The position numbers were made by a program, and so were the translations under genes. From the NCBI GenBank assembly GCA_014894455.1, contig JADBLN010000112.1, positions 1 to 49,248 of the forward strand: a DNA stretch of 49,248 nt, read 5' to 3'. The stretch is from Acidobacteriota bacterium (GTDB taxonomy: Bacteria; Acidobacteriota; Aminicenantia; Aminicenantales; Saccharicenantaceae). Shown in pieces: positions 1 through 49,248 of this stretch (position 1 is the stretch's first letter; each line of letters starts with the position of its first letter). The notes beneath the pieces were generated by a model. It was not told the DNA's origin and searched no databases. It worked only from the letters and a program-made list of their open reading frames with translations.

Positions 1-2
1 TG

Positions 3-59
3 CTCAATGAGATCGCGCTGATGGTCCGGGAGCAGGGAGAAACCGCCGTTCTCTATTAA
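3..59 (+). CDS. C-terminal end of an unidentified protein (cut by window start)
   Basis: An open frame enters from the left edge and ends in TAA at 57-59, giving 18 residues that end in ETAVLY. It is on the same strand as the gene at 120. Too little is visible to identify a family. Confidence 0.4.
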   Translation, partial: LNEIALMVREQGETAVLY

Positions 60-119
60 ATTCGGCGCGTTAGAGGCCGGCGGCCGGCCCGTCGACCGGA
101 TGCAGATTGGGAGGGACCC

Positions 120-1013
120 GTGACGAAGAAATACGTTCTTTCCGCCATGGTCGTGATTATCGTCCCGCTCGCCGGACTGCTTCTGGCCGGCCTCGGCCAG
201 GACGCCCCCGCGGGCCATGGACCGGCGGATCCTCCGTCCGGGATTTCCGCACCCCAGTTCCTGCCCGACGACCTCGCCCAGCGCGAAAAATGGGAGGACT
301 TCCTCGGGACCGCGGAGGTCGTCGGCAGCAAGCAGTTGACGGGGTCCGAAGCCGTGACCTCGCCCTGGGTCCTGACCCTCAAGAAAGGGGACGTGACCCA
401 TCGGGCCCTCTGGAAAAACGCCCAGGGCCGCATGGGCGGGTTCTGGGAGGGCTGGAACTACGAGATTGCCGCCTACCTTCTCGACAAGCACCTCGGGCTG
501 GGCCTCGTCCCGCCCACCGTCGAGCGCCGCTTCCAGGAGAACAGGGGCTCCTGCCAGTACTGGGTCGACGACTGCATGTCGCTCCGCGACAGGGAGCAGA
601 AGAAGATCAAGATGCCCCTGGCGAAGGTTTTCAACTGGAACCGGGCGACCTATCTCCAGAGACTCTGGGACAACCTCATCGCCAACGAAGACCGCCACAT
701 GAATCAGATCCTGATCACCCCCGACTGGCGGATGATCCTCATCGACCACTCCCGCTCGTTCCGGACGTCGGCCCGTTTCACCAAGGGCCTCCTCTACACG
801 GCCAATTCCCCGCAGGGGCCCAAGCTCATGAGCGAGCTGCCGCGGGCTGTCGTCGACAAGGTCAAGGCGCTCGATTTCGCCGCGATCAGGTCCGCCGTCG
901 GCGACACCCTCTCTGACGACGAGATCAACGCCGTCCTCATCCGGCGCGAACTCATCCTGAAGGAGATCGACCGGCTGATCAAGGCCACCGGGGAGAACAA
1001 GGTCTTCTACTGA
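120..1013 (+). CDS. Exported kinase-fold-like protein (HipA/FAM20/PI3K-like motif)
   Basis: 297 residues from a GTG start. Residues 1-25 form a hydrophobic signal peptide or anchor, so the protein probably acts outside the cytoplasm. The centre has a conserved-looking pocket: NYEIAAYLLD (113-122), then NLIANEDRHMNQ (185-196), then LIDHSRSF (207-214). An N-x-D-R-H-x-N motif followed by an I-D-H/N-x-x-x-F motif is the catalytic and metal-binding layout of atypical kinases such as HipA, FAM20 and PI3/4-kinase-like proteins. The ATP-binding N-lobe is not obvious. Substrate and activity are unknown; the kinase assignment is an inference from these motifs. It converges with the operon at 1014-6128 and abuts the rsbW-like stop codon. 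Confidence 0.55.
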   Translation: MTKKYVLSAMVVIIVPLAGLLLAGLGQDAPAGHGPADPPSGISAPQFLPDDLAQREKWEDFLGTAEVVGSKQLTGSEAVTSPWVLTLKKGDVTHRALWKNAQGRMGGFWEGWNYEIAAYLLDKHLGLGLVPPTVERRFQENRGSCQYWVDDCMSLRDREQKKIKMPLAKVFNWNRATYLQRLWDNLIANEDRHMNQILITPDWRMILIDHSRSFRTSARFTKGLLYTANSPQGPKLMSELPRAVVDKVKALDFAAIRSAVGDTLSDDEINAVLIRRELILKEIDRLIKATGENKVFY

Positions 1014-1433
1014 TCAGATATTCTTCGAAACGGTCAGGATGTTCTCGCCGCCGTCACGCCTGTAGCTCAGGCCGTCCATCATCGTCCGGAAAAAAAAGAC
1101 GCCAAGCCCGCCCCGCTTGCCGCTGCGGAGTCTGGCCAGCACGTCGGGATTGGGTTTCTTGACCGGATCGAAGAGGACGCCCCGGTCCCGGATCTCCATG
1201 AACAGGGTCCCGTCGTCCCGCCAGATGCGGATGGCGAGGTCGCCTTCCCGGCCCTCGGGGTAGGCGTACAGGGCGATGTTGACGCAGATCTCGTGGAGCG
1301 CGAGCTCGATCTTGAGCTCGTCCTCCTCCGTGAGGCCCAGACCGCCGAGGTAGTCGTGGAGGAAGCGCCGGACCCGGTCGACCTCTTTGAGGGTGGCCGG
1401 GACGACGAGTTCTCTCGCATCGGTTTCCGTCAA
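1014..1433 (-). CDS. RsbW/SpoIIAB-type anti-sigma serine kinase (HATPase_c_2)
   Basis: 139-residue single-domain GHKL ATPase of the anti-sigma kinase type. The N-box is visible in ELALHEICVNIALYAYP, a D-x-G loop in DRGVLFDP, and a glycine loop in RGGLGVFFF. The family phosphorylates a STAS antagonist and sequesters its target, often a sigma factor. The chosen start is TTG at 1433, preceded by AGGAGAG at a good distance; no in-frame ATG gives a full-length domain. It is last in a leftward operon with a STAS antagonist and a PP2C phosphatase, so it is the kinase of a partner-switching module. No sigma factor is adjacent; its client is not known. Confidence 0.88.
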   Translation of the reverse strand: MTETDARELVVPATLKEVDRVRRFLHDYLGGLGLTEEDELKIELALHEICVNIALYAYPEGREGDLAIRIWRDDGTLFMEIRDRGVLFDPVKKPNPDVLARLRSGKRGGLGVFFFRTMMDGLSYRRDGGENILTVSKNI

Positions 1434-1457
1434 CGGACTCTCTCCTGGCCCCGGCCC

Positions 1458-3134
1458 TCACGGATTCCGTTTGACGACGACGAGGGTCATGTCGTCGCCG
1501 GCCTCGGTGCAGCCACTGAAAGCGAAGACGTCTTCGTAGATCTTCTCCATGATCTCTCGGGACCCGAGGGACCCGGAGATCTTGAGCCTGTCGGTCAGGC
1601 GCTGGTCGCCGAACTCCTCCCGCTTGTCCTTCCGAGTCTCGACGATGCCGTCGGTGAAGAGGCAGAGGATGTCGCCGGGTCCGACGGAGATCGTTCTCTC
1701 CTCGTAGGTCTGTCCCGGGAACATCCCCAGGCAGAGACCCGTGCTCTCGAGGAGGCGCGACGATCCCTTCGGCCCGACGAGGACGGGCGAGTTGTGGCCG
1801 GCGTTGACGTAGGCCAGTTCGTCCTTGCGCCGGTCGACGACCACCAGGAAGAAGGAGATGAAGCAGTGGCTGTCCGAGCTCGTGTAGACGAAATCGTTGA
1901 GGCCGGCGGTGAGGTCGCTCAGGTTGTACGTCGTGGGGAACTTCTCGTGGAGGGCCCCCCGCAGCGAGGCCATGAGCAGGGCGGCGCTTACGCCCACGCC
2001 GGCGACGTCGGCGATGACGACGCCCAGCCGGTCCTTGTCGATGGGGATGAAATCGTAATAGTCGCCCCCGACGTGGTAGCAGGCCCGGGTGCTGCCGCTG
2101 ATGTCGTAGGGCGCGAAAGCGGGCTCATCCCGCGGCAGGAAGTTCTTCTGGATCTGGACGGCCAGGGCCAGCTCCCGCTCCATCTGGATCATCTTCAGGG
2201 ATTCTTCGTAGAGCCGGGCGTTCTCGATCTTGATCGCGGCCAGGTTGGCGAGAAGGGTCAGGAGCCGCAGGTCGTCCTCCGAGAACTGCTCGAGGAGGGA
2301 GGCCCGGTCGCAGTAGATGAGTCCGATGATGTCCTGGTTGTTCCAAAGCGGCACGCACATGGCCGAGTGGATCTGGGCCTGGACGACGCTCTCCTGGGCC
2401 CGCAGCTGCTCGTCGGACTGGATGTCCGAGATGAGGATGGCCGAGTTCCGTTCGAGGGCCGTCTTGACGATCGTCTGGCTGACGAAGATGCTCTGCGTCC
2501 GCAAGGCCCCGTTCAGGATCTTGATGACCTTGGGCTCGAGGACTTGGGTCGCTTCGTCTTTCAGCATGAGGACGCCCCGGTCCATCGGGAGGTGCTGGGT
2601 GAGGACGTCCATGATATGCTCGAGGAGCTTGTCGAGCGGCATGTGGTAGATCAGGGCCTGGCTGACCTCGCTTATGACGGCGATGATCTTCTGGTCCTGC
2701 TGGAGGCGGTCCAGGTCGAGCCCGCCGCCCGGGGTCTTCAAGGCGCCGGACGAGGGCGGCTTTTTGAGAATGTCCTTGACCTGGATGATCGTATTCGAGC
2801 TGTGGGTGAAAGTCGTCCCTTCGACCATCTCGATGTTGGTCTGGAGGTCCCGGTCGAAATAGAAGCGGGTCGAGCCGACGAGGATCTCGTCCCCCCGGGC
2901 GAGATCGATCTCACCGTTGACGCGGCGCCCGTTGACGAACGTCCCGTTCTTGCTGCCCTGGTCGAGGAGGGCGTAGCCCCGCTCCGTCGGGGCGATGACG
3001 GCGTGGCAGCCCGAGCTGAACTGATCGGACAGGACGATGTCGTTCGCGGCCGCCCGGCCGATGCTCACCCGCTTTACGCCGAGCGGGAACGTGGAGGGGT
3101 CCCCTGTCTTCGGATAGATGAAAAGCTGGACCAT
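1458..3134 (-). CDS. FHA-GAF-SpoIIE/RsbU-type PP2C phosphatase
   Basis: 558 residues. An FHA domain (about 5-105) shows GRAAANDIVL, S-x-x-H and SKNGTFVNG, which bind phosphothreonine. A GAF sensor (about 145-310) follows, then a short coiled linker and a C-terminal SpoIIE-type PP2C domain with GGDYYDFIP, IADVAGVG, GHNSPVL, LFTDGIVE and GDDMTLVV, supplying the metal-binding aspartates. Such phosphatases dephosphorylate STAS antagonists to release the RsbW partner. I start at ATG 3134, which has GAGAAGGG six bases upstream; an ATG 42 bases earlier lacks a ribosome site. It lies 24 bp upstream of the RsbW-like kinase. FHA plus GAF inputs suggest it integrates a Ser/Thr-kinase signal with a small ligand or redox cue. 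Confidence 0.9.
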   Translation of the reverse strand: MVQLFIYPKTGDPSTFPLGVKRVSIGRAAANDIVLSDQFSSGCHAVIAPTERGYALLDQGSKNGTFVNGRRVNGEIDLARGDEILVGSTRFYFDRDLQTNIEMVEGTTFTHSSNTIIQVKDILKKPPSSGALKTPGGGLDLDRLQQDQKIIAVISEVSQALIYHMPLDKLLEHIMDVLTQHLPMDRGVLMLKDEATQVLEPKVIKILNGALRTQSIFVSQTIVKTALERNSAILISDIQSDEQLRAQESVVQAQIHSAMCVPLWNNQDIIGLIYCDRASLLEQFSEDDLRLLTLLANLAAIKIENARLYEESLKMIQMERELALAVQIQKNFLPRDEPAFAPYDISGSTRACYHVGGDYYDFIPIDKDRLGVVIADVAGVGVSAALLMASLRGALHEKFPTTYNLSDLTAGLNDFVYTSSDSHCFISFFLVVVDRRKDELAYVNAGHNSPVLVGPKGSSRLLESTGLCLGMFPGQTYEERTISVGPGDILCLFTDGIVETRKDKREEFGDQRLTDRLKISGSLGSREIMEKIYEDVFAFSGCTEAGDDMTLVVVKRNP

Positions 3135-3172
3135 GCGCATCCCTTCTCTATCATTGTAGAGGAGGCGGCGTC

Positions 3173-5752
3173 TCATTTCAACCTCATGGCCTTTTTCATG
3201 CGCAGGGCCCTCTCCTCCGGGGGCAGGTCCTCGATGAGCGGGAAGAGAAGGGCCTTGAGCTCGTAGTCGAGGAGGTCGTCCAGGAGCGAGAGCGAGTAGT
3301 CGACGGACTTCCGGGTTCCCTGGAGGATGTTCTGGCAGGCCTTGACGATGTCCTCGGGGGGATGGAGGAGGGTCATCAGGTCGAAGACTCGTTTGACCTT
3401 GATGTCCAGGGCCGCTTTGGCCTCGGAGGTCAGGCCGGCGGGGGCGCCGCCCGGGGCGCGGCCCGGCGCATCCAGGACGATGGCGTAGCCTTTTCCGATC
3501 AGGAAGAGGATCTCCGGCCGGACTTTCTTGTCCCGGAAACGGACCTCGGGCCGGTCGGCCCGGATCTTGTAGAGGGCGTCGATGAGCTCCGGCTCCACGT
3601 CCTCGCGGCGGCGGGCAAGCTCGTCGAGAAGGATGTCGGCGCTCCTCTGGGTCCCAAACCGGGCCAGGACGACGGGGATGGACCGGCGGACTTCCAACGC
3701 TTCGCTCTCGTCTCCAAGGGCGGACTTGAGCTCTTCTTCGATGCCGGGGCCGTAGTCCGTGAGCGTCCCCTGGGCCTCCAGGGCGGTCAGGGGGTTTCCG
3801 AGCTGCAGGAGGATGAGGGGGACGTGTTCGGCGCGCCGATGGACGGCCGCGCTGCGGAGGGCGTAAGTGACGACTTCGGGAGACGGGTCCTGCAGGAAAC
3901 GTTCCAGGTACCGGAGAGTTTCAGGGGACCGGACCATCAGGCCGATGAGCTTGGCCGCGTCGATCCGGTCTACTTCCGAGGCGGAGCCGGCGTCTTCCGC
4001 GAGGCGCTTTTCCATGACCTCCTGATAGGAAGGCAGGAGGAAGATCAGGTCGATCTCGGAAGCGAAATCTTTGTCGACGATGGCCTCGTCCAGGCTCTGG
4101 AAGAGGACCTCGCCGCCGACGTCGAACAGGCTGTCCATGGACCGGGCCCGGAGTTCGTCCTGCTTGATGCCGAGGACTTCCTTGAGCTCGGGGGTCAGGT
4201 TGTTCTTGCGGACGAGGTCGAAGACGTTCATGAGGTAGAGGGTCGTGCTCCGTTCCCGGCTCTGCAGGGCGTCGAAGACGTCGCGGGTCAAATCGACGTC
4301 GACGTTGGCGCTGACGATCTTGTCGCCCTCGTCCCATCTCCTGCGGATATCCTTTTTCAGGACGGCCGGGTATTCCGCGTAGACGGCCCTGGTCAGGGCG
4401 ATCCAAAGACAGAGGAACACGACGACCAGGATGCCGATCTCCCGGACCTTGGCGACATCGTCCTTGTAGGCAAACCCGGAAAGCCAGTACAGGACCAGGT
4501 AGAGCCCGGCGCCGAGGCCCGTCGCGAACTTGTTGACGAACATGTCGATGAAGATTTTCGCCTTGTACTTGATGTCGGCGGGAACGGGGATGTAGAGGAG
4601 CTCGCGGACCGACTGGCTGAGCGTGTTGTCGAAGAGCTTGTCCCCCCCCCGGATGAGGCTGGCCCAGGCCAGGAGTGCGCCCGCGGAGACCAGGAAGACG
4701 GCCAAGGAGCCGACCAGGAGAAGGGCGGGCGCGACGAGAAGTGCCCAGCGGATGCCGAAGGTCCTCAGGACGCGCCTGGTCGTGGCCAGATGGAATATCG
4801 TCGAGACGACAAGGATGGCCAGGAAGAACATCGCCAGGAAGAGGGTCCGGTCATCTGCGGCGGTGAAAATCCTCCTGACCGCGAACTTGAATTGAAAGTT
4901 TATGAGGGAGCCCACGACCATGGCCGAAGCCAGCGTCGCGGCCAGCAGGCGGAGATAGCGGCTCCGCTTGACGGACAGGAAACTCTCCAAGTATCCGACC
5001 CGGGCCCCGGCCTGCACAGGATTGACCTCGGCCTCGGCGGCTCCCCTGAGCTGCTTTTGTTCGGCGTAGACGCGGTTGACCATCACCAGGGCGAGGGCGA
5101 GGATGACGGGACAGACGAGGAGGAGGTTCCCGGCGCTGATGAGCTTGGCGAAAACCATGAGTGCGGCCAGGGACGACCCGGCGATCCCGCCGAAGAGCCC
5201 GCCCGTGACGAAGAGCCCGACGAGCCGCTTGCCCTGGTAGGGGTCGAATACGTCGTTGACGGCGATCCAGAACTGAGTGACGGACATGGCGATGAAGACG
5301 TCGGACCAGAAGCAGAAGACGAACACGGGGACGGGCCAGGCCCTCATGATGGTCAGCGGGAGCCAGACAAAGAAGATGCCCCCGGAGGAATCGGCCACGG
5401 GCGTCGAAACCAGGCTTTTCAGGTAGACGTCAAAGGCGTACCAGAAGACGAGAAGGCAACCGATGAAGAACAGGATGGAGACCGAAATGTAGGTCCGCCG
5501 CGGCAAGCGATTGAGAAGCCGGGCGTTGAGGGCCACGACGAAGCCGATGAGGAGGGCGGTGGCCAGGTCGGCATACGGCCACCAGGCGGGGTTGACGAGG
5601 CCGATCAGAAAGCTCTCCTTGACCGGCTTGACGATGTAGAAGGAGAACGTGATCAGGAAGAAAAACCCGGACAGGTAGAGCGCCGCGTGGGCTTCGTGAC
5701 CGCGGACGTCGGCGAAACGGTTGAGGAGTTTTTCAAGCCGGCCGTTGGCCAC
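3173..5752 (-). CDS. Tlc/NTT-like nucleotide carrier fused to a HEAT-repeat domain
   Basis: 859 residues, GTG start after AAGGGGG. Residues 1-450 hold about 11-12 membrane helices with the Tlc-family N-terminal feature FYIVKPVKESFLI. Residues 450-859 are cytoplasmic and helical, with HEAT-like repeats (for example RYLERFLQDPSPEVVTYALRS and ADILLDELARR). The Tlc/NTT family exchanges ATP/ADP or nucleotides in intracellular bacteria. Free-living relatives with HEAT extensions exist, and their substrate is not established. It sits between the STAS antagonist and the PP2C phosphatase, suggesting it is a sensor or target of that switch. The family assignment is good; transport of nucleotides here is uncertain. 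Confidence 0.8.
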   Translation of the reverse strand: MANGRLEKLLNRFADVRGHEAHAALYLSGFFFLITFSFYIVKPVKESFLIGLVNPAWWPYADLATALLIGFVVALNARLLNRLPRRTYISVSILFFIGCLLVFWYAFDVYLKSLVSTPVADSSGGIFFVWLPLTIMRAWPVPVFVFCFWSDVFIAMSVTQFWIAVNDVFDPYQGKRLVGLFVTGGLFGGIAGSSLAALMVFAKLISAGNLLLVCPVILALALVMVNRVYAEQKQLRGAAEAEVNPVQAGARVGYLESFLSVKRSRYLRLLAATLASAMVVGSLINFQFKFAVRRIFTAADDRTLFLAMFFLAILVVSTIFHLATTRRVLRTFGIRWALLVAPALLLVGSLAVFLVSAGALLAWASLIRGGDKLFDNTLSQSVRELLYIPVPADIKYKAKIFIDMFVNKFATGLGAGLYLVLYWLSGFAYKDDVAKVREIGILVVVFLCLWIALTRAVYAEYPAVLKKDIRRRWDEGDKIVSANVDVDLTRDVFDALQSRERSTTLYLMNVFDLVRKNNLTPELKEVLGIKQDELRARSMDSLFDVGGEVLFQSLDEAIVDKDFASEIDLIFLLPSYQEVMEKRLAEDAGSASEVDRIDAAKLIGLMVRSPETLRYLERFLQDPSPEVVTYALRSAAVHRRAEHVPLILLQLGNPLTALEAQGTLTDYGPGIEEELKSALGDESEALEVRRSIPVVLARFGTQRSADILLDELARRREDVEPELIDALYKIRADRPEVRFRDKKVRPEILFLIGKGYAIVLDAPGRAPGGAPAGLTSEAKAALDIKVKRVFDLMTLLHPPEDIVKACQNILQGTRKSVDYSLSLLDDLLDYELKALLFPLIEDLPPEERALRMKKAMRLK

Positions 5753-5780
5753 GCGGCCCCCTTGTCAGACCCCCCCGAGG

Positions 5781-6128
5781 TCAGGCTTTGTCAAAGCTCT
5801 CCAAGGCGCCCTCGCAATCCTCCTGGATGTCGAGGACCTTGGTCAGCATCGTGATCTGGAAGATCAGGAGGAGCTTCTTGGAGATCCGGCACAGCTTGAG
5901 CTTCCCGCCCAGGTTTTGGGTCGAGATGTAGCTGGCCAGGATCTCCCCCACCCCGAAGCTGTCGATGAACTCCACGCCTTCGAGGTTGAGCAGGACGTTC
6001 CTCGTCCCCCGGTCGAGGTGCGACTTGACCAGGTTGTGGAGGGTCGTCTGCATGCTCTCGGAGCGGCGTATCTCACCTTCGATGTCGAAGATGACGACGT
6101 TGTTGGATTCTCGAGTTTTTATCAGCAT
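5781..6128 (-). CDS. STAS-domain anti-sigma factor antagonist (RsbV/SpoIIAA type)
   Basis: 115 residues, one STAS domain. The segment GVEFIDSFGVGEI contains the D-S motif whose serine is phosphorylated by RsbW-type kinases in the family. ATG 6128 is chosen over one 30 bases upstream because AAGG lies nine bases before it and the domain starts at MLIKTRES. First gene of the leftward operon STAS - NTT/HEAT - FHA-GAF-PP2C - RsbW kinase; 28 bp separate it from the carrier gene. In the predicted cycle the kinase phosphorylates this protein and the PP2C protein dephosphorylates it. Confidence 0.9.
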   Translation of the reverse strand: MLIKTRESNNVVIFDIEGEIRRSESMQTTLHNLVKSHLDRGTRNVLLNLEGVEFIDSFGVGEILASYISTQNLGGKLKLCRISKKLLLIFQITMLTKVLDIQEDCEGALESFDKA

Positions 6129-6191
6129 GTCTGCCAGCCTTGACCATGTGTTTATCAAAAGCCCGCCGGAAAGTCAACAAAACCGCTTTTT

Positions 6192-6201
6192 TTGCTAGAA
6201 T
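6192..6201 (+). promoter_or_regulatory. Extended -10 element for the tautomerase gene
   Basis: TGCTAGAAT matches an extended -10 (TGn plus TAGAAT at 6196-6201). No good -35 is visible. The predicted start of transcription is near 6208, 14 bp before the ATG. The same TAGAAT hexamer occurs before genes at 14179 and 33194. Confidence 0.45.
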
Positions 6202-6221
6202 AGGGGGGAAAGGAGAACGTC

Positions 6222-6413
6222 ATGCCACTCATAGAGATCCACCTCCTCGAAGGTCGGACGGACGAGCAGAAAAAGGCCCTTCTCACCGCCGTCACGACGG
6301 CCGTTCACGAATCGATCGGCGCCCCCCTCGAAACGATCCGGGTCTGGGTCCAGGAGTTTTCCCCGAAAGAGTACATGGCGGCCGGGGTCCTCGCCGCCGA
6401 AAAGAAGAAGTAG
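6222..6413 (+). CDS. 4-oxalocrotonate tautomerase family protein
   Basis: 63 residues starting MPLIEIHLLEG. The proline after the initiator methionine becomes the N-terminal catalytic base in this family, and the length fits the usual 60-75 residues of a hexameric or trimeric tautomerase. The ribosome site GGGGAAAGGAG is strong. It stands alone between the divergent STAS operon and a dispersed palindromic repeat. The true substrate cannot be told from sequence; members range from 2-hydroxymuconate tautomerase to promiscuous dehalogenases. Confidence 0.85.
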   Translation: MPLIEIHLLEGRTDEQKKALLTAVTTAVHESIGAPLETIRVWVQEFSPKEYMAAGVLAAEKKK

Positions 6414-6474
6414 GCGCGTTCACTGCCCTTTCGTCAGCGACGGGAACCAGTCCCGGCGAAAAGATGGCTCTCTG

Positions 6475-6560
6475 TTTAAGATATTTCCCAGAATTGTGGC
6501 TCCGAGCCGCTCCGCCACAATTCTGCCGGTCGCTCCTGGGAATACGCTCCCTGCCGGTCC
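6475..6560 (+). repeat. Dispersed repeat A, copy 1 (hairpin-bearing)
   Basis: About 83 bp nearly identical (four mismatches by eye) to the inverted copy at 47197-47286. Its core is a perfect 11-bp inverted repeat, AGAATTGTGGC (6490-6500) and GCCACAATTCT (6514-6524), with a 13-base loop that is itself conserved. It lies between convergent genes, as does the other copy. The rest of 6414-6673 shows no gene. Confidence 0.85.
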
Positions 6561-6673
6561 CCCTCCGCTACGGGGGCTAGACATGGTTCCCATCACTGAC
6601 TGGGCAGCGAACGCGCAAGAAAAAGCAGAGAGGTGAAGAGGATCAAGTGGCGCAGATGGCGAAGCGCTCGCGT

Positions 6674-8125
6674 TCAGGTTTTTCGTCTCAGCTTGCTCTT
6701 CCGGATGCCGTAGGTAAAATAGATGACCAGCCCGATCCCCATCCAGGCGAGGAGCCGGAACCACGTGTCCTTGGGCAGCCCCGACATCAGGTAGAAACAG
6801 GACAGGATGCCCATGACCGGGACGAAGGGGACGAGGGGGGTCTTGAAGGGCCGCGGAATGTCGGGACGGGTGTAGCGGAGGACGAGGACTCCGCCGCAGA
6901 CGATGACGAAGGCGAAGAGCGTCCCGATGCTGACCAGCTCGCCGACGATGCCGATGGGGAGCATGGCCGCCGCGATCGCGACGAAGACGGCCGTGACGAT
7001 GGTCGTGACGTGGGGCGTGCCGTACTTCGGGTGGACCCGGGCCGCCGCCGGGGGCAGGAGGCCATCCTTAGCCATGGTGTAGAAGATCCTCGGCTGGCCC
7101 ATGAGCTGGACCATCATCACCGACATGAGCCCGATGATGGCCGCGATCTTCACCAGCGGCGACAGCCAGAAGAGGCGCATGGCGTCGATGGCCACGGCGA
7201 CGGGGGCCGGGACGTCAAGCTGGGTGTAATGGACGACGCCGGTGAGGACGAGGGAAAAAGCGATGTAGATGGCCGTGCAGGCGAAGAGGCTGCCGAGGAT
7301 GCCGATGGGCATGTCCCGCTTCGGGTTCTTGGCCTCTTGGGCCGCAGTCGAGACGGCGTCGAAGCCGAGGTAGGCGAAGAACATCACGCCCGCGCCGCGC
7401 AGGACGCCGCTCAGGCCGAAAAACCCGAACTGGCCCTGGTTCGGGGGGATGAACGGTTTCCAGAGGGCCGGCTTGATGAAGAACAGACCCGCTCCGATGA
7501 AGATGAGGATGATGCCGATCTTGAGGAAAACGATGACGGAGTTGACCGTCGCCGACTCCTTGATGCCCCGGACGAGGATGTAGGCGACGAGAGCGATGAT
7601 GAAGGCCGCCGGCAGGTTGAGGACGGCCCCGGTCTTCGTCCAGGCCCCGGTTTGCGGGTTGAAGGAGTAGGGAGCCGCCGCCAGGGAGGCGGGGAAATCG
7701 ACGCCGATGTCCTTGAGGAAGCTGACGACGTAGCCCGACCAGCCGATGGCCACCGTCGTGGCGCCCAGCGAATACTCTAGGATGAGATCCCAGCCGATGA
7801 TCCAGGCGATGAGCTCGCCGAGGGTGGAATAGGCGTAGGTGTAGGCGCTGCCGGCGATGGGGATGAGGGAAGCGAATTCGGCGTAGCAGAGCCCGGCGAA
7901 GGCGCAAGTCACGCCGGCCAGCATAAAAGAGAGCGTTACGGCCGGCCCGGCGTACTGGGCGGCGGCATGGCCGGTGATGACGAAGATCCCGGCGCCGACG
8001 ATGGCCCCGACCCCGAGGAAGATGAGGTGCCACGGCCCGAGGACGCGCTTAAGGCCCGACGTATCCGAGTCGGCTTCTTGGGTCAACTGCTCCAGGCTCT
8101 TCGTGGCGAACAGGACGCTTTTCAT
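6674..8125 (-). CDS. APC-family amino acid permease (cationic amino acid transporter-like)
   Basis: 483 residues, about 12-13 membrane helices. The N-terminal consensus of the family is clear: [20 protein letters not shown] followed by [12 protein letters not shown], then [14 protein letters not shown] and IGWDLILEY. These match the CAT/YfnA-type branch of the amino acid-polyamine-organocation superfamily, which moves amino acids across the inner membrane by proton symport or exchange. It is a single-gene unit; the palindromic repeat B lies just upstream of its ATG. Substrate specificity is not determinable. Confidence 0.9.
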
Positions 8126-8149
8126 GGTGTCGATTTATAGCACAGTCTC

Positions 8150-8202
8150 AAGAGGGGGTCAAACCTACTTTTTTCGAAAAAAAGTAGGTTTGACCCCCTC
8201 TT
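8150..8202. repeat. Dispersed repeat B, copy 1 (53-bp palindrome)
   Basis: A nearly perfect palindrome: arms AAGAGGGGGTCAAACCTAC and its complement flank a T-run/CGA/A-run centre. A slightly diverged copy is at 49140-49190. This copy overlaps the last codons and stop of the cusA-like gene and lies 24 bp upstream of the permease ATG. The GGGGTCAAACCTAC type of palindrome resembles REP elements mobilised by RAYT (TnpA-REP) transposases; no such transposase is in the window. Confidence 0.85.
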
Positions 8203-11200
8203 CCTCCGGCTTCTTTCTGAAGAAACCATAGAGGACCGGCAGGACCAGGAGGGTCAACAGGGTCGACGAGATCAGGCCGCCCACGACGACGACGGCCAGG
8301 GGCTTCTGGATCTCCGAACCCGGCCCGGTGGCAAAGAGCATCGGGATGAGGCTGAAGACGCCGATGGACGCGGTCATGAGGACCGGCCGGAGCCGGGTCT
8401 CCGTCCCCTTGAGGATGGCCTGTTCGACGGGCATCCCGCAATCCTGGAGCTGGGACACATAGGAGACGAGGACAAGCCCATTGAGGACGGCGACACCGAA
8501 CAGGACGATGAACCCGACCGACGCCGGCACAGAGAGGTAGAGGCCCGAGATGAGGAGGGCGAAGACGCCGCCGATGAGGGCGAAGGGCAGGTTGAGAAGA
8601 ACGAGGAACGCCAGCCGGACCGAGTTGAAGGTCATGAGGAGGAGGAAAAAAATGAGAGCTATAACGGCCGGAGTGATGACCATCAGCCGGGCCATGGCCC
8701 GCTGTTGGTTCTCGAACTGGCCGCCCCAGCTGACGAACGTTCCGCTCGGGAGCGGGACGTCCCGCCGGACACCGGCCCGCGCCTCCTTGACGAATCCGCC
8801 GATGTCGCGGCCGGCGACATTCATCTCGATCCCGATCCGGCGCTGGCCGTTTTCCCGGCTGATCTGGGCCGGCCCTTCGACGGCCTCCACGGCGGCTAGG
8901 TCACCCAGCGGCACCCGGTATCCGCCGGGCGCGCTGATGAGGATCGTCTTGAGCCTTTCGAGGGAGTCGCGGTGATCTTCGGCGAACCGGGTGATGATGT
9001 CGAAAAACCTATTTTCCTCGTACATCAGGCTGGCCGGCTTTCCCTCGACCGCCATCTCGATAACATCGAGGACGTCCCGGACGCTGATCCCGTAGCGGGC
9101 GATCTTGGCCCGGTCCACCGTGATCGAGATATACGGCTGGCCGGAGACCTGTTCGACGAGGATGTCCTTCGCCCCGCGGACCCCCGACAGGACGCGGGCG
9201 ATATCCTCGGCCGTGGACTTGAGCACGTCCATGTCCTCGCCGAAGACTTTGACCAGGACCTCGGCCCTGGTGCCTTCCATCAGCTCGTTGATCCGGCACT
9301 GAATAGGCTGGCTGAAGGAAATGACCATGCCCGGGATGTCGGCCACGGTCCGGCGCATCTTGTCCATGAGCTCGGCGCTCGTCTTCGCGTTCTTCCACTC
9401 GGAACGGGGCCTCAGCGCACCGACATAGCCCGTCTTGTCCACGCCGCGCGCTTCGATGGCGATCCCCGTCTGGCCCGTCTTGCCCACGATGACGGCCATC
9501 TCGGGAAAAGCCATGAGCTTTTGCTCGACGAGTTTGGAAATTTCCAGGGCCTTGTCGAGCGAAACGCCGGGGAGAAGCTGGAAGTCCATGTCGAAGGCGC
9601 CCTCGTCCATGACGGGCAGGAACTCCGTCCCGAGACGAGGGATGACGGCGACGGCCGCGGCCAGCAGCAGCACCGCGGCCCCGATGACGACGGCCTTCCT
9701 CCTCAGCCCGAACTTGAGGACCGGCAGATAGGCCTTCTTTGCCGCCCTCAGCAGGAAGCTCTCCTTTTCATGCCCCGGCTTGAGGACGAGCGAGCAGAGG
9801 ACCGGGATGACGAAGATCGAGAGGAGAAGCGAGGCCAGCAAGGCGATGCCCACCGTGAAAGCCAGGGGAGAGAACATCTTGCCCTCGTAGCCCTGGAGCA
9901 AAACGATGGGCAGGAAGGTCAGGGCGATGATGAGCTCGCCGAAAATGCTGGGCTTCCGGACTTCGATCACGGCCTTGAAAACATCGGGAATAGCCGACCT
10001 CCCCCTCTCCGCCTCGCTCAGGTGCCGCTGGACGTTCTCCACCTGGATGATGGTCGCGTCGATGATCATGCCGATGCAGATGGCCAGCCCGCCGAGCGAG
10101 ATGAGGTTGGCGGTCAGGCCGGCGCTCTTCATGACCGTGAACGTGAGCAGGGCCGAGAGCGGCAGGGCCAGAATGACGACGAACGCTCCGCGGACGCTCC
10201 GCAGGAACAGGAAGAGGACGACGATGACGAGGATGGACCCGACGAGAAGCGCCCCCGTCACGGTATCGATGCTCTTGACGATGATATCGGAGCGCTTGTA
10301 GTAGGGTTCGATCCGGACGCGGGCAGGCATGAGGTTCGAGTCGTTGATCTCGGCCACCTTGGCCTCGACCCGGGCGACGACGTCGCGGCTGTTCTCTCCG
10401 CGGAGCAGCATGACGACCCCGCCGACGCATTCTCTCTTCCCGTCCTTGACGGCCGCGCCCTGGCGGACGGCGTGGTCCATCCTGACATCGGCGACGTCGG
10501 CGATGGTGACCGGGACGCCGGCCGACGACTTGAGGACGATCCTCGAGATGTCCTCGACCGAGCGGATAAGCCCGATCCCGCGGATGAGGAACTGCTCGGA
10601 ATGGCGGTCGAGGAAGCCGCCGCCGACATTCTGGTTGTTGTTCCTGACGGCCGCGTAGACGTCGCCCGCGCTCAGTCCATATTTGAGAAGCCGGTCCAGG
10701 TCCACGATGACCTGGAATTGTTTGATGTACCCGCCGAAGGAATTGACTTCGCTGACCCCGGGGACGGATTTCAGGAGCGGGCTGATGACCCAGTCCTGAA
10801 GGGTCCTGAGCTCCGTGAGGCGGGCCTCTTGCGCTGCCGCGTCGGCCGGCTCCGGGCCTTCGAGCGTGTATTGGTAGATCTCCCCCATCGCCGTGGCCAC
10901 CGGCCCCATCTCGATCTGGACGTTCTCGGGGATGGTGTCCTTGGCCTCGGCCAGGCGCTGGAAGACGAGCTGGCGGGCGAAATAGATGTCCACCTTGTCC
11001 TGGAAGACGAGAGTGACGACCGAGATCCCGTACTTCGTGACCGACCTCATGATGTCGAGTCCGGGCAGGCCCCTCATGGCCATCTCCACCGGGTAAGTCA
11101 CGAACTTCTCGATCTCCATGGGCGAAAGGCCGGGCGCCGTGGCCACGACCTCGACCTGGATATTGGTCACGTCGGGGAAGGCGTCGATCGGCAGCGACAG

Positions 11201-11296
11201 GAACGAATAAAGCCCGACTCCGACGATGAGGGCGAGGACGATGAGGATGAGAGTCCTTTGCCTGAGGGAAAAAGCGATGATCTTCTCGATTATCAT
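8165..11296 (-). CDS. cusA: HME-type RND efflux pump, CusA-like
   Basis: 1043 residues, full length for a heavy-metal RND inner-membrane pump: 12 helices and two large periplasmic loops. It begins MIIEKIIAFSLRQRTLILI. The TM4 block GGLAICIGMIIDATIIQVEN resembles CusA (mono-valent Cu/Ag) more than the D-F-G form of CzcA, so Cu/Ag is favoured but not proven. The start at 11296 gives an ATGA overlap with the adaptor gene; a longer upstream frame only shadows that gene. The last residues (EEEGVKPTFFRKK) are encoded by repeat B, so an element insertion has rewritten the C-terminal tail. With 11293-13687 it forms a tripartite efflux system. Confidence 0.92.
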   Translation of the reverse strand: MIIEKIIAFSLRQRTLILIVLALIVGVGLYSFLSLPIDAFPDVTNIQVEVVATAPGLSPMEIEKFVTYPVEMAMRGLPGLDIMRSVTKYGISVVTLVFQDKVDIYFARQLVFQRLAEAKDTIPENVQIEMGPVATAMGEIYQYTLEGPEPADAAAQEARLTELRTLQDWVISPLLKSVPGVSEVNSFGGYIKQFQVIVDLDRLLKYGLSAGDVYAAVRNNNQNVGGGFLDRHSEQFLIRGIGLIRSVEDISRIVLKSSAGVPVTIADVADVRMDHAVRQGAAVKDGKRECVGGVVMLLRGENSRDVVARVEAKVAEINDSNLMPARVRIEPYYKRSDIIVKSIDTVTGALLVGSILVIVVLFLFLRSVRGAFVVILALPLSALLTFTVMKSAGLTANLISLGGLAICIGMIIDATIIQVENVQRHLSEAERGRSAIPDVFKAVIEVRKPSIFGELIIALTFLPIVLLQGYEGKMFSPLAFTVGIALLASLLLSIFVIPVLCSLVLKPGHEKESFLLRAAKKAYLPVLKFGLRRKAVVIGAAVLLLAAAVAVIPRLGTEFLPVMDEGAFDMDFQLLPGVSLDKALEISKLVEQKLMAFPEMAVIVGKTGQTGIAIEARGVDKTGYVGALRPRSEWKNAKTSAELMDKMRRTVADIPGMVISFSQPIQCRINELMEGTRAEVLVKVFGEDMDVLKSTAEDIARVLSGVRGAKDILVEQVSGQPYISITVDRAKIARYGISVRDVLDVIEMAVEGKPASLMYEENRFFDIITRFAEDHRDSLERLKTILISAPGGYRVPLGDLAAVEAVEGPAQISRENGQRRIGIEMNVAGRDIGGFVKEARAGVRRDVPLPSGTFVSWGGQFENQQRAMARLMVITPAVIALIFFLLLMTFNSVRLAFLVLLNLPFALIGGVFALLISGLYLSVPASVGFIVLFGVAVLNGLVLVSYVSQLQDCGMPVEQAILKGTETRLRPVLMTASIGVFSLIPMLFATGPGSEIQKPLAVVVVGGLISSTLLTLLVLPVLYGFFRKKPEEEGVKPTFFRKK

Positions 11297-12426
11297 TTCT
11301 CTCCTTCGAGGGTGCCCTTGAGCATCTCGGCCTTGACGTCGAAGCTGCCCGCGGTGACGACGCGCTCCCCGGCCGAGAGCCCCTTGAGGATCTCGACGAA
11401 ACCCTCGGCCGCCCGGCCCGTCTCGACGGCCCGGCGCGCGTACCGGCCGGCCGCGGTCTCCACGAAGACGACCGCCTTCCCCTCCGCCGTGCGGACGGCC
11501 TCCTCGGGGACGGCCAGGAAGGCGATTTTCCCGGAAGCGAAGATCCGGACCTCGGCGAACATGCCCGGCTTGAGGCGGCCGGCAAGATTGCCGACCTCGA
11601 GGCGGCACTTGACGGTCCGCGTCTGTTCGTCCATGACCGATCCGACCTGGGTCAGAGAGCCGGCGAAAACCTCCCCGGGGTAGGCGGCGACGGCTATTTC
11701 CGCCTTCGCGCCCGGCACGACCGCCGCCAGGTCCTTTTCGTAGATGTCGGCGAGGACCCAGAGTGTCGAAAGGTCGGCGAGTTCGGCCAGGCAGCTCCCG
11801 GCTTCGACGGCGCTCCCGGGCAGAACTTCGGTCTCGACGATCGTTCCGGCAATAGGGGCGCGGACACCGAATGTCGGAAGCGGCACGCGTGCGGACCGGA
11901 GGGAGGCGAAGTCCGGTTCTTCGAATCCGAGAAGTCGGAGCTTGGTCTCCGTGGAGGCGAGGAGCTCGGCGTCGAGCGCGGCGTCCTCCGCGGTCCGCAC
12001 GCGGGAGGCGCCCGTGACGCGGCCGTGGATCTGGACATATTCGGCCTCGACGGCCATCAGCCCGGGGCTGAAGAGCTCGAAAAGCACCTGGCCTGCAGCG
12101 ACCCGGTCGCCCGGAAGAGCGAGGACTCTCTCGACCCGTCCCGCGACGCGGGGACTCACCCGGACGTATTTTTTGCGGTTGAAGGAGACCGATCCGGTCG
12201 CTTTCACGGACGTCAGGAACGTCCGCCGCTCGACGGCCGCCGTCTGGATGCCCGCCGTCCGGACCGCCTCGGCGCCGAGACTGACTTCGCTATTCGTTAC
12301 CGTCTCTTCGCTCGGGCCGCCCCCCCCTTCCCGCTTTCCGGGGGCGCAGGCCTGGATGATGAATAAAAACAGCCCGGCCAGCAGGGTCGCGGCGGCGATA
12401 CGCGTTGCGCAGCGGTTCATGTTCAT
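11293..12426 (-). CDS. RND efflux periplasmic adaptor lipoprotein (CusB/CzcB-like)
   Basis: 377 residues. An N-terminal signal ends in IIQAC, an acceptable lipobox, so it is probably lipid-anchored. Barrel-sandwich, alpha-hairpin and beta-barrel segments typical of HlyD/CusB adaptors follow (KKYVRVSPRVAGRVERVLAL near 85; GSAVEAGSCLAELADLSTLW near 200). It would link the CusA-like pump to the TolC-like duct. ATG 12426 is chosen because AGGAGG lies six bases upstream; the ATG at 12432 touches that site. It overlaps cusA by 4 bp and is 16 bp from the TolC-family gene. Confidence 0.9.
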   Translation of the reverse strand: MNMNRCATRIAAATLLAGLFLFIIQACAPGKREGGGGPSEETVTNSEVSLGAEAVRTAGIQTAAVERRTFLTSVKATGSVSFNRKKYVRVSPRVAGRVERVLALPGDRVAAGQVLFELFSPGLMAVEAEYVQIHGRVTGASRVRTAEDAALDAELLASTETKLRLLGFEEPDFASLRSARVPLPTFGVRAPIAGTIVETEVLPGSAVEAGSCLAELADLSTLWVLADIYEKDLAAVVPGAKAEIAVAAYPGEVFAGSLTQVGSVMDEQTRTVKCRLEVGNLAGRLKPGMFAEVRIFASGKIAFLAVPEEAVRTAEGKAVVFVETAAGRYARRAVETGRAAEGFVEILKGLSAGERVVTAGSFDVKAEMLKGTLEGEK

Positions 12427-12442
12427 GACCATCCTCCTGTTC

Positions 12443-13687
12443 TCACTCTATCTCGCCCGTGCGGAAAGACCCATCTTCGCCGGCGGCGGCGATGTCGATG
12501 AGCGACAGCCGGTAGTTGAGAAGGGCCTTGAGGTATTCGAACCGGACTTCCTTAAGGCTCCTGACGATGTCCAGGACGCTGAGGGAGTCCGACTTCCCGA
12601 ACCGGTAATTGATGATCCCCGTTTTCAAGGATTCTTCGACTTCCCGGAGCAGCGAATCCTGGAAGAGACGGATCTGCTCCTCGAGCGCCAGGGCGTCGGC
12701 GTAGGATCGCTCGAGGACCGCCAGGACCTCGCGAGTCCTCGCCGCGGTCGAGACGGCGGCTTGGCCGGCCAGCGCCTCGGCCTCCATCGCGGTGCCCCGC
12801 GGCGCCTTCCGTTGGAGAGGCAGGGATAGTCCGAATTCGACGCCCCAGCCGCCAAGCCTCTTGCTGGGAAGGAAGAAGCCCAGGGTAAGGTCCGGCAGGG
12901 TCATCGTCCTGGCCAGGGCAAGGGAGCGGCCGGCCAGCTTTTCCCCCTCGGCGGCGAGGCGGAGAGAGGAACCGGCCAGGGCGGCGGCTTTCAGCTCCTC
13001 CCAGGTCCTGCCGAGAGGGGCGAATCCGACCGGCGTCGAGAAGCTCAACGGCGTGTATCCGGAGTCCCCCAGGAGGAGGCTCAGGGCCAGCGTTTTTTCC
13101 TTGAGAAGCCGCCGGCCCTCGACGATCTGGTTCCGGGCCCGAAGGGTCTCCAGTCGGCCGCGCACGACGTCGAGGTAGGCGACCTCTCCGGCCTTGTAGC
13201 GTTCGACCGCGAGCCCGGTATAATCCCCGAGGGTGAGCAGGAACGATTCGAGGTCGGCCAGGCTCTTTTGGGCGAAAGCGGCTTCAAAGTAAGCCCGCTC
13301 CACGCGGCTGCGGACGACGTTGCGGGCCCGGTCGAACTCGAGCTGAGCCCGGGCCTCTCCCAGGGCCCCGATGTCCCTGCGGACAGCCCTCTTTCGCGGA
13401 TGCTCGATCATCTGCCTGAAGCCCAAGCTGAACTCCTTCTCGCCGCTCGAATTCCAGAGCGGGAGCCCCACGGCTTCGAAGGTCAGCTCGGGGTTGGGAA
13501 CCGCCTCGAGCTGCATCCGCCGGCCGCGGGCGGCGTCGACCCCCTGGCGGGCCAGGACGACGGCCGGATGCCTGTCCAAGGCCAGCGCAACAGCCTCCTC
13601 CAGAGTGATGCTCCGCTCTTCGGCCGGAAGCGCGGAAATGAGTATTGCCGTCAGGACGACGCTGGCGAGCAGTCTCTTTCGAAACAT
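12443..13687 (-). CDS. TolC-family outer membrane efflux protein (CusC/CzcC-like)
   Basis: 414 residues with a cleavable signal (MFRKRLLASVVLTAILISAL). Two OEP repeats rich in coiled-coil alternate with strands: the first starts ITLEEAVALALDRHPAVVLA, the second contains LLLGDSGYTPLSFSTP and the helix near LAGQAAVSTAARTREVLAVL. It forms the outer-membrane channel of the tripartite pump with the two downstream genes. The ribosome site AAGGAGG precedes the ATG by six bases. It is shorter than E. coli TolC but usual for CzcC-type proteins. Confidence 0.88.
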   Translation of the reverse strand: MFRKRLLASVVLTAILISALPAEERSITLEEAVALALDRHPAVVLARQGVDAARGRRMQLEAVPNPELTFEAVGLPLWNSSGEKEFSLGFRQMIEHPRKRAVRRDIGALGEARAQLEFDRARNVVRSRVERAYFEAAFAQKSLADLESFLLTLGDYTGLAVERYKAGEVAYLDVVRGRLETLRARNQIVEGRRLLKEKTLALSLLLGDSGYTPLSFSTPVGFAPLGRTWEELKAAALAGSSLRLAAEGEKLAGRSLALARTMTLPDLTLGFFLPSKRLGGWGVEFGLSLPLQRKAPRGTAMEAEALAGQAAVSTAARTREVLAVLERSYADALALEEQIRLFQDSLLREVEESLKTGIINYRFGKSDSLSVLDIVRSLKEVRFEYLKALLNYRLSLIDIAAAGEDGSFRTGEIE

Positions 13688-13732
13688 GGGAATCCTCCTT
13701 GTCGGGACGTCGGGGCGAAACCGCAGAAGGGC

Positions 13733-14038
13733 TCAGACGAGGGAGGATTTCGGGGGGTGGGCGATGTCGGCGCCCATGGGGCCGCGCAGGCGGGTGACAT
13801 CGGCCGGAGCGCTCATGATCCGGAAGTCCATGGCCCGGGCAAAGTTGTCCGTTTCCGGGCCGAAGAGCGAGCTCCAGAAGCAGAGGCAGGTCGACGCGCC
13901 CCCGTGGTGTTGGTGGACGTGGCCGAACCCGCCGCCTCTCGAAGGGCAGTGCACCGGGCAGTGGTCCTCAGCGTAGAAATAGTGGAACATACCGACGGCG
14001 AAGAATATGACGAAAGCGATGACCGCGGCCTTTTTCAT
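13733..14038 (-). CDS. Small Cys/His-rich membrane-anchored protein, candidate metal binder
   Basis: 101 residues, first gene of the efflux operon, 45 bp before the TolC-family gene. One N-terminal helix (residues 3-22) places the rest in the periplasm. Potential ligands cluster in EDHCPVHCPSR and in GHVHQHHGGASTCLCFW: four cysteines and at least five histidines within about 35 residues. This is not a family I can name. Position and composition suggest a metal sensor, chaperone or buffer for the CusABC-like pump; that is inference. Confidence 0.7.
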   Translation of the reverse strand: MKKAAVIAFVIFFAVGMFHYFYAEDHCPVHCPSRGGGFGHVHQHHGGASTCLCFWSSLFGPETDNFARAMDFRIMSAPADVTRLRGPMGADIAHPPKSSLV

Positions 14039-14178
14039 TCTGCGCAGATTATCCCACGGTCTGCGGATTTCGTCAACGCGCCGGCGGTCCCTTTTCTTCC
14101 CCTCCGACTTTTGTTAGAATCTGGCCCATTCGAAGACGGCCTGAATGCCGCGGGAGACCGGATGCAGGATTTCGGATC

Positions 14179-15183
14179 ATGAGAGCCCTCGTCACGGGGG
14201 CCAGCGGATTCATCGGCCGGCGTCTGGTCATGGAGCTGGTCCGCCGCGGCCACGAGACCGCCTGTCTCGTCCGTCCGACGAGCAAGACCGCTCCGCTCAG
14301 GGACCTGCCGGTCGAGTTCGTCCTCGGCGACATCGGCGACGCCGCCTCCCTCGCCCACTCCGTCAAGGACCGGGATCATATCTTCCACCTGGCCGGGGTC
14401 ATCCAGGCGATCGATGGGCCGGCTTTCGAAACGGCCAACGCGCGAGGGACCCGGAATCTTGTCGACGCCTGTCTTCGGGCCGCGCCTGCCATCAAGCGGT
14501 TCGTTTTCGTCTCGAGCATCGCGGCCGCCGGCCCGAGCCCGGACGGGAAGGCCCTGACCGAAGACGACGAACCCCGGCCGGTGTCGGCCTACGGCCGGAG
14601 CAAGCTCGCCGCCGAGCGCATCGTCCTGGAGGCGGGGGCCAGGATGCCGGTGACGATCGTCCGGCCGCCGAACGTGCTCGGGCCGGGCTCGAAGGAGATC
14701 GAGCGGACCCTCGGGCTCCTCCGGAAAAGGCTCGTTCCGGCCCTCGGCGACAACCGGCCGCGGACGAGTCTCGTCGACGTCGACGACCTCGTCGAAGCCC
14801 TGCTCCTCGCGGCGGAAAATCCCCGGAGCGTTGGCCGGACCTATTTCGTCACCGACGGCCAGGCCTACGCCTGGCCCGAGATCACGGCGGCGATCGCCGA
14901 AGAGCTCGGCGTCAAGCGGTTCATGATCAAGGTCCCCTTCGGCTTCCAGATCCTGGCCGCTCGGTTCGCCGAAACGGCCGCCCGTCTCGGCCGGAAGCCT
15001 CCCCTCCTGACCCGGGAGATCGTCCGGGCGGCCCGGGACCATTTCTGGATCTACGACGGGTCGAAAATCGAGCGTGAGCTCGACTTTCATCCAAGATACG
15101 GCCTGCGAGAATCGGTTCGGCGGGCCGTTGAAGAGTCCCGGCTCGGAAGACGGGGCCGCGCCGGACGGAAGGAGGAGGCGTGA
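14179..15183 (+). CDS. Extended SDR: NAD(P)-dependent epimerase/dehydratase family enzyme (1 of 3)
   Basis: 334 residues. The Rossmann motif VTGASGFIGRR (5-15) and the catalytic Y-x-x-x-K in YGRSK, preceded by SSIAAAG, mark an extended short-chain dehydrogenase. In this family the tyrosine acts as base on a hydroxyl or keto group of a nucleotide sugar, sterol or polyketide-like substrate. First gene of a five-gene operon with 4-bp overlaps. A TAGAAT -10 is at 14115-14120 in the divergent gap with the efflux operon. The relatives in the same operon and the lipid-type phosphatase favour a lipid substrate over a sugar, as inference. Confidence 0.88.
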   Translation: MRALVTGASGFIGRRLVMELVRRGHETACLVRPTSKTAPLRDLPVEFVLGDIGDAASLAHSVKDRDHIFHLAGVIQAIDGPAFETANARGTRNLVDACLRAAPAIKRFVFVSSIAAAGPSPDGKALTEDDEPRPVSAYGRSKLAAERIVLEAGARMPVTIVRPPNVLGPGSKEIERTLGLLRKRLVPALGDNRPRTSLVDVDDLVEALLLAAENPRSVGRTYFVTDGQAYAWPEITAAIAEELGVKRFMIKVPFGFQILAARFAETAARLGRKPPLLTREIVRAARDHFWIYDGSKIERELDFHPRYGLRESVRRAVEESRLGRRGRAGRKEEA

Positions 15184-16097
15184 TGGGGCCCAAGCGGCTC
15201 TCCTTGGCTGGGCTCGAGCTCCGGCCGACCGACGCCGTCCTCCTCGGCGGGCTCGGCTTTCTCCTCCTCCTGGCCGCCGTTTTCAACGGGCGCCTCGACC
15301 GGCCGCTCGCCTTCATCGGCACGAACCTCCTCACCATCGTCCTCTATGTCGGGGCCCTGATCATCCTGCGGCGCCTCCGGCCGAAAGGGCTCCGGTTTCT
15401 CCTGCGGACGGCCTCCGTCCAGTTCATGTATCTCCGGATATTCCTGGCCAGCCGCGATCTCCAGCTCCTTTTCTTCACCTGGAACGACGACCGCGTCCTC
15501 GCCTGGGAGAAGGCTGTCTTCGGCCTCCAGCCCCTCGTCTGGATCCAGAAGCTCTACTCCCCGCCGCTGACGGAATGGATGTTCTTCGTCTACGTCGTCT
15601 ACATCGTCATCTACCCCATCCTGGGCGCGGTCATCTTCTTCCGGCGCGGCGAGGAGGCGAACGAGGATTATCTCTTCCAGCTGGGCCTGATCAATCTCGT
15701 CTGCGGCCTGGGCTTCATCCTCTTTCCGGTGGCCGGCCCCATGCGCTTGGAGAAGGTGCGCGTCCTTCTGACCGAGCCCCTCCGGGGCGGCGTCTTCGCC
15801 TCCGTGGCCGAGTACATCCGGTCGCACGTCCATGCCGCCGGCGGGACGATCCCCAGCCCCCATTGCGCCGTGGCCACGGTCATGTGGTTCATGTCCTTGA
15901 AATACACGCGCCGGGGTTTTTGGCTTCTCGCCCCGGTCATCCTGTCCCTCTACGCCTCCACGGTCTACAGCCGGTTTCACTATCTCTCCGACTCGGTCAT
16001 CGGGATCGCCGTTGCCGTGCTCGTCCTCCTCGCGGCGCCCGCTATCACGGGGGCCTGGCGCCGCTGGACCGACGGCAGACCCGGAGGCGCTCCGTGA
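15180..16097 (+). CDS. PAP2-superfamily membrane enzyme (Aur1/inositol-phosphoryl transferase-like)
   Basis: 305 residues with about seven membrane helices. The PAP2 active-site blocks are visible: PSPHCAVAT (second motif, His) and SRFHYLSDSVIG (third motif, Arg/His/Asp). A canonical first motif K-x6-R-P is not seen, which is typical of the Aur1/PAP2_3 branch that transfers a phospho-headgroup onto a lipid alcohol or ceramide. GTG 15180 overlaps the upstream stop; ATG 15183 right after is an alternative. Its place among three SDR enzymes suggests headgroup handling on a lipid made by the operon. Confidence 0.82.
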   Translation: MMGPKRLSLAGLELRPTDAVLLGGLGFLLLLAAVFNGRLDRPLAFIGTNLLTIVLYVGALIILRRLRPKGLRFLLRTASVQFMYLRIFLASRDLQLLFFTWNDDRVLAWEKAVFGLQPLVWIQKLYSPPLTEWMFFVYVVYIVIYPILGAVIFFRRGEEANEDYLFQLGLINLVCGLGFILFPVAGPMRLEKVRVLLTEPLRGGVFASVAEYIRSHVHAAGGTIPSPHCAVATVMWFMSLKYTRRGFWLLAPVILSLYASTVYSRFHYLSDSVIGIAVAVLVLLAAPAITGAWRRWTDGRPGGAP

Positions 16098-17095
16098 GCC
16101 GCGTCCTGATCACCGGCGCCAACGGTTTCATCGGCTCCAACCTCTGCCGCTGGTTCCGGGATCGGGGCTGGGAAGTCGACGCTCTCGTCCGGGAATCATC
16201 GGACCTCCATTTCCTGGCCGGACTCGACGTCCGGTTCATCAAGGGCGATCTCCGTTTCCCCGAGAAAATCGACCTGCCGGCCGGGACGACGGACGTCATC
16301 CACGCCGCCGCCCTCGTTTCCGACTTCGCCGAGGACGAAGAATGTGCGCGGAACATCTTCGACACGACCCGTAATTTCGTCCGGAAGCTCCGGGACTCCG
16401 GTGCTCCCATCAGGCGGTTCGTTTACATCTCGACGGCCCTGACGCTCGGCTTCGGCCGCCGGGACATCGCGGAGGAAAGGCCCGGCAGGTCGGCGGCGTT
16501 CCTGCCCTACGTGCGCCACAAGATCCGGACGGAGAACGAGCTCCGCGACCAGCACGCGGGCAGGGGCTTTCCAGCGGTCATCCTCAGGCCCGGCGACGTC
16601 TTCGGGCCGAACGACCGCGTGACATGCGCCAACATCCTCAGGGGATGCGAGCGGGGCGCACCCCTCATCGTCGGGCACGGCCGCTGGCGCTTCGGCTACT
16701 GTCATGTCGGGAACCTCTGCCAGGCCGTCGAGCTGACCCTGGTCAAAGAGGGGATCGAGGGGAAGTCCTACACGGTGACGAACGACACACTCCCGACCTG
16801 GCGTGATTTCTTCAAGGCCCTTCAGAAAGGACTGGGAAAGAAGCAGAGGATTTATGTCCCCATCCGGCTCGCCTATGTCGCTTCAGGAGTATCCGGCCTG
16901 CTCGCCGCCATCCTTCCCCATTTCGAGCGCGAGCTGAACTATTACCGGATCAAGCGCATCACGACCGAAACGACCTACGACATTTCCCGGACGGTCGACG
17001 AGCTCGGGTATAAGCCCGACGACGACTTCGAACGCCAGTTCGCCGAGGTCGTCGAATGGTACTTGAAGGAGCGAAGGAATGGCTACTTGGCTTGA
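16094..17095 (+). CDS. Extended SDR: NAD(P)-dependent epimerase/dehydratase family enzyme (2 of 3)
   Basis: 333 residues from a GTG at 16094 that overlaps the PAP2 stop by four bases; the frame stays open far upstream but only mirrors the preceding gene. The cofactor motif is ITGANGFIGSN (6-16). A YISTAL strand is followed by LPYVRHKIRTE, where a Y-x-x-x-K-like tyrosine is followed by H-K rather than the ideal spacing. The fold assignment is safe, but the catalytic lysine should be checked by alignment. The C-terminal region is long and basic. Coupled to the CPBP-like gene by a 17-bp overlap. Confidence 0.84.
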   Translation: MSRVLITGANGFIGSNLCRWFRDRGWEVDALVRESSDLHFLAGLDVRFIKGDLRFPEKIDLPAGTTDVIHAAALVSDFAEDEECARNIFDTTRNFVRKLRDSGAPIRRFVYISTALTLGFGRRDIAEERPGRSAAFLPYVRHKIRTENELRDQHAGRGFPAVILRPGDVFGPNDRVTCANILRGCERGAPLIVGHGRWRFGYCHVGNLCQAVELTLVKEGIEGKSYTVTNDTLPTWRDFFKALQKGLGKKQRIYVPIRLAYVASGVSGLLAAILPHFERELNYYRIKRITTETTYDISRTVDELGYKPDDDFERQFAEVVEWYLKERRNGYLA

Positions 17096-17789
17096 ACGTA
17101 CCGCCGGCCCGGGCGGTCTTCCCCTGGCCCTTGTCTACCTGGAACTTATCCTCGCCCTGACTTTCCTCACGACGGGCCTTCACTTCCGCGCCCTCCGCAA
17201 GACGCGGGATGAACTCACGGCCGTGCGCATGTATTTCCTGGCCTTTTTCGTCCTGCTGCTGGCCATACCCTGTTCCCTCGTGTTCCTGACCTCGTCCGGG
17301 CCGTGGGCCGCTCTGGCCTCGTTCGGCTGGACATTCGGCCGGGCCGGCCTGGGATTCGCGCTCGCCGGGGCCGGACTGCCGCTGGCCGTTCTGGCCGGGT
17401 TCGTTGGCTCCCGGGACCCGGAGATGCAAAAGATGTACCCGTTTGCCAAGGCGGCGTGCGGCAGCATCCGGACCTTCGTGGGTTATGAGTTGTCCTATCT
17501 CTTCCTCTATTATCTCCCCTGGGAATTCGTCTTCCGCGGCGTGCTGTTCCTCCCGCTCGTCCCGGCGGTAGGGCTCATTCCGGCCCTGACCATCCAGACC
17601 GTGATCTCGACACTCCTCCATATCGGGCATCCCGACACCGAAATTTTCGCCGCGGCCGGAGCGGGGCTTGTTTTCGGACTCATCGCTTGGGCCACGGGGT
17701 CGTTCCTCTACCCGCTCGTCCTTCATGCGGCGACGGGCATCGCCACCGACACTTTTCTCTTCCTCCGCCGCGGCCAAAGGACTCCGTGA
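17079..17789 (+). CDS. CPBP/Rce1-like intramembrane protein with a degenerate first motif
   Basis: 236 residues, seven or so helices. The C-terminal half matches the CPBP (Abi) intramembrane protease layout: WEFVFRG (148-154), a histidine in LLHIGH (179-184), and LHAATG near 215. The usual first motif is E-E-x-x-x-R; here the first glutamate is tryptophan. Active family members cleave prenylated or membrane peptides. Loss of that glutamate suggests altered or absent proteolysis. It lies inside an operon of SDR and PAP2 enzymes, so it may be a membrane partner. Family call moderate, activity doubtful. Confidence 0.68.
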   Translation: MATWLERTAGPGGLPLALVYLELILALTFLTTGLHFRALRKTRDELTAVRMYFLAFFVLLLAIPCSLVFLTSSGPWAALASFGWTFGRAGLGFALAGAGLPLAVLAGFVGSRDPEMQKMYPFAKAACGSIRTFVGYELSYLFLYYLPWEFVFRGVLFLPLVPAVGLIPALTIQTVISTLLHIGHPDTEIFAAAGAGLVFGLIAWATGSFLYPLVLHAATGIATDTFLFLRRGQRTP

Positions 17790-18778
17790 AGGTCTTCGTC
17801 ACCGGAGCGACGGGGTTCGTCGGCGCGGTTTTGATGCCGGAGCTCATCGGTCGGTACGGCGCCGGCTCCATTTCCGCGTTCGTCCTCCCGGGTGACATCA
17901 TTCCCGCGACATGGAGGGGGTCCGGAGTGCGGATGTTCAATGGAGACATCACCGACGCCCGAGCGGTCAGCGCAGCGGCGGCCGGGCATAGCCATATCGT
18001 CCATCTCGCCGGGTTCATCTCCTACTGGAAGGGCGACGCGGACAGGCTGCGGACAGTCAACGAAGACGGCGTCCGTTCTGTGGTCGAAGCATCGCTTGCG
18101 GCGGGGATCGAGCGCCTCATCCATATTTCGTCCGTCGGGGCCGTCGGGTTTCACGAGTCGGGACAGTCGGCCGACGAGACGACGCTTTTCAATTGGCCGG
18201 AGGACATCCTCTACACGGCCTCGAAACGCCGCGGGCAGGACATCGTCGAGCGGGCGGTCCGCGAGCGCGGCCTGCGGGCCGTCATTTTCAACCCAGCCTC
18301 GATCATGGGTCCGGGCGACCACAACCCGGCGACGCCGCATAACGAGCTCTACAGGAGAATTTCGCGAGGTCCGCTGTTCGGTTCCTTCTCCGGCGGACTG
18401 GCTATCGTCGATGTCCGCGACCTTGCCGCGCTCATCCTCAAGGCTTTGGAAGGCCGGGGACGCGACGGTGAAAGTTATCTTGTCGTCGGGGCCAACCTGC
18501 GCTACAGGGACGTCATCCAGTCGATCAGCCTGGCCTGCGGAAGAAGGGCCTACCCCTTCCCCATCCCGGGTCCCCTGCTCGCTGCGGCCGGCCATATCTT
18601 GGAGCGTACTGCTCGCAAAACCGGACGCCGGCCTCTGCTTACCGCCGCCTACGGCCGGTTAAGCGGCTGGACGGCCTACTACGACAACACCAAGAGCCGG
18701 CGGGAATTCGGCCACACCTACATCGACGCGGACACGACGATCCGGAACGGCTGGACTTACTTCCGCGATACATTCTGA
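17786..18778 (+). CDS. Extended SDR: NAD(P)-dependent epimerase/dehydratase family enzyme (3 of 3)
   Basis: 330 residues from GTG 17786, overlapping the previous stop by four bases. The N-terminus VKVFVTGATGFVG carries the dinucleotide-binding loop. ISSVGAVG followed by LYTASKRRGQD supplies serine and a Y-x-x-S-K catalytic pair (Y-T-A-S-K). GPGDHNP is typical of the 3-beta-hydroxysteroid dehydrogenase-like and nucleotide-sugar branch. Last gene of the operon, followed by a stem-loop at 18783-18801. Three divergent paralogues in a single operon imply successive redox or epimerisation steps on one scaffold (inference). Confidence 0.87.
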   Translation: MKVFVTGATGFVGAVLMPELIGRYGAGSISAFVLPGDIIPATWRGSGVRMFNGDITDARAVSAAAAGHSHIVHLAGFISYWKGDADRLRTVNEDGVRSVVEASLAAGIERLIHISSVGAVGFHESGQSADETTLFNWPEDILYTASKRRGQDIVERAVRERGLRAVIFNPASIMGPGDHNPATPHNELYRRISRGPLFGSFSGGLAIVDVRDLAALILKALEGRGRDGESYLVVGANLRYRDVIQSISLACGRRAYPFPIPGPLLAAAGHILERTARKTGRRPLLTAAYGRLSGWTAYYDNTKSRREFGHTYIDADTTIRNGWTYFRDTF

Positions 18779-18782
18779 ACGG

Positions 18783-18801
18783 AAGGGGGTCAAGCCCCCT
18801 T
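18783..18801. terminator. Stem-loop between convergent genes
   Basis: AAGGGGG and CCCCCTT with a 5-base loop lie between the SDR stop (18778) and the hydrolase stop (18808). It has no T-run in the plus direction, so it may work as a weak bidirectional terminator. Its GGGGTCAA core recalls repeat B. Confidence 0.45.
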
Positions 18802-18807
18802 CTTCCC

Positions 18808-20682
18808 TCAGCGCGTACGCACCGGCAAGACGATGTGGGACGGATGCGCCTTGGACCGGAAGACGCGCTGGGTCGCAGGACGGTAGTCCGAGGCCTTGGC
18901 CAGGAATATATTTTCGACGAAGGTTTGCGGGTTGCGGTCGATGAGCGGGAACCAGGTGCTCTGGACCTGGACCATGATCTTGTGGCCCTTGAGAAAACGG
19001 TGGTCGGCCGCGTGGAGGTCGATGGTGAAGTCCGTGACGCGGTTGGGGACGAGGGCCTCGGGCTTCTCAAAGCTCGACCGGAACCGGCCGCGGAAAACCT
19101 CGTTGGCGATCATCAGCTGATAGCCGCCCATGGCCGGCTCGGCTGGCACGTCCTCGGGATAGACGTCGATCAGTTTTACGATCCAGTCGCTGTCCGTCCC
19201 CGTCGTCGAGGCGAACAGACGGGCGACGATCTGCCCCGTGACGGTGACGTCTTCGGTGAGCGACTCGGTCTCCCAGCTCAGGACGTCCGGCCGAAGATGG
19301 ACGAACCGCTGGTCGCCGACAAGCCACGTCGACCAGCCCGAGCCGCGCGGGTCGTAAGTCGCCTCGACCGGCCGCGGCCGGTAAGGCACGGGCCGGGAGG
19401 GATCGGAAACGTAGCTGTCGAAAGCCCGGTCGTCCTCCCTCGAGGGAGCTTCGAATGACAATCGGCCGTCCTCCCGGAAATAGAGGCCGCGGTCTGCGGT
19501 GAGTTTGCGGGGCGGCCACTCGTCGTAGACCTGCCAGGTGTTGGCCCCCGTCTCGAAGATGACCGCTTCCGGAACGTCCCATCCGACCTTGTCCTTCAGA
19601 TAATGGGCGAAGAACGGCGCCTGGATCTTCTCCCGGAAATATTTCGAGGTGTTGGCGCCGAACTTGATCCGTCCCAGGGCGCTCCCGTCGGTCCGCATCC
19701 AGCCGCCGTGGTTCCAGGGGCCGGCGACGAAAAAGCTGAACTCGTCGCGGTCCAGGGGCTCGAGCGTCTCGTAGATCTTCTGCGGCCCGTAGAAATCCTC
19801 CTGGTCCCACCAGCCGGCGACGTTCAGGGTCGGGACCGTCACCCGGGTCAGGTAGGGGGCCATCGCCTGCTTTTGCCAAAACGCGTCGTAGTTCGGGTGG
19901 GCGACGTAATCGTTCCAGGTCGGGATCTTTCCGAGAAGGTATTTCTCGTTCACCGTCGACAGCGGGCCGAGCCGCAGGTACCACTCGTACGTGTCGAACG
20001 CGTCGAACTGGAACGAAGCGTCCTCTTTGGAGGTTTCCATCCTCGCCGCGTACTCGAAGCCGTAGCTCAAACGGAAGGCCCCGTTGTGGTGGAAGTCGTC
20101 GCCCAGATACATGTCCGCCGGAGGGGCCTGTGGAGAGACGGCCTTCACGGCCGGGTGCGGGTCGAGCATGGCCATAGCCGTCAGCCAGCCTCCGTAGGAG
20201 ATGCCCATCAGGCCGGCCCGGCCGTTGTGACCGGGGACGTTCTTGAGGAGCCACGCGACCGTGTCGTAGGCGTCCGTGCTCTCGTCGACCGCGCGCGGGT
20301 CGCGCTTGTCGCGCGGCGGCCTCTGCATAACGAACATTCCCTCGGATTTGTAGCGCCCGCGGATATCCTGATAGACGAAGATGTAGCCCTCGTCGACGAG
20401 CTCTTTATAAGACTCGGACAACAGGGGCCGGGCGGACGAAGGCGTCCCGTAGGGCGTCCGCATGATCAGGAAAGGCAGGGGCGGCTGAGCGTTTTTCGGC
20501 ACAAAGATGACAGTGAACAACTTTACGCCGTCCCGCATCGGGACCATCGCCCGTGTCTCGGAGAACTCGGGCGCGGCGGCGGGGGCCTGGCCGGACGGGG
20601 CCACCCAGGCGAAGGCCGCGGTCGCTGCCCCGAGAGTCAAAAACATCCATACCGTTCCGGTCTTCATGGAAAAGTGTTTCAT
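18808..20682 (-). CDS. Secreted CocE/NonD (peptidase S15-type) alpha/beta hydrolase
   Basis: 624 residues with a signal peptide (about 1-30). The nucleophile elbow is GISYGG (Ser162). AGWWDQEDF holds the probable acid and GPWNHGGW the probable histidine of the triad. The C-terminal jelly-roll domain (about 400-624) is the X-Pro dipeptidyl-peptidase C-terminal type, with VTVTGQIVARLFAST and HKIMVQVQSTWFPL. Relatives cleave X-Pro peptides, cocaine-type esters or beta-lactam side chains, so the exact substrate is open. Ribosome site GAGGAG is well placed. It is monocistronic, convergent with the SDR operon, and probably periplasmic or secreted. Confidence 0.9.
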   Translation of the reverse strand: MKHFSMKTGTVWMFLTLGAATAAFAWVAPSGQAPAAAPEFSETRAMVPMRDGVKLFTVIFVPKNAQPPLPFLIMRTPYGTPSSARPLLSESYKELVDEGYIFVYQDIRGRYKSEGMFVMQRPPRDKRDPRAVDESTDAYDTVAWLLKNVPGHNGRAGLMGISYGGWLTAMAMLDPHPAVKAVSPQAPPADMYLGDDFHHNGAFRLSYGFEYAARMETSKEDASFQFDAFDTYEWYLRLGPLSTVNEKYLLGKIPTWNDYVAHPNYDAFWQKQAMAPYLTRVTVPTLNVAGWWDQEDFYGPQKIYETLEPLDRDEFSFFVAGPWNHGGWMRTDGSALGRIKFGANTSKYFREKIQAPFFAHYLKDKVGWDVPEAVIFETGANTWQVYDEWPPRKLTADRGLYFREDGRLSFEAPSREDDRAFDSYVSDPSRPVPYRPRPVEATYDPRGSGWSTWLVGDQRFVHLRPDVLSWETESLTEDVTVTGQIVARLFASTTGTDSDWIVKLIDVYPEDVPAEPAMGGYQLMIANEVFRGRFRSSFEKPEALVPNRVTDFTIDLHAADHRFLKGHKIMVQVQSTWFPLIDRNPQTFVENIFLAKASDYRPATQRVFRSKAHPSHIVLPVRTR

Positions 20683-20752
20683 AGCCTACTCCTCAACGTG
20701 CGGGGCGGCCCGATGATATCCTCGCCGGTCCCCAGGAGTCAACCCCTGGACT

Positions 20753-20772
20753 CCCCGGCATGAATGCCGGGG
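20753..20772. terminator. Perfect 9-bp hairpin in intergenic gap
   Basis: CCCCGGCAT and ATGCCGGGG flank a two-base loop, between the divergent hydrolase and ABC-like genes. There is no T-run. It cannot terminate either neighbour, since both are transcribed away from it, so it may be a small structural or regulatory element. Confidence 0.3.
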
Positions 20773-20810
20773 CGGGGCTTAGCATCTGCGAACGGGTCAA
20801 ATGGGATTCC

Positions 20811-20839
20811 TTGCAACTTTTTGCGCCGCGATTTATACT
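20811..20839 (+). promoter_or_regulatory. Sigma70-type promoter for the ABC-like/ispH cluster
   Basis: TTGCAA (20811-20816), a 17-bp spacer and TATACT (20834-20839). Predicted start near 20846, about 29 bases before the ATG at 20875. Confidence 0.6.
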
Positions 20840-20874
20840 TCATTCCACCCTTCTGACGGAAAGGCGAAGCAAAC

Positions 20875-21795
20875 ATGCCCCCAGCGACCCCGGCGATCGA
20901 GGTCGAGGCTCTGACGAAAGCCTACGGCCAGCTCAAGGCCGTCGACGGCGTCAGCTTCAGCGTCGGCACGGGGGAGATCTTCGGCATGGTCGGCCCCAAC
21001 GGCGCCGGCAAGACGACGACGATCGAGTGCCTCGAAGGCATGCGCTTCCCCGACGGCGGTGTCGTCCGCGTCCTCGGCCTCGACCCCCACGCCCGGCGCT
21101 CCATGTGGGACCTCGTCCGGGCCATCCGCGAAAGGGGAAAGACCGTCTTCCTGACGACCCATTACATGGAAGAGGCCGAGCACCTCTGCGACCGGGTTCT
21201 GGTCATCGACCACGGCCGCATCGTCGCCTTGGATTCGCCGTCCAACCTCGTCCGGAGCCTCAGGAGCGAGATACGGATCCTGTTCACCGCCGAGCCCGGC
21301 TTCGACCCCGCGCCGCTCCGGACTCTGCCGGGTGTCTCCCGCGTCGAGAAGAGCGGGGAAAAGGTCATCGTCAACTTCCTGATGACGCTCTTCGGCGGGG
21401 CCTTGCTCATCGTCTCCGCCCGCCTCGTCTACGGCCTCCGCTTCGAAGGCCGGCCCCTGGACGTCCTGCTCGGTTTCACACTGAGCACCCTGAGCTTCTT
21501 CGCCGTGGGCTTCCTCCTGGCCAGCGTGGCCCGGACCGCTCGGACCGCGAATATCCTGGGCATGGTCCTCTACTTCCCCAACCTCTTCCTGTCCGGGGCG
21601 ACCATCCCCAAACAGACCTTCCCTCCGGCCGTGAAGGCCGTCAGCAAGTTCATCCCGCTCACGCATGTCGTCAATCTCCTCCAAGGGCTCTGGATCGGGA
21701 ACCCCCTCGGCAAGCACCTGCTCGAGATCGCCGTCCTGGCCGGGCTCCTCGTCGTCGGGGTCGCCGTCTCGGCCAAAGCCTTTCGCTGGGAATAA
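20875..21795 (+). CDS. Internally deleted ABC transporter ATPase-permease fusion (probably non-functional)
   Basis: 306 residues in one open frame, but the protein is a splice of parts. Residues 1-70 are an ABC ATPase start with Walker A GPNGAGKTT (40-48). At residues 69-75 the text jumps from the early GLDP motif to what normally follows the Walker B (GLDP-ARRSMWDL), then TTHYMEEAE with the H-loop. The Q-loop, LSGGQ signature and Walker B are absent. At about residue 167 the ATPase tail jumps into the C-terminal half of an ABC-2 permease (FLMTLFGGALLIV to the end, four or five helices). Two deletions therefore collapsed an ATPase gene and a permease gene in frame. ATP hydrolysis is not expected. 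An assembly collapse is the main alternative. Confidence 0.75.
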   Translation: MPPATPAIEVEALTKAYGQLKAVDGVSFSVGTGEIFGMVGPNGAGKTTTIECLEGMRFPDGGVVRVLGLDPHARRSMWDLVRAIRERGKTVFLTTHYMEEAEHLCDRVLVIDHGRIVALDSPSNLVRSLRSEIRILFTAEPGFDPAPLRTLPGVSRVEKSGEKVIVNFLMTLFGGALLIVSARLVYGLRFEGRPLDVLLGFTLSTLSFFAVGFLLASVARTARTANILGMVLYFPNLFLSGATIPKQTFPPAVKAVSKFIPLTHVVNLLQGLWIGNPLGKHLLEIAVLAGLLVVGVAVSAKAFRWE

Positions 21796-21802
21796 TGTCC
21801 TC

Positions 21803-22714
21803 ATGAAGATCGTCCTGTCCGAAACGCTGAGCTACTGCTTCGGCGTCCGCAAGACGCTCGAGCTCACGGACAAGCTCCTGGCCGAGCGGCCGGACCGGAC
21901 CTACTACATGCTGGGCGAGATCGTCCACAACGAGCACGTCATCGAGGACCTCATGGCCAAGGGCCTCTGCATCGTCCAGACGCTCGAAGACGTCCCGCCG
22001 GGCGGCGTCGTCATCCTCCAGAGCCACGGTTCGACCCGGAAGCGCTATCGGGAGCTCGAAGAGAGGGGGCTCGAGTATGTCGACGCCACCTGCCCCATGG
22101 TCAAGATCATCCACGACCGGATCAGGGAGGTCGAGGCCGAGGGCCGCACGCCCGTCGTCATCGGGCAGGTCGGACACGAGGAGGTTCGGGGCATCGTCGG
22201 CCAGGTCGCCCGGGCCCTCGTCGTGAAGGCCCCCGACGAGGTGACGCCCGAGCTTTTCGAAGGGGTCCGCCGCGCCGGCGTCGTGTCCCAATCGACGTTC
22301 ATCGAAGAGGACGCCCTCCGCATCGTCGAACGGATCCGCGGGATCGTCCCGGACGTCGTCTTCCACGACACGATCTGCCAGCCGACGAAGACCCGCCAGC
22401 GCGAGGTCGAGGCCCACACTCGGAGGGCCGACTGCGTCATCGTCATCGGCTCCAAGCACAGCGCGAACACCATGCACCTCTTCCACATCGCCCGGAAGAT
22501 CAATCCTCAAACCCATCTCATCGACAAGCCGGAAAACGTCGAAACCATCGCCATCCCGGCCGGGGCGACGGTCTTCGTCGCCTCGGGGGCTTCCACGCCC
22601 GGGGAGCTCATCGAAGAGGTCGTCCGGAGGCTCGAAGCCCGTGACGGCGTGTCCGGGCGTCCGGAGGAAAAGACGGCGGCACTCCCGGGGAAAGTGAAGG
22701 GCGGTGGGGCATGA
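21803..22714 (+). CDS. ispH: 4-hydroxy-3-methylbut-2-enyl diphosphate reductase
   Basis: 303 residues. The three iron-sulfur cysteines are C12 (YCFGVRK), C97 (DATCPMV) and C192 (DTICQPT). The substrate histidines in VHNEH, QSHGSTR and GHEEVRG and the SGASTPGELIEEV end are all present. The enzyme makes IPP and DMAPP in the last step of the cytosolic MEP pathway. ATG 21803 is chosen as the true family N-terminus; a longer frame upstream overlaps the preceding gene. Its stop overlaps the next ATG by four bases, coupling isoprene-unit supply with chain elongation. Confidence 0.97.
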   Translation: MKIVLSETLSYCFGVRKTLELTDKLLAERPDRTYYMLGEIVHNEHVIEDLMAKGLCIVQTLEDVPPGGVVILQSHGSTRKRYRELEERGLEYVDATCPMVKIIHDRIREVEAEGRTPVVIGQVGHEEVRGIVGQVARALVVKAPDEVTPELFEGVRRAGVVSQSTFIEEDALRIVERIRGIVPDVVFHDTICQPTKTRQREVEAHTRRADCVIVIGSKHSANTMHLFHIARKINPQTHLIDKPENVETIAIPAGATVFVASGASTPGELIEEVVRRLEARDGVSGRPEEKTAALPGKVKGGGA

Positions 22715-23775
22715 CGTTCGACAGCTATTTCGAGAAAACGAGAACGCGTCTCCTCAGCGACCTGGACGAATTCCTGGCCGCCAAACGAAAGGACATCGCC
22801 GGGCTGAAGCCCTGGGGAGGCGACGTCATCCGCCGTTTGGCTGAATTCGCCCGGAAGGGCAAGATGATCCGCGGCGGCCTCGTCTCGCTCGGCTCCGAGA
22901 TGGCCGGCGGCAGGATCTCCCGTGCGGCCGTCCGGGCCGGGACGGCCTTCGAGCTCATCCAGTCGGGCCTGCTCATCCACGACGACATCATGGACAGGGA
23001 CGCCCGCCGACGCGGGGCGCCGTCCATCCACGAACAGTACGCGCTCCTCGCGGAAAGTCCGGGGACACCCGAGGCCGCCCACTTCGGAACGAGCATGGCC
23101 ATCTGCGCCGGGGAGATCTCCATCTTCCTCGCTTTCGAAGCCTTGGCCGGCCTTCCCGGTCCCGGGAAAAACACGGCCGCCGTCCAAAAGCTCTTCGCCG
23201 CCGAATTCGGGCTCGTCGGCCTCGGGCAGATGCGCGACATCCAGGTGGGAACTTCCACCCTGCCCCTCGAAGAATGCGACGTCCTCGATATCTACAGGTA
23301 CAAAACAGCCCGTTATTCCTTTTCCCTGCCCCTCGCCGCAGGCTGGATGCTGGCCGGAGGACGGGCATCCGTCCTGCCGAAGCTCCAGCGCCTCGGCGAA
23401 GACCTCGGCCTGGTGTTCCAGATCAAGGACGACGAACTCGGCCTGTTCGGCAATGAAAAGACGCTCGGCAAGCCCGTGGGCTCCGACGTCCGCCAAGGGA
23501 AAAAGACCCTCTTCCACCTGGGCCTCCTCGACCGGGCGGCGGGTCCGGATCTGGACAGGCTTTCGGCCGTCTTCGGGCGGCCGGACGCCTCAAAGCAGGA
23601 CATTCTCTTCGTCCGGGGTCTGGCCGGGAGTCTCGGTGTCCGGGAGGACGTCCGGCGGGTCATGGAACGTTTCGGACGACGGGCGGCGGCGGTCATCCGG
23701 GGACTACCCGTCGAGGAAATATACCGGGAGATCTTGCAAGCTCTTCTGGGATACAGCCTTACGCGCAGGAGCTAG
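22711..23775 (+). CDS. Trans-isoprenyl (polyprenyl) diphosphate synthase
   Basis: 354 residues. The first aspartate-rich motif is DDIMDRD (91-97), with the usual basic R-R-R-G-A-P after it. The second region reads QIKDDELGLFG (238-247), where the last aspartate of D-D-x-x-D is replaced by glycine. KGKMIRGG supplies the diphosphate-binding K-x-x-R-x-G. Relatives make farnesyl to long-chain diphosphates; chain length cannot be told confidently. The DDELG form is seen in some archaeal- and actinobacterial-type GGPP synthases. Directly coupled to ispH. Confidence 0.92.
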   Translation: MTFDSYFEKTRTRLLSDLDEFLAAKRKDIAGLKPWGGDVIRRLAEFARKGKMIRGGLVSLGSEMAGGRISRAAVRAGTAFELIQSGLLIHDDIMDRDARRRGAPSIHEQYALLAESPGTPEAAHFGTSMAICAGEISIFLAFEALAGLPGPGKNTAAVQKLFAAEFGLVGLGQMRDIQVGTSTLPLEECDVLDIYRYKTARYSFSLPLAAGWMLAGGRASVLPKLQRLGEDLGLVFQIKDDELGLFGNEKTLGKPVGSDVRQGKKTLFHLGLLDRAAGPDLDRLSAVFGRPDASKQDILFVRGLAGSLGVREDVRRVMERFGRRAAAVIRGLPVEEIYREILQALLGYSLTRRS

Positions 23776-23778
23776 GGG

Positions 23779-23835
23779 CCCCTCGCGTCACGAGGGGGTG
23801 ACATATCACCTCACGAATCACCCTGAGGGGTGATT
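23779..23835 (+). terminator. Two consecutive stem-loops after the isoprenoid genes
   Basis: CCCCTCG/CGAGGGG (23779-23797, 5-base loop) and AATCACCC/GGGTGATT (23816-23835, loop TGAG). No T-run follows, so classical intrinsic termination is uncertain; they could be Rho-linked or mRNA-stabilising structures. Confidence 0.4.
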
Positions 23836-23905
23836 GACCCTGGTCACCCCTCGGACGAAAATTGTCGAGGAATTAACCAATACCCTCGCTGGGAGGACGC
23901 GGACA

Positions 23906-24283
23906 ATGGACAATCGCAAAGACAAGCGCTTCTTGGAACGGAATACGGCCTTCATCAAATCCACGTCGGAAGGTCACGAGCCCGTTTACGGTTACGGGAT
24001 CAACGCGCATACGCATGACATCTCCCTGTCCGGAGCGAGGATCTGCAGCCCTCAGTATTTCCCGGTCGGCAGCGTCGTCCGCATCGTCATCGAGCTCGAG
24101 CGGACGCACCAGTCCATCAAGGTCGACGGCGAAATCAAGTGGACCCGGAAGAGCGAGGAGGAAACCGACCTCCACGAGAGCGGCGTCGAGTTCCTGCACA
24201 GCATTTCCCAGACGCTCCTCTCGTTGATCAAGCACCTCTACGCCGAGAAGAACGGGGGCATCCCCACAGCTATCTCCCACTGA
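23906..24283 (+). CDS. PilZ-domain protein (c-di-GMP receptor-like)
   Basis: 125 residues. The R-x-x-x-R element is in DKRFLERN near the N-terminus and the second element D-x-S-x-x-G is in HDISLSGAR, which together bind cyclic di-GMP in PilZ domains. The remaining strands and helix (VDGEIKWTR, GVEFLHSIS) follow the fold. I start at ATG 23906, which has GGGAGGA upstream and begins right before the domain; an ATG at 23834 would add an unconserved tail. Stand-alone gene; targets unknown. Confidence 0.85.
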   Translation: MDNRKDKRFLERNTAFIKSTSEGHEPVYGYGINAHTHDISLSGARICSPQYFPVGSVVRIVIELERTHQSIKVDGEIKWTRKSEEETDLHESGVEFLHSISQTLLSLIKHLYAEKNGGIPTAISH

Positions 24284-24334
24284 TCAGCCCAATCCTTGGC
24301 CAAGGAGACCCTGGCCAAGGTCTACGGGCGAGTA

Positions 24335-24997
24335 CTAAGCCACGACCTGGCCGTCGAAGAGGCGGATCGTCCGCTCGGAATGGGCGGCGATGTGGTCGTT
24401 GTGGGTGACCATAACGATCGTCCGGCCCTCCCGCCAGAGATCCGTCAGGATGGCCATGATCTCCTCGCCGCTTTTCGAGTCGAGGTTTCCCGTCGGCTCG
24501 TCGGCGAGCAGGATGGGCGGGTCGTTGGCCAGGGCCCGGGCCAGGGCGATGCGCTGTTGCTGCCCGCCCGAGAGTTCCGAGGGCCGGTGGCCGCGCCATT
24601 CGTAGAGCCCAACGGCGTTGAGAAGCTCCGTGACCCGCTCCCTCCGTCTCCGGCCGTTCTTCCCGTCGAAGAGCATCGGCAGCTCGATATTCTCCCAGGC
24701 CGTCGCGTACGGGAGAAGGTTGAAATTCTGGAAGACGAATCCGATCTTGCGGTTGCGCACGGCCGCCAGCTGGTCGAACGTCAGCCCCGCCACTTTGTCG
24801 CTGTCGAGGACGTACTCCCCCGCCGTCGGCGTGTCCAGACAGCCGATGATGTTCATCAGCGTCGATTTCCCCGACCCCGAAGGGCCCATGATGGAGATGA
24901 ACTCGCCCTTCCCGATCTTCACGGAGATGCCCCGGAGCGCCTCCAGGGACTGGCTCCCCGTCCGGTAGACTTTGGTGATGTCTTGGAGCTCGATCAT
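24335..24997 (-). CDS. ABC transporter ATP-binding protein (MacB/LolD type)
   Basis: 220 residues with all motifs: Walker A GPSGSGKS (38-45), Q-loop FVFQNFNLLP, signature LSGGQ (142-146), Walker B ILLADEP (162-168), H-loop His199. It drives the two FtsX-like permeases encoded just upstream (gap 9 bp), in a MacB-style mechanotransmission exporter with the lipoprotein adaptor at 27499. Cargo could be a lipoprotein, peptide or drug; not determined. Confidence 0.94.
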   Translation of the reverse strand: MIELQDITKVYRTGSQSLEALRGISVKIGKGEFISIMGPSGSGKSTLMNIIGCLDTPTAGEYVLDSDKVAGLTFDQLAAVRNRKIGFVFQNFNLLPYATAWENIELPMLFDGKNGRRRRERVTELLNAVGLYEWRGHRPSELSGGQQQRIALARALANDPPILLADEPTGNLDSKSGEEIMAILTDLWREGRTIVMVTHNDHIAAHSERTIRLFDGQVVA

Positions 24998-25006
24998 GAG
25001 GACCCT

Positions 25007-26257
25007 CTATTCATAGCGGAGTGACTCGATCGGATTCGCCCGCGAGGCCCTGAGCGCCGGGAATATCCCCGACAGGAAGCAAAGGACGCCCAAGATGGCC
25101 GTGTAGGCGACGAAGATCTGCAGGGAGAACTCCGGCCGCAGAAGGTAGGCCTCGATCCCGAACGAATCGTAGTTGATCGGGGCCAGCCGGATGATGTGGA
25201 CGACGTTGAAGGCGGTGATGAACCCCCAGAACGTTCCCTTGGCGAAGACGAACACCGTCTCCAGGAAGAACTGCTGGATGATGACCCGCCGCCGCGCGCC
25301 GATGGCCAGCTTGACGCCGATCTCCTTGGTCCGCTCCTTGGCCACGGCGTACATCAGGTTGGTGACGCCCACGGCCCCGATGAGGAGCGTCAGGGCGCCG
25401 ATGAGGCCGAGGAAGATCTCGATCCCCTTGAAGATCGCCTGCCCTTGTTTGGCGTCCTCGATCGTGTTCCAGAAGCTCGTGGCGTAGCGGTCGTCGGGAA
25501 CGAAGCGGTACTTGCGCCCGAGGAGCGTCCGGACCCGCGCCTCGACGATCTTGGACTGGGACGCCTCGCGGGGCTGGATGTGGATCTGGTTGATGCGCCG
25601 GCGGTTGTCGATCTGCTGGTAGGCGTGGAACGGGAGATAGACCTGCTCGGCGTCCGGGCCGTTGTACATCGAGTCCTGGATCTTTTTCTGGAGGACGCCG
25701 ATGACCGTGAAGGGGATGCGGTTGATGACGATGGGCTTCCCCACGGGGTCGGCGCTCCCGAAAAGGTCCGCGGCCACCTTCCAGCCGATGAAGGCGACTT
25801 TCCGCCCTTGGGCGACGTCGGCGGCGTTGAGAAACCGGCCGCCCATCCGCGGCACCTGGGTGCGCATGAGGCCGAATTCGGCGGTCGTTCCGTGGACGGT
25901 GCGATTGATCTCCTTGCCGTTGGCCGAGACTTGGAGGAAGTTGTACGACTCCGGGGCGATGCGGAGGATCTCCGGGACCCTGTCCTTGAGATAATCGACG
26001 TCCTCCGGATAGAGGGAGATCGGGCGCCCCTTCGGCAGGCCCTCGAACGGAAGCGAGGTCTGGCCGCCGTAGACCATGATCAGCGTCTGGCCGAGCCCGC
26101 TAAAGGATACCTGGAACTGGGTCGTCATGCCTTGGCCGAAGGCCATGAGGAGGAGGATCGAGAGCGTCCCCCAGAACAGGGCGAAGGTGATGAGGGCGGC
26201 CCTCTTGCGGCGCTTCCGGTACTCGCTCCAGAAGAATCGGGGCAGGGTCATGTTCAT
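25007..26257 (-). CDS. ABC transporter permease, MacB/FtsX family (second)
   Basis: 416 residues: one N-terminal helix, a large periplasmic MacB_PCD domain (about 45-270), then three helices with the FtsX core. AVAKERTKEIGVKLAIGAR is the coupling helix that contacts the ATPase, and the end FPALRASRANPIESLRYE is characteristic. Paralogous to the next gene upstream; the two likely form a heterodimer. Nine bases separate it from each neighbour. Ribosome site GGGGAG. Confidence 0.93.
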   Translation of the reverse strand: MNMTLPRFFWSEYRKRRKRAALITFALFWGTLSILLLMAFGQGMTTQFQVSFSGLGQTLIMVYGGQTSLPFEGLPKGRPISLYPEDVDYLKDRVPEILRIAPESYNFLQVSANGKEINRTVHGTTAEFGLMRTQVPRMGGRFLNAADVAQGRKVAFIGWKVAADLFGSADPVGKPIVINRIPFTVIGVLQKKIQDSMYNGPDAEQVYLPFHAYQQIDNRRRINQIHIQPREASQSKIVEARVRTLLGRKYRFVPDDRYATSFWNTIEDAKQGQAIFKGIEIFLGLIGALTLLIGAVGVTNLMYAVAKERTKEIGVKLAIGARRRVIIQQFFLETVFVFAKGTFWGFITAFNVVHIIRLAPINYDSFGIEAYLLRPEFSLQIFVAYTAILGVLCFLSGIFPALRASRANPIESLRYE

Positions 26258-26266
26258 GGCGCTCCC

Positions 26267-27502
26267 CTATTTCCTCAGGGCTTCGATGGGGTCGGTCGAC
26301 GCGGCCGTCCGGGCCGGGATCATCCCGGCGACGACGCCGATCGCGAGCAGGATCAGGACCGTGGAGACGATGACGAGCGGGTTGAGAACCGGGACGCCGA
26401 CGAAGTCGGTGAACCCGCCCGCAGGAAAGGCCTTAGCCCCCTGGAGAGCGCCGGCCGAGAGCCCGAAACCGACCAGACCGCCGAGGATCATGATCACCAG
26501 GGACTCGCTGAAGAACTGCCAGAGGATCGTCCGGCGGCGGGCCCCGACGGCCAGCTTGACCCCGATCTCGCGCGTCCGCTCTTCCACGACGACCCTCATA
26601 ATCGAGGCGACGCCGACGCCGCCGACGAGGAGTGTGAACGAGCCGATGATCCCCAGGAAGACCGTGAACGCAAGGAAGAAGGTCGTGAACTGCCTCTCGA
26701 AGTCCAGCGTGTCCCAGACGCCGAGGGCGTCCGGGTCGGCCGCCGAAAAGCCGATGAGCTTGGCCAGGTGCCCCTTGACGCCCGCCATGACCGCCTTGCT
26801 CCGGCCGAGGTCGCGGGGGCGGAAAATGATGTTCGAGACGTACTTAGCGCCGTAGAGCGAGGAGTAAGTCGTCCAGGGGATGAACGCGCAGCGCTCGTCG
26901 CGCTGGCCGTTGTAATTCGAGTTCTGGAGTTTCGTCCGCATCACGCCGACGACCAGGAACGGGACGCCGTCGATGAGGACGTTCCGGCCCACGGGCGCCT
27001 CGGTCCCGAAGAGGTCCGTCGCCAGGACGTCGCCGATGAAGCAATCCCTTTTCCGGGCGGTCATGTCCTCGGCGTCGATGAACCGGCCCTTCCCGGCGAT
27101 CGTGTTGCGCATGAGCTCGAACTCGGGATTGACGCCCCGGACGGTGTTCCGGAATTCCTTCCGCCCGTAACTGATAAGGCGGCTGCCGACAAACTCGGGG
27201 CTGATGAGCTCGATGCCGGGGACTTTTTCGGGGATCGCCTCGACCGTCTCCGGGGTGACCCGCACGGCCTTGCCCTTGAGGAACCCCTGCCAGGCGAGCG
27301 TCGTCCGCGAGGGGAAAACGAGGACGATGCCCTGCCCCATGCCGTGGAAGCGCTTCATCTGGGCCTTGGAGACGGAATCGCCGAAAGAGAGGAGCAGGAC
27401 GACCGAGAACGTGCCCCAGACGACCCCGGACAGGGTCAGGGCGGTCCTCAGCGGCTGGCGGACGAGGTCCCGGAAGAGGTTGCGGAAAAAAATACCGATC
27501 AT
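26267..27502 (-). CDS. ABC transporter permease, MacB/FtsX family (first)
   Basis: 411 residues with the same layout as its neighbour: N-terminal helix near LVRQPLRTALTLSGV, periplasmic domain, then three C-terminal helices. The coupling helix is VVEERTREIGVKLAVGARR and the end IPARTAASTDPIEALRK. Overlaps the adaptor gene by 4 bp (ATGA at 27499-27502), so translation is coupled. Probable partner subunit of the permease at 25007. Confidence 0.93.
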   Translation of the reverse strand: MIGIFFRNLFRDLVRQPLRTALTLSGVVWGTFSVVLLLSFGDSVSKAQMKRFHGMGQGIVLVFPSRTTLAWQGFLKGKAVRVTPETVEAIPEKVPGIELISPEFVGSRLISYGRKEFRNTVRGVNPEFELMRNTIAGKGRFIDAEDMTARKRDCFIGDVLATDLFGTEAPVGRNVLIDGVPFLVVGVMRTKLQNSNYNGQRDERCAFIPWTTYSSLYGAKYVSNIIFRPRDLGRSKAVMAGVKGHLAKLIGFSAADPDALGVWDTLDFERQFTTFFLAFTVFLGIIGSFTLLVGGVGVASIMRVVVEERTREIGVKLAVGARRRTILWQFFSESLVIMILGGLVGFGLSAGALQGAKAFPAGGFTDFVGVPVLNPLVIVSTVLILLAIGVVAGMIPARTAASTDPIEALRK

Positions 27503-28593
27503 TTGATCTCGCGGGGAGGCTTCTCGACGACCTTGTCGCCCTCCTTGAGGCCGGAGAGGACCTCGATGTTCAGGCCGTCGGAAAGGCCTGTCTGGATCTC
27601 GACCTTGCGGGTCTTCTGTTCGCCCTTGCTTTCGCCGGCAGGGACCTCGACGAACCTCTTCCCGTCCTCGAAGACGACCAGGCGCTCGGGGATGAGGACG
27701 ACCTGCTTCCGCTCGCGGATCTGGATGCCGGCCGTCGCGGAGAAGCCGGCCCTCAGGGTCACCCCGGCCGTTTCCTTGATGACGATCCAGATGTCGAAGA
27801 GGGTGGCGTTCCCCTCTTTCTTGGCTTTGGGAAAGATCCGATCGACACGGCCGGGGATCTTGGTGTCGGGGAGGGCGCCGATCTGGATCTCGGCCTCCAT
27901 CCCGTCCGTGATCTTACCGACGTCGATCTCGTCGACCGTCCCCTTGAAGAGAAGGCTGGCCATGTCGGCGAGCGAGCAGAGTTCGGTTCCGGGCTGGAAG
28001 TTGGTCAGGGGCACCACGGGGTCGCCCTGGAAAACGCTCTGGGACAGGACGATGCCCGTGATCGGAGACCGGAGCAGAGAATCGATCTCCCTGTTGGACA
28101 TGCGGATCCGTCCCTTTTCCAGGAGCTCGAGGCGCTCCGCGGCGGTCCTGTACCTCAGTTCGGTTTCCCTGTAGGAGCCCTCGGCGGCGTCCATTTCGGA
28201 CCGGGAGATGAGGTTCCCTTTAAAGAGCTCGAGCTGGCGCGTCCAGTCGTTCTTGAGCTTCTGCATGGTCACCTCGGCCAGCTCCATGCTGCGGCGGGCC
28301 TCGACGTATTCGAGGGGGGTCGGGTTGGGCGAGATCTTGAATAAGGGCGCTCCCAATTTCACGGCGTCGCCGACCTTGAACAGGACTTCGGCGACGATCC
28401 CGGGGATGATCGATTTGACCTTGATCTCCTTCTCCGGTTCGATCGTGCCCACGGCCAGGGCTTTTTCCCGGATGTCCCCCCGAGTGGCGGAGACGAGCTT
28501 CATCTCCTCGTTTTTCTTGCCGCAGGCGAACAGGAAATAGAAGAACGTGAGGAGGAGGACAAGAGACATGCCGCGGATAATCCACTTTTTCAT
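27499..28593 (-). CDS. HlyD/MacA-type periplasmic adaptor lipoprotein
   Basis: 364 residues. The signal ends FLFACGKK, a lipobox with cysteine near residue 24. Lipoyl-like halves (IVAEVLFKVGDAVKLGAPLF and ITGIVLSQSVFQGDPVVPL) surround an alpha-hairpin (SMELAEVTMQKLKNDWTRQL), and a beta-barrel domain follows. It links the two permeases to an outer-membrane channel; no TolC gene is adjacent. ATG 28593 is preferred over the frame start 30 bases earlier since it opens the lipoprotein signal. First gene of the export operon. Confidence 0.9.
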   Translation of the reverse strand: MKKWIIRGMSLVLLLTFFYFLFACGKKNEEMKLVSATRGDIREKALAVGTIEPEKEIKVKSIIPGIVAEVLFKVGDAVKLGAPLFKISPNPTPLEYVEARRSMELAEVTMQKLKNDWTRQLELFKGNLISRSEMDAAEGSYRETELRYRTAAERLELLEKGRIRMSNREIDSLLRSPITGIVLSQSVFQGDPVVPLTNFQPGTELCSLADMASLLFKGTVDEIDVGKITDGMEAEIQIGALPDTKIPGRVDRIFPKAKKEGNATLFDIWIVIKETAGVTLRAGFSATAGIQIRERKQVVLIPERLVVFEDGKRFVEVPAGESKGEQKTRKVEIQTGLSDGLNIEVLSGLKEGDKVVEKPPREIK

Positions 28594-28680
28594 GATGCAC
28601 CTCGAACTTCGGCTTATAACCAAAGAGACGCAAAAGTAGCGACGAAAGTTCCGGAGCAGGCGGGTTTTCTTAGGTTTTTA

Positions 28681-30102
28681 TCAGGGGGCCTTGACCGCCT
28701 GTGTCAGGACGACCTCGACCCGCCGGTTCTTGGCCCGGTTGGTTTCCGTGTCATTGGGCGCGACCGGATTGTCCAGGCCGAAGCCCTGGTACTTCATCCG
28801 GCTGTTGGATATCCCCTGGCCCATGAGGAATTCGTAGACCGAGCGGGCCCGGTCCGCGGACAGTCTCATGTTCAGCTCGTTCGTGCCCGTGGAATCGGTA
28901 TAGCCTTCGATGCTCAGGTTCATTTTCGTGAAGACGATGAGGATCCCGGCCAGCTTGGCCACCGAGAGCTGGGAGGCCGGCTTGAGCGTGGCTTTGCCGA
29001 CGTCGAAGAGGATGCCGGAGAGGCTGACGATGACGCCCCGAGCCGTTTCGGTGGTATCGGCGACCGAGGACAGGGCGCCCTTGAGCATCCCGGCCAGATC
29101 GTCGCGCTCTTTCTTTATAGCCTCACGGTCGGCGGCAATGGCATCCTTCTCCGCGGTGAGCTTTTCCGTGAGCAGGGCCAGGCTCCTGGTTTCGCTGGCC
29201 AGGGCCTCCCGTTGGACCTGGACTTCCTTGAGCTCCTGGGCGATGCGCTCGGATTCGCCCTCGGCCGTGGTCGCGCGTTCCACGAGGGCGGTCTTTTCCG
29301 CCTGCCTCTTGGCTTCCGCTTCGGCGGCGGCCTTGGCCACGTTGGCCTTGATCGTGTCCTTGATGGCCAGGGAGGCCAGCTGGGCGGCGACGCGGGCCTG
29401 GTCGGCCATGGTTTTCTTATTGCCCGTCGCGGCCATGGCCTTGCCGAAGGCTAAGGTCGCTCCGTCCATGGCCTTAGGATTCACTGCGGCCGCGTCGAGC
29501 TTTTTGGCGATCTCGATGGCCTTCGCGGCCTGCTTGACGGCCGCCGGCGTAGGGTCGTTGTACTGGATGCCGGAGATCGAATCGAGGGCGGGCTTGTAGC
29601 CCGTCGAAAAGTTGGTGAAGGTGAAGGGCGTGTTTTGGATGTTCGTCCCCCCGATCTCGCCCGAAACGAAGACGACGAGCTCGGTCGGCCGGGTGACGGT
29701 GGCGAACGGCTCCGCCGTCACCATCAGGGCGAAGACCTTCTTGCCGGTGAAGCCCTGCAGGGAGCCGGAGGCGCTCTTCTTGTCGGCGACGACCTCGCCT
29801 AGGTTCTCGACCGTGCCGTCGATGGTAACGGCCCAGAGAACGAAGGCCGAGATGTCGCCGGCAAAGAGGACGGCCGGCTCCATTTTCTGGTAACTCAGTT
29901 TGACCGCAGCCTTCCCGTTATCGTAGAGGAGCGTCGCCTGCATGGCCGCCTGGGAAGGGGCCCGGGATGTCTTGGCGAAATTGATGTCGACCGGCTTTCC
30001 CGCCTGGAGAGACAGGGCCGTCAACTGGATTTCGGCCGCGGCGAGGGCGGATGAGGTGATCAGGACGGCCAAAGTGAACATGACGAGGTTTCGTTTGAAC
30101 AT
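28681..30102 (-). CDS. OmpA-family peptidoglycan-associating protein with coiled-coil stalk
   Basis: 473 residues. Signal peptide MFKRNLVMFTLAVLITSSALA, a beta-rich N-terminal domain (about 20-170), a long Ala/Glu/Lys coiled-coil (about 205-355), and a C-terminal OmpA domain with SIEGYTDSTGTNELNMRLS, RARSVYEFL and AKNRRVEVVL. The last domain grips peptidoglycan. The N-terminal part is not one I recognise. ATG 30102 has AAGGAG upstream; a longer frame lacks a signal. It probably spans from the outer membrane into the periplasm. Monocistronic. Confidence 0.88.
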   Translation of the reverse strand: MFKRNLVMFTLAVLITSSALAAAEIQLTALSLQAGKPVDINFAKTSRAPSQAAMQATLLYDNGKAAVKLSYQKMEPAVLFAGDISAFVLWAVTIDGTVENLGEVVADKKSASGSLQGFTGKKVFALMVTAEPFATVTRPTELVVFVSGEIGGTNIQNTPFTFTNFSTGYKPALDSISGIQYNDPTPAAVKQAAKAIEIAKKLDAAAVNPKAMDGATLAFGKAMAATGNKKTMADQARVAAQLASLAIKDTIKANVAKAAAEAEAKRQAEKTALVERATTAEGESERIAQELKEVQVQREALASETRSLALLTEKLTAEKDAIAADREAIKKERDDLAGMLKGALSSVADTTETARGVIVSLSGILFDVGKATLKPASQLSVAKLAGILIVFTKMNLSIEGYTDSTGTNELNMRLSADRARSVYEFLMGQGISNSRMKYQGFGLDNPVAPNDTETNRAKNRRVEVVLTQAVKAP

Positions 30103-30227
30103 GGATTCTCCTTGCTCTTTTTGCCGGCCGGAACGGGGATTCGGGACGTTTCTTCCCTGTCCGACGCTTTGACTGAAGGATAACATCTGACGTGGCGGCG
30201 GTCAACATGGCCTGGACGAACATCATA

Positions 30228-30266
30228 CCGGAGGAGGGTATCGAACCCACACCCGAGTTGCCCCGG
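30228..30266 (-). repeat. Diverged tRNA-Leu 3' fragment (old attachment-site scar)
   Basis: 39 bases match the 3' end of the tRNA-Leu at 40223 with two mismatches, then identity stops sharply at 30267. No 5' half of a tRNA follows, so it is not a gene. It lies outside the present element and suggests an earlier insertion at the same tRNA. Confidence 0.7.
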
Positions 30267-30293
30267 TTAGAAAATCGAAAAGCTTGTTGCGTC

Positions 30294-30482
30294 TTAGTGC
30301 GTCCCGCCATCTAACGGAAGAGGCCGGGCCATTTGGGAAGTTGCCGTTTCAGATGACCTGGGCTTTTTCCTTAATTCGCCGTAGGCTCCGAAAAGCATGT
30401 GGCAATACGGACAGACCATCATGGCCGGGCACTTTTTAGTTAGGCCGGAACGTAAAAAAACAGAACGAATCTTTTTCTCCAT
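30294..30482 (-). CDS. Small cysteine-containing protein, possibly leaderless
   Basis: 62 residues, MEKKIRSVFLRSGL at the start, with C-x6-C-x-x-C (KCPAMMVCPYC) that could be half of a zinc-binding site. I do not recognise a family. The local DNA is clearly AT-richer than the chromosome. A strong promoter ends only seven bases before the ATG and no ribosome site is present, so translation would be leaderless. It sits in the remnant between two tRNA-Leu fragments. Could also be non-coding. Confidence 0.4.
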   Translation of the reverse strand: MEKKIRSVFLRSGLTKKCPAMMVCPYCHMLFGAYGELRKKPRSSETATSQMARPLPLDGGTH

Positions 30483-30488
30483 AGTAAC

Positions 30489-30517
30489 TATATATAGTGT
30501 TGATATCCGTTTGTCAA
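30489..30517 (-). promoter_or_regulatory. Consensus sigma70 promoter facing leftward
   Basis: Reading the minus strand: TTGACA (30512-30517), 17-bp spacer, TATATA (30489-30494). Predicted start falls at or next to the ATG at 30482. Confidence 0.65.
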
Positions 30518-30618
30518 TCTGTAAGTTGTGTTTCTTCATATATCCGCTGACAAAATAGGGGGCGGGATTTTTGTGGCAAACTTGTGACAGAATAAATTGA
30601 AAAACGCTGAAAATAAGG

Positions 30619-30677
30619 AGTGCCGGTGGAGGGAATCGAACCCACACCCGAGTTGCCCCGGACGGGATTTTGAGTCC
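30619..30677. repeat. attL-type direct repeat (displaced tRNA-Leu 3' part)
   Basis: 59 bases identical to 40221-40279. It covers the tRNA 3' end up to the anticodon loop; the sequence then diverges at 30678, so no full tRNA exists here. Marks the left boundary of the integrated element next to the integrase. Confidence 0.93.
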
Positions 30678-30721
30678 ACTCGGCGGGGAGTTCTATCTGA
30701 CAGCTGGTCATTGACTTATGC

Positions 30722-31762
30722 CTAGTGGGTAATGGATTCTTTCGTGTATTCTTTCGTGTTGACTAGCGTTTCCACATCCGCCAGGAGCATTTCCTGGCTC
30801 GGGTGATGGTAATGGTCGAGGGAGAAGGACATGGAGTGATGCCCCATGATCTTCACGATGTTGACCGGGTTTGCGCCGCCCTCGAGGCTCCGGGTCTCGA
30901 AGGTGTGGCGGAGGTCGTGGAAGCGGAGGTCCTCGATCTTGGCCCTCTCACACGCGGCCTTAAAGCCGCAGCCGATACGGTGGAAACCTTCACCGCGCGA
31001 CTTGTGGAAGATAAAGCCCTGGTCCTTGAGAAGCGGCCGGAGGAGCTCGAGGACCGCGCTGTTCAACGGGATCCGCCGAGCCCGCTTGCTCTTCGAGTTC
31101 TCGGCCGGGATGACGATCGACGAGTACGCGAGGTTGACATGCTCGGCCCGGAGCTTGAGGATTTCGCCCTGACGCATCCCGGTATGCAGGGCCAGCGTGA
31201 TCATGGGCTTGAGATACGGCGCCGCCTCCGCGAGAAGCCGCGCCTCTTCCTCCCGCGTCAGAACCCTCTCGCGCCTAGGTTCGTCCCGGAGGTTAATCTT
31301 GATCTTCCGCAGCGGGAAGGATTCAAGCTTGTCCCAGTCCAGGGCCTTAGACAGAATCCCTTTCAAGCATGAGAGTTCCCGGTTGACGGTGCCGAGGGCG
31401 ACCAGGGCGCGGCGCTCGACGCGGTATCTCTCGACGCGCAGAAGCGAAATCTGAGAAAGTGGGAGGTCCCCGAAACACCTATCGAGGTGCTTGATTGACC
31501 GCTCGTCGCGCTCCCAGGATCGTTTATTTGGCTTGGCGTAGAGCTCAAGGTATTCCGCGGCAAAGTCCTTGAACAGCGGATCTTCGACCTCGGCCGGGCT
31601 TTCCTTCGGACCGGCGCTGAGTTCGACCCGCAGTCGAGCCATCGCGGCGCGGGCCTCTTCCTTGGTCTTTCCGCCGATCCGGATATACCGCTTCCCGTCC
31701 AGCGAAAAGTCAAAGAACCATCGGCCGTCGATGAGCTTGAGGTTGCGTTCTTTGGTCTTCAT
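30722..31762 (-). CDS. Tyrosine recombinase (phage-type integrase)
   Basis: 346 residues. Residues 1-50 resemble the arm-binding AP2-like N-terminus (DGRWFFDFSLDGKRYIRIGG), 60-160 the core-binding SAM-like domain, and 170-330 the catalytic domain with R197 (HTGMRQGE), H282 and R285 (HDLRHTF), H308 (GHHS) and nucleophile Y318 (DHYHH). It integrates the element at tRNA-Leu(CAA). It ends 45 bp inside the left att repeat, and its last codons overlap a pair of putative arm-binding sites. Ribosome site GGAG eight bases upstream of ATG. Confidence 0.95.
   Translation of the reverse strand: MKTKERNLKLIDGRWFFDFSLDGKRYIRIGGKTKEEARAAMARLRVELSAGPKESPAEVEDPLFKDFAAEYLELYAKPNKRSWERDERSIKHLDRCFGDLPLSQISLLRVERYRVERRALVALGTVNRELSCLKGILSKALDWDKLESFPLRKIKINLRDEPRRERVLTREEEARLLAEAAPYLKPMITLALHTGMRQGEILKLRAEHVNLAYSSIVIPAENSKSKRARRIPLNSAVLELLRPLLKDQGFIFHKSRGEGFHRIGCGFKAACERAKIEDLRFHDLRHTFETRSLEGGANPVNIVKIMGHHSMSFSLDHYHHPSQEMLLADVETLVNTKEYTKESITH
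30739..30759. promoter_or_regulatory. Putative integrase arm-type sites, left end
   Basis: CTTTCGTGT at 30739-30747 and 30751-30759, 12 bp apart. The same pair with the same spacing is at 40104-40124 near the right end and, inverted, at 36895-36915. They fall within the last codons of the integrase gene. Confidence 0.6.
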
Positions 31763-31766
31763 GATT

Positions 31767-31979
31767 TTAACTCCACGATGCCCCAGTCACCCGCGACTTC
31801 CCGCGCCGAGTCCACTCGCGCATCTCATCCGGCGAGAATGTCACGACCTGCCGAAAGCCGCACGAGGCGCAGCTGTACGTCACGAAAAGCCAACCTTCCT
31901 CATGCCTCTCCGTAGTCGTGAGCGGCGTGATGCAAGTCCCGCAGCGCCGCTCCGTCAAATAGGGTCTGTCCGCGTTCAT
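31767..31979 (-). CDS. Small zinc-ribbon-like protein
   Basis: 70 residues with two C-x-x-C pairs (RRCGTC and YSCASC) spaced about 22 residues apart, the layout of a single zinc ribbon. Its ATG overlaps the stop of the TOPRIM gene by four bases and it ends 4 bp before the integrase start, so the three are one transcript. No named family; it may bind nucleic acid or a protein partner of its neighbours. Confidence 0.65.
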   Translation of the reverse strand: MNADRPYLTERRCGTCITPLTTTERHEEGWLFVTYSCASCGFRQVVTFSPDEMREWTRRGKSRVTGASWS

Positions 31980-32887
31980 GGTCTCCTTCCCGATTCGTCC
32001 ATGAAGCTCAGGACCCTACCCTTGAGCTTCTTGAGCCGGGCGAGGTCAGCCCTCTCCTTCTTGACCTGTCGCTCGTATTGCGGCCGGTCTAGGATGATTC
32101 CCTCGATGGCCGCCTGGACCTTCTCCTGGAGGACCTTCGGGTGGAGTGCGTCGAGCTCGACGGCGACCTCGCCGTGCTCTAGGACGTGGCTCTCGTAACG
32201 CGGATCTGATCGCTTCGCCGCCGTCGGCTTATGCGGCAGTTGGTAGCGGTCGATATCCTCCCGCGTCAGGGCGATCCGATGGAATTCAACGTCAACATGA
32301 TGCTCGTCTCGAAGGCTCGTCTGGATGTCCTTATCCATCGCGCAGCCGCTCGGGTCGAAATCTCCGATGTAGAACAGGACGGCCCCTTCATCGTATCCGG
32401 CCACCCGCTCGGCATAATCATGGAGGAAGGAGACCGAGATCTCACCCCGGCAGATAACGAGGGGAACGGTGTAATTCTTGCAGATCGGGCCAATGATGTT
32501 GGAGACGGCGTCTTTCTCCGTCCACACCTCGCAGCGGGTCTGTTGGGCATGGAAAACGTCCCGGCGGTATCCGGCCAGGAACCGCTTCCGGTGTGCCTCG
32601 ACGAACGGTTCCGCAGATTCCCAACCGCTATAATCGCGCAGGATGCGGTTCCGGTCCTCGATCACATCCCAGGAGACGAGGCCGTCGAGCCGCGCCCATT
32701 TGAGGCATTGGCCCAACATCGTGTATTCGCTCATCGTGTTCTCGTAGAATTCCGTGGCGACGAGTCGGTAATGGATGGCTCTCAGCGTGAGCGGGTGGAA
32801 TTCCCGCAGCTCCTCGATGACGGCTTGGGCGGCATGGAGCTTCCGCAGAATATGCTCGGTCCACGCTATTCGGCGACGCTGCTTCAT
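31976..32887 (-). CDS. Stand-alone TopoVI-A/Spo11-like TOPRIM protein
   Basis: 303 residues. N-terminal region LTLRAIHYRLV (33-43) resembles the winged-helix 5Y-CAP domain of topoisomerase VI A, with Tyr40 as candidate nucleophile. The TOPRIM domain has the glutamate in VWTEKDAVSN (E124) and the D-x-D-x-x-G motif FYIGDFDPSG (D176, D178). HRIALTREDIDRYQLP, downstream, is also typical of TopoVI-A/Spo11. No B-subunit ATPase gene is present in the element, as for the Mini-A proteins reported on mobile elements. Might cut or nick DNA for replication, packaging or recombination; function is inferred. ATG overlaps between this gene and both neighbours. Confidence 0.78.
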   Translation of the reverse strand: MKQRRRIAWTEHILRKLHAAQAVIEELREFHPLTLRAIHYRLVATEFYENTMSEYTMLGQCLKWARLDGLVSWDVIEDRNRILRDYSGWESAEPFVEAHRKRFLAGYRRDVFHAQQTRCEVWTEKDAVSNIIGPICKNYTVPLVICRGEISVSFLHDYAERVAGYDEGAVLFYIGDFDPSGCAMDKDIQTSLRDEHHVDVEFHRIALTREDIDRYQLPHKPTAAKRSDPRYESHVLEHGEVAVELDALHPKVLQEKVQAAIEGIILDRPQYERQVKKERADLARLKKLKGRVLSFMDESGRRP

Positions 32888-33099
32888 GGCCTCCTCCGTT
32901 TCGCCCGGTCGCGGAATCCGACTCCGCCTTTGATGAACTTCTGGAAGTCCTGCCGCCGTACGCGCCAGAAGCGTCCGCCGCCGGGCTTGAACGCGGGAAG
33001 CTGGCCGGAGCTGATCCAGCGGGCAACGGTGTGACGCTCAACCTTGAGAAGCGAACAGATCTCTTCGACCGTCAGGAAACTGTCCAACGCGTCTCTCAT
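32884..33099 (-). CDS. HTH (MerR/excisionase-type) DNA-binding protein
   Basis: 71 residues: SFLTVEEICSLLKVERHTVARWISSG is a helix-turn-helix and wing of the HTH_17/excisionase class (split here as SFLTVEEICSLLKVE then RHTVARWISSG). GGGRFWRVRRQDFQKF completes the domain. ATG 33099 is preferred to the TTG 12 bases upstream because GGAGG lies five bases before it. It opens the TOPRIM-zinc-ribbon-integrase transcript and faces the AlpA-like gene across an 80-bp control region. Confidence 0.8.
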   Translation of the reverse strand: MRDALDSFLTVEEICSLLKVERHTVARWISSGQLPAFKPGGGRFWRVRRQDFQKFIKGGVGFRDRAKRRRP

Positions 33100-33110
33100 C
33101 TTTGCCTCCA

Positions 33111-33140
33111 ATACTACCCTATACTACCTTAGACTACCTG
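33111..33140. repeat. Three tandem 10-bp repeats (likely operator)
   Basis: ATACTACCCT, ATACTACCTT and AGACTACCTG at exactly 10-bp period, one DNA turn. On the minus strand they overlap the -10 region of a TTGACA promoter (-35 at 33139-33144) for the leftward HTH gene. They are the likely binding site of one of the two flanking HTH proteins. Confidence 0.7.
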
Positions 33141-33154
33141 TCAAGCACTTTCTT

Positions 33155-33184
33155 TTGACCTGTCCAGTGCTCTAATGCTAGAAT
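33155..33184 (+). promoter_or_regulatory. Rightward promoter for the AlpA-like gene
   Basis: TTGACC (33155-33160), 18-bp spacer, TAGAAT (33179-33184). The expected start near 33191 leaves only about three bases before the ATG and no ribosome site is seen, implying leaderless translation. Confidence 0.6.
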
Positions 33185-33193
33185 AGTGCGCAT

Positions 33194-33367
33194 ATGGAAA
33201 CGCCCTATCTGACCAAGCGGGAACTTTGCGAATATCTCAAGGTGAGCCGTTGGGTGATTGAGCGGCTTATGCGAGAGGGCTTGCCCCATTTCCCCCTCGG
33301 CCGTCGCGTCCTGTTCAAACGTGAGGACGTGGACTCTTGGCTCAAAAAAAAGAAGCTGGTCAAGTAG
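33194..33367 (+). CDS. AlpA/excisionase-like HTH protein (divergent)
   Basis: 57 residues, METPYLTKRELCEYLKVSR, with a HTH_17 helix-turn-helix and the wing LGRRVLFKREDVDSWL. This is the AlpA/Xis class that activates integrase genes or favours excision in phages and P4-like and PICI satellites. It is the only rightward gene in the element. Its 3' end overlaps by 8 bp the convergent small membrane peptide. No Shine-Dalgarno; apparently leaderless. Confidence 0.8.
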   Translation: METPYLTKRELCEYLKVSRWVIERLMREGLPHFPLGRRVLFKREDVDSWLKKKKLVK

Positions 33368-33473
33368 CCCTCCCGATCCGCCGCCTCCGCCGCCCCACGA
33401 TAGCACCTCCGGCCAGAACGAGGACGCCGAGGACGAGGATCACCCACCCCGCGATGTCCATGATGGTGTTCAT
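33360..33473 (-). CDS. 37-residue single-helix membrane peptide
   Basis: MNTIMDIAGWVILVLGVLV, then LAGGAIVGRRRRRIGR: one strongly hydrophobic helix followed by an Arg-rich tail, the usual inside-positive pattern. Its ATG overlaps the stop of the 86-residue gene by four bases (ATGA), which supports translation. Possible regulator or holin-like peptide; no family named. Confidence 0.5.
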   Translation of the reverse strand: MNTIMDIAGWVILVLGVLVLAGGAIVGRRRRRIGRAT

Positions 33474-33730
33474 GATTTCAGCCCTCGCTCCGCGTCGTCG
33501 CCGAGCTTAACTGCCAAGCCGCGAGCCTGGGCGAGCAACGGTAACAGTTCTTCTACGGTCCGGGGCGAGAGGGACAGGATCCGGGGGTGCTCCGGGTCTT
33601 CCGGCTTGTCGGTACCAGCGGGCAGGGTTTGTAAATGGACATATGGATGGCCCCGATAGAGGGCGCAGAAGACGATTAAATCCTGATACGGATTCTTCGA
33701 AACGCGGCCGACGACGTTGTTAGCTGTCAT
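33470..33730 (-). CDS. Small conserved-looking phage protein of unknown function
   Basis: 86 residues: a beta-rich first half (LIVFCALYRGHPYVHLQTL), then RILSLSPRTVEELLPLLAQA, which forms one long helix. The strands-then-helix outline recalls PC4/YdbC-type single-strand DNA-binding domains, but the match is only by shape. Ribosome site AAGAGGAG. Coupled to the 37-residue peptide. Confidence 0.6.
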   Translation of the reverse strand: MTANNVVGRVSKNPYQDLIVFCALYRGHPYVHLQTLPAGTDKPEDPEHPRILSLSPRTVEELLPLLAQARGLAVKLGDDAERGLKS

Positions 33731-33819
33731 TCAAAAATCTCCTCTTGTTAAAACCGGCAGGCGCCGAGGTCCCACAGGATCAACCGCGACGCCCACCGGG
33801 GCGGGCCGTCCCGCACTGA

Positions 33820-34392
33820 TTATTCGCGTTCCTTGAAGGGCTCGGTAAAGCACTGCCTGAGCTCGTCGATGTGGCCGAGTGCGAGGTGGCGGAACTCCGG
33901 GGTTTGTATGCCCACGATGTGATCCTTTTGGATCCGCCTGACCGCTTCGTCAAATTTCGCCTGAAGCGCCTTGTTCACCGCCACGGCCGCCGTCTTCGTT
34001 CGGAAGTCGGACCAAACCACCGTGCGCCGGGCCTTCAGGGCCTCCTGCGCGATGCCCTCGAGCTCCTTCAAAGCCTCGGCCACCCCGTCTTGCCGCTTGA
34101 ATTCTTGCGCCTGCAGCCCGCGGGTGATCAGGTCAACGGCGGACTCTCGCACCTCGGGCGCGATCAAGCCATGCTCGAGCGCCCATTCCCAGCTTTGCAT
34201 GTCACTAAACGAGAGTGTTTCGCCCTTGGCCTTGGCCACATCCACGCGCAGCTTGAGCGCGGCGAGCCGTTCCTTGTCCTCGTCCTGAATCAGCGCCTCA
34301 TTCCCCTCGGACCATACGGCCCCTCGTGGAAGGGGCATTCCGAGGGCTCGCATTTTCCTAGCCTCTTCAGCTGTCGGATCCATGATGTTCAT
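33820..34392 (-). CDS. Hypothetical element protein (190 aa)
   Basis: Mainly helical, charged, soluble protein; no motif recognised. It has KLRVDVAKAKGETLSFSD near the N-terminus and RRIQKDHIVGIQTPEFRH near the C-terminus. ATG 34392 is chosen because AGGAGA sits seven bases upstream; the ATG at 34398 touches that site. In the transcript after the terminase large subunit and the 124-residue gene, where tailed phages usually have portal and capsid genes, but it is too small and unlike either. It could be a packaging or scaffold accessory (inference). Confidence 0.65.
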   Translation of the reverse strand: MNIMDPTAEEARKMRALGMPLPRGAVWSEGNEALIQDEDKERLAALKLRVDVAKAKGETLSFSDMQSWEWALEHGLIAPEVRESAVDLITRGLQAQEFKRQDGVAEALKELEGIAQEALKARRTVVWSDFRTKTAAVAVNKALQAKFDEAVRRIQKDHIVGIQTPEFRHLALGHIDELRQCFTEPFKERE

Positions 34393-34402
34393 CTTCATTC
34401 TC

Positions 34403-34777
34403 CTATTTGATTTTTTTGATACGGACGCCTGAATGGCGCCGTAATTGTTTTTCCAAAAGCCTCTGCTGCTTAAACTTTGGGTCCGCGCGTTTCTTTTCCT
34501 CCATCCGCGCCAGAGCTTTTACTGTGTATTCGGGCGTCCGCTCGAAGGCGTCCTGCAACGCGCGCGACGCCTCCCCGGTCTGCCGCACCCTGGCCATGTC
34601 CGCGGCGAGTACCCGAATCTCCGCCCGCGCGGCCGGGTCCGGGAGCGTACAACCCTCTTTCACAAGAAGGACAACATCACTCGCGGAGCTCGTCGAGCCC
34701 CTTCCGTCGTAGAAATCGACGCCCATGACAACCCCACAAAAGCCGGGGGTGAAGTGTTGCACGATGTAGACCTTCAT
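34403..34777 (-). CDS. Hypothetical element protein (124 aa)
   Basis: Starts MKVYIVQHFTPGFCGVVMGV, a beta-strand opening, then a helical, strongly basic C-terminus (KKRADPKFKQQRLLEKQLRR). Its ATG overlaps the terminase stop by four bases, so the two are translated together. Family unknown; a basic tail suggests nucleic acid or terminase contact. Confidence 0.62.
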   Translation of the reverse strand: MKVYIVQHFTPGFCGVVMGVDFYDGRGSTSSASDVVLLVKEGCTLPDPAARAEIRVLAADMARVRQTGEASRALQDAFERTPEYTVKALARMEEKKRADPKFKQQRLLEKQLRRHSGVRIKKIK

Positions 34778-36045
34778 ATGGAACTCACCGTCGTTTTGCG
34801 CTGGGGAAAGCGGTAGGACATGAGCATCCTGAGCGCGTCGCAGGCGTGATCCGATATACCGTCCTTGAGCGGGACCTCAGACTGCACGTTATCCTTCGGG
34901 TCCGGATAGCGATACATCTCAAGCGCCATGATCAGCTGCGGACAGTTCTTCGAGACTTTGAGTTTCCCGTTGCGCAACCACTTCCGGATCACGTTCACCC
35001 CGTCCTGAATGACGCCGGGGTGGTTCGTGTTGTACCGCACGACGGGCCAGCCGAAAATCGCCCGGAGCTCGGAAATCGAGTCAAGCCCCGCCGCCTCCGA
35101 CTTGGCCGAGCCTGCCGGGTCACACGCGATGAGCGAAGGCGCCCGGCCCGGGACCATGTTCTTGATCCCCAGCCCGATCACGGGAATAGGCGTCTCTCGT
35201 TTGACGTATTCGGCAAACACCGTGACATTCTCTTGCGCGTCGATGTTGGCAAACAGAACCACGGTCGGCGCTGACCAGCCGAAGTCCATGCCGCAAACGT
35301 ACTCGGCGTTGACGAGGAACGGGATCGGGCTGGCTGGGACGTGCCTCTCCCGCGAAAAGTCCGTGAACACCTGTCCCCCAAAAGTGGTAAAGTTCGCCTC
35401 GTACTCCTGCGCGAAGACGCGAGGATCCATGTCCCGCCGCGCTCGCACGAGCTCCTCGGGAGGGATAATCCCCGCCTCCGACGCCTTCACATGGAACGAC
35501 TTCCAGTCGGAAGAGTTCCGCTGCTCCATCGCATAGACGTCGTAGAAGTGGTTGTAGCCCGCCGGCGTCGAAAGGAAGAGCACCGGAGCCTTCGAATCCG
35601 ATGTAGCCGGCTGCAATACCTCATCCCATATCTCCCGTTTCATAATGGCGTACTCGTCGATCACAAGCCGCGAGAGCTTCACCCCGCGCAAACTGTCTGG
35701 CTTGTCGGCCCCTTTGAGTTGGATGACGGAGCCGTTCGTCCACTTGACGAGGAGGTCCGATTCGACGGTCTTCTCAATGCGGCCGTGGGGCCTGAACGGC
35801 GCGATATACTGCATCAGAAGCGCCCACGCGATATCCTTCACCGCGCCATACGTCTGACCTATGAGCCAGTTCACCGAACCTGGGACCTGAGCGGCGCCCT
35901 GAACGAGTTCATCCACCCCGAGCACAGTCTTGCCTGAGCGACGGCCAGCCGCGACTACGCGGAAGCGGTGAGGATCCACCTTGACCCGCCTCTGCCACGG
36001 GAGCAGCGCATAGGGCAGCCGGGCCGTGGGCGCCTCTTCAGTCAT
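34774..36045 (-). CDS. terL: Phage terminase large subunit
   Basis: 423 residues. ATPase motor: Walker A AGRRSGKT (33-40), Walker B LVIDE (128-132) and the coupling motif near FLSTPAGYNHFYDV (157-170). RNase H-like nuclease: D254 in CGMDFGWSAP, D309 in IACDPAGS and D399 in SDHACDALR. It packages DNA into a prohead in tailed phages. Upstream, the 104-residue gene overlaps it by 8 bp. The unusual point is that no portal, protease or capsid gene follows. All key residues are intact, so the protein seems under selection. Confidence 0.93.
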   Translation of the reverse strand: MTEEAPTARLPYALLPWQRRVKVDPHRFRVVAAGRRSGKTVLGVDELVQGAAQVPGSVNWLIGQTYGAVKDIAWALLMQYIAPFRPHGRIEKTVESDLLVKWTNGSVIQLKGADKPDSLRGVKLSRLVIDEYAIMKREIWDEVLQPATSDSKAPVLFLSTPAGYNHFYDVYAMEQRNSSDWKSFHVKASEAGIIPPEELVRARRDMDPRVFAQEYEANFTTFGGQVFTDFSRERHVPASPIPFLVNAEYVCGMDFGWSAPTVVLFANIDAQENVTVFAEYVKRETPIPVIGLGIKNMVPGRAPSLIACDPAGSAKSEAAGLDSISELRAIFGWPVVRYNTNHPGVIQDGVNVIRKWLRNGKLKVSKNCPQLIMALEMYRYPDPKDNVQSEVPLKDGISDHACDALRMLMSYRFPQRKTTVSSI

Positions 36046-36352
36046 GACCCCTATCCTCGCGCTTGACCGGAGACAGGTTTGCCAGGATCATGCTGTCGTA
36101 GCCGGACTGGTCATACAATTTGGTGATGAACTCACCCGCCTCCTGGGCGCTCTTGAACATAAAGCGGCTCAGATCCACCTCCAGGACGCAGCCCCTGAAT
36201 CTCTTGATATAGACAAAGTTTCCCAGGCCCTCAGTCCAGACCTCGGCGCTCCCGATGATGTTCCTCTCCGGTGCTTCAACCGTGGCCTCAGCCGGCGTTT
36301 CAACCGCGGCGACCGCCCCAACCTTTTCCTTCATTTCCTTTTTGTTTTTCAC
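36038..36352 (-). CDS. Hypothetical element protein (104 aa)
   Basis: GTG start at 36352 after GGAGGTAAC. The N-terminus is low-complexity and Ala/Glu-rich (KEKVGAVAAVETPAEATVEAP); residues 35-90 are globular with VDLSRFMFKSAQEAGEFI. It lies between the probable small and the large terminase genes, with 8-bp overlap onto terL. Not recognised; could be a terminase accessory. Confidence 0.6.
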   Translation of the reverse strand: MKNKKEMKEKVGAVAAVETPAEATVEAPERNIIGSAEVWTEGLGNFVYIKRFRGCVLEVDLSRFMFKSAQEAGEFITKLYDQSGYDSMILANLSPVKREDRGHD

Positions 36353-36360
36353 GTTACCTC

Positions 36361-36843
36361 CTATGCCTTCTTACAGGCGTCGATATAGTCGTCGTCGTCA
36401 GGGTCGTCCTGGCCCGTTTCTACTGCGCCATTTGCCCCAGGTTGAACGAGGGGCCCTTCCCCTGCCTGATTCGACGCGCCAGCCTCCGGGAGGGCTTTTA
36501 CGTCGTGCGCCGTGATGATCAAGTCAGTTTCCGGGTCGCCAGGGTAGAGCACTTGGAGCGGCTTAGTGTGCTCGAGCTCGAGGCTGTGCGCCTGATGCGC
36601 TTTGCCCAGGCCCCTATCAAACGCCTCCGCCAGGGCCCACGGCTGCCCCGCATAGGCCCGCGCAAGCAACACGTCAACGAGCTTCCCCACGTCCGCCCTC
36701 TCGCTGAAGATCCGCTTGAACTCGCCCTTGAAGTCCAGCACGTCCCGGCTCTTCGACCCGTCCAGGTGACGCCTCGGGTCCGTTCCGCGTGCAAACGGCT
36801 TGCCACGAGGCTTTAATTCTTTTCGTTTCAATATGTTCGTCAT
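36361..36843 (-). CDS. Probable terminase small subunit-like protein
   Basis: 160 residues. The start KPRGKPFARGTDPRRH resembles the DUF5681-type N-terminus common in proteins encoded directly before terL. A helical region follows (FKRIFSERADVGKLVDVLLARAYA; here residues about 40-62), and the C-terminus is acidic (DDPDDDDYIDACKKA). Small terminases recognise the packaging site. Assignment rests on position and N-terminal likeness, so it is tentative. Confidence 0.55.
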   Translation of the reverse strand: MTNILKRKELKPRGKPFARGTDPRRHLDGSKSRDVLDFKGEFKRIFSERADVGKLVDVLLARAYAGQPWALAEAFDRGLGKAHQAHSLELEHTKPLQVLYPGDPETDLIITAHDVKALPEAGASNQAGEGPLVQPGANGAVETGQDDPDDDDYIDACKKA

Positions 36844-36894
36844 TGAGAATGACCTCCTAAGCTTGCAGGTGCTGCACCTCTCGCATACCCGTAG

Positions 36895-36923
36895 ACACGA
36901 AAGAAGACACGAAAGTTTCGTGT
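36895..36923. promoter_or_regulatory. Internal cluster of integrase-arm-like sites
   Basis: ACACGAAAG at 36895-36903 and 36907-36915 (12-bp spacing, inverted relative to the ends) followed by TTTCGTGT at 36916-36923. Same 9-mer and spacing as at both element ends. Confidence 0.55.
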
Positions 36924-37053
36924 ATTCTCGCCCCTTCTACCCATATGCCGCGCTGGACTAAGCATCCATGTAGGCAGGCAAGTACGCCTGATAGGCCCCT
37001 GGGAATCAGGGTCTGGCGGGAGAGAAGTGGGGGTTTTTGACCCTGTTTTTGAC

Positions 37054-37255
37054 CTGTTCCCGGAGTGTGGGAACAGCTCGATTTAAAACAGTCTCTCAAA
37101 AGGGGTGTTTTGACATCCACCTGTTCCCGATGGTTGGAACAAGTCGTCTTGGGGGGAACTCTGACCTGTTCCCGCTGTTCCCGACCTGTTCCCGCTGTTC
37201 CTGGAAAGTGGTGAAGTGACCTGTTCCTGATTCCCCCCCCCTTAGGGGGGAACAG
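37054..37255. repeat. CTGTTCC iteron array, candidate replication origin
   Basis: Seven direct CTGTTCC copies start at 37054, 37121, 37166, 37175, 37186, 37195 and 37221, with inverted GGAACA(G) at 37069, 37136 and 37249. The middle four form a 20-bp unit repeated in tandem. A C8/G6 hairpin lies at 37232-37252. The array is directly 3' of the helicase gene, the usual place or neighbourhood for Rep-bound iterons. Confidence 0.65.
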
Positions 37256-37268
37256 GACAGCGTCACGG

Positions 37269-38642
37269 TCAGGTTGCGGGCTCATAGCACTTGGCTCCTC
37301 GGAGTCCTTTGTATGTCCTCCAGCGGCCCACGCGCTCCCCGCGGTCGAGCAGGCCGGTGAACGAGGTCTTCTTCTTTGGGAGTCCCTCTGCGCCCTTTGC
37401 CCAGGCGAAGAGTTCTGTTTGATTCTTGCCGCACCCTTCGCCCACGATGTAGTCGGCGATGGCGTTGAGGGTTTCGAGGTCGGGATCCTCGGTGAGCTCG
37501 AGCCCGTGGCCGGTTAGGATCATATGGAGGATCTCGGAGGGGGCGAACCTGGTCTTTTTCCCGGTGCCGAGGCAGAGGGGGGAGCCGAGCGGGATCTCGC
37601 CGCCCGTTTCCTCTTCGGAGTCCCGGCTCTTGGACTTGAAGAAGCAGATCGTATGGTCGGCCAGGTCTGCCCAGGCGCCCGAGGCTTTGAGTTCGCGGTC
37701 GTCGTACTTGGGCGTGTGATGGAGGATGAGGATAGTCATGCCCATGTCCCGGAGCTCTCGGCAGCGGCCCATGACCAGGGCTGCGACATCGGAATCGTTC
37801 TCCTTGCCGTCATGGGCGCTCCGGCTCGTATCAATAATGATCAGGGCGTTCGAGGGGAGCATGGTCTTGTAGAGGGTCCAGCCCGGGCCGTCGAATTTCG
37901 GCGGCCTCGGGGTCATGGTCGAATGCCAGATCTGAGCGCTCATGGAGCGCATGTTGAGGGCCTCGGCGCGGTCCTTCATGACGGCGAGGGGGTTCTCCAT
38001 GTCGATATAGACGACCGGCCTTTGCTTTGTCGCCCTGCCGAAGATCGGGAGCCCGGCCGAGACGGCTTCCGCAATCATGAGGCAGGCCCAGGACTTGCCG
38101 ATCGAGGTCCGGCCGTAAAGGACCGTGACGGAGTTCTCCGGCAGGAGTCCCCCGACCAGCCATTCGGTGTGTATGTCCATCGCCCTCAGCTCTGGGAAGC
38201 TGATGAGGGGGTTCCCGGCCGGCTGGTCCGCGCCTTCGACCTCGAGCAGTCTGAGTTCCTCCTGCATCGCCGTGACGCCCAGGTGATCGGAGACGCCGGA
38301 TTTCGCATCCCTTTCGATCTTAGCGACGATCCGCACTTTTAGGTCAGCGGCCGCCATGCGGCGGACTTCCTGCCGGAACTCGGCCGGCTTGATTGAGACG
38401 ATGCCGCCAGCGATCGCGGTGAGGTAGTCTTGCACTCCGCTGGACGGAGTCCGCACCCGGACGGTAGCCCACGAGGCGATCCCTCCCTCTTCCATGATCT
38501 CGCGGATCGCGGCCCAGACCGCGCGCTGAGCGTCGGACTTCCAGAAGTCGTCGGGGATGTTGAAGCCGTCGAGGAGGGCGGGGCTGTTGACGATAAAGCC
38601 CAAGAGCGTGTCGCGGTCTGTAGGTTTGTATTCCGTGCTCAT
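37269..38642 (-). CDS. RepA/DnaB-like replicative helicase with AAA ATPase (RecA fold)
   Basis: 457 residues. Residues 1-110 resemble the DnaB N-terminal helical domain (TLLGFIVNSPALLDGFNIPD). Residues 155-350 are a RecA-type ATPase of the RepA/AAA_25 type: Walker A GRTSIGKS (177-184), Walker B LIIID (267-271), and the arginine/H motif ILILHHTPK (304-312). Residues 380-457 may be a winged-helix tail. It would load or unwind DNA at the adjacent iterons. ATG overlaps the stop of the HTH gene by four bases. Confidence 0.85.
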   Translation of the reverse strand: MSTEYKPTDRDTLLGFIVNSPALLDGFNIPDDFWKSDAQRAVWAAIREIMEEGGIASWATVRVRTPSSGVQDYLTAIAGGIVSIKPAEFRQEVRRMAAADLKVRIVAKIERDAKSGVSDHLGVTAMQEELRLLEVEGADQPAGNPLISFPELRAMDIHTEWLVGGLLPENSVTVLYGRTSIGKSWACLMIAEAVSAGLPIFGRATKQRPVVYIDMENPLAVMKDRAEALNMRSMSAQIWHSTMTPRPPKFDGPGWTLYKTMLPSNALIIIDTSRSAHDGKENDSDVAALVMGRCRELRDMGMTILILHHTPKYDDRELKASGAWADLADHTICFFKSKSRDSEEETGGEIPLGSPLCLGTGKKTRFAPSEILHMILTGHGLELTEDPDLETLNAIADYIVGEGCGKNQTELFAWAKGAEGLPKKKTSFTGLLDRGERVGRWRTYKGLRGAKCYEPAT

Positions 38643-38872
38643 CTTGTCCTTCTCCGGTCGAGTGGCTGGGCCTCCGCCGGCAGGACGAGCCCGCCCTCGA
38701 GCATCTTGTCGCAGCCGACGCGATCTATGCGGATCTGGCCGCGCCCACCGCTGACGGAAGGCATTCGGGTATGCGGAATTTTGCGGGCCCGGCAGAGTGC
38801 CAGGATCGTCTTGTAGTGCATCGAATAGACCTCGGCCGCCTCCGTCACCGTGATAAAGCGGCGGCCGTCCAC
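38639..38872 (-). CDS. HTH DNA-binding protein (excisionase-like)
   Basis: About 77 residues from GTG 38872, which follows the XRE stop by one base; an upstream in-frame ATG at 38917 would overlap the XRE gene by 44 bp. FITVTEAAEVYSMHYKTILAL is a helix-turn-helix of the HTH_17 class, and QIRIDRVGCDKML gives the wing. Overlaps the helicase ATG by four bases. Start choice uncertain. Confidence 0.68.
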   Translation of the reverse strand: MDGRRFITVTEAAEVYSMHYKTILALCRARKIPHTRMPSVSGGRGQIRIDRVGCDKMLEGGLVLPAEAQPLDRRRTR

Positions 38873-38873
38873 G

Positions 38874-39086
38874 TTATTCCCCGCCGCGTTTCGTCCAGCC
38901 CGGGAACAGAATCTCAACCGGCCAGTCCAGGGCCGCGGCGATCCGTTGCTGTAGTTCCGGGCCAGCCTCGACGAAAGACGTCTCCACTCGCGAAAGGGTC
39001 GTCCTGTCGATCCCGAGCCGGGCGGCGAATTCGGCCTGCGTCCAGCCCCTGATGAGCCTTATTTTTCTGATCTGTGAGGTGTTCAT
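38874..39086 (-). CDS. XRE/Cro-CI-type repressor
   Basis: 70 residues, almost all a lambda-repressor-like HTH: RLIRGWTQAEFAARLGIDRT, then LSRVETSFVEAGPELQQRI. First in the early operon XRE - HTH - helicase. The DNA just upstream has a perfect palindrome overlapping the promoter, consistent with autoregulation and control of replication. Confidence 0.88.
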   Translation of the reverse strand: MNTSQIRKIRLIRGWTQAEFAARLGIDRTTLSRVETSFVEAGPELQQRIAAALDWPVEILFPGWTKRGGE

Positions 39087-39096
39087 ATCTTCTCCC

Positions 39097-39112
39097 GCGA
39101 TTCTATAATCGC
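39097..39112. promoter_or_regulatory. Operator palindrome GCGATT-N4-AATCGC at the XRE promoter
   Basis: Perfect 6-bp arms, 10 bases upstream of the XRE ATG. On the minus strand TTGACA at 39128-39133, 17 bp, GATTAT at 39105-39110 forms a promoter whose -10 lies inside the palindrome. Confidence 0.6.
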
Positions 39113-39153
39113 ACGGGATACACCTTCTGTCAAGCGTAAGTTGTAGATAATGA

Positions 39154-39180
39154 ATAACTTAGACGGATTGCCTAAGTTAT
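39154..39180. repeat. Perfect 9-bp inverted repeat upstream of the XRE promoter
   Basis: ATAACTTAG and CTAAGTTAT with a 9-base centre, in an AT-rich gap; a half site TAAGTT lies at 39137-39142. Most likely a second operator. No T-run on either side, so a terminator is less likely. Confidence 0.5.
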
Positions 39181-39242
39181 ACAGTGAGGGTTGAGGGTGT
39201 CTGCCCGGAGGAGGATAAGGGTCTGGCCGGGGCCGGCGAGAA

Positions 39243-39941
39243 TCAAACCCGGGACGGCGTCAGGCGGTCGATTTCCTTTTCGATTCTCTCGATGGCTTTT
39301 TGGATGACGACCCGGGACGTGGGTTTCTGTTGGTCCCTGATCTGGCCCAGAGATAGCTTGAACTGCCCGGCCGGATCGTGCAGGTCGTACCAGCACAGGT
39401 CTCTCGCGAAGGTCCGCTTCTCTCTCTCGTTCAAAGGGTCGCCGAAGACCTTTTTCTGGGCGACCTGGATCTCCGTCCATATGAACTCGAGGTCCTTTTT
39501 CGACGTCCAGGGATGGATCCTGACGAGCAAATATCCGTCTTCCCGGGCGATGCTGTCGTGCAGGGCTTCGCCAATACCGTGCCAGGGGTCGCCGATGAGG
39601 GGGTAGATGGTAAAAGACTTTAGATCCGGCTGCGTCTTAGACAGCCGCGAGAACGGGATGCTGATATGAACAGACGGCAGCGCGTGGGTGCGTTCCGCCA
39701 AGATCCCCATGTCCCCGTTCCAGTCCTCGCTGATTCTCCATCGTCGGCAAAAATCCTGCCATTCGTCGCCGTTCGGGATGAGGAATTCCTTGATGATAAG
39801 GTCTTGAACTTTCGCAAATTCGTCTTTGAAGGCGACGCTTCTTTTTAGGAGCTCGCCGCGGATCTCGCCCTGCGTGAATTTTCTACGACTCTCTCTGATC
39901 CGCTCGGCGACATGTCCGCTTGTAGGTTTTCTGATTCGCAT
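39243..39941 (-). CDS. Hypothetical element protein (232 aa)
   Basis: Soluble, rich in Trp and charged residues: EWQDFCRRWRISEDWNGDMG, LVRIHPWTSKKDLEFIW, FARDLCWYDLHDPAGQF. The C-terminus is helical and basic. Ribosome site GGGAGA. It is the first gene at the tRNA-proximal end, upstream of the XRE repressor, separated by a 156-bp control region. Accessory genes of satellites and prophages often sit at such ends; anti-phage function is possible but nothing in the sequence proves it. Confidence 0.7.
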   Translation of the reverse strand: MRIRKPTSGHVAERIRESRRKFTQGEIRGELLKRSVAFKDEFAKVQDLIIKEFLIPNGDEWQDFCRRWRISEDWNGDMGILAERTHALPSVHISIPFSRLSKTQPDLKSFTIYPLIGDPWHGIGEALHDSIAREDGYLLVRIHPWTSKKDLEFIWTEIQVAQKKVFGDPLNEREKRTFARDLCWYDLHDPAGQFKLSLGQIRDQQKPTSRVVIQKAIERIEKEIDRLTPSRV

Positions 39942-40220
39942 GTCTGTCTCCCTTAACAGAATTCCCTATAGAGAAACTCGGGCCAGGCGGTAGGGATTGC
40001 CGCTTTTCGGTGATCAACCTAGGCCCGGAGTTTTCATTCATGGTTTCAGTCTATGCCCCTTCTCTCGGAAGTCAACGTTGTGCACATAGGCGGGTCTGAG
40101 CATCTTTCGTGTTGGCTTTCGTGTTGCTCGTTCCCATCAGTTTGATTTCGGCTCCTTTTGGCTCCCTTGCTCGGTCAAAAGGACAGGCCCCTAGCTTGGG
40201 CCTAAGTCGCTGATTTTGAA
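39942..40220. other. Right-end non-coding region of the element
   Basis: 279 bases between the 232-aa gene and the right att repeat. Apart from the arm-like sites at 40104-40124 I see no gene or clear promoter. Confidence 0.6.
40104..40124. promoter_or_regulatory. Putative integrase arm-type sites, right end
   Basis: CTTTCGTGT at 40104-40112 and 40116-40124, 12 bp apart, about 97 bp inside the right att repeat. Matches the pair at 30739-30759. Confidence 0.6.
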
Positions 40221-40279
40221 AGTGCCGGTGGAGGGAATCGAACCCACACCCGAGTTGCCCCGGACGGGATTTTGAGTCC
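40221..40279. repeat. attR-type direct repeat (within tRNA-Leu)
   Basis: Identical over 59 bases to 30619-30677. It runs from the tRNA 3' end through the variable arm into the anticodon loop. Confidence 0.93.
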
Positions 40280-40308
40280 CGCGCGTCTGCCAGTTCCGCC
40301 ACACCGGC
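40223..40308 (-). tRNA. tRNA-Leu(CAA)
   Basis: 86 nt. The acceptor arms GCCGGTG/CACCGGC pair fully, the anticodon stem GGGA/TCCC encloses CTCAAAA with anticodon CAA, and the long variable arm and GGTTCGATTCC T-arm are those of a class II leucine tRNA. CCA is not encoded. It is the integration target: its 3' 57 nt belong to the repeat, and the gene is restored by the element. Confidence 0.95.
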
Positions 40309-40362
40309 ACGGCCAATAACTATAAGGGAAGTTGCCCCGATTTGCAATATGCGCAGCCTCCC

Positions 40363-40397
40363 GAAGAGGGACAGCCCCATGGGGGACAGTCCCCGAC
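40363..40397. repeat. Dispersed repeat C, copy 1 (GGGACAG palindrome)
   Basis: GAGGGACAGCCCC-ATG-GGGGACAGTCCC, an imperfect palindrome related to 43706-43742. It lies 41 bp upstream of trmH, just outside the tRNA. Confidence 0.7.
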
Positions 40398-40437
40398 TGC
40401 GTTGCGTCTCCCCCGCCCGGTCTGTTATAGTGCCTCC

Positions 40438-41028
40438 ATGCCGACGCCCGAGAGGATCGAAAAGGTCAGCCGCGTCCTGTCCCTCCGTCAATCCGACCTG
40501 CGCGTCGTTCTCGAGGGCGTGACCATCGCCCACAACGCCAGCGCCGTCATCCGGACGTGCGACGCCGCGGGCGTCCTCCACCTCGACCTCGTCTCTCCAA
40601 ATCCCGAGCTCCTCCGCTTCAACGAGGCCATCTCGACCCGGGCCGACAAGTGGCTCGAGATCGCCGTCCACCCGACTCCGGCCGAGTGTCTTGAGCCCTT
40701 GAAGAAGGCGGGTTTCGAGATCGTCGCCACGCATCTCCAGAAAGACGCCATCCCCTACACGGACATCGATTTCGCCAAGCCGGTCGCCCTCGTCTTCGGC
40801 AGCGAGTCGGAGGGCATCTCGGAGGAAGCGCTCGCCTTCGCCGACAAGGTCGTCCGCATCCCAATGTTCGGCATGGTCCAGAGCTTGAACCTCTCGGTTT
40901 CCGTCGCGGTCATCCTGTACGAAGCCCTACGGCAAAGGGCGGCGAAGGGGTATTTCGACAAAGCTAGATTGGCGCCCGAAGAGTTCGAGCGGCTCAGGAA
41001 GAAGTGGCTTAACCTGTCGCAAGAATAA
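40438..41028 (+). CDS. trmH: TrmH/SpoU-family tRNA 2'-O-methyltransferase
   Basis: 196 residues. SPOUT knot motifs: HNASAVIRTCDAAGV (32-46), ALVFGSESEGIS, and IPMFGMVQSLNLSVSVAVI. The invariant Arg39 and Asn in motif 3 are present. TrmH methylates G18 of tRNA using S-adenosylmethionine. ATG 40438 is chosen since the family N-terminus is MTPERIEKV-like; upstream in-frame sequence runs into repeat C. Next to a tRNA but with no known functional link. Followed closely by the convergent HtrA-like gene (gap 11 bp). Confidence 0.92.
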   Translation: MPTPERIEKVSRVLSLRQSDLRVVLEGVTIAHNASAVIRTCDAAGVLHLDLVSPNPELLRFNEAISTRADKWLEIAVHPTPAECLEPLKKAGFEIVATHLQKDAIPYTDIDFAKPVALVFGSESEGISEEALAFADKVVRIPMFGMVQSLNLSVSVAVILYEALRQRAAKGYFDKARLAPEEFERLRKKWLNLSQE

Positions 41029-41039
41029 AGAAAGGTCTC

Positions 41040-42659
41040 TTAGATCCTTTTCAATAGCCCCTTTTGACGGCTCTTCTTCAGACTCTGCCGCAGCTCAGGC
41101 ATCCCGTCGGCCTGCCACTTCTTGAGTTCGCTCGTGAAAGCGTCGGTATAGCCCTGCCAGGATTCGAGGAAGCCTTGGAAGTTCCCGGAGTCGAAGAGCC
41201 CCCCGCTCTCCTCCTCGGAAACCTCGACGTCGACGGTCATGGTTTTCTTGTCTCTCAAGATCTCGAGCTTGACCTTAGTCCCCTTGGCCTTGGCCTGGAC
41301 GAGGTCGATGAGGTCGTTCACGCTCTCCACGCGCTTGCCGTCCACCAGGACGATGACGTCGCCTACCTTGAGCTTGGCCTTTTCCGCGGGGCCGCCTTCG
41401 GTCAGCTTGGAGACGATGAGGCCCGTCCCCTCCTTGACCCCGAAGTGCTCGGCCAACTCGCGGTTGAGCTCGCCGCAGTAGACGCCGATGAATTTCCGCG
41501 TTTCGTAGGACCACTCGGGCGTCTTAGGGGCGAGCGGCCGCGGCGCGTCGGACCTCGGGGCCTTCTCCGGGAAAACCGACTTGGGCGTCGTGCCGGGCAT
41601 CGGCGCCTCCGGCCCGAAGAGCCCCGGGAAGCGGACCTCCATCTCCCTCTGGGCTTCGTTCTCGGGATATTCGCCGAGCTTGACCTTGACGTCCATGGGC
41701 TTGCCGTCCCGCTCGATCTTCAGGGTGACGTCCTGGCCCGGCTTCCGCTTCCGGATCTCGGCGGCCAGCACGTCGGGGCTGGAGACGTCCCTATCCCCTA
41801 TCTTGAGGACGACGTCGCCGGTCTGGAACTTGGCCAGCTCGGCCGGGCTGTCCGGGTCGATGGAGCCGATCTCGGTCCGGCCGTTCTCGTCCTGGCCGAT
41901 CCCCACTCCCAGCCAGCCCCGTTCGACCTTGCCCTTGTCCTTGATCTGGGCGCTGATGTCCTTGACGACGTCCACAGGCACGGCCAAGGCCATGCCCGAG
42001 GACGGGGCCTCGGCCCGGCTGCTGAAGACGACTCCGGAGCCCGACTGCTCCCTGTCCCTGAACTGGAAGACGACGGGCTTCTCCTCCATGTAGATGCCGC
42101 GGAGGAGTCCCACCATCCGGCCATTGGCGTCGACAACGGGGCCGCCGCTCGACCCGGGCGTCACCCAGACGTTGAGCCGCAGTTTGTCCTCCGCGACGGA
42201 GCTGACGATGCCCTGGGTCACCGTCGCGGTCCGTTCGGGCGAGACACCGACGACGCAAACCCAGGAGCCCGGCGCCAGGTCCGCGGCCTTTCCGAGGGCG
42301 ATGGAGGGCAGGCCCGCGTCCTTGGCCCTGAGCAGGGCCAGCTGGGTCTCCGTGTCAAAGCCCAGGAACTCGGCGTCGATCCTCTTGCCTTCCGATGTCG
42401 TGACGGTGATCTTTTCTTCACGCGGGGAAATGAGGGCGGTGGTGACGATATAGCCGCCCTTCTCGATTACGACGCCGGTGGCCACCCGACGCGTATGGTT
42501 CTGCACCTCGACCCAGACGACCGAAGGAAAGACCTTTTTGGCGACGGCCGTGATGTCGGGTTCGATGCCCTTCGCCCCGGCCGTTTCAGCCCCGAAAGAG
42601 GGGGCCAGGACGGCGAGGCAAGCCATGATCACGAGAGCCGGTTTGATCATCCTGTTCAT
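41040..42659 (-). CDS. HtrA/Deg-like two-PDZ protein with a degenerate catalytic triad
   Basis: 539 residues: signal peptide (1-23), trypsin-like domain (about 35-200), two PDZ domains (GWLGVGIGQDENGRTEIG and later; GTGLIVSKLTEGGPAEKAKL). The family reads GYILTNNHVV, where the His is catalytic; here it is GYIVTTALIS (Leu76). The Asp of D-x-x-T-D-L-A is Gln106 (FDTETQLALL). Only the serine (GSSGGP, Ser171) is kept. So it is probably not a protease but may chaperone or sense misfolded protein through PDZ domains. It is the last gene of the operon ECF sigma - anti-sigma - HtrA-like. Confidence 0.88.
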   Translation of the reverse strand: MNRMIKPALVIMACLAVLAPSFGAETAGAKGIEPDITAVAKKVFPSVVWVEVQNHTRRVATGVVIEKGGYIVTTALISPREEKITVTTSEGKRIDAEFLGFDTETQLALLRAKDAGLPSIALGKAADLAPGSWVCVVGVSPERTATVTQGIVSSVAEDKLRLNVWVTPGSSGGPVVDANGRMVGLLRGIYMEEKPVVFQFRDREQSGSGVVFSSRAEAPSSGMALAVPVDVVKDISAQIKDKGKVERGWLGVGIGQDENGRTEIGSIDPDSPAELAKFQTGDVVLKIGDRDVSSPDVLAAEIRKRKPGQDVTLKIERDGKPMDVKVKLGEYPENEAQREMEVRFPGLFGPEAPMPGTTPKSVFPEKAPRSDAPRPLAPKTPEWSYETRKFIGVYCGELNRELAEHFGVKEGTGLIVSKLTEGGPAEKAKLKVGDVIVLVDGKRVESVNDLIDLVQAKAKGTKVKLEILRDKKTMTVDVEVSEEESGGLFDSGNFQGFLESWQGYTDAFTSELKKWQADGMPELRQSLKKSRQKGLLKRI

Positions 42660-42673
42660 GGCGGTATAACCTC

Positions 42674-43042
42674 CTAATAAATGATTTCCGAAGATACGGA
42701 CTCGGAAACCTGCTCCAATATGTAAACCGTTCGGGGTTGGGCTTGAGCGTTGCGGAATTCGGACGCGTAGTCCATGGTCTCGAAAACGGGGATGGAGGGC
42801 ACGGTCGGGGCCTCACGTTCGGCGAACGTCAGGATGGACTCCTTCCGGAAGAGGGGCGGATTGAGGAGCACAAAGCCGACGAGGACGAGGATAGCAGAGC
42901 CGGCGAACGCATAGCGGAAGTTCGCCCGGTGGACCCGCGCCCGCTCCTTGCGGGCGGCCGGAAGCTTGGTCAGGACGGCCTCTTCGAAGCCCGAGGGCGC
43001 CTCGACCCTGTTCATTTTGGCGAGAAGTTCATGCCCTTCCAT
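42674..43042 (-). CDS. Membrane-anchored probable anti-sigma factor
   Basis: 122 residues. The N-terminal 40 are cytoplasmic and helical (ELLAKMNRVEAPSGFEEAVL), then one membrane helix (about 46-63), then a periplasmic tail with SIPVFETMDYASEFR. No zinc-binding H-x3-C-x2-C motif, unlike its counterpart at 44587. Function is inferred from position after the ECF sigma gene (14-bp overlap) and topology. ATG 43042 has AGAGGTGA six bases upstream and is preferred over GTG 43048. Confidence 0.75.
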   Translation of the reverse strand: MEGHELLAKMNRVEAPSGFEEAVLTKLPAARKERARVHRANFRYAFAGSAILVLVGFVLLNPPLFRKESILTFAEREAPTVPSIPVFETMDYASEFRNAQAQPRTVYILEQVSESVSSEIIY

Positions 43043-43613
43043 GTTCACTCACCTCTTTTTCAGCAGGATAGGGCTCGGCGGTCATGGCCTTTTCCAGCTT
43101 TTTCCTGAGCTGTTCCCGGCCGCGGCTGATCCGGGCCTTGACGGTCCCGACCGGCCGCTTGATGATCCGGGCGATCTCCTCCTGGGAGAAACCCTCCATG
43201 TCCTTGAGGACGACCGGGATGCGATAGCGGGGATGGAGCCCGTCCAGGGCCTCGCGGAGGTTCCGGACGAGCCCCGAGTCGGCCGGGTCCTCGTAATAAG
43301 TGCCGCTCGAGAAGTTGTTGGGGATGTCCTCGAGGGAGACGGTGGCCGTCTTCCTCGTCCTCCGGCACTCGGTCTTGGCCAGGTTCGAGGCGATCGTGTA
43401 GATCCAGGAGGACAGGGGCGCGATCGGCCGGTACTTGTCGGCCTTGAAGTAGACCCTGAGGAACGTCTCCTGGGCCAGGTCGACGGCCTTCTGATAGTCG
43501 CCCGAGAATTGGTAGAGATAATTCACGATCTTGTCCTTATAAAGACCCATGATCTGGCCGAACGCCCACTCGTCTCCGTCCTGGACGCGCCGGATCAGCT
43601 CTTGTTCGTCCAT
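43029..43613 (-). CDS. ECF RNA polymerase sigma factor
   Basis: 194 residues. Sigma-2: GLYKDKIVNYLYQFSGDYQKA, then DLAQETFLRVYFKADKYRP. Sigma-4: HPRYRIPVVLKDMEGFSQEE, then IARIIKRPVGTVKARISRGR with the HTH. No region 3, as expected for the sigma70 group 4. Divergent from a second ECF sigma gene. A sigma-E-like promoter ends 12 bp before its ATG, suggesting self-activation. With the anti-sigma and HtrA-like genes it forms an envelope-stress cassette analogous to rpoE-rseA-degP. Confidence 0.93.
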   Translation of the reverse strand: MDEQELIRRVQDGDEWAFGQIMGLYKDKIVNYLYQFSGDYQKAVDLAQETFLRVYFKADKYRPIAPLSSWIYTIASNLAKTECRRTRKTATVSLEDIPNNFSSGTYYEDPADSGLVRNLREALDGLHPRYRIPVVLKDMEGFSQEEIARIIKRPVGTVKARISRGREQLRKKLEKAMTAEPYPAEKEVSEHGRA

Positions 43614-43624
43614 GCTCAGTTCTT

Positions 43625-43653
43625 TAAACCCTTATTTCCCCTAGAAAGTTACA
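43625..43653 (-). promoter_or_regulatory. ECF-type promoter of the leftward sigma gene
   Basis: On the minus strand GTAACTT (43647-43653), 16-bp spacer, GTTTAA (43625-43630), about 12 bp before the ATG at 43613. Close to the ECF consensus GGAACTT-N16-GTCTAA. No ribosome site is obvious, so initiation may be leaderless or nearly so. Confidence 0.55.
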
Positions 43654-43993
43654 TTTTCGGACCCTTTTATTATAGCAGGCCGGCCCCTTTTCGCTACTTG
43701 CCGGCAAAGAGGGACAGCCCCCATTGGGGACAGTCCCTCTTTCCCAGAGCGATGCCCGAAGGAGGCCGCCGAAAGGGGGGCTGAGGGTGTCGTCGGAGGA
43801 AGCATAAAGCGGGGATTTAGACTTCCCGGGACGGATACGCGGACTCCCCCCATCGAATCCGGACCGGGAAGGCGTAAAAATCACCGCGGCGAACGAAGAC
43901 GATGCCCGAAGCCCCTAGGCGGCCGATGTTATGGTCCGCCCGGGCACGCCAGTTGCCGAAGGGGCCGTTTTGTTGGAAAATGGGGCCGGGAAT
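43654..43993. other. Spacer between the two ECF promoters
   Basis: 340 bases without a supportable gene. It contains repeat C copy 2 (43706-43742) and a TATAAT at 43670-43675 (minus strand) with no partner -35. Short open frames here have no family features. Confidence 0.6.
43706..43742. repeat. Dispersed repeat C, copy 2
   Basis: AAAGAGGGAC (43706-43715) and GTCCCTCTTT (43733-43742) are perfect 10-bp arms; the inner part is CCCCCATTGGGG with flanking AG/CA. Such GGGGACAGTCCC palindromes are widespread REP-like sequences. Confidence 0.75.
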
Positions 43994-44020
43994 GGAACTT
44001 TCCTCCATCCGACTCCGTCA
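43994..44020 (+). promoter_or_regulatory. ECF-type promoter of the rightward sigma gene
   Basis: GGAACTT (43994-44000), 16-bp spacer, GTCA (44017-44020). Typical sigma-E-like -35/-10 pair; start predicted near 44026, 10 bases before the GTG at 44036. Confidence 0.6.
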
Positions 44021-44035
44021 ACCAGGGTGAATTGA

Positions 44036-44590
44036 GTGGATTTGAACGAAGTCATCAGAGAGTGCCTGGCCGGGAGCCAGGGAGCTTGGGAAACTCTGGT
44101 GAACACGTTCGCCAAAAGGATTTTTAACATGGCCTATCAGTTCTCCGGGAGCCGGCAGGAAGCCGAGGACAGGACCCAAGAGGTCTTCCTCAAGCTTTCC
44201 GGCGCCCTGCCGAAATACGACTTCGGCAAGAACTTCACGCCCTGGCTGCTCACCCTGGTCAAGAACCACCTCATTGACGAGTACCGCCGGACCAAGTGGG
44301 AAAAGACGCAGAGGGACGATTACGACGAACGCGTCCTGGCCCAGACCGCCCACGACGGCCCCGAGCAAAGTCTTGTCGATAAGGAAACCAAGGCCCTCGT
44401 TTGGGAGGGGCTCAATCGCCTGTCGGCGGATATGCGGATGGTCATCATCCTGAGGGACCTGCAGGGGAAGAGCTACGAAGAGGTCGCCGAGATCCTCAGC
44501 CTGCCCCTGGGGACGGTCAAGTCGCGCGTCAACCGGGCGCGCCTCCAACTGGCCCAGGTCCTGAGGGAATACCGAGGAGAAACCTCATGA
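44036..44590 (+). CDS. ECF RNA polymerase sigma factor
   Basis: 184 residues from GTG 44036 (AGGGTGA five bases upstream). Sigma-2 is NMAYQFSGSRQEAEDRTQEV to WLLTLVKNHLIDEYRR; sigma-4 is LSADMRMVIILRDLQGKSYE to LSLPLGTVKSRVNRARLQL. It is paralogous to the divergent sigma gene at 43029. Overlaps its anti-sigma gene by four bases. Probably autoregulated through the GGAACTT promoter upstream. Confidence 0.93.
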   Translation: MDLNEVIRECLAGSQGAWETLVNTFAKRIFNMAYQFSGSRQEAEDRTQEVFLKLSGALPKYDFGKNFTPWLLTLVKNHLIDEYRRTKWEKTQRDDYDERVLAQTAHDGPEQSLVDKETKALVWEGLNRLSADMRMVIILRDLQGKSYEEVAEILSLPLGTVKSRVNRARLQLAQVLREYRGETS

Positions 44591-45102
44591 CCTGCGAACG
44601 GTTCGAAGAACTGCTATCCGCCTACCTCGAGGGTGAGCTGGCCGCCGCGGAGAAGGCCGAAGTGGACGCCCATCTCGCCGCCTGTCCGGAGTGCGCCGCG
44701 CTCCTCGCCTTGATGAAGGACATGACGGGGGCCATGGCCGCTTTCCCCGAGGCCGAGCCTTCGCCGGCCCTGCTCTCGAGCCTCTACGCCATCCCGGCCG
44801 CGAAGCGCGAGAAAAGGAAATTTCTCCGGCCGGTCTTCGATTGGCTGACCCGGCCCGCCCTCCAGCCCGTCTACGCCGCTTTCACCGTCCTGTTCGTCGC
44901 CGTTTCCTTCGTCCTCTTCCATCCGGAAGGCCGGGGGATCCGGAAACAGTTCGACCTGACGTTCCACCGCGGTATCGGCACGGCCGAAAAACTCTACGCC
45001 GGGGCCGGATCGCTCAAATCCGAAGTCGGGTCGTTCGCCGGCAACGTCGTCAAGTCCATCAAAACCCTCGACCTCCTGAAGGGCGGCGAGGGAAACCAAT
45101 AA
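44587..45102 (+). CDS. Zinc-finger (ZAS/zf-HC2) transmembrane anti-sigma factor
   Basis: 171 residues. The motif H-x3-C-x2-C is in DAHLAACPECAALL, the RsrA/RseA-like zinc anti-sigma domain. One membrane helix follows (about 94-112), then a periplasmic tail. It holds the sigma factor inactive until released. ATG 44587 overlaps the sigma stop as ATGA, so the two proteins are coupled in stoichiometry. First partner gene of the DUF5668/DUF4097 operon. Confidence 0.9.
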   Translation: MTCERFEELLSAYLEGELAAAEKAEVDAHLAACPECAALLALMKDMTGAMAAFPEAEPSPALLSSLYAIPAAKREKRKFLRPVFDWLTRPALQPVYAAFTVLFVAVSFVLFHPEGRGIRKQFDLTFHRGIGTAEKLYAGAGSLKSEVGSFAGNVVKSIKTLDLLKGGEGNQ

Positions 45103-45122
45103 TGCCAACGGAGGTAACATCC

Positions 45123-45617
45123 ATGGAAGAAAAAGTCGTCATCCAGCAGAGGCCGCCAAAGTCGCCGGCCGCGGCCGGTATCCTGTCGATCATCTTCCCC
45201 GGCACGGGCGCCCTCTACAACGGCCAGGTCGCCAAGGGCATCTTCTATATGATCCTCTTCGCCGGCCTGATCACCATCCAGGGCGGCGGCGGGGGGCAGC
45301 CCTTCAAGGCCCTGCTCCTGGCCGGGTTCTATTTCTTTCAGATCATCGACAGCATCCAGGTCGCCAAGACGATCAACCTGAACGCAGCCGGCCTGAAGCC
45401 GGCCGCCGGGCCGGCCGGCCAGGGACTCCCCGAGCTCGTGCCTTCGGGCTCGATCTTTTGGGGCCTTTTCCTTATCGCCCTCGGCGTCCTGCTCATCCTG
45501 GCCAACTTCGAGATCATTTTCTACGAAGACCTGTTCCGCTTCTGGCCGGCCGTGGTCATCGCCATCGGGCTCAAGCTCGTGGCCGAGTCCGTGGCCAAAT
45601 CCAAGAAAGGCAATTGA
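45123..45617 (+). CDS. TM2-like plus DUF5668-type membrane protein
   Basis: 164 residues. First half: two helices after the stretch AGILSIIFPGTGALYNGQ, a TM2/DUF5683-like signature. Second half: SGSIFWGLFLIALGVLLILA and LFRFWPAVVIAIGLKLV, the LiaF/PspC-related DUF5668 repeat. Probably sits in the inner membrane and senses or buffers envelope state. ATG 45123 has GGAGG eight bases upstream; an upstream ATG at 45102 has none. Confidence 0.78.
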   Translation: MEEKVVIQQRPPKSPAAAGILSIIFPGTGALYNGQVAKGIFYMILFAGLITIQGGGGGQPFKALLLAGFYFFQIIDSIQVAKTINLNAAGLKPAAGPAGQGLPELVPSGSIFWGLFLIALGVLLILANFEIIFYEDLFRFWPAVVIAIGLKLVAESVAKSKKGN

Positions 45618-45629
45618 CGGAGGTCCACC

Positions 45630-45854
45630 ATGGCAAGACAAAAACACCGCGATTCGCTCATTTGGGGCGTCATCCTCATCGTGCTCGGCGGGATCTTCCT
45701 CCTCGAGCAGTTCCACATCGACGTCTGGGACCAGGTCTGGCGGTTCTGGCCCGTCATCCTGATCGTCTGGGGCGCCAACAAGCTCTTTCTCGGGCTCAAG
45801 GAGAGAAGCGAGCGCTCCGAGACGCCGGCCCGGGACAAAGACCATGAAATTTAG
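45630..45854 (+). CDS. DUF5668/LiaF-TM-like small membrane protein
   Basis: 74 residues: SLIWGVILIVLGGIFLLEQF and VWRFWPVILIVWGANKLFL are the two-helix DUF5668 unit, matching the second half of the preceding protein. Overlaps the DUF4097 gene by 11 bp. Likely the same membrane complex. Confidence 0.8.
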   Translation: MARQKHRDSLIWGVILIVLGGIFLLEQFHIDVWDQVWRFWPVILIVWGANKLFLGLKERSERSETPARDKDHEI

Positions 45855-47157
45855 GGAAGTCTTCCTCGTCGCCGTCCTGATCCTGGCCGGCCTCGTCGTC
45901 TACCAGATCCAGACGGGGCACTGGAACCTCGACTTCAACTGGGGCGACGATTTCGCAGGGTTCGGCAGAGAGTACACCACCGAGGAGACGCGCACGATCG
46001 AGGCTCCCCTGCCGTCGGTCATCGAGATCGTGAACGGCCATGGCTGGGTGGAAGTGCGCGGCGGAGACCAGGACACGGTCCAACTGACGTTCAAGAAGGT
46101 CGTGTGGCGCAGGACGGAGGAGGAGGCCAAGGACGTCGCCGGCCGGCTCAAGTACACGCTGACCACGGCCGCGGACAAGCTGACGCTCGCCACCAACCGG
46201 GACGAGTTCCGCAAGAAGAACTTCGAAACGGGCTTCATCCTGACCGTCCCCCGGGCGATGGCCGTCCACGTCGCCAACGCTTACGGTGTCGTCCGCGTCG
46301 AGGGGGTCAAGGAGGCCACGGTCCGCAACCGGCACGGCGAGCTTTACGCCTCGGACATCCAGGGACCCTGCACGCTGGAGACGAGCTACGAGGACCTCGA
46401 GGCGCAGAAGATCCAGGGCGAATGCCGGATCACCAACAGCCACGGCGACGTCCGGGCCGTCTCGGTCGCGGGCGACCTGTGGATTGAGACGAGCTACGCC
46501 CAGGTCCGGGTCGAGGACGCCGGCCAAAAGGCGGATATCCGCGGCTCGAACGTCGCCGTCGACGCGCGGCGCGTCGCTGGGGCCGTCACCATCGACACGT
46601 CTTACGAGAAGGTCCTCCTTTCCGACGTCGGCCCGGCCGCGGTCATCGGGCACAACATGGCGGTCACCGCCGAGAACGTCCGGGGCGACATGGACGTCCG
46701 GACGAGCTACGAGGCGGTCCGGGCCACGGGCGTCCAGGGCCGTTTCTTGGTCGACGCCCACAACGCCTCCGTTTCGGCGACGGGGATCGGCGGCAGCGAG
46801 ATCTCGGTCAAGACGTCCTATGAGAACGTCGAACTGGCCGATTTTTCGGCGGAGGTCACGGTCGTCCTCCGCAACGGCAACGTCACCCTCAAACCTCTCG
46901 ACCTGAAACACGGCATGGACGTCCGCAACGAGTACGGGACGATCCACCTCGCCTGGCCGGCCGGCGAGTCGGCGCGCCTCGAGGCTCGATCGAAGGGCGG
47001 GGAGGTCGAGTGGGGGCTTCCGGAAAAGCCGGACATCGAACAGTCCAACGGCGTGTCCCTGATCAAGGCCTTCGCGGGGAACGCCGGCGCTCCCCTGGTC
47101 TATCTGTCCACAACCTACGAGAACATCCGCATCGAGGCCGCAAGCCGCAAATTCTAG
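45844..47157 (+). CDS. DUF4097-type beta-repeat envelope protein
   Basis: 437 residues. N-terminal helix (5-22) acts as signal or anchor; the rest is almost all beta-structure. A T-S-Y-E motif recurs at 180, 216, 252, 287 and 324 (spacing 36, 36, 35, 37 residues), with a TTYE at 423. That pattern indicates stacked strands, probably a beta-helix or solenoid. DUF4097 proteins are linked to LiaF/PspC-type membrane systems in other bacteria. It is the last gene of the ECF operon and its likely effector at the cell surface. Confidence 0.82.
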   Translation: MKFREVFLVAVLILAGLVVYQIQTGHWNLDFNWGDDFAGFGREYTTEETRTIEAPLPSVIEIVNGHGWVEVRGGDQDTVQLTFKKVVWRRTEEEAKDVAGRLKYTLTTAADKLTLATNRDEFRKKNFETGFILTVPRAMAVHVANAYGVVRVEGVKEATVRNRHGELYASDIQGPCTLETSYEDLEAQKIQGECRITNSHGDVRAVSVAGDLWIETSYAQVRVEDAGQKADIRGSNVAVDARRVAGAVTIDTSYEKVLLSDVGPAAVIGHNMAVTAENVRGDMDVRTSYEAVRATGVQGRFLVDAHNASVSATGIGGSEISVKTSYENVELADFSAEVTVVLRNGNVTLKPLDLKHGMDVRNEYGTIHLAWPAGESARLEARSKGGEVEWGLPEKPDIEQSNGVSLIKAFAGNAGAPLVYLSTTYENIRIEAASRKF

Positions 47158-47196
47158 GAATCGAAGCGAAAACGCACCAGCGGCCGGTTCCCCCGG

Positions 47197-47286
47197 GGAC
47201 CGGCCGGCGGGGAGCGAATTCCGAGGAGCGACCGGCAGAATTGTGGCGGAGCGGCTCGGAGCCACAATTCTGGTAAATATCTTAAA
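47197..47286 (-). repeat. Dispersed repeat A, copy 2
   Basis: Inverted relative to copy 1 at 6475-6560. The hairpin arms are 47237-47247 and 47261-47271, identical to those of copy 1. It lies in the gap between convergent genes ending at 47157 and 47374; no gene in this gap. Confidence 0.85.
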
Positions 47287-47373
47287 CTGAGAGTTGGATT
47301 TTCTTCGCGATTGGTGCCGCGGGGGGGGAGCAGGGCGGGCATCATCGCCGCGATCCGGCGGTCGAACCCGATA

Positions 47374-48273
47374 TCAGGAGTGCCGGGCCTTGCAGTTGTG
47401 CATGCGCTGGGCGATGACCCCGTTGATCTTGATGTTGAAGTAGGAAATGAGGTTGGTCACGTCCTTCTTGTACTTCGTGACGTAGCGCACGAAGTCCGAG
47501 CGCTCCTTGAAGCGGAGGAGGCTTTCGAACTCGGCGATCGTGTCGTGGAGCTCGACGACGTAGTGGTTGATCGTCCGGTACTGAGCGTTGATGTCGATAA
47601 GGTCCTTGCCGGAGAGCTTGGCGAAGTCGAGGTGCGGCGGGAGGCTCTGGAGGATGAGCAGGCCCTCGTTGTGGAGCTCGTTGACCGAATCGCCGATCTC
47701 CTGGAAGTAGGATCCGAACTCCTGGGCCTTTTTCAGATTGGCCCCGGCCCGCTCGGAAAGCCTCTCGAACTGGGCCTTGAGCGAAACGACCGCGTCCTTG
47801 ACGCCGAAGTATTTCCGGTTGGGGCTGAACAGGTCGAGGAAGTCCCGCCCGATGTAGATCTTGTCCTCGTAGCGGGTCAGGAGCTCCTTGGGCGAGTGGG
47901 TGTAGAACTTGATCTCGAAGCGCCGGCCCTCGGAATCCCGCTCCCGGAGCCGGGCCAGGACGAGGCCGTTGTTCTGCTCGATGAAGTAGCTGCTGATGTC
48001 GATGAGCACCGAGTAGACCGCCAGGTTCTGGACGATGGCCTCCTTGAGGTAGTCGAGGACGGCTTCGTTCCGGGTGATGAAATCGGTGATGCCTTCGTCG
48101 GCCGTCGGGTTGAGGACGGAGAAGCTCGGCGAGAGGAGGTAGAGGACGGGGCCGAGGCCGAGCTCGAGGTGGAGGTTCTTGGAGATGCTCTGGTAGAGAT
48201 CGTCGAGCAGCAGGGGCTTGAGGTGCGGAAGGCTAGCCGGGTCCAGCTTGGAGAGTTCTTCCACTTCGTTCAT
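47374..48273 (-). CDS. Conserved-looking cytoplasmic protein of unknown function (299 aa)
   Basis: No signal peptide or membrane helix. Largely helical with LLDDLYQSISKNLHLELGLG near the N-terminus and a middle that looks like alpha/beta (RRFEIKFYTHSPKELLTRYE). The C-terminal third is coiled-coil-like (LLRFKERSDFVRYVTKYKKD). I cannot name a family. Start ATG 48273 with GAGGT seven bases upstream; longer frames overlap lipM. It ends 88 bp from repeat A copy 2. Confidence 0.7.
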   Translation of the reverse strand: MNEVEELSKLDPASLPHLKPLLLDDLYQSISKNLHLELGLGPVLYLLSPSFSVLNPTADEGITDFITRNEAVLDYLKEAIVQNLAVYSVLIDISSYFIEQNNGLVLARLRERDSEGRRFEIKFYTHSPKELLTRYEDKIYIGRDFLDLFSPNRKYFGVKDAVVSLKAQFERLSERAGANLKKAQEFGSYFQEIGDSVNELHNEGLLILQSLPPHLDFAKLSGKDLIDINAQYRTINHYVVELHDTIAEFESLLRFKERSDFVRYVTKYKKDVTNLISYFNIKINGVIAQRMHNCKARHS

Positions 48274-48323
48274 GGCGTCGACCTCACTTCTGACCCGAGT
48301 GTAACACCCGGTTCGAAGAAAAG

Positions 48324-49127
48324 TCAACGGGCGGAGGATCTCCTCCGGTAAGTCCAGCCGTCGGAGGCGTATTTCGAGGCCTGGAGGGCGCGGACGACCT
48401 CCTTGTCGGCGGGGGCCAGGGCGAAACGCTCGAAAGAGACGCCGAAGAAATCGGCGAATCCCTGGACGAGGGGCCCGACGGCCCCGTCGAAATCCATGGG
48501 CCGGCCGAGCGCCTCGGAGAGAGAGGTCATGCCCACGCCCTCCTCCGATTCGCCGGGCCTGGACACGGCGGCCAGGAGGGCCTCGTCCTTCTCCAGGGGG
48601 ATGGAGCCGTGCTGGAGGAAGAGCGTTCCGGTCCTCTTCTGGGCGCTGCCGACGATCTTCTTCCCGCCGATCTCGATCTCGTCGCGGGCCGGGAAGGCGA
48701 AGCAGGGCATGGTCCCCTTGATGTAGGACGGCGGGGGGGTCTCGGCCAGGCGGGCCGAGAGGCCCAGGATCGCGAGCCCTTTCAGGAGGGCCCGGGAGAT
48801 GAGCTGATACGAGTCGCGGAGGGTCTCGGTGAACGCCTCCGTGTCGGACGAGGCCACGGCGTAGGTCACTTCCCGGTCGTGGAGGACGAGCTTGCCGCCG
48901 GTCATGCGCCGGACGATGTCGATACCGTGGGTCGCGCAGAAGGCCGCGTCGACGACCTTGCTCGCGTCCTGGGAATAGCCCAGGGACGCGGTCGGCCTCT
49001 CCCACTGGTAGAAACGGAGGAAGGTGCGTGGGGCCTTCTCGGCCTGGCGGAAGAGGAACTCGTCGACGGCCATGTTCCAAGAACCGGGAAGCGGGGCGGA
49101 TTCAACGATTAATGACCAAGTTTTCAT
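48324..49127 (-). CDS. lipM: LipM-like octanoyltransferase / lipoate-protein ligase family
   Basis: 267 residues of the BPL/LplA/LipB fold. RRMTGGKLVLHD (73-84) is the R-R-x-(T/S)-G-G-x-x-x-x-H motif. PCFAFPARDEIEIGGKK gives Cys142, in the place of the catalytic Cys of LipM (rather than the Cys-lacking LplA), then KIVGSAQ-type and LQHGSIPLEKD. It would move octanoyl from acyl carrier protein to a lipoyl carrier such as GcvH. Some relatives act as lipoate ligases. Repeat B copy 2 and a tRNA lie directly upstream. Confidence 0.82.
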   Translation of the reverse strand: MKTWSLIVESAPLPGSWNMAVDEFLFRQAEKAPRTFLRFYQWERPTASLGYSQDASKVVDAAFCATHGIDIVRRMTGGKLVLHDREVTYAVASSDTEAFTETLRDSYQLISRALLKGLAILGLSARLAETPPPSYIKGTMPCFAFPARDEIEIGGKKIVGSAQKRTGTLFLQHGSIPLEKDEALLAAVSRPGESEEGVGMTSLSEALGRPMDFDGAVGPLVQGFADFFGVSFERFALAPADKEVVRALQASKYASDGWTYRRRSSAR

Positions 49128-49139
49128 ACAGAACCATCA

Positions 49140-49190
49140 AGAAGGGGTCAAACCTACTTTTTTTCGAAAAAAGTAGGTTTGACCCCTTCT
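49140..49190. repeat. Dispersed repeat B, copy 2
   Basis: 51-bp palindrome, arms AGAAGGGGTCAAACCTAC and complement around a T-run/CGA/A-run centre, 13 bp upstream of the lipM ATG. Nearly the same as 8150-8202. Confidence 0.85.
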
Positions 49191-49201
49191 GGGGGAAAAA
49201 A

Positions 49202-49248
49202 TGGAGCGGGCAATGGGACTCGAACCCACAACAACCGGCATGGGAAGC
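49202..49248 (-). tRNA. tRNA-Gly(CCC), 3' part only
   Basis: The gene runs off the right edge. Visible parts: anticodon loop TTCCCAT (CCC), stem 3' arm GCCGG, T-arm GTGGGTTCGAGTCCCAT, acceptor 3' strand GCCCGC, discriminator T and an encoded CCA at 49202-49204. Confidence 0.85.

Follow-up and report, generated by a model that had tools for sequence, protein, structure and literature searches.

A compact tRNA-Leu element with terminase genes and no detectable portal or capsid gene: a probable phage satellite

Structure of the element

The window (the whole 49,248-nucleotide stretch of DNA that was analysed) harbors an element delimited by two 59-bp direct repeats at 30619-30677 and 40221-40279, which are spaced 9,602 bp apart and are 100% identical. 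The right-hand copy constitutes the 3′ part of a tRNA-Leu(CAA) gene located at 40222-40308 on the minus strand. At the corresponding locus of a close relative from the same genus (G004, locus L038), the core is present only once (58/58 bases) and the tRNA is directly followed by an OmpA-like gene, the same gene that flanks the window element on its left. The repeats at tRNA-Leu reported in a preliminary description of this DNA are thus perfect copies for which an empty site exists, and the element has integrated site-specifically. At 30228-30266, the tRNA end is repeated once more in imperfect form (37/39), the trace of an older event at the same site. Two loci at the same tRNA (L040 and L044) were considered as further islands and set aside, since they contain mainly chromosomal-type genes. 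The features of the window element are the following.

30619-30677: attL, 59-bp core, perfect match to attR (repeat comparison and empty site)
30722-31762, minus strand: tyrosine integrase, 346 aa (PF00589, 3e-25; 35-38% to integrases of sister elements)
30739-30759, plus strand: paired arm-type repeat CTTTCGTGT, 12 bp apart, attL side (repeat count)
31767-31979, minus strand: zinc-ribbon-like protein, 70 aa (next to int also in element H, 58%)
31976-32887, minus strand: topoisomerase/Toprim-like protein, 303 aa (phrog_6247, 1.6e-53; weak DUF2399)
32884-33111, minus strand: HTH_17 excisionase (Xis)-like protein (46-68% in sister elements)
33111-33138: operator-like 10-bp repeats between the divergent xis and alpA (same position in elements B, D and I)
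33194-33367, plus strand: AlpA-like regulator, 57 aa, divergent (HTH_17, 9.3e-11; 45-62% in B and D)
33470-33730, minus strand: 86-aa protein (29% to a homologue in the corresponding position of element D)
33820-34398, minus strand: 192-aa protein, p192 (all-helical model; no homologue found)
34403-34777, minus strand: 124-aa protein, p124 (N-terminal half related to a head-module gene of phage L007)
34774-36045, minus strand: terminase large subunit (TerL), 423 aa (Terminase_6N, 1.8e-9; 6C, 3e-6; phrog_2, 1.6e-42)
36038-36352, minus strand: 104-aa protein, p104, between the TerS-like gene and terL (no family match)
36361-36843, minus strand: probable terminase small subunit (TerS), 160 aa, p160 (homology and position)
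36895-36915, minus strand: third CTTTCGTGT pair, upstream of the packaging operon (repeat count)
37033-37256: iteron array, six copies of CCTGTTCC plus partial copies, just after the helicase stop
37269-38642, minus strand: replicative helicase, DnaB-N and RepA-like core, 457 aa (AAA_25, 2.6e-23)
38639-38917, minus strand: HTH_17 protein (family search)
38874-39086, minus strand: XRE-type repressor, 70 aa (HTH_3, 3.5e-10)
39243-39941, minus strand: 232-aa protein, p232 (same end of elements F and G, 42% and 30%)
40104-40124, plus strand: paired arm-type repeat CTTTCGTGT, attR side (repeat count)
40221-40279: attR, within the tRNA-Leu(CAA) gene (repeat comparison, tRNA call and empty site)

Family searches agree with the earlier calls of the integrase, XRE, divergent AlpA-like and helicase genes, and the protein first described as TopoVI-A-like proved to be topoisomerase-like. 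A helicase profile built from five homologues matches RepA at 2.1e-14 and also matches DnaB. Neither the helicase (two scans) nor the topoisomerase found relatives among viral contigs; judging by the helicase, such elements have therefore not been seen among sequenced virus-like contigs. The iterons lie where they had been placed, after the helicase stop: six copies of CCTGTTCC occur within 37053-37256, compared to nine in the whole window, and the array is the probable replication origin. All six copies of CTTTCGTGT found in the window fall inside the element (0.12 expected) and form three pairs with 12-bp spacing, one about 60 bp inside attL, one about 100 bp inside attR, and one by the packaging operon. 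The two end-proximal pairs resemble integrase arm sites.

The terL frame is open across 423 codons and retains the Walker A (GRRSGKT) and Walker B (LVIDE) motifs as well as the nuclease acidic residues D254, D309, and D403. All three acidic positions are conserved with phage relatives, and solved terminases, including T4 gp17, match the protein, which bears out the initial claim of a full TerL. That TerL is carried alone, as was first thought, does not hold. The p160 protein shares 39% with the product of the gene that immediately precedes terL in phage contig L005 and 30% with that of the gene upstream of terL in genome G014, where a portal gene comes after terL. Although no TerS model was matched when TerS candidates, p160 among them, were searched against Pfam, p160 is a probable TerS, and with this reading the element has both terminase subunits.

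Three small genes, rather than the two originally counted, lie between terL and the alpA/xis block; they encode 124, 192, and 86 aa. The p124 gene overlaps terL by 4 bases, and its product shares 40% over 60 aa with that of a 107-aa gene situated after the major capsid gene in phage contig L007. The model of p192, the largest of the three, consists of helices only (pLDDT 78) and has no significant structural match; p192 therefore does not have a capsid or portal fold, as would have been conceivable for a gene in this place, and we would guess at a scaffold for helper capsids. A relationship of p192 to a coiled-coil family encoded after TerL in sister elements was considered and dropped for lack of similarity. 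Family searches with the 104-, 192-, 86-, and 232-aa proteins gave no match, the fold model of p232 is of too low a quality to be informative, and no relatives were found for p192, p124, and p104 in phage genomes or for p192 in viral contigs.

No portal, capsid, tail, or lysis gene was detectable in the window element. Its only proteins of at least 200 aa are the integrase, topoisomerase, TerL, helicase, and p232. The absence of portal and capsid genes after terL, as originally asserted, thus stands by homology and protein size and by the p192 model. The size argument was added since PHROGs also fails on the presumed portal of L007, and sequence search alone can accordingly not exclude every portal.

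Sister elements in the host class

Searches of 142 genomes of the host class, first using the helicase and afterwards a second TerL lineage encountered next to it, yielded many related loci and six further elements bounded by att repeats, with sizes of 8.8-15.4 kb.

Element B: G003, 14.7 kb, bounded by direct repeats
Element H: G003, 9.9 kb, bounded by direct repeats
Element D: G013, 13.6 kb, tRNA-Arg, bounded by direct repeats
Element I: G036, 15.4 kb, tRNA-Arg, bounded by direct repeats
Element L109: G054, 12.1 kb, tRNA-Arg, bounded by direct repeats
Element L122: G070, 8.8 kb, same tRNA-Leu(CAA) as in the window, bounded by direct repeats

Elements C, F, and G are truncated where their contigs end; H, B, and C reside in tandem at one site in G003. 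Parts of the int/xis/divergent-alpA/helicase backbone are shared by each of B, C, D, F, H, I, and L109. Most elements have int near one end, xis with a divergent alpA, and the helicase near the other end; the exceptions are H, which has a different replication-type gene, and L122, which lacks a recognised helicase. The cis-sequences vary among elements while their positions are kept: 9-bp iterons follow the helicase in B, C, I, and L109 (with inverted pairs in B, I, and L109), repeats of about 10 bp separate alpA from xis in B, D, and I, and repeats lie inside both ends of B and I. Conserved position with differing sequence is what function predicts, unlike decay.

A TerS-like gene is present in 7/7 bounded elements, in H identified by a PHROG model, and TerL in 6/7 (all except H). 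The retained virion genes differ from element to element. B has genes for a head protease (phrog_80, 4.5e-50) and for a tail-chaperone-like protein (phrog_2115), and its tape-measure-like protein is recognised through homology to the tape measure of a G003 prophage; D encodes a neck protein (phrog_5), a tape measure (phrog_991, 2.8e-57), and a tail chaperone; H has a neck gene and, by reading, tape-measure- and chaperone-like genes; and I has tape-measure- and chaperone-like genes. No recognisable portal or major capsid gene was found in the seven bounded elements by protein and six-frame search. The queries comprised 12 portal, capsid, and tail-tube proteins from five phages or prophages and the portal of L124, used in phmmer and six-frame tblastn, and none matched. 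PHROG scans of the larger proteins lacking an assignment, all but a few from L109, likewise gave no portal or capsid, and few proteins of at least 200 aa without assignment occur across the bounded elements.

The capsid-less, att-bounded layout thus recurs in the class, also at the very tRNA-Leu(CAA) of the window in L122, and is not the isolated case it had seemed. On comparison of gene content, the window element is a member of a previously unlisted family of such elements. The idea that homologues always carry portal and capsid genes between terL and int found little backing: neither gene was found in the seven bounded elements by protein or six-frame search, whereas a portal gene is present in L005-L007 and G014 and a capsid gene in a cousin, L120.

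L120 belongs to the second TerL lineage, which is carried by several of these elements. It is a bounded element of 16.4 kb in which a capsid gene of T4 type and an S77-like protease accompany a TerL of this lineage. The lineage has only four partial matches in a set of 50,697 phage records, the best at 28% over 57%, and in IMG/VR a single match accompanied by a portal gene (L124), which is a distant TerL relative. The L120 capsid and the L124 portal indicate that not all carriers of this lineage are capsid-less. Its tree is mostly unresolved, and no claim of one origin or of a single satellite clade is therefore made.

Phage relatives and known satellites

The window TerL is 65-67% identical to TerLs from phages of the host clade. 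Terminases akin to it adjoin a portal gene in phages L005-L007 and in G014 (contig 333), and this terminase type was seen in one satellite only. A search of genome contigs with a TerL alignment gave only distant relatives, among which L055 resembles an ordinary phage. Several genes of L007 are shared at 63-75% with a complete prophage in G003, placing L007 among the phages of this host group; since the L007 TerL is 65% identical to that of the window, the window terminase derives from phages of its own hosts.

The G003 prophage, located beside a tRNA-Lys gene and comprising portal, protease, capsid, tape measure, TerL, and TerS, was the only match when eight genomes were searched for the Phage_portal family (PF04860). 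G003 thus holds three tandem satellites together with one complete prophage, to which satellite B is related in its protease (58% identity) and tape measure (33%, 94% coverage). A helper prophage in the window's own genome had been suggested as a check; none was matched with two portal types, PF04860 and the L007 portal, in this MAG of 125 contigs, and an L007-type portal was found nowhere in the class. The helper may be a virulent phage or a phage of another type.

The element shows the general traits of satellites, namely integration between direct repeats and its own replication and regulation without a full set of virion genes. Its size, att-bounded integration, XRE/AlpA-type control, replication module with iterons, and presumably element-encoded packaging specificity recall PICIs (SaPI and Gram-negative types), and the gene order int, xis/alpA, xre, and helicase with iterons is of the PICI type. 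However, PICIs depend on the TerL of the helper and contribute no more than a small terminase subunit or an adaptor themselves (PMC10690885), whereas the window element has its own intact TerL. With cf-PICIs, it shares an integrase, replication genes, the 14-kb size class, and the TerS-TerL pair, of which TerL is recognised by family models and TerS by homology and position only. Yet cf-PICIs also make their own capsid, protease, portal, and connectors, with the helper contributing nothing but tails (PMC10690885), while no capsid, portal, protease, or connector gene was found here and some sister elements carry tail genes. P4-like satellites are similar with regard to integrase, AlpA, own replication, and, as presumed here, the use of helper capsids and tails; P4, in contrast, relies on the P2 terminase and cos sites for packaging and encodes Sid (PMC10690885). 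It has no terminase of its own, and the window element has a TerL and no match to the Sid family. The PICMIs of Vibrionaceae resemble it in their very small size, in combining int, AlpA, and a replication gene, and in having no known capsid-remodelling gene. Their defining genes are those for Fis and a DUF3987/DUF5906 primase, and their description makes no mention of the word terminase (PMC10803314); the window element resides at tRNA-Leu rather than fis, and its replication gene matches AAA_25 and no primase family. Both terminase subunits are also found in Mulch and Flayer of Streptomyces, which in addition encode portal, capsid, and scaffold and have no recognised primase (PMC10690885). 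Caudoviricetes prophages and phages, represented by that of G003 and by L005-L007, are the source of the terminase, protease, tape-measure, and head-module genes but carry portal, capsid, and tail genes missing from the window element. In the open-access literature, no satellite with both terminase subunits and without capsid or portal was found. The layout therefore differs from PICI, P4, and cf-PICI, as had been noted from the outset, and since a defining feature of PICIs and one of cf-PICIs are absent, the element is placed among phage satellites outside these two groups.

Interpretation

The arrangement is best explained by an integrative phage satellite whose own TerS and TerL would load its DNA into helper procapsids, a reading to which we assign a probability of about 0.7. 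The satellite interpretation proposed at the outset is retained in that the layout recurs in att-bounded elements of the class; its premises of a TerL without TerS and of an isolated case are not. From excision through replication to packaging, including docking on the helper portal and the dependence on a helper, we infer the following course. The element would remain repressed in the tRNA-Leu site and become derepressed on helper infection or induction. Int, together with Xis/AlpA, would excise it via the paired arm sites on both sides of attP, and the DnaB/RepA-type helicase would replicate it from the iteron array. The TerS-like p160 and TerL would then bind the element's DNA, dock on the portal of helper procapsids, and fill them; tails and lysis would also be supplied by the helper. 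The DNA might be accommodated in small heads or as concatemers in full-size heads, the latter as in PICMIs (PMC10803314). Sister elements would act alike, adding their own prohead protease, tape measure, tail chaperone, or neck protein, and their protease and tail genes may retune or block helper assembly.

A reduced and decaying prophage, which would have lost the stretch between terL and the p124 gene together with its portal, capsid, tail, and lysis genes and whose remainder would be inert, would account for part of these observations. The portal gene directly follows TerL in the phage relatives L005-L007 and G014, the resemblance of p124 to the L007 gene after the capsid gene is what a deletion from terL into the head module would leave, and 3 of about 22 loci of the second TerL lineage are broken or fragmentary. 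However, all frames in the window are intact, down to the overlap of terL with its neighbor, and the capsid-less layout reappears in different genera and at different tRNA genes, where terminase, att and arm sites, and iterons are preserved, so that a simple deleted prophage is unlikely. Moreover, the set of retained virion genes varies between elements while TerS or TerL is kept in all of them, and sizes cluster at 9-15 kb, which is typical of satellites.

It is quite unlikely that the phage-derived genes of the element act chiefly against helper or incoming phages, with terminase, tape measure, and tail chaperone as decoys and spread by generalised transduction or another route. Such a role would fit sister elements that have tape-measure, tail-chaperone, and neck genes but not the rest of a tail, and it has a precedent in Tab, a known defence of a Pseudomonas prophage that is encoded between terminase genes and blocks tail assembly through the tape measure (PMC10884400); the 104-aa gene of the window occupies the same place, and another element at the same tRNA, in G009, has a gene that is TIR-domain-like by eye. 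A decoy would nevertheless need less than a complete TerL, ATPase and nuclease residues included, and a TerS-like gene, and an own origin and helicase are expected if amplification is needed for packaging. In known satellites, furthermore, interference does not preclude packaging or the reverse. A complete small virus or satellite virus with capsid and portal too divergent to be recognised is highly improbable: while the failure of PHROGs on the presumed L007 portal indicates that divergent virion proteins exist in this host group, the largest protein besides integrase, topoisomerase, TerL, and helicase has 232 aa and homologues at the far end of other elements, and the all-helical p192 model has no capsid or portal fold.

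If the packaging satellite interpretation is correct, known satellites, which depend on the helper for the large terminase or else build an entire capsid, would be joined by one carrying a complete motor without a shell. This would demonstrate that the motor-portal interface can be hijacked alone and raises the question of the portals on which a foreign TerL can dock. Sister elements with tape measure and protease suggest that satellites may rewrite virion assembly stepwise. The odds are roughly even for the wider proposal that satellites with their own TerS and TerL in stolen procapsids, many of them also replacing the protease and the tail ruler, are a common class in one uncultured bacterial class, with one TerL lineage mostly capsid-less. 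Searches for the gene sets of PICIs, cf-PICIs, or P4 would miss this family, and similar elements may be overlooked elsewhere.

Window-type and second-type terminases outside the window element

On a 3.5-kb contig (L071, G014:C333), a TerS-like gene and a TerL of the window element's type are directly followed by a portal gene whose product is close to the portal of the complete prophage of G003, another genome of the host class. L071 represents a phage that uses the window-type terminase in the same host family. A 16.4-kb element at tRNA-Arg (L120, 888-17310, G009:C4) encodes the second TerL type, a distinct lineage, along with an S77-like protease. It also has a capsid gene of the T4 Gp23 type and may be a satellite that forms its own capsid, with a T4-like shell. 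TerL is also paired with an S77-like protease at three further loci (L118, L121, and L114) that have several unknown proteins in common. A serine recombinase, confirmed by Pfam, is present in L118 and L121, and the three loci maybe constitute a second family of small elements.

Probable satellites and other elements at tRNA sites

Three satellites of the window-element family lie in tandem at one tRNA-type att site in G003:C5 (L081/L065/L066, about 53.1-84.8 kb). The first, element H, lacks TerL, retains TerS, and carries a tape measure gene split in two pieces as well as tail chaperone and neck genes. At the end of the sister element D, a putative HicB/HicA toxin-antitoxin pair, recognized by eye (L068, 15486-16027), adjoins the att site. 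The same tRNA-Leu(CAA) as in the window is occupied in G009:C4 by a different element (L043, 12824-18960) encoding an integrase, a small HTH protein, and, as read by eye, HNH- and TIR-like proteins; no terminase is found among its genes. Within the window, the tRNA-Leu end occurs a third time in diverged form (30228-30266; 37/39 identical to the att core), 395 bp left of attL; this copy is probably a scar left by an earlier integration at the same site.

Arm-type repeats and a possibly similar viral record

A CTTTCGTGT pair with the same sequence as the att arm sites is found in the middle of the element at 36895-36915, upstream of the packaging operon. May the packaging genes be regulated by Int/Xis through this pair?

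A methane-oxidising enrichment is the source of a partial 16.7-kb record (Virus Rctr16k, KX853514; L126) that encodes an integrase, a replication protein, a distantly related TerL, and a tape-measure-like protein, portal and capsid being absent from its annotation; it could be a similar satellite of a different host.
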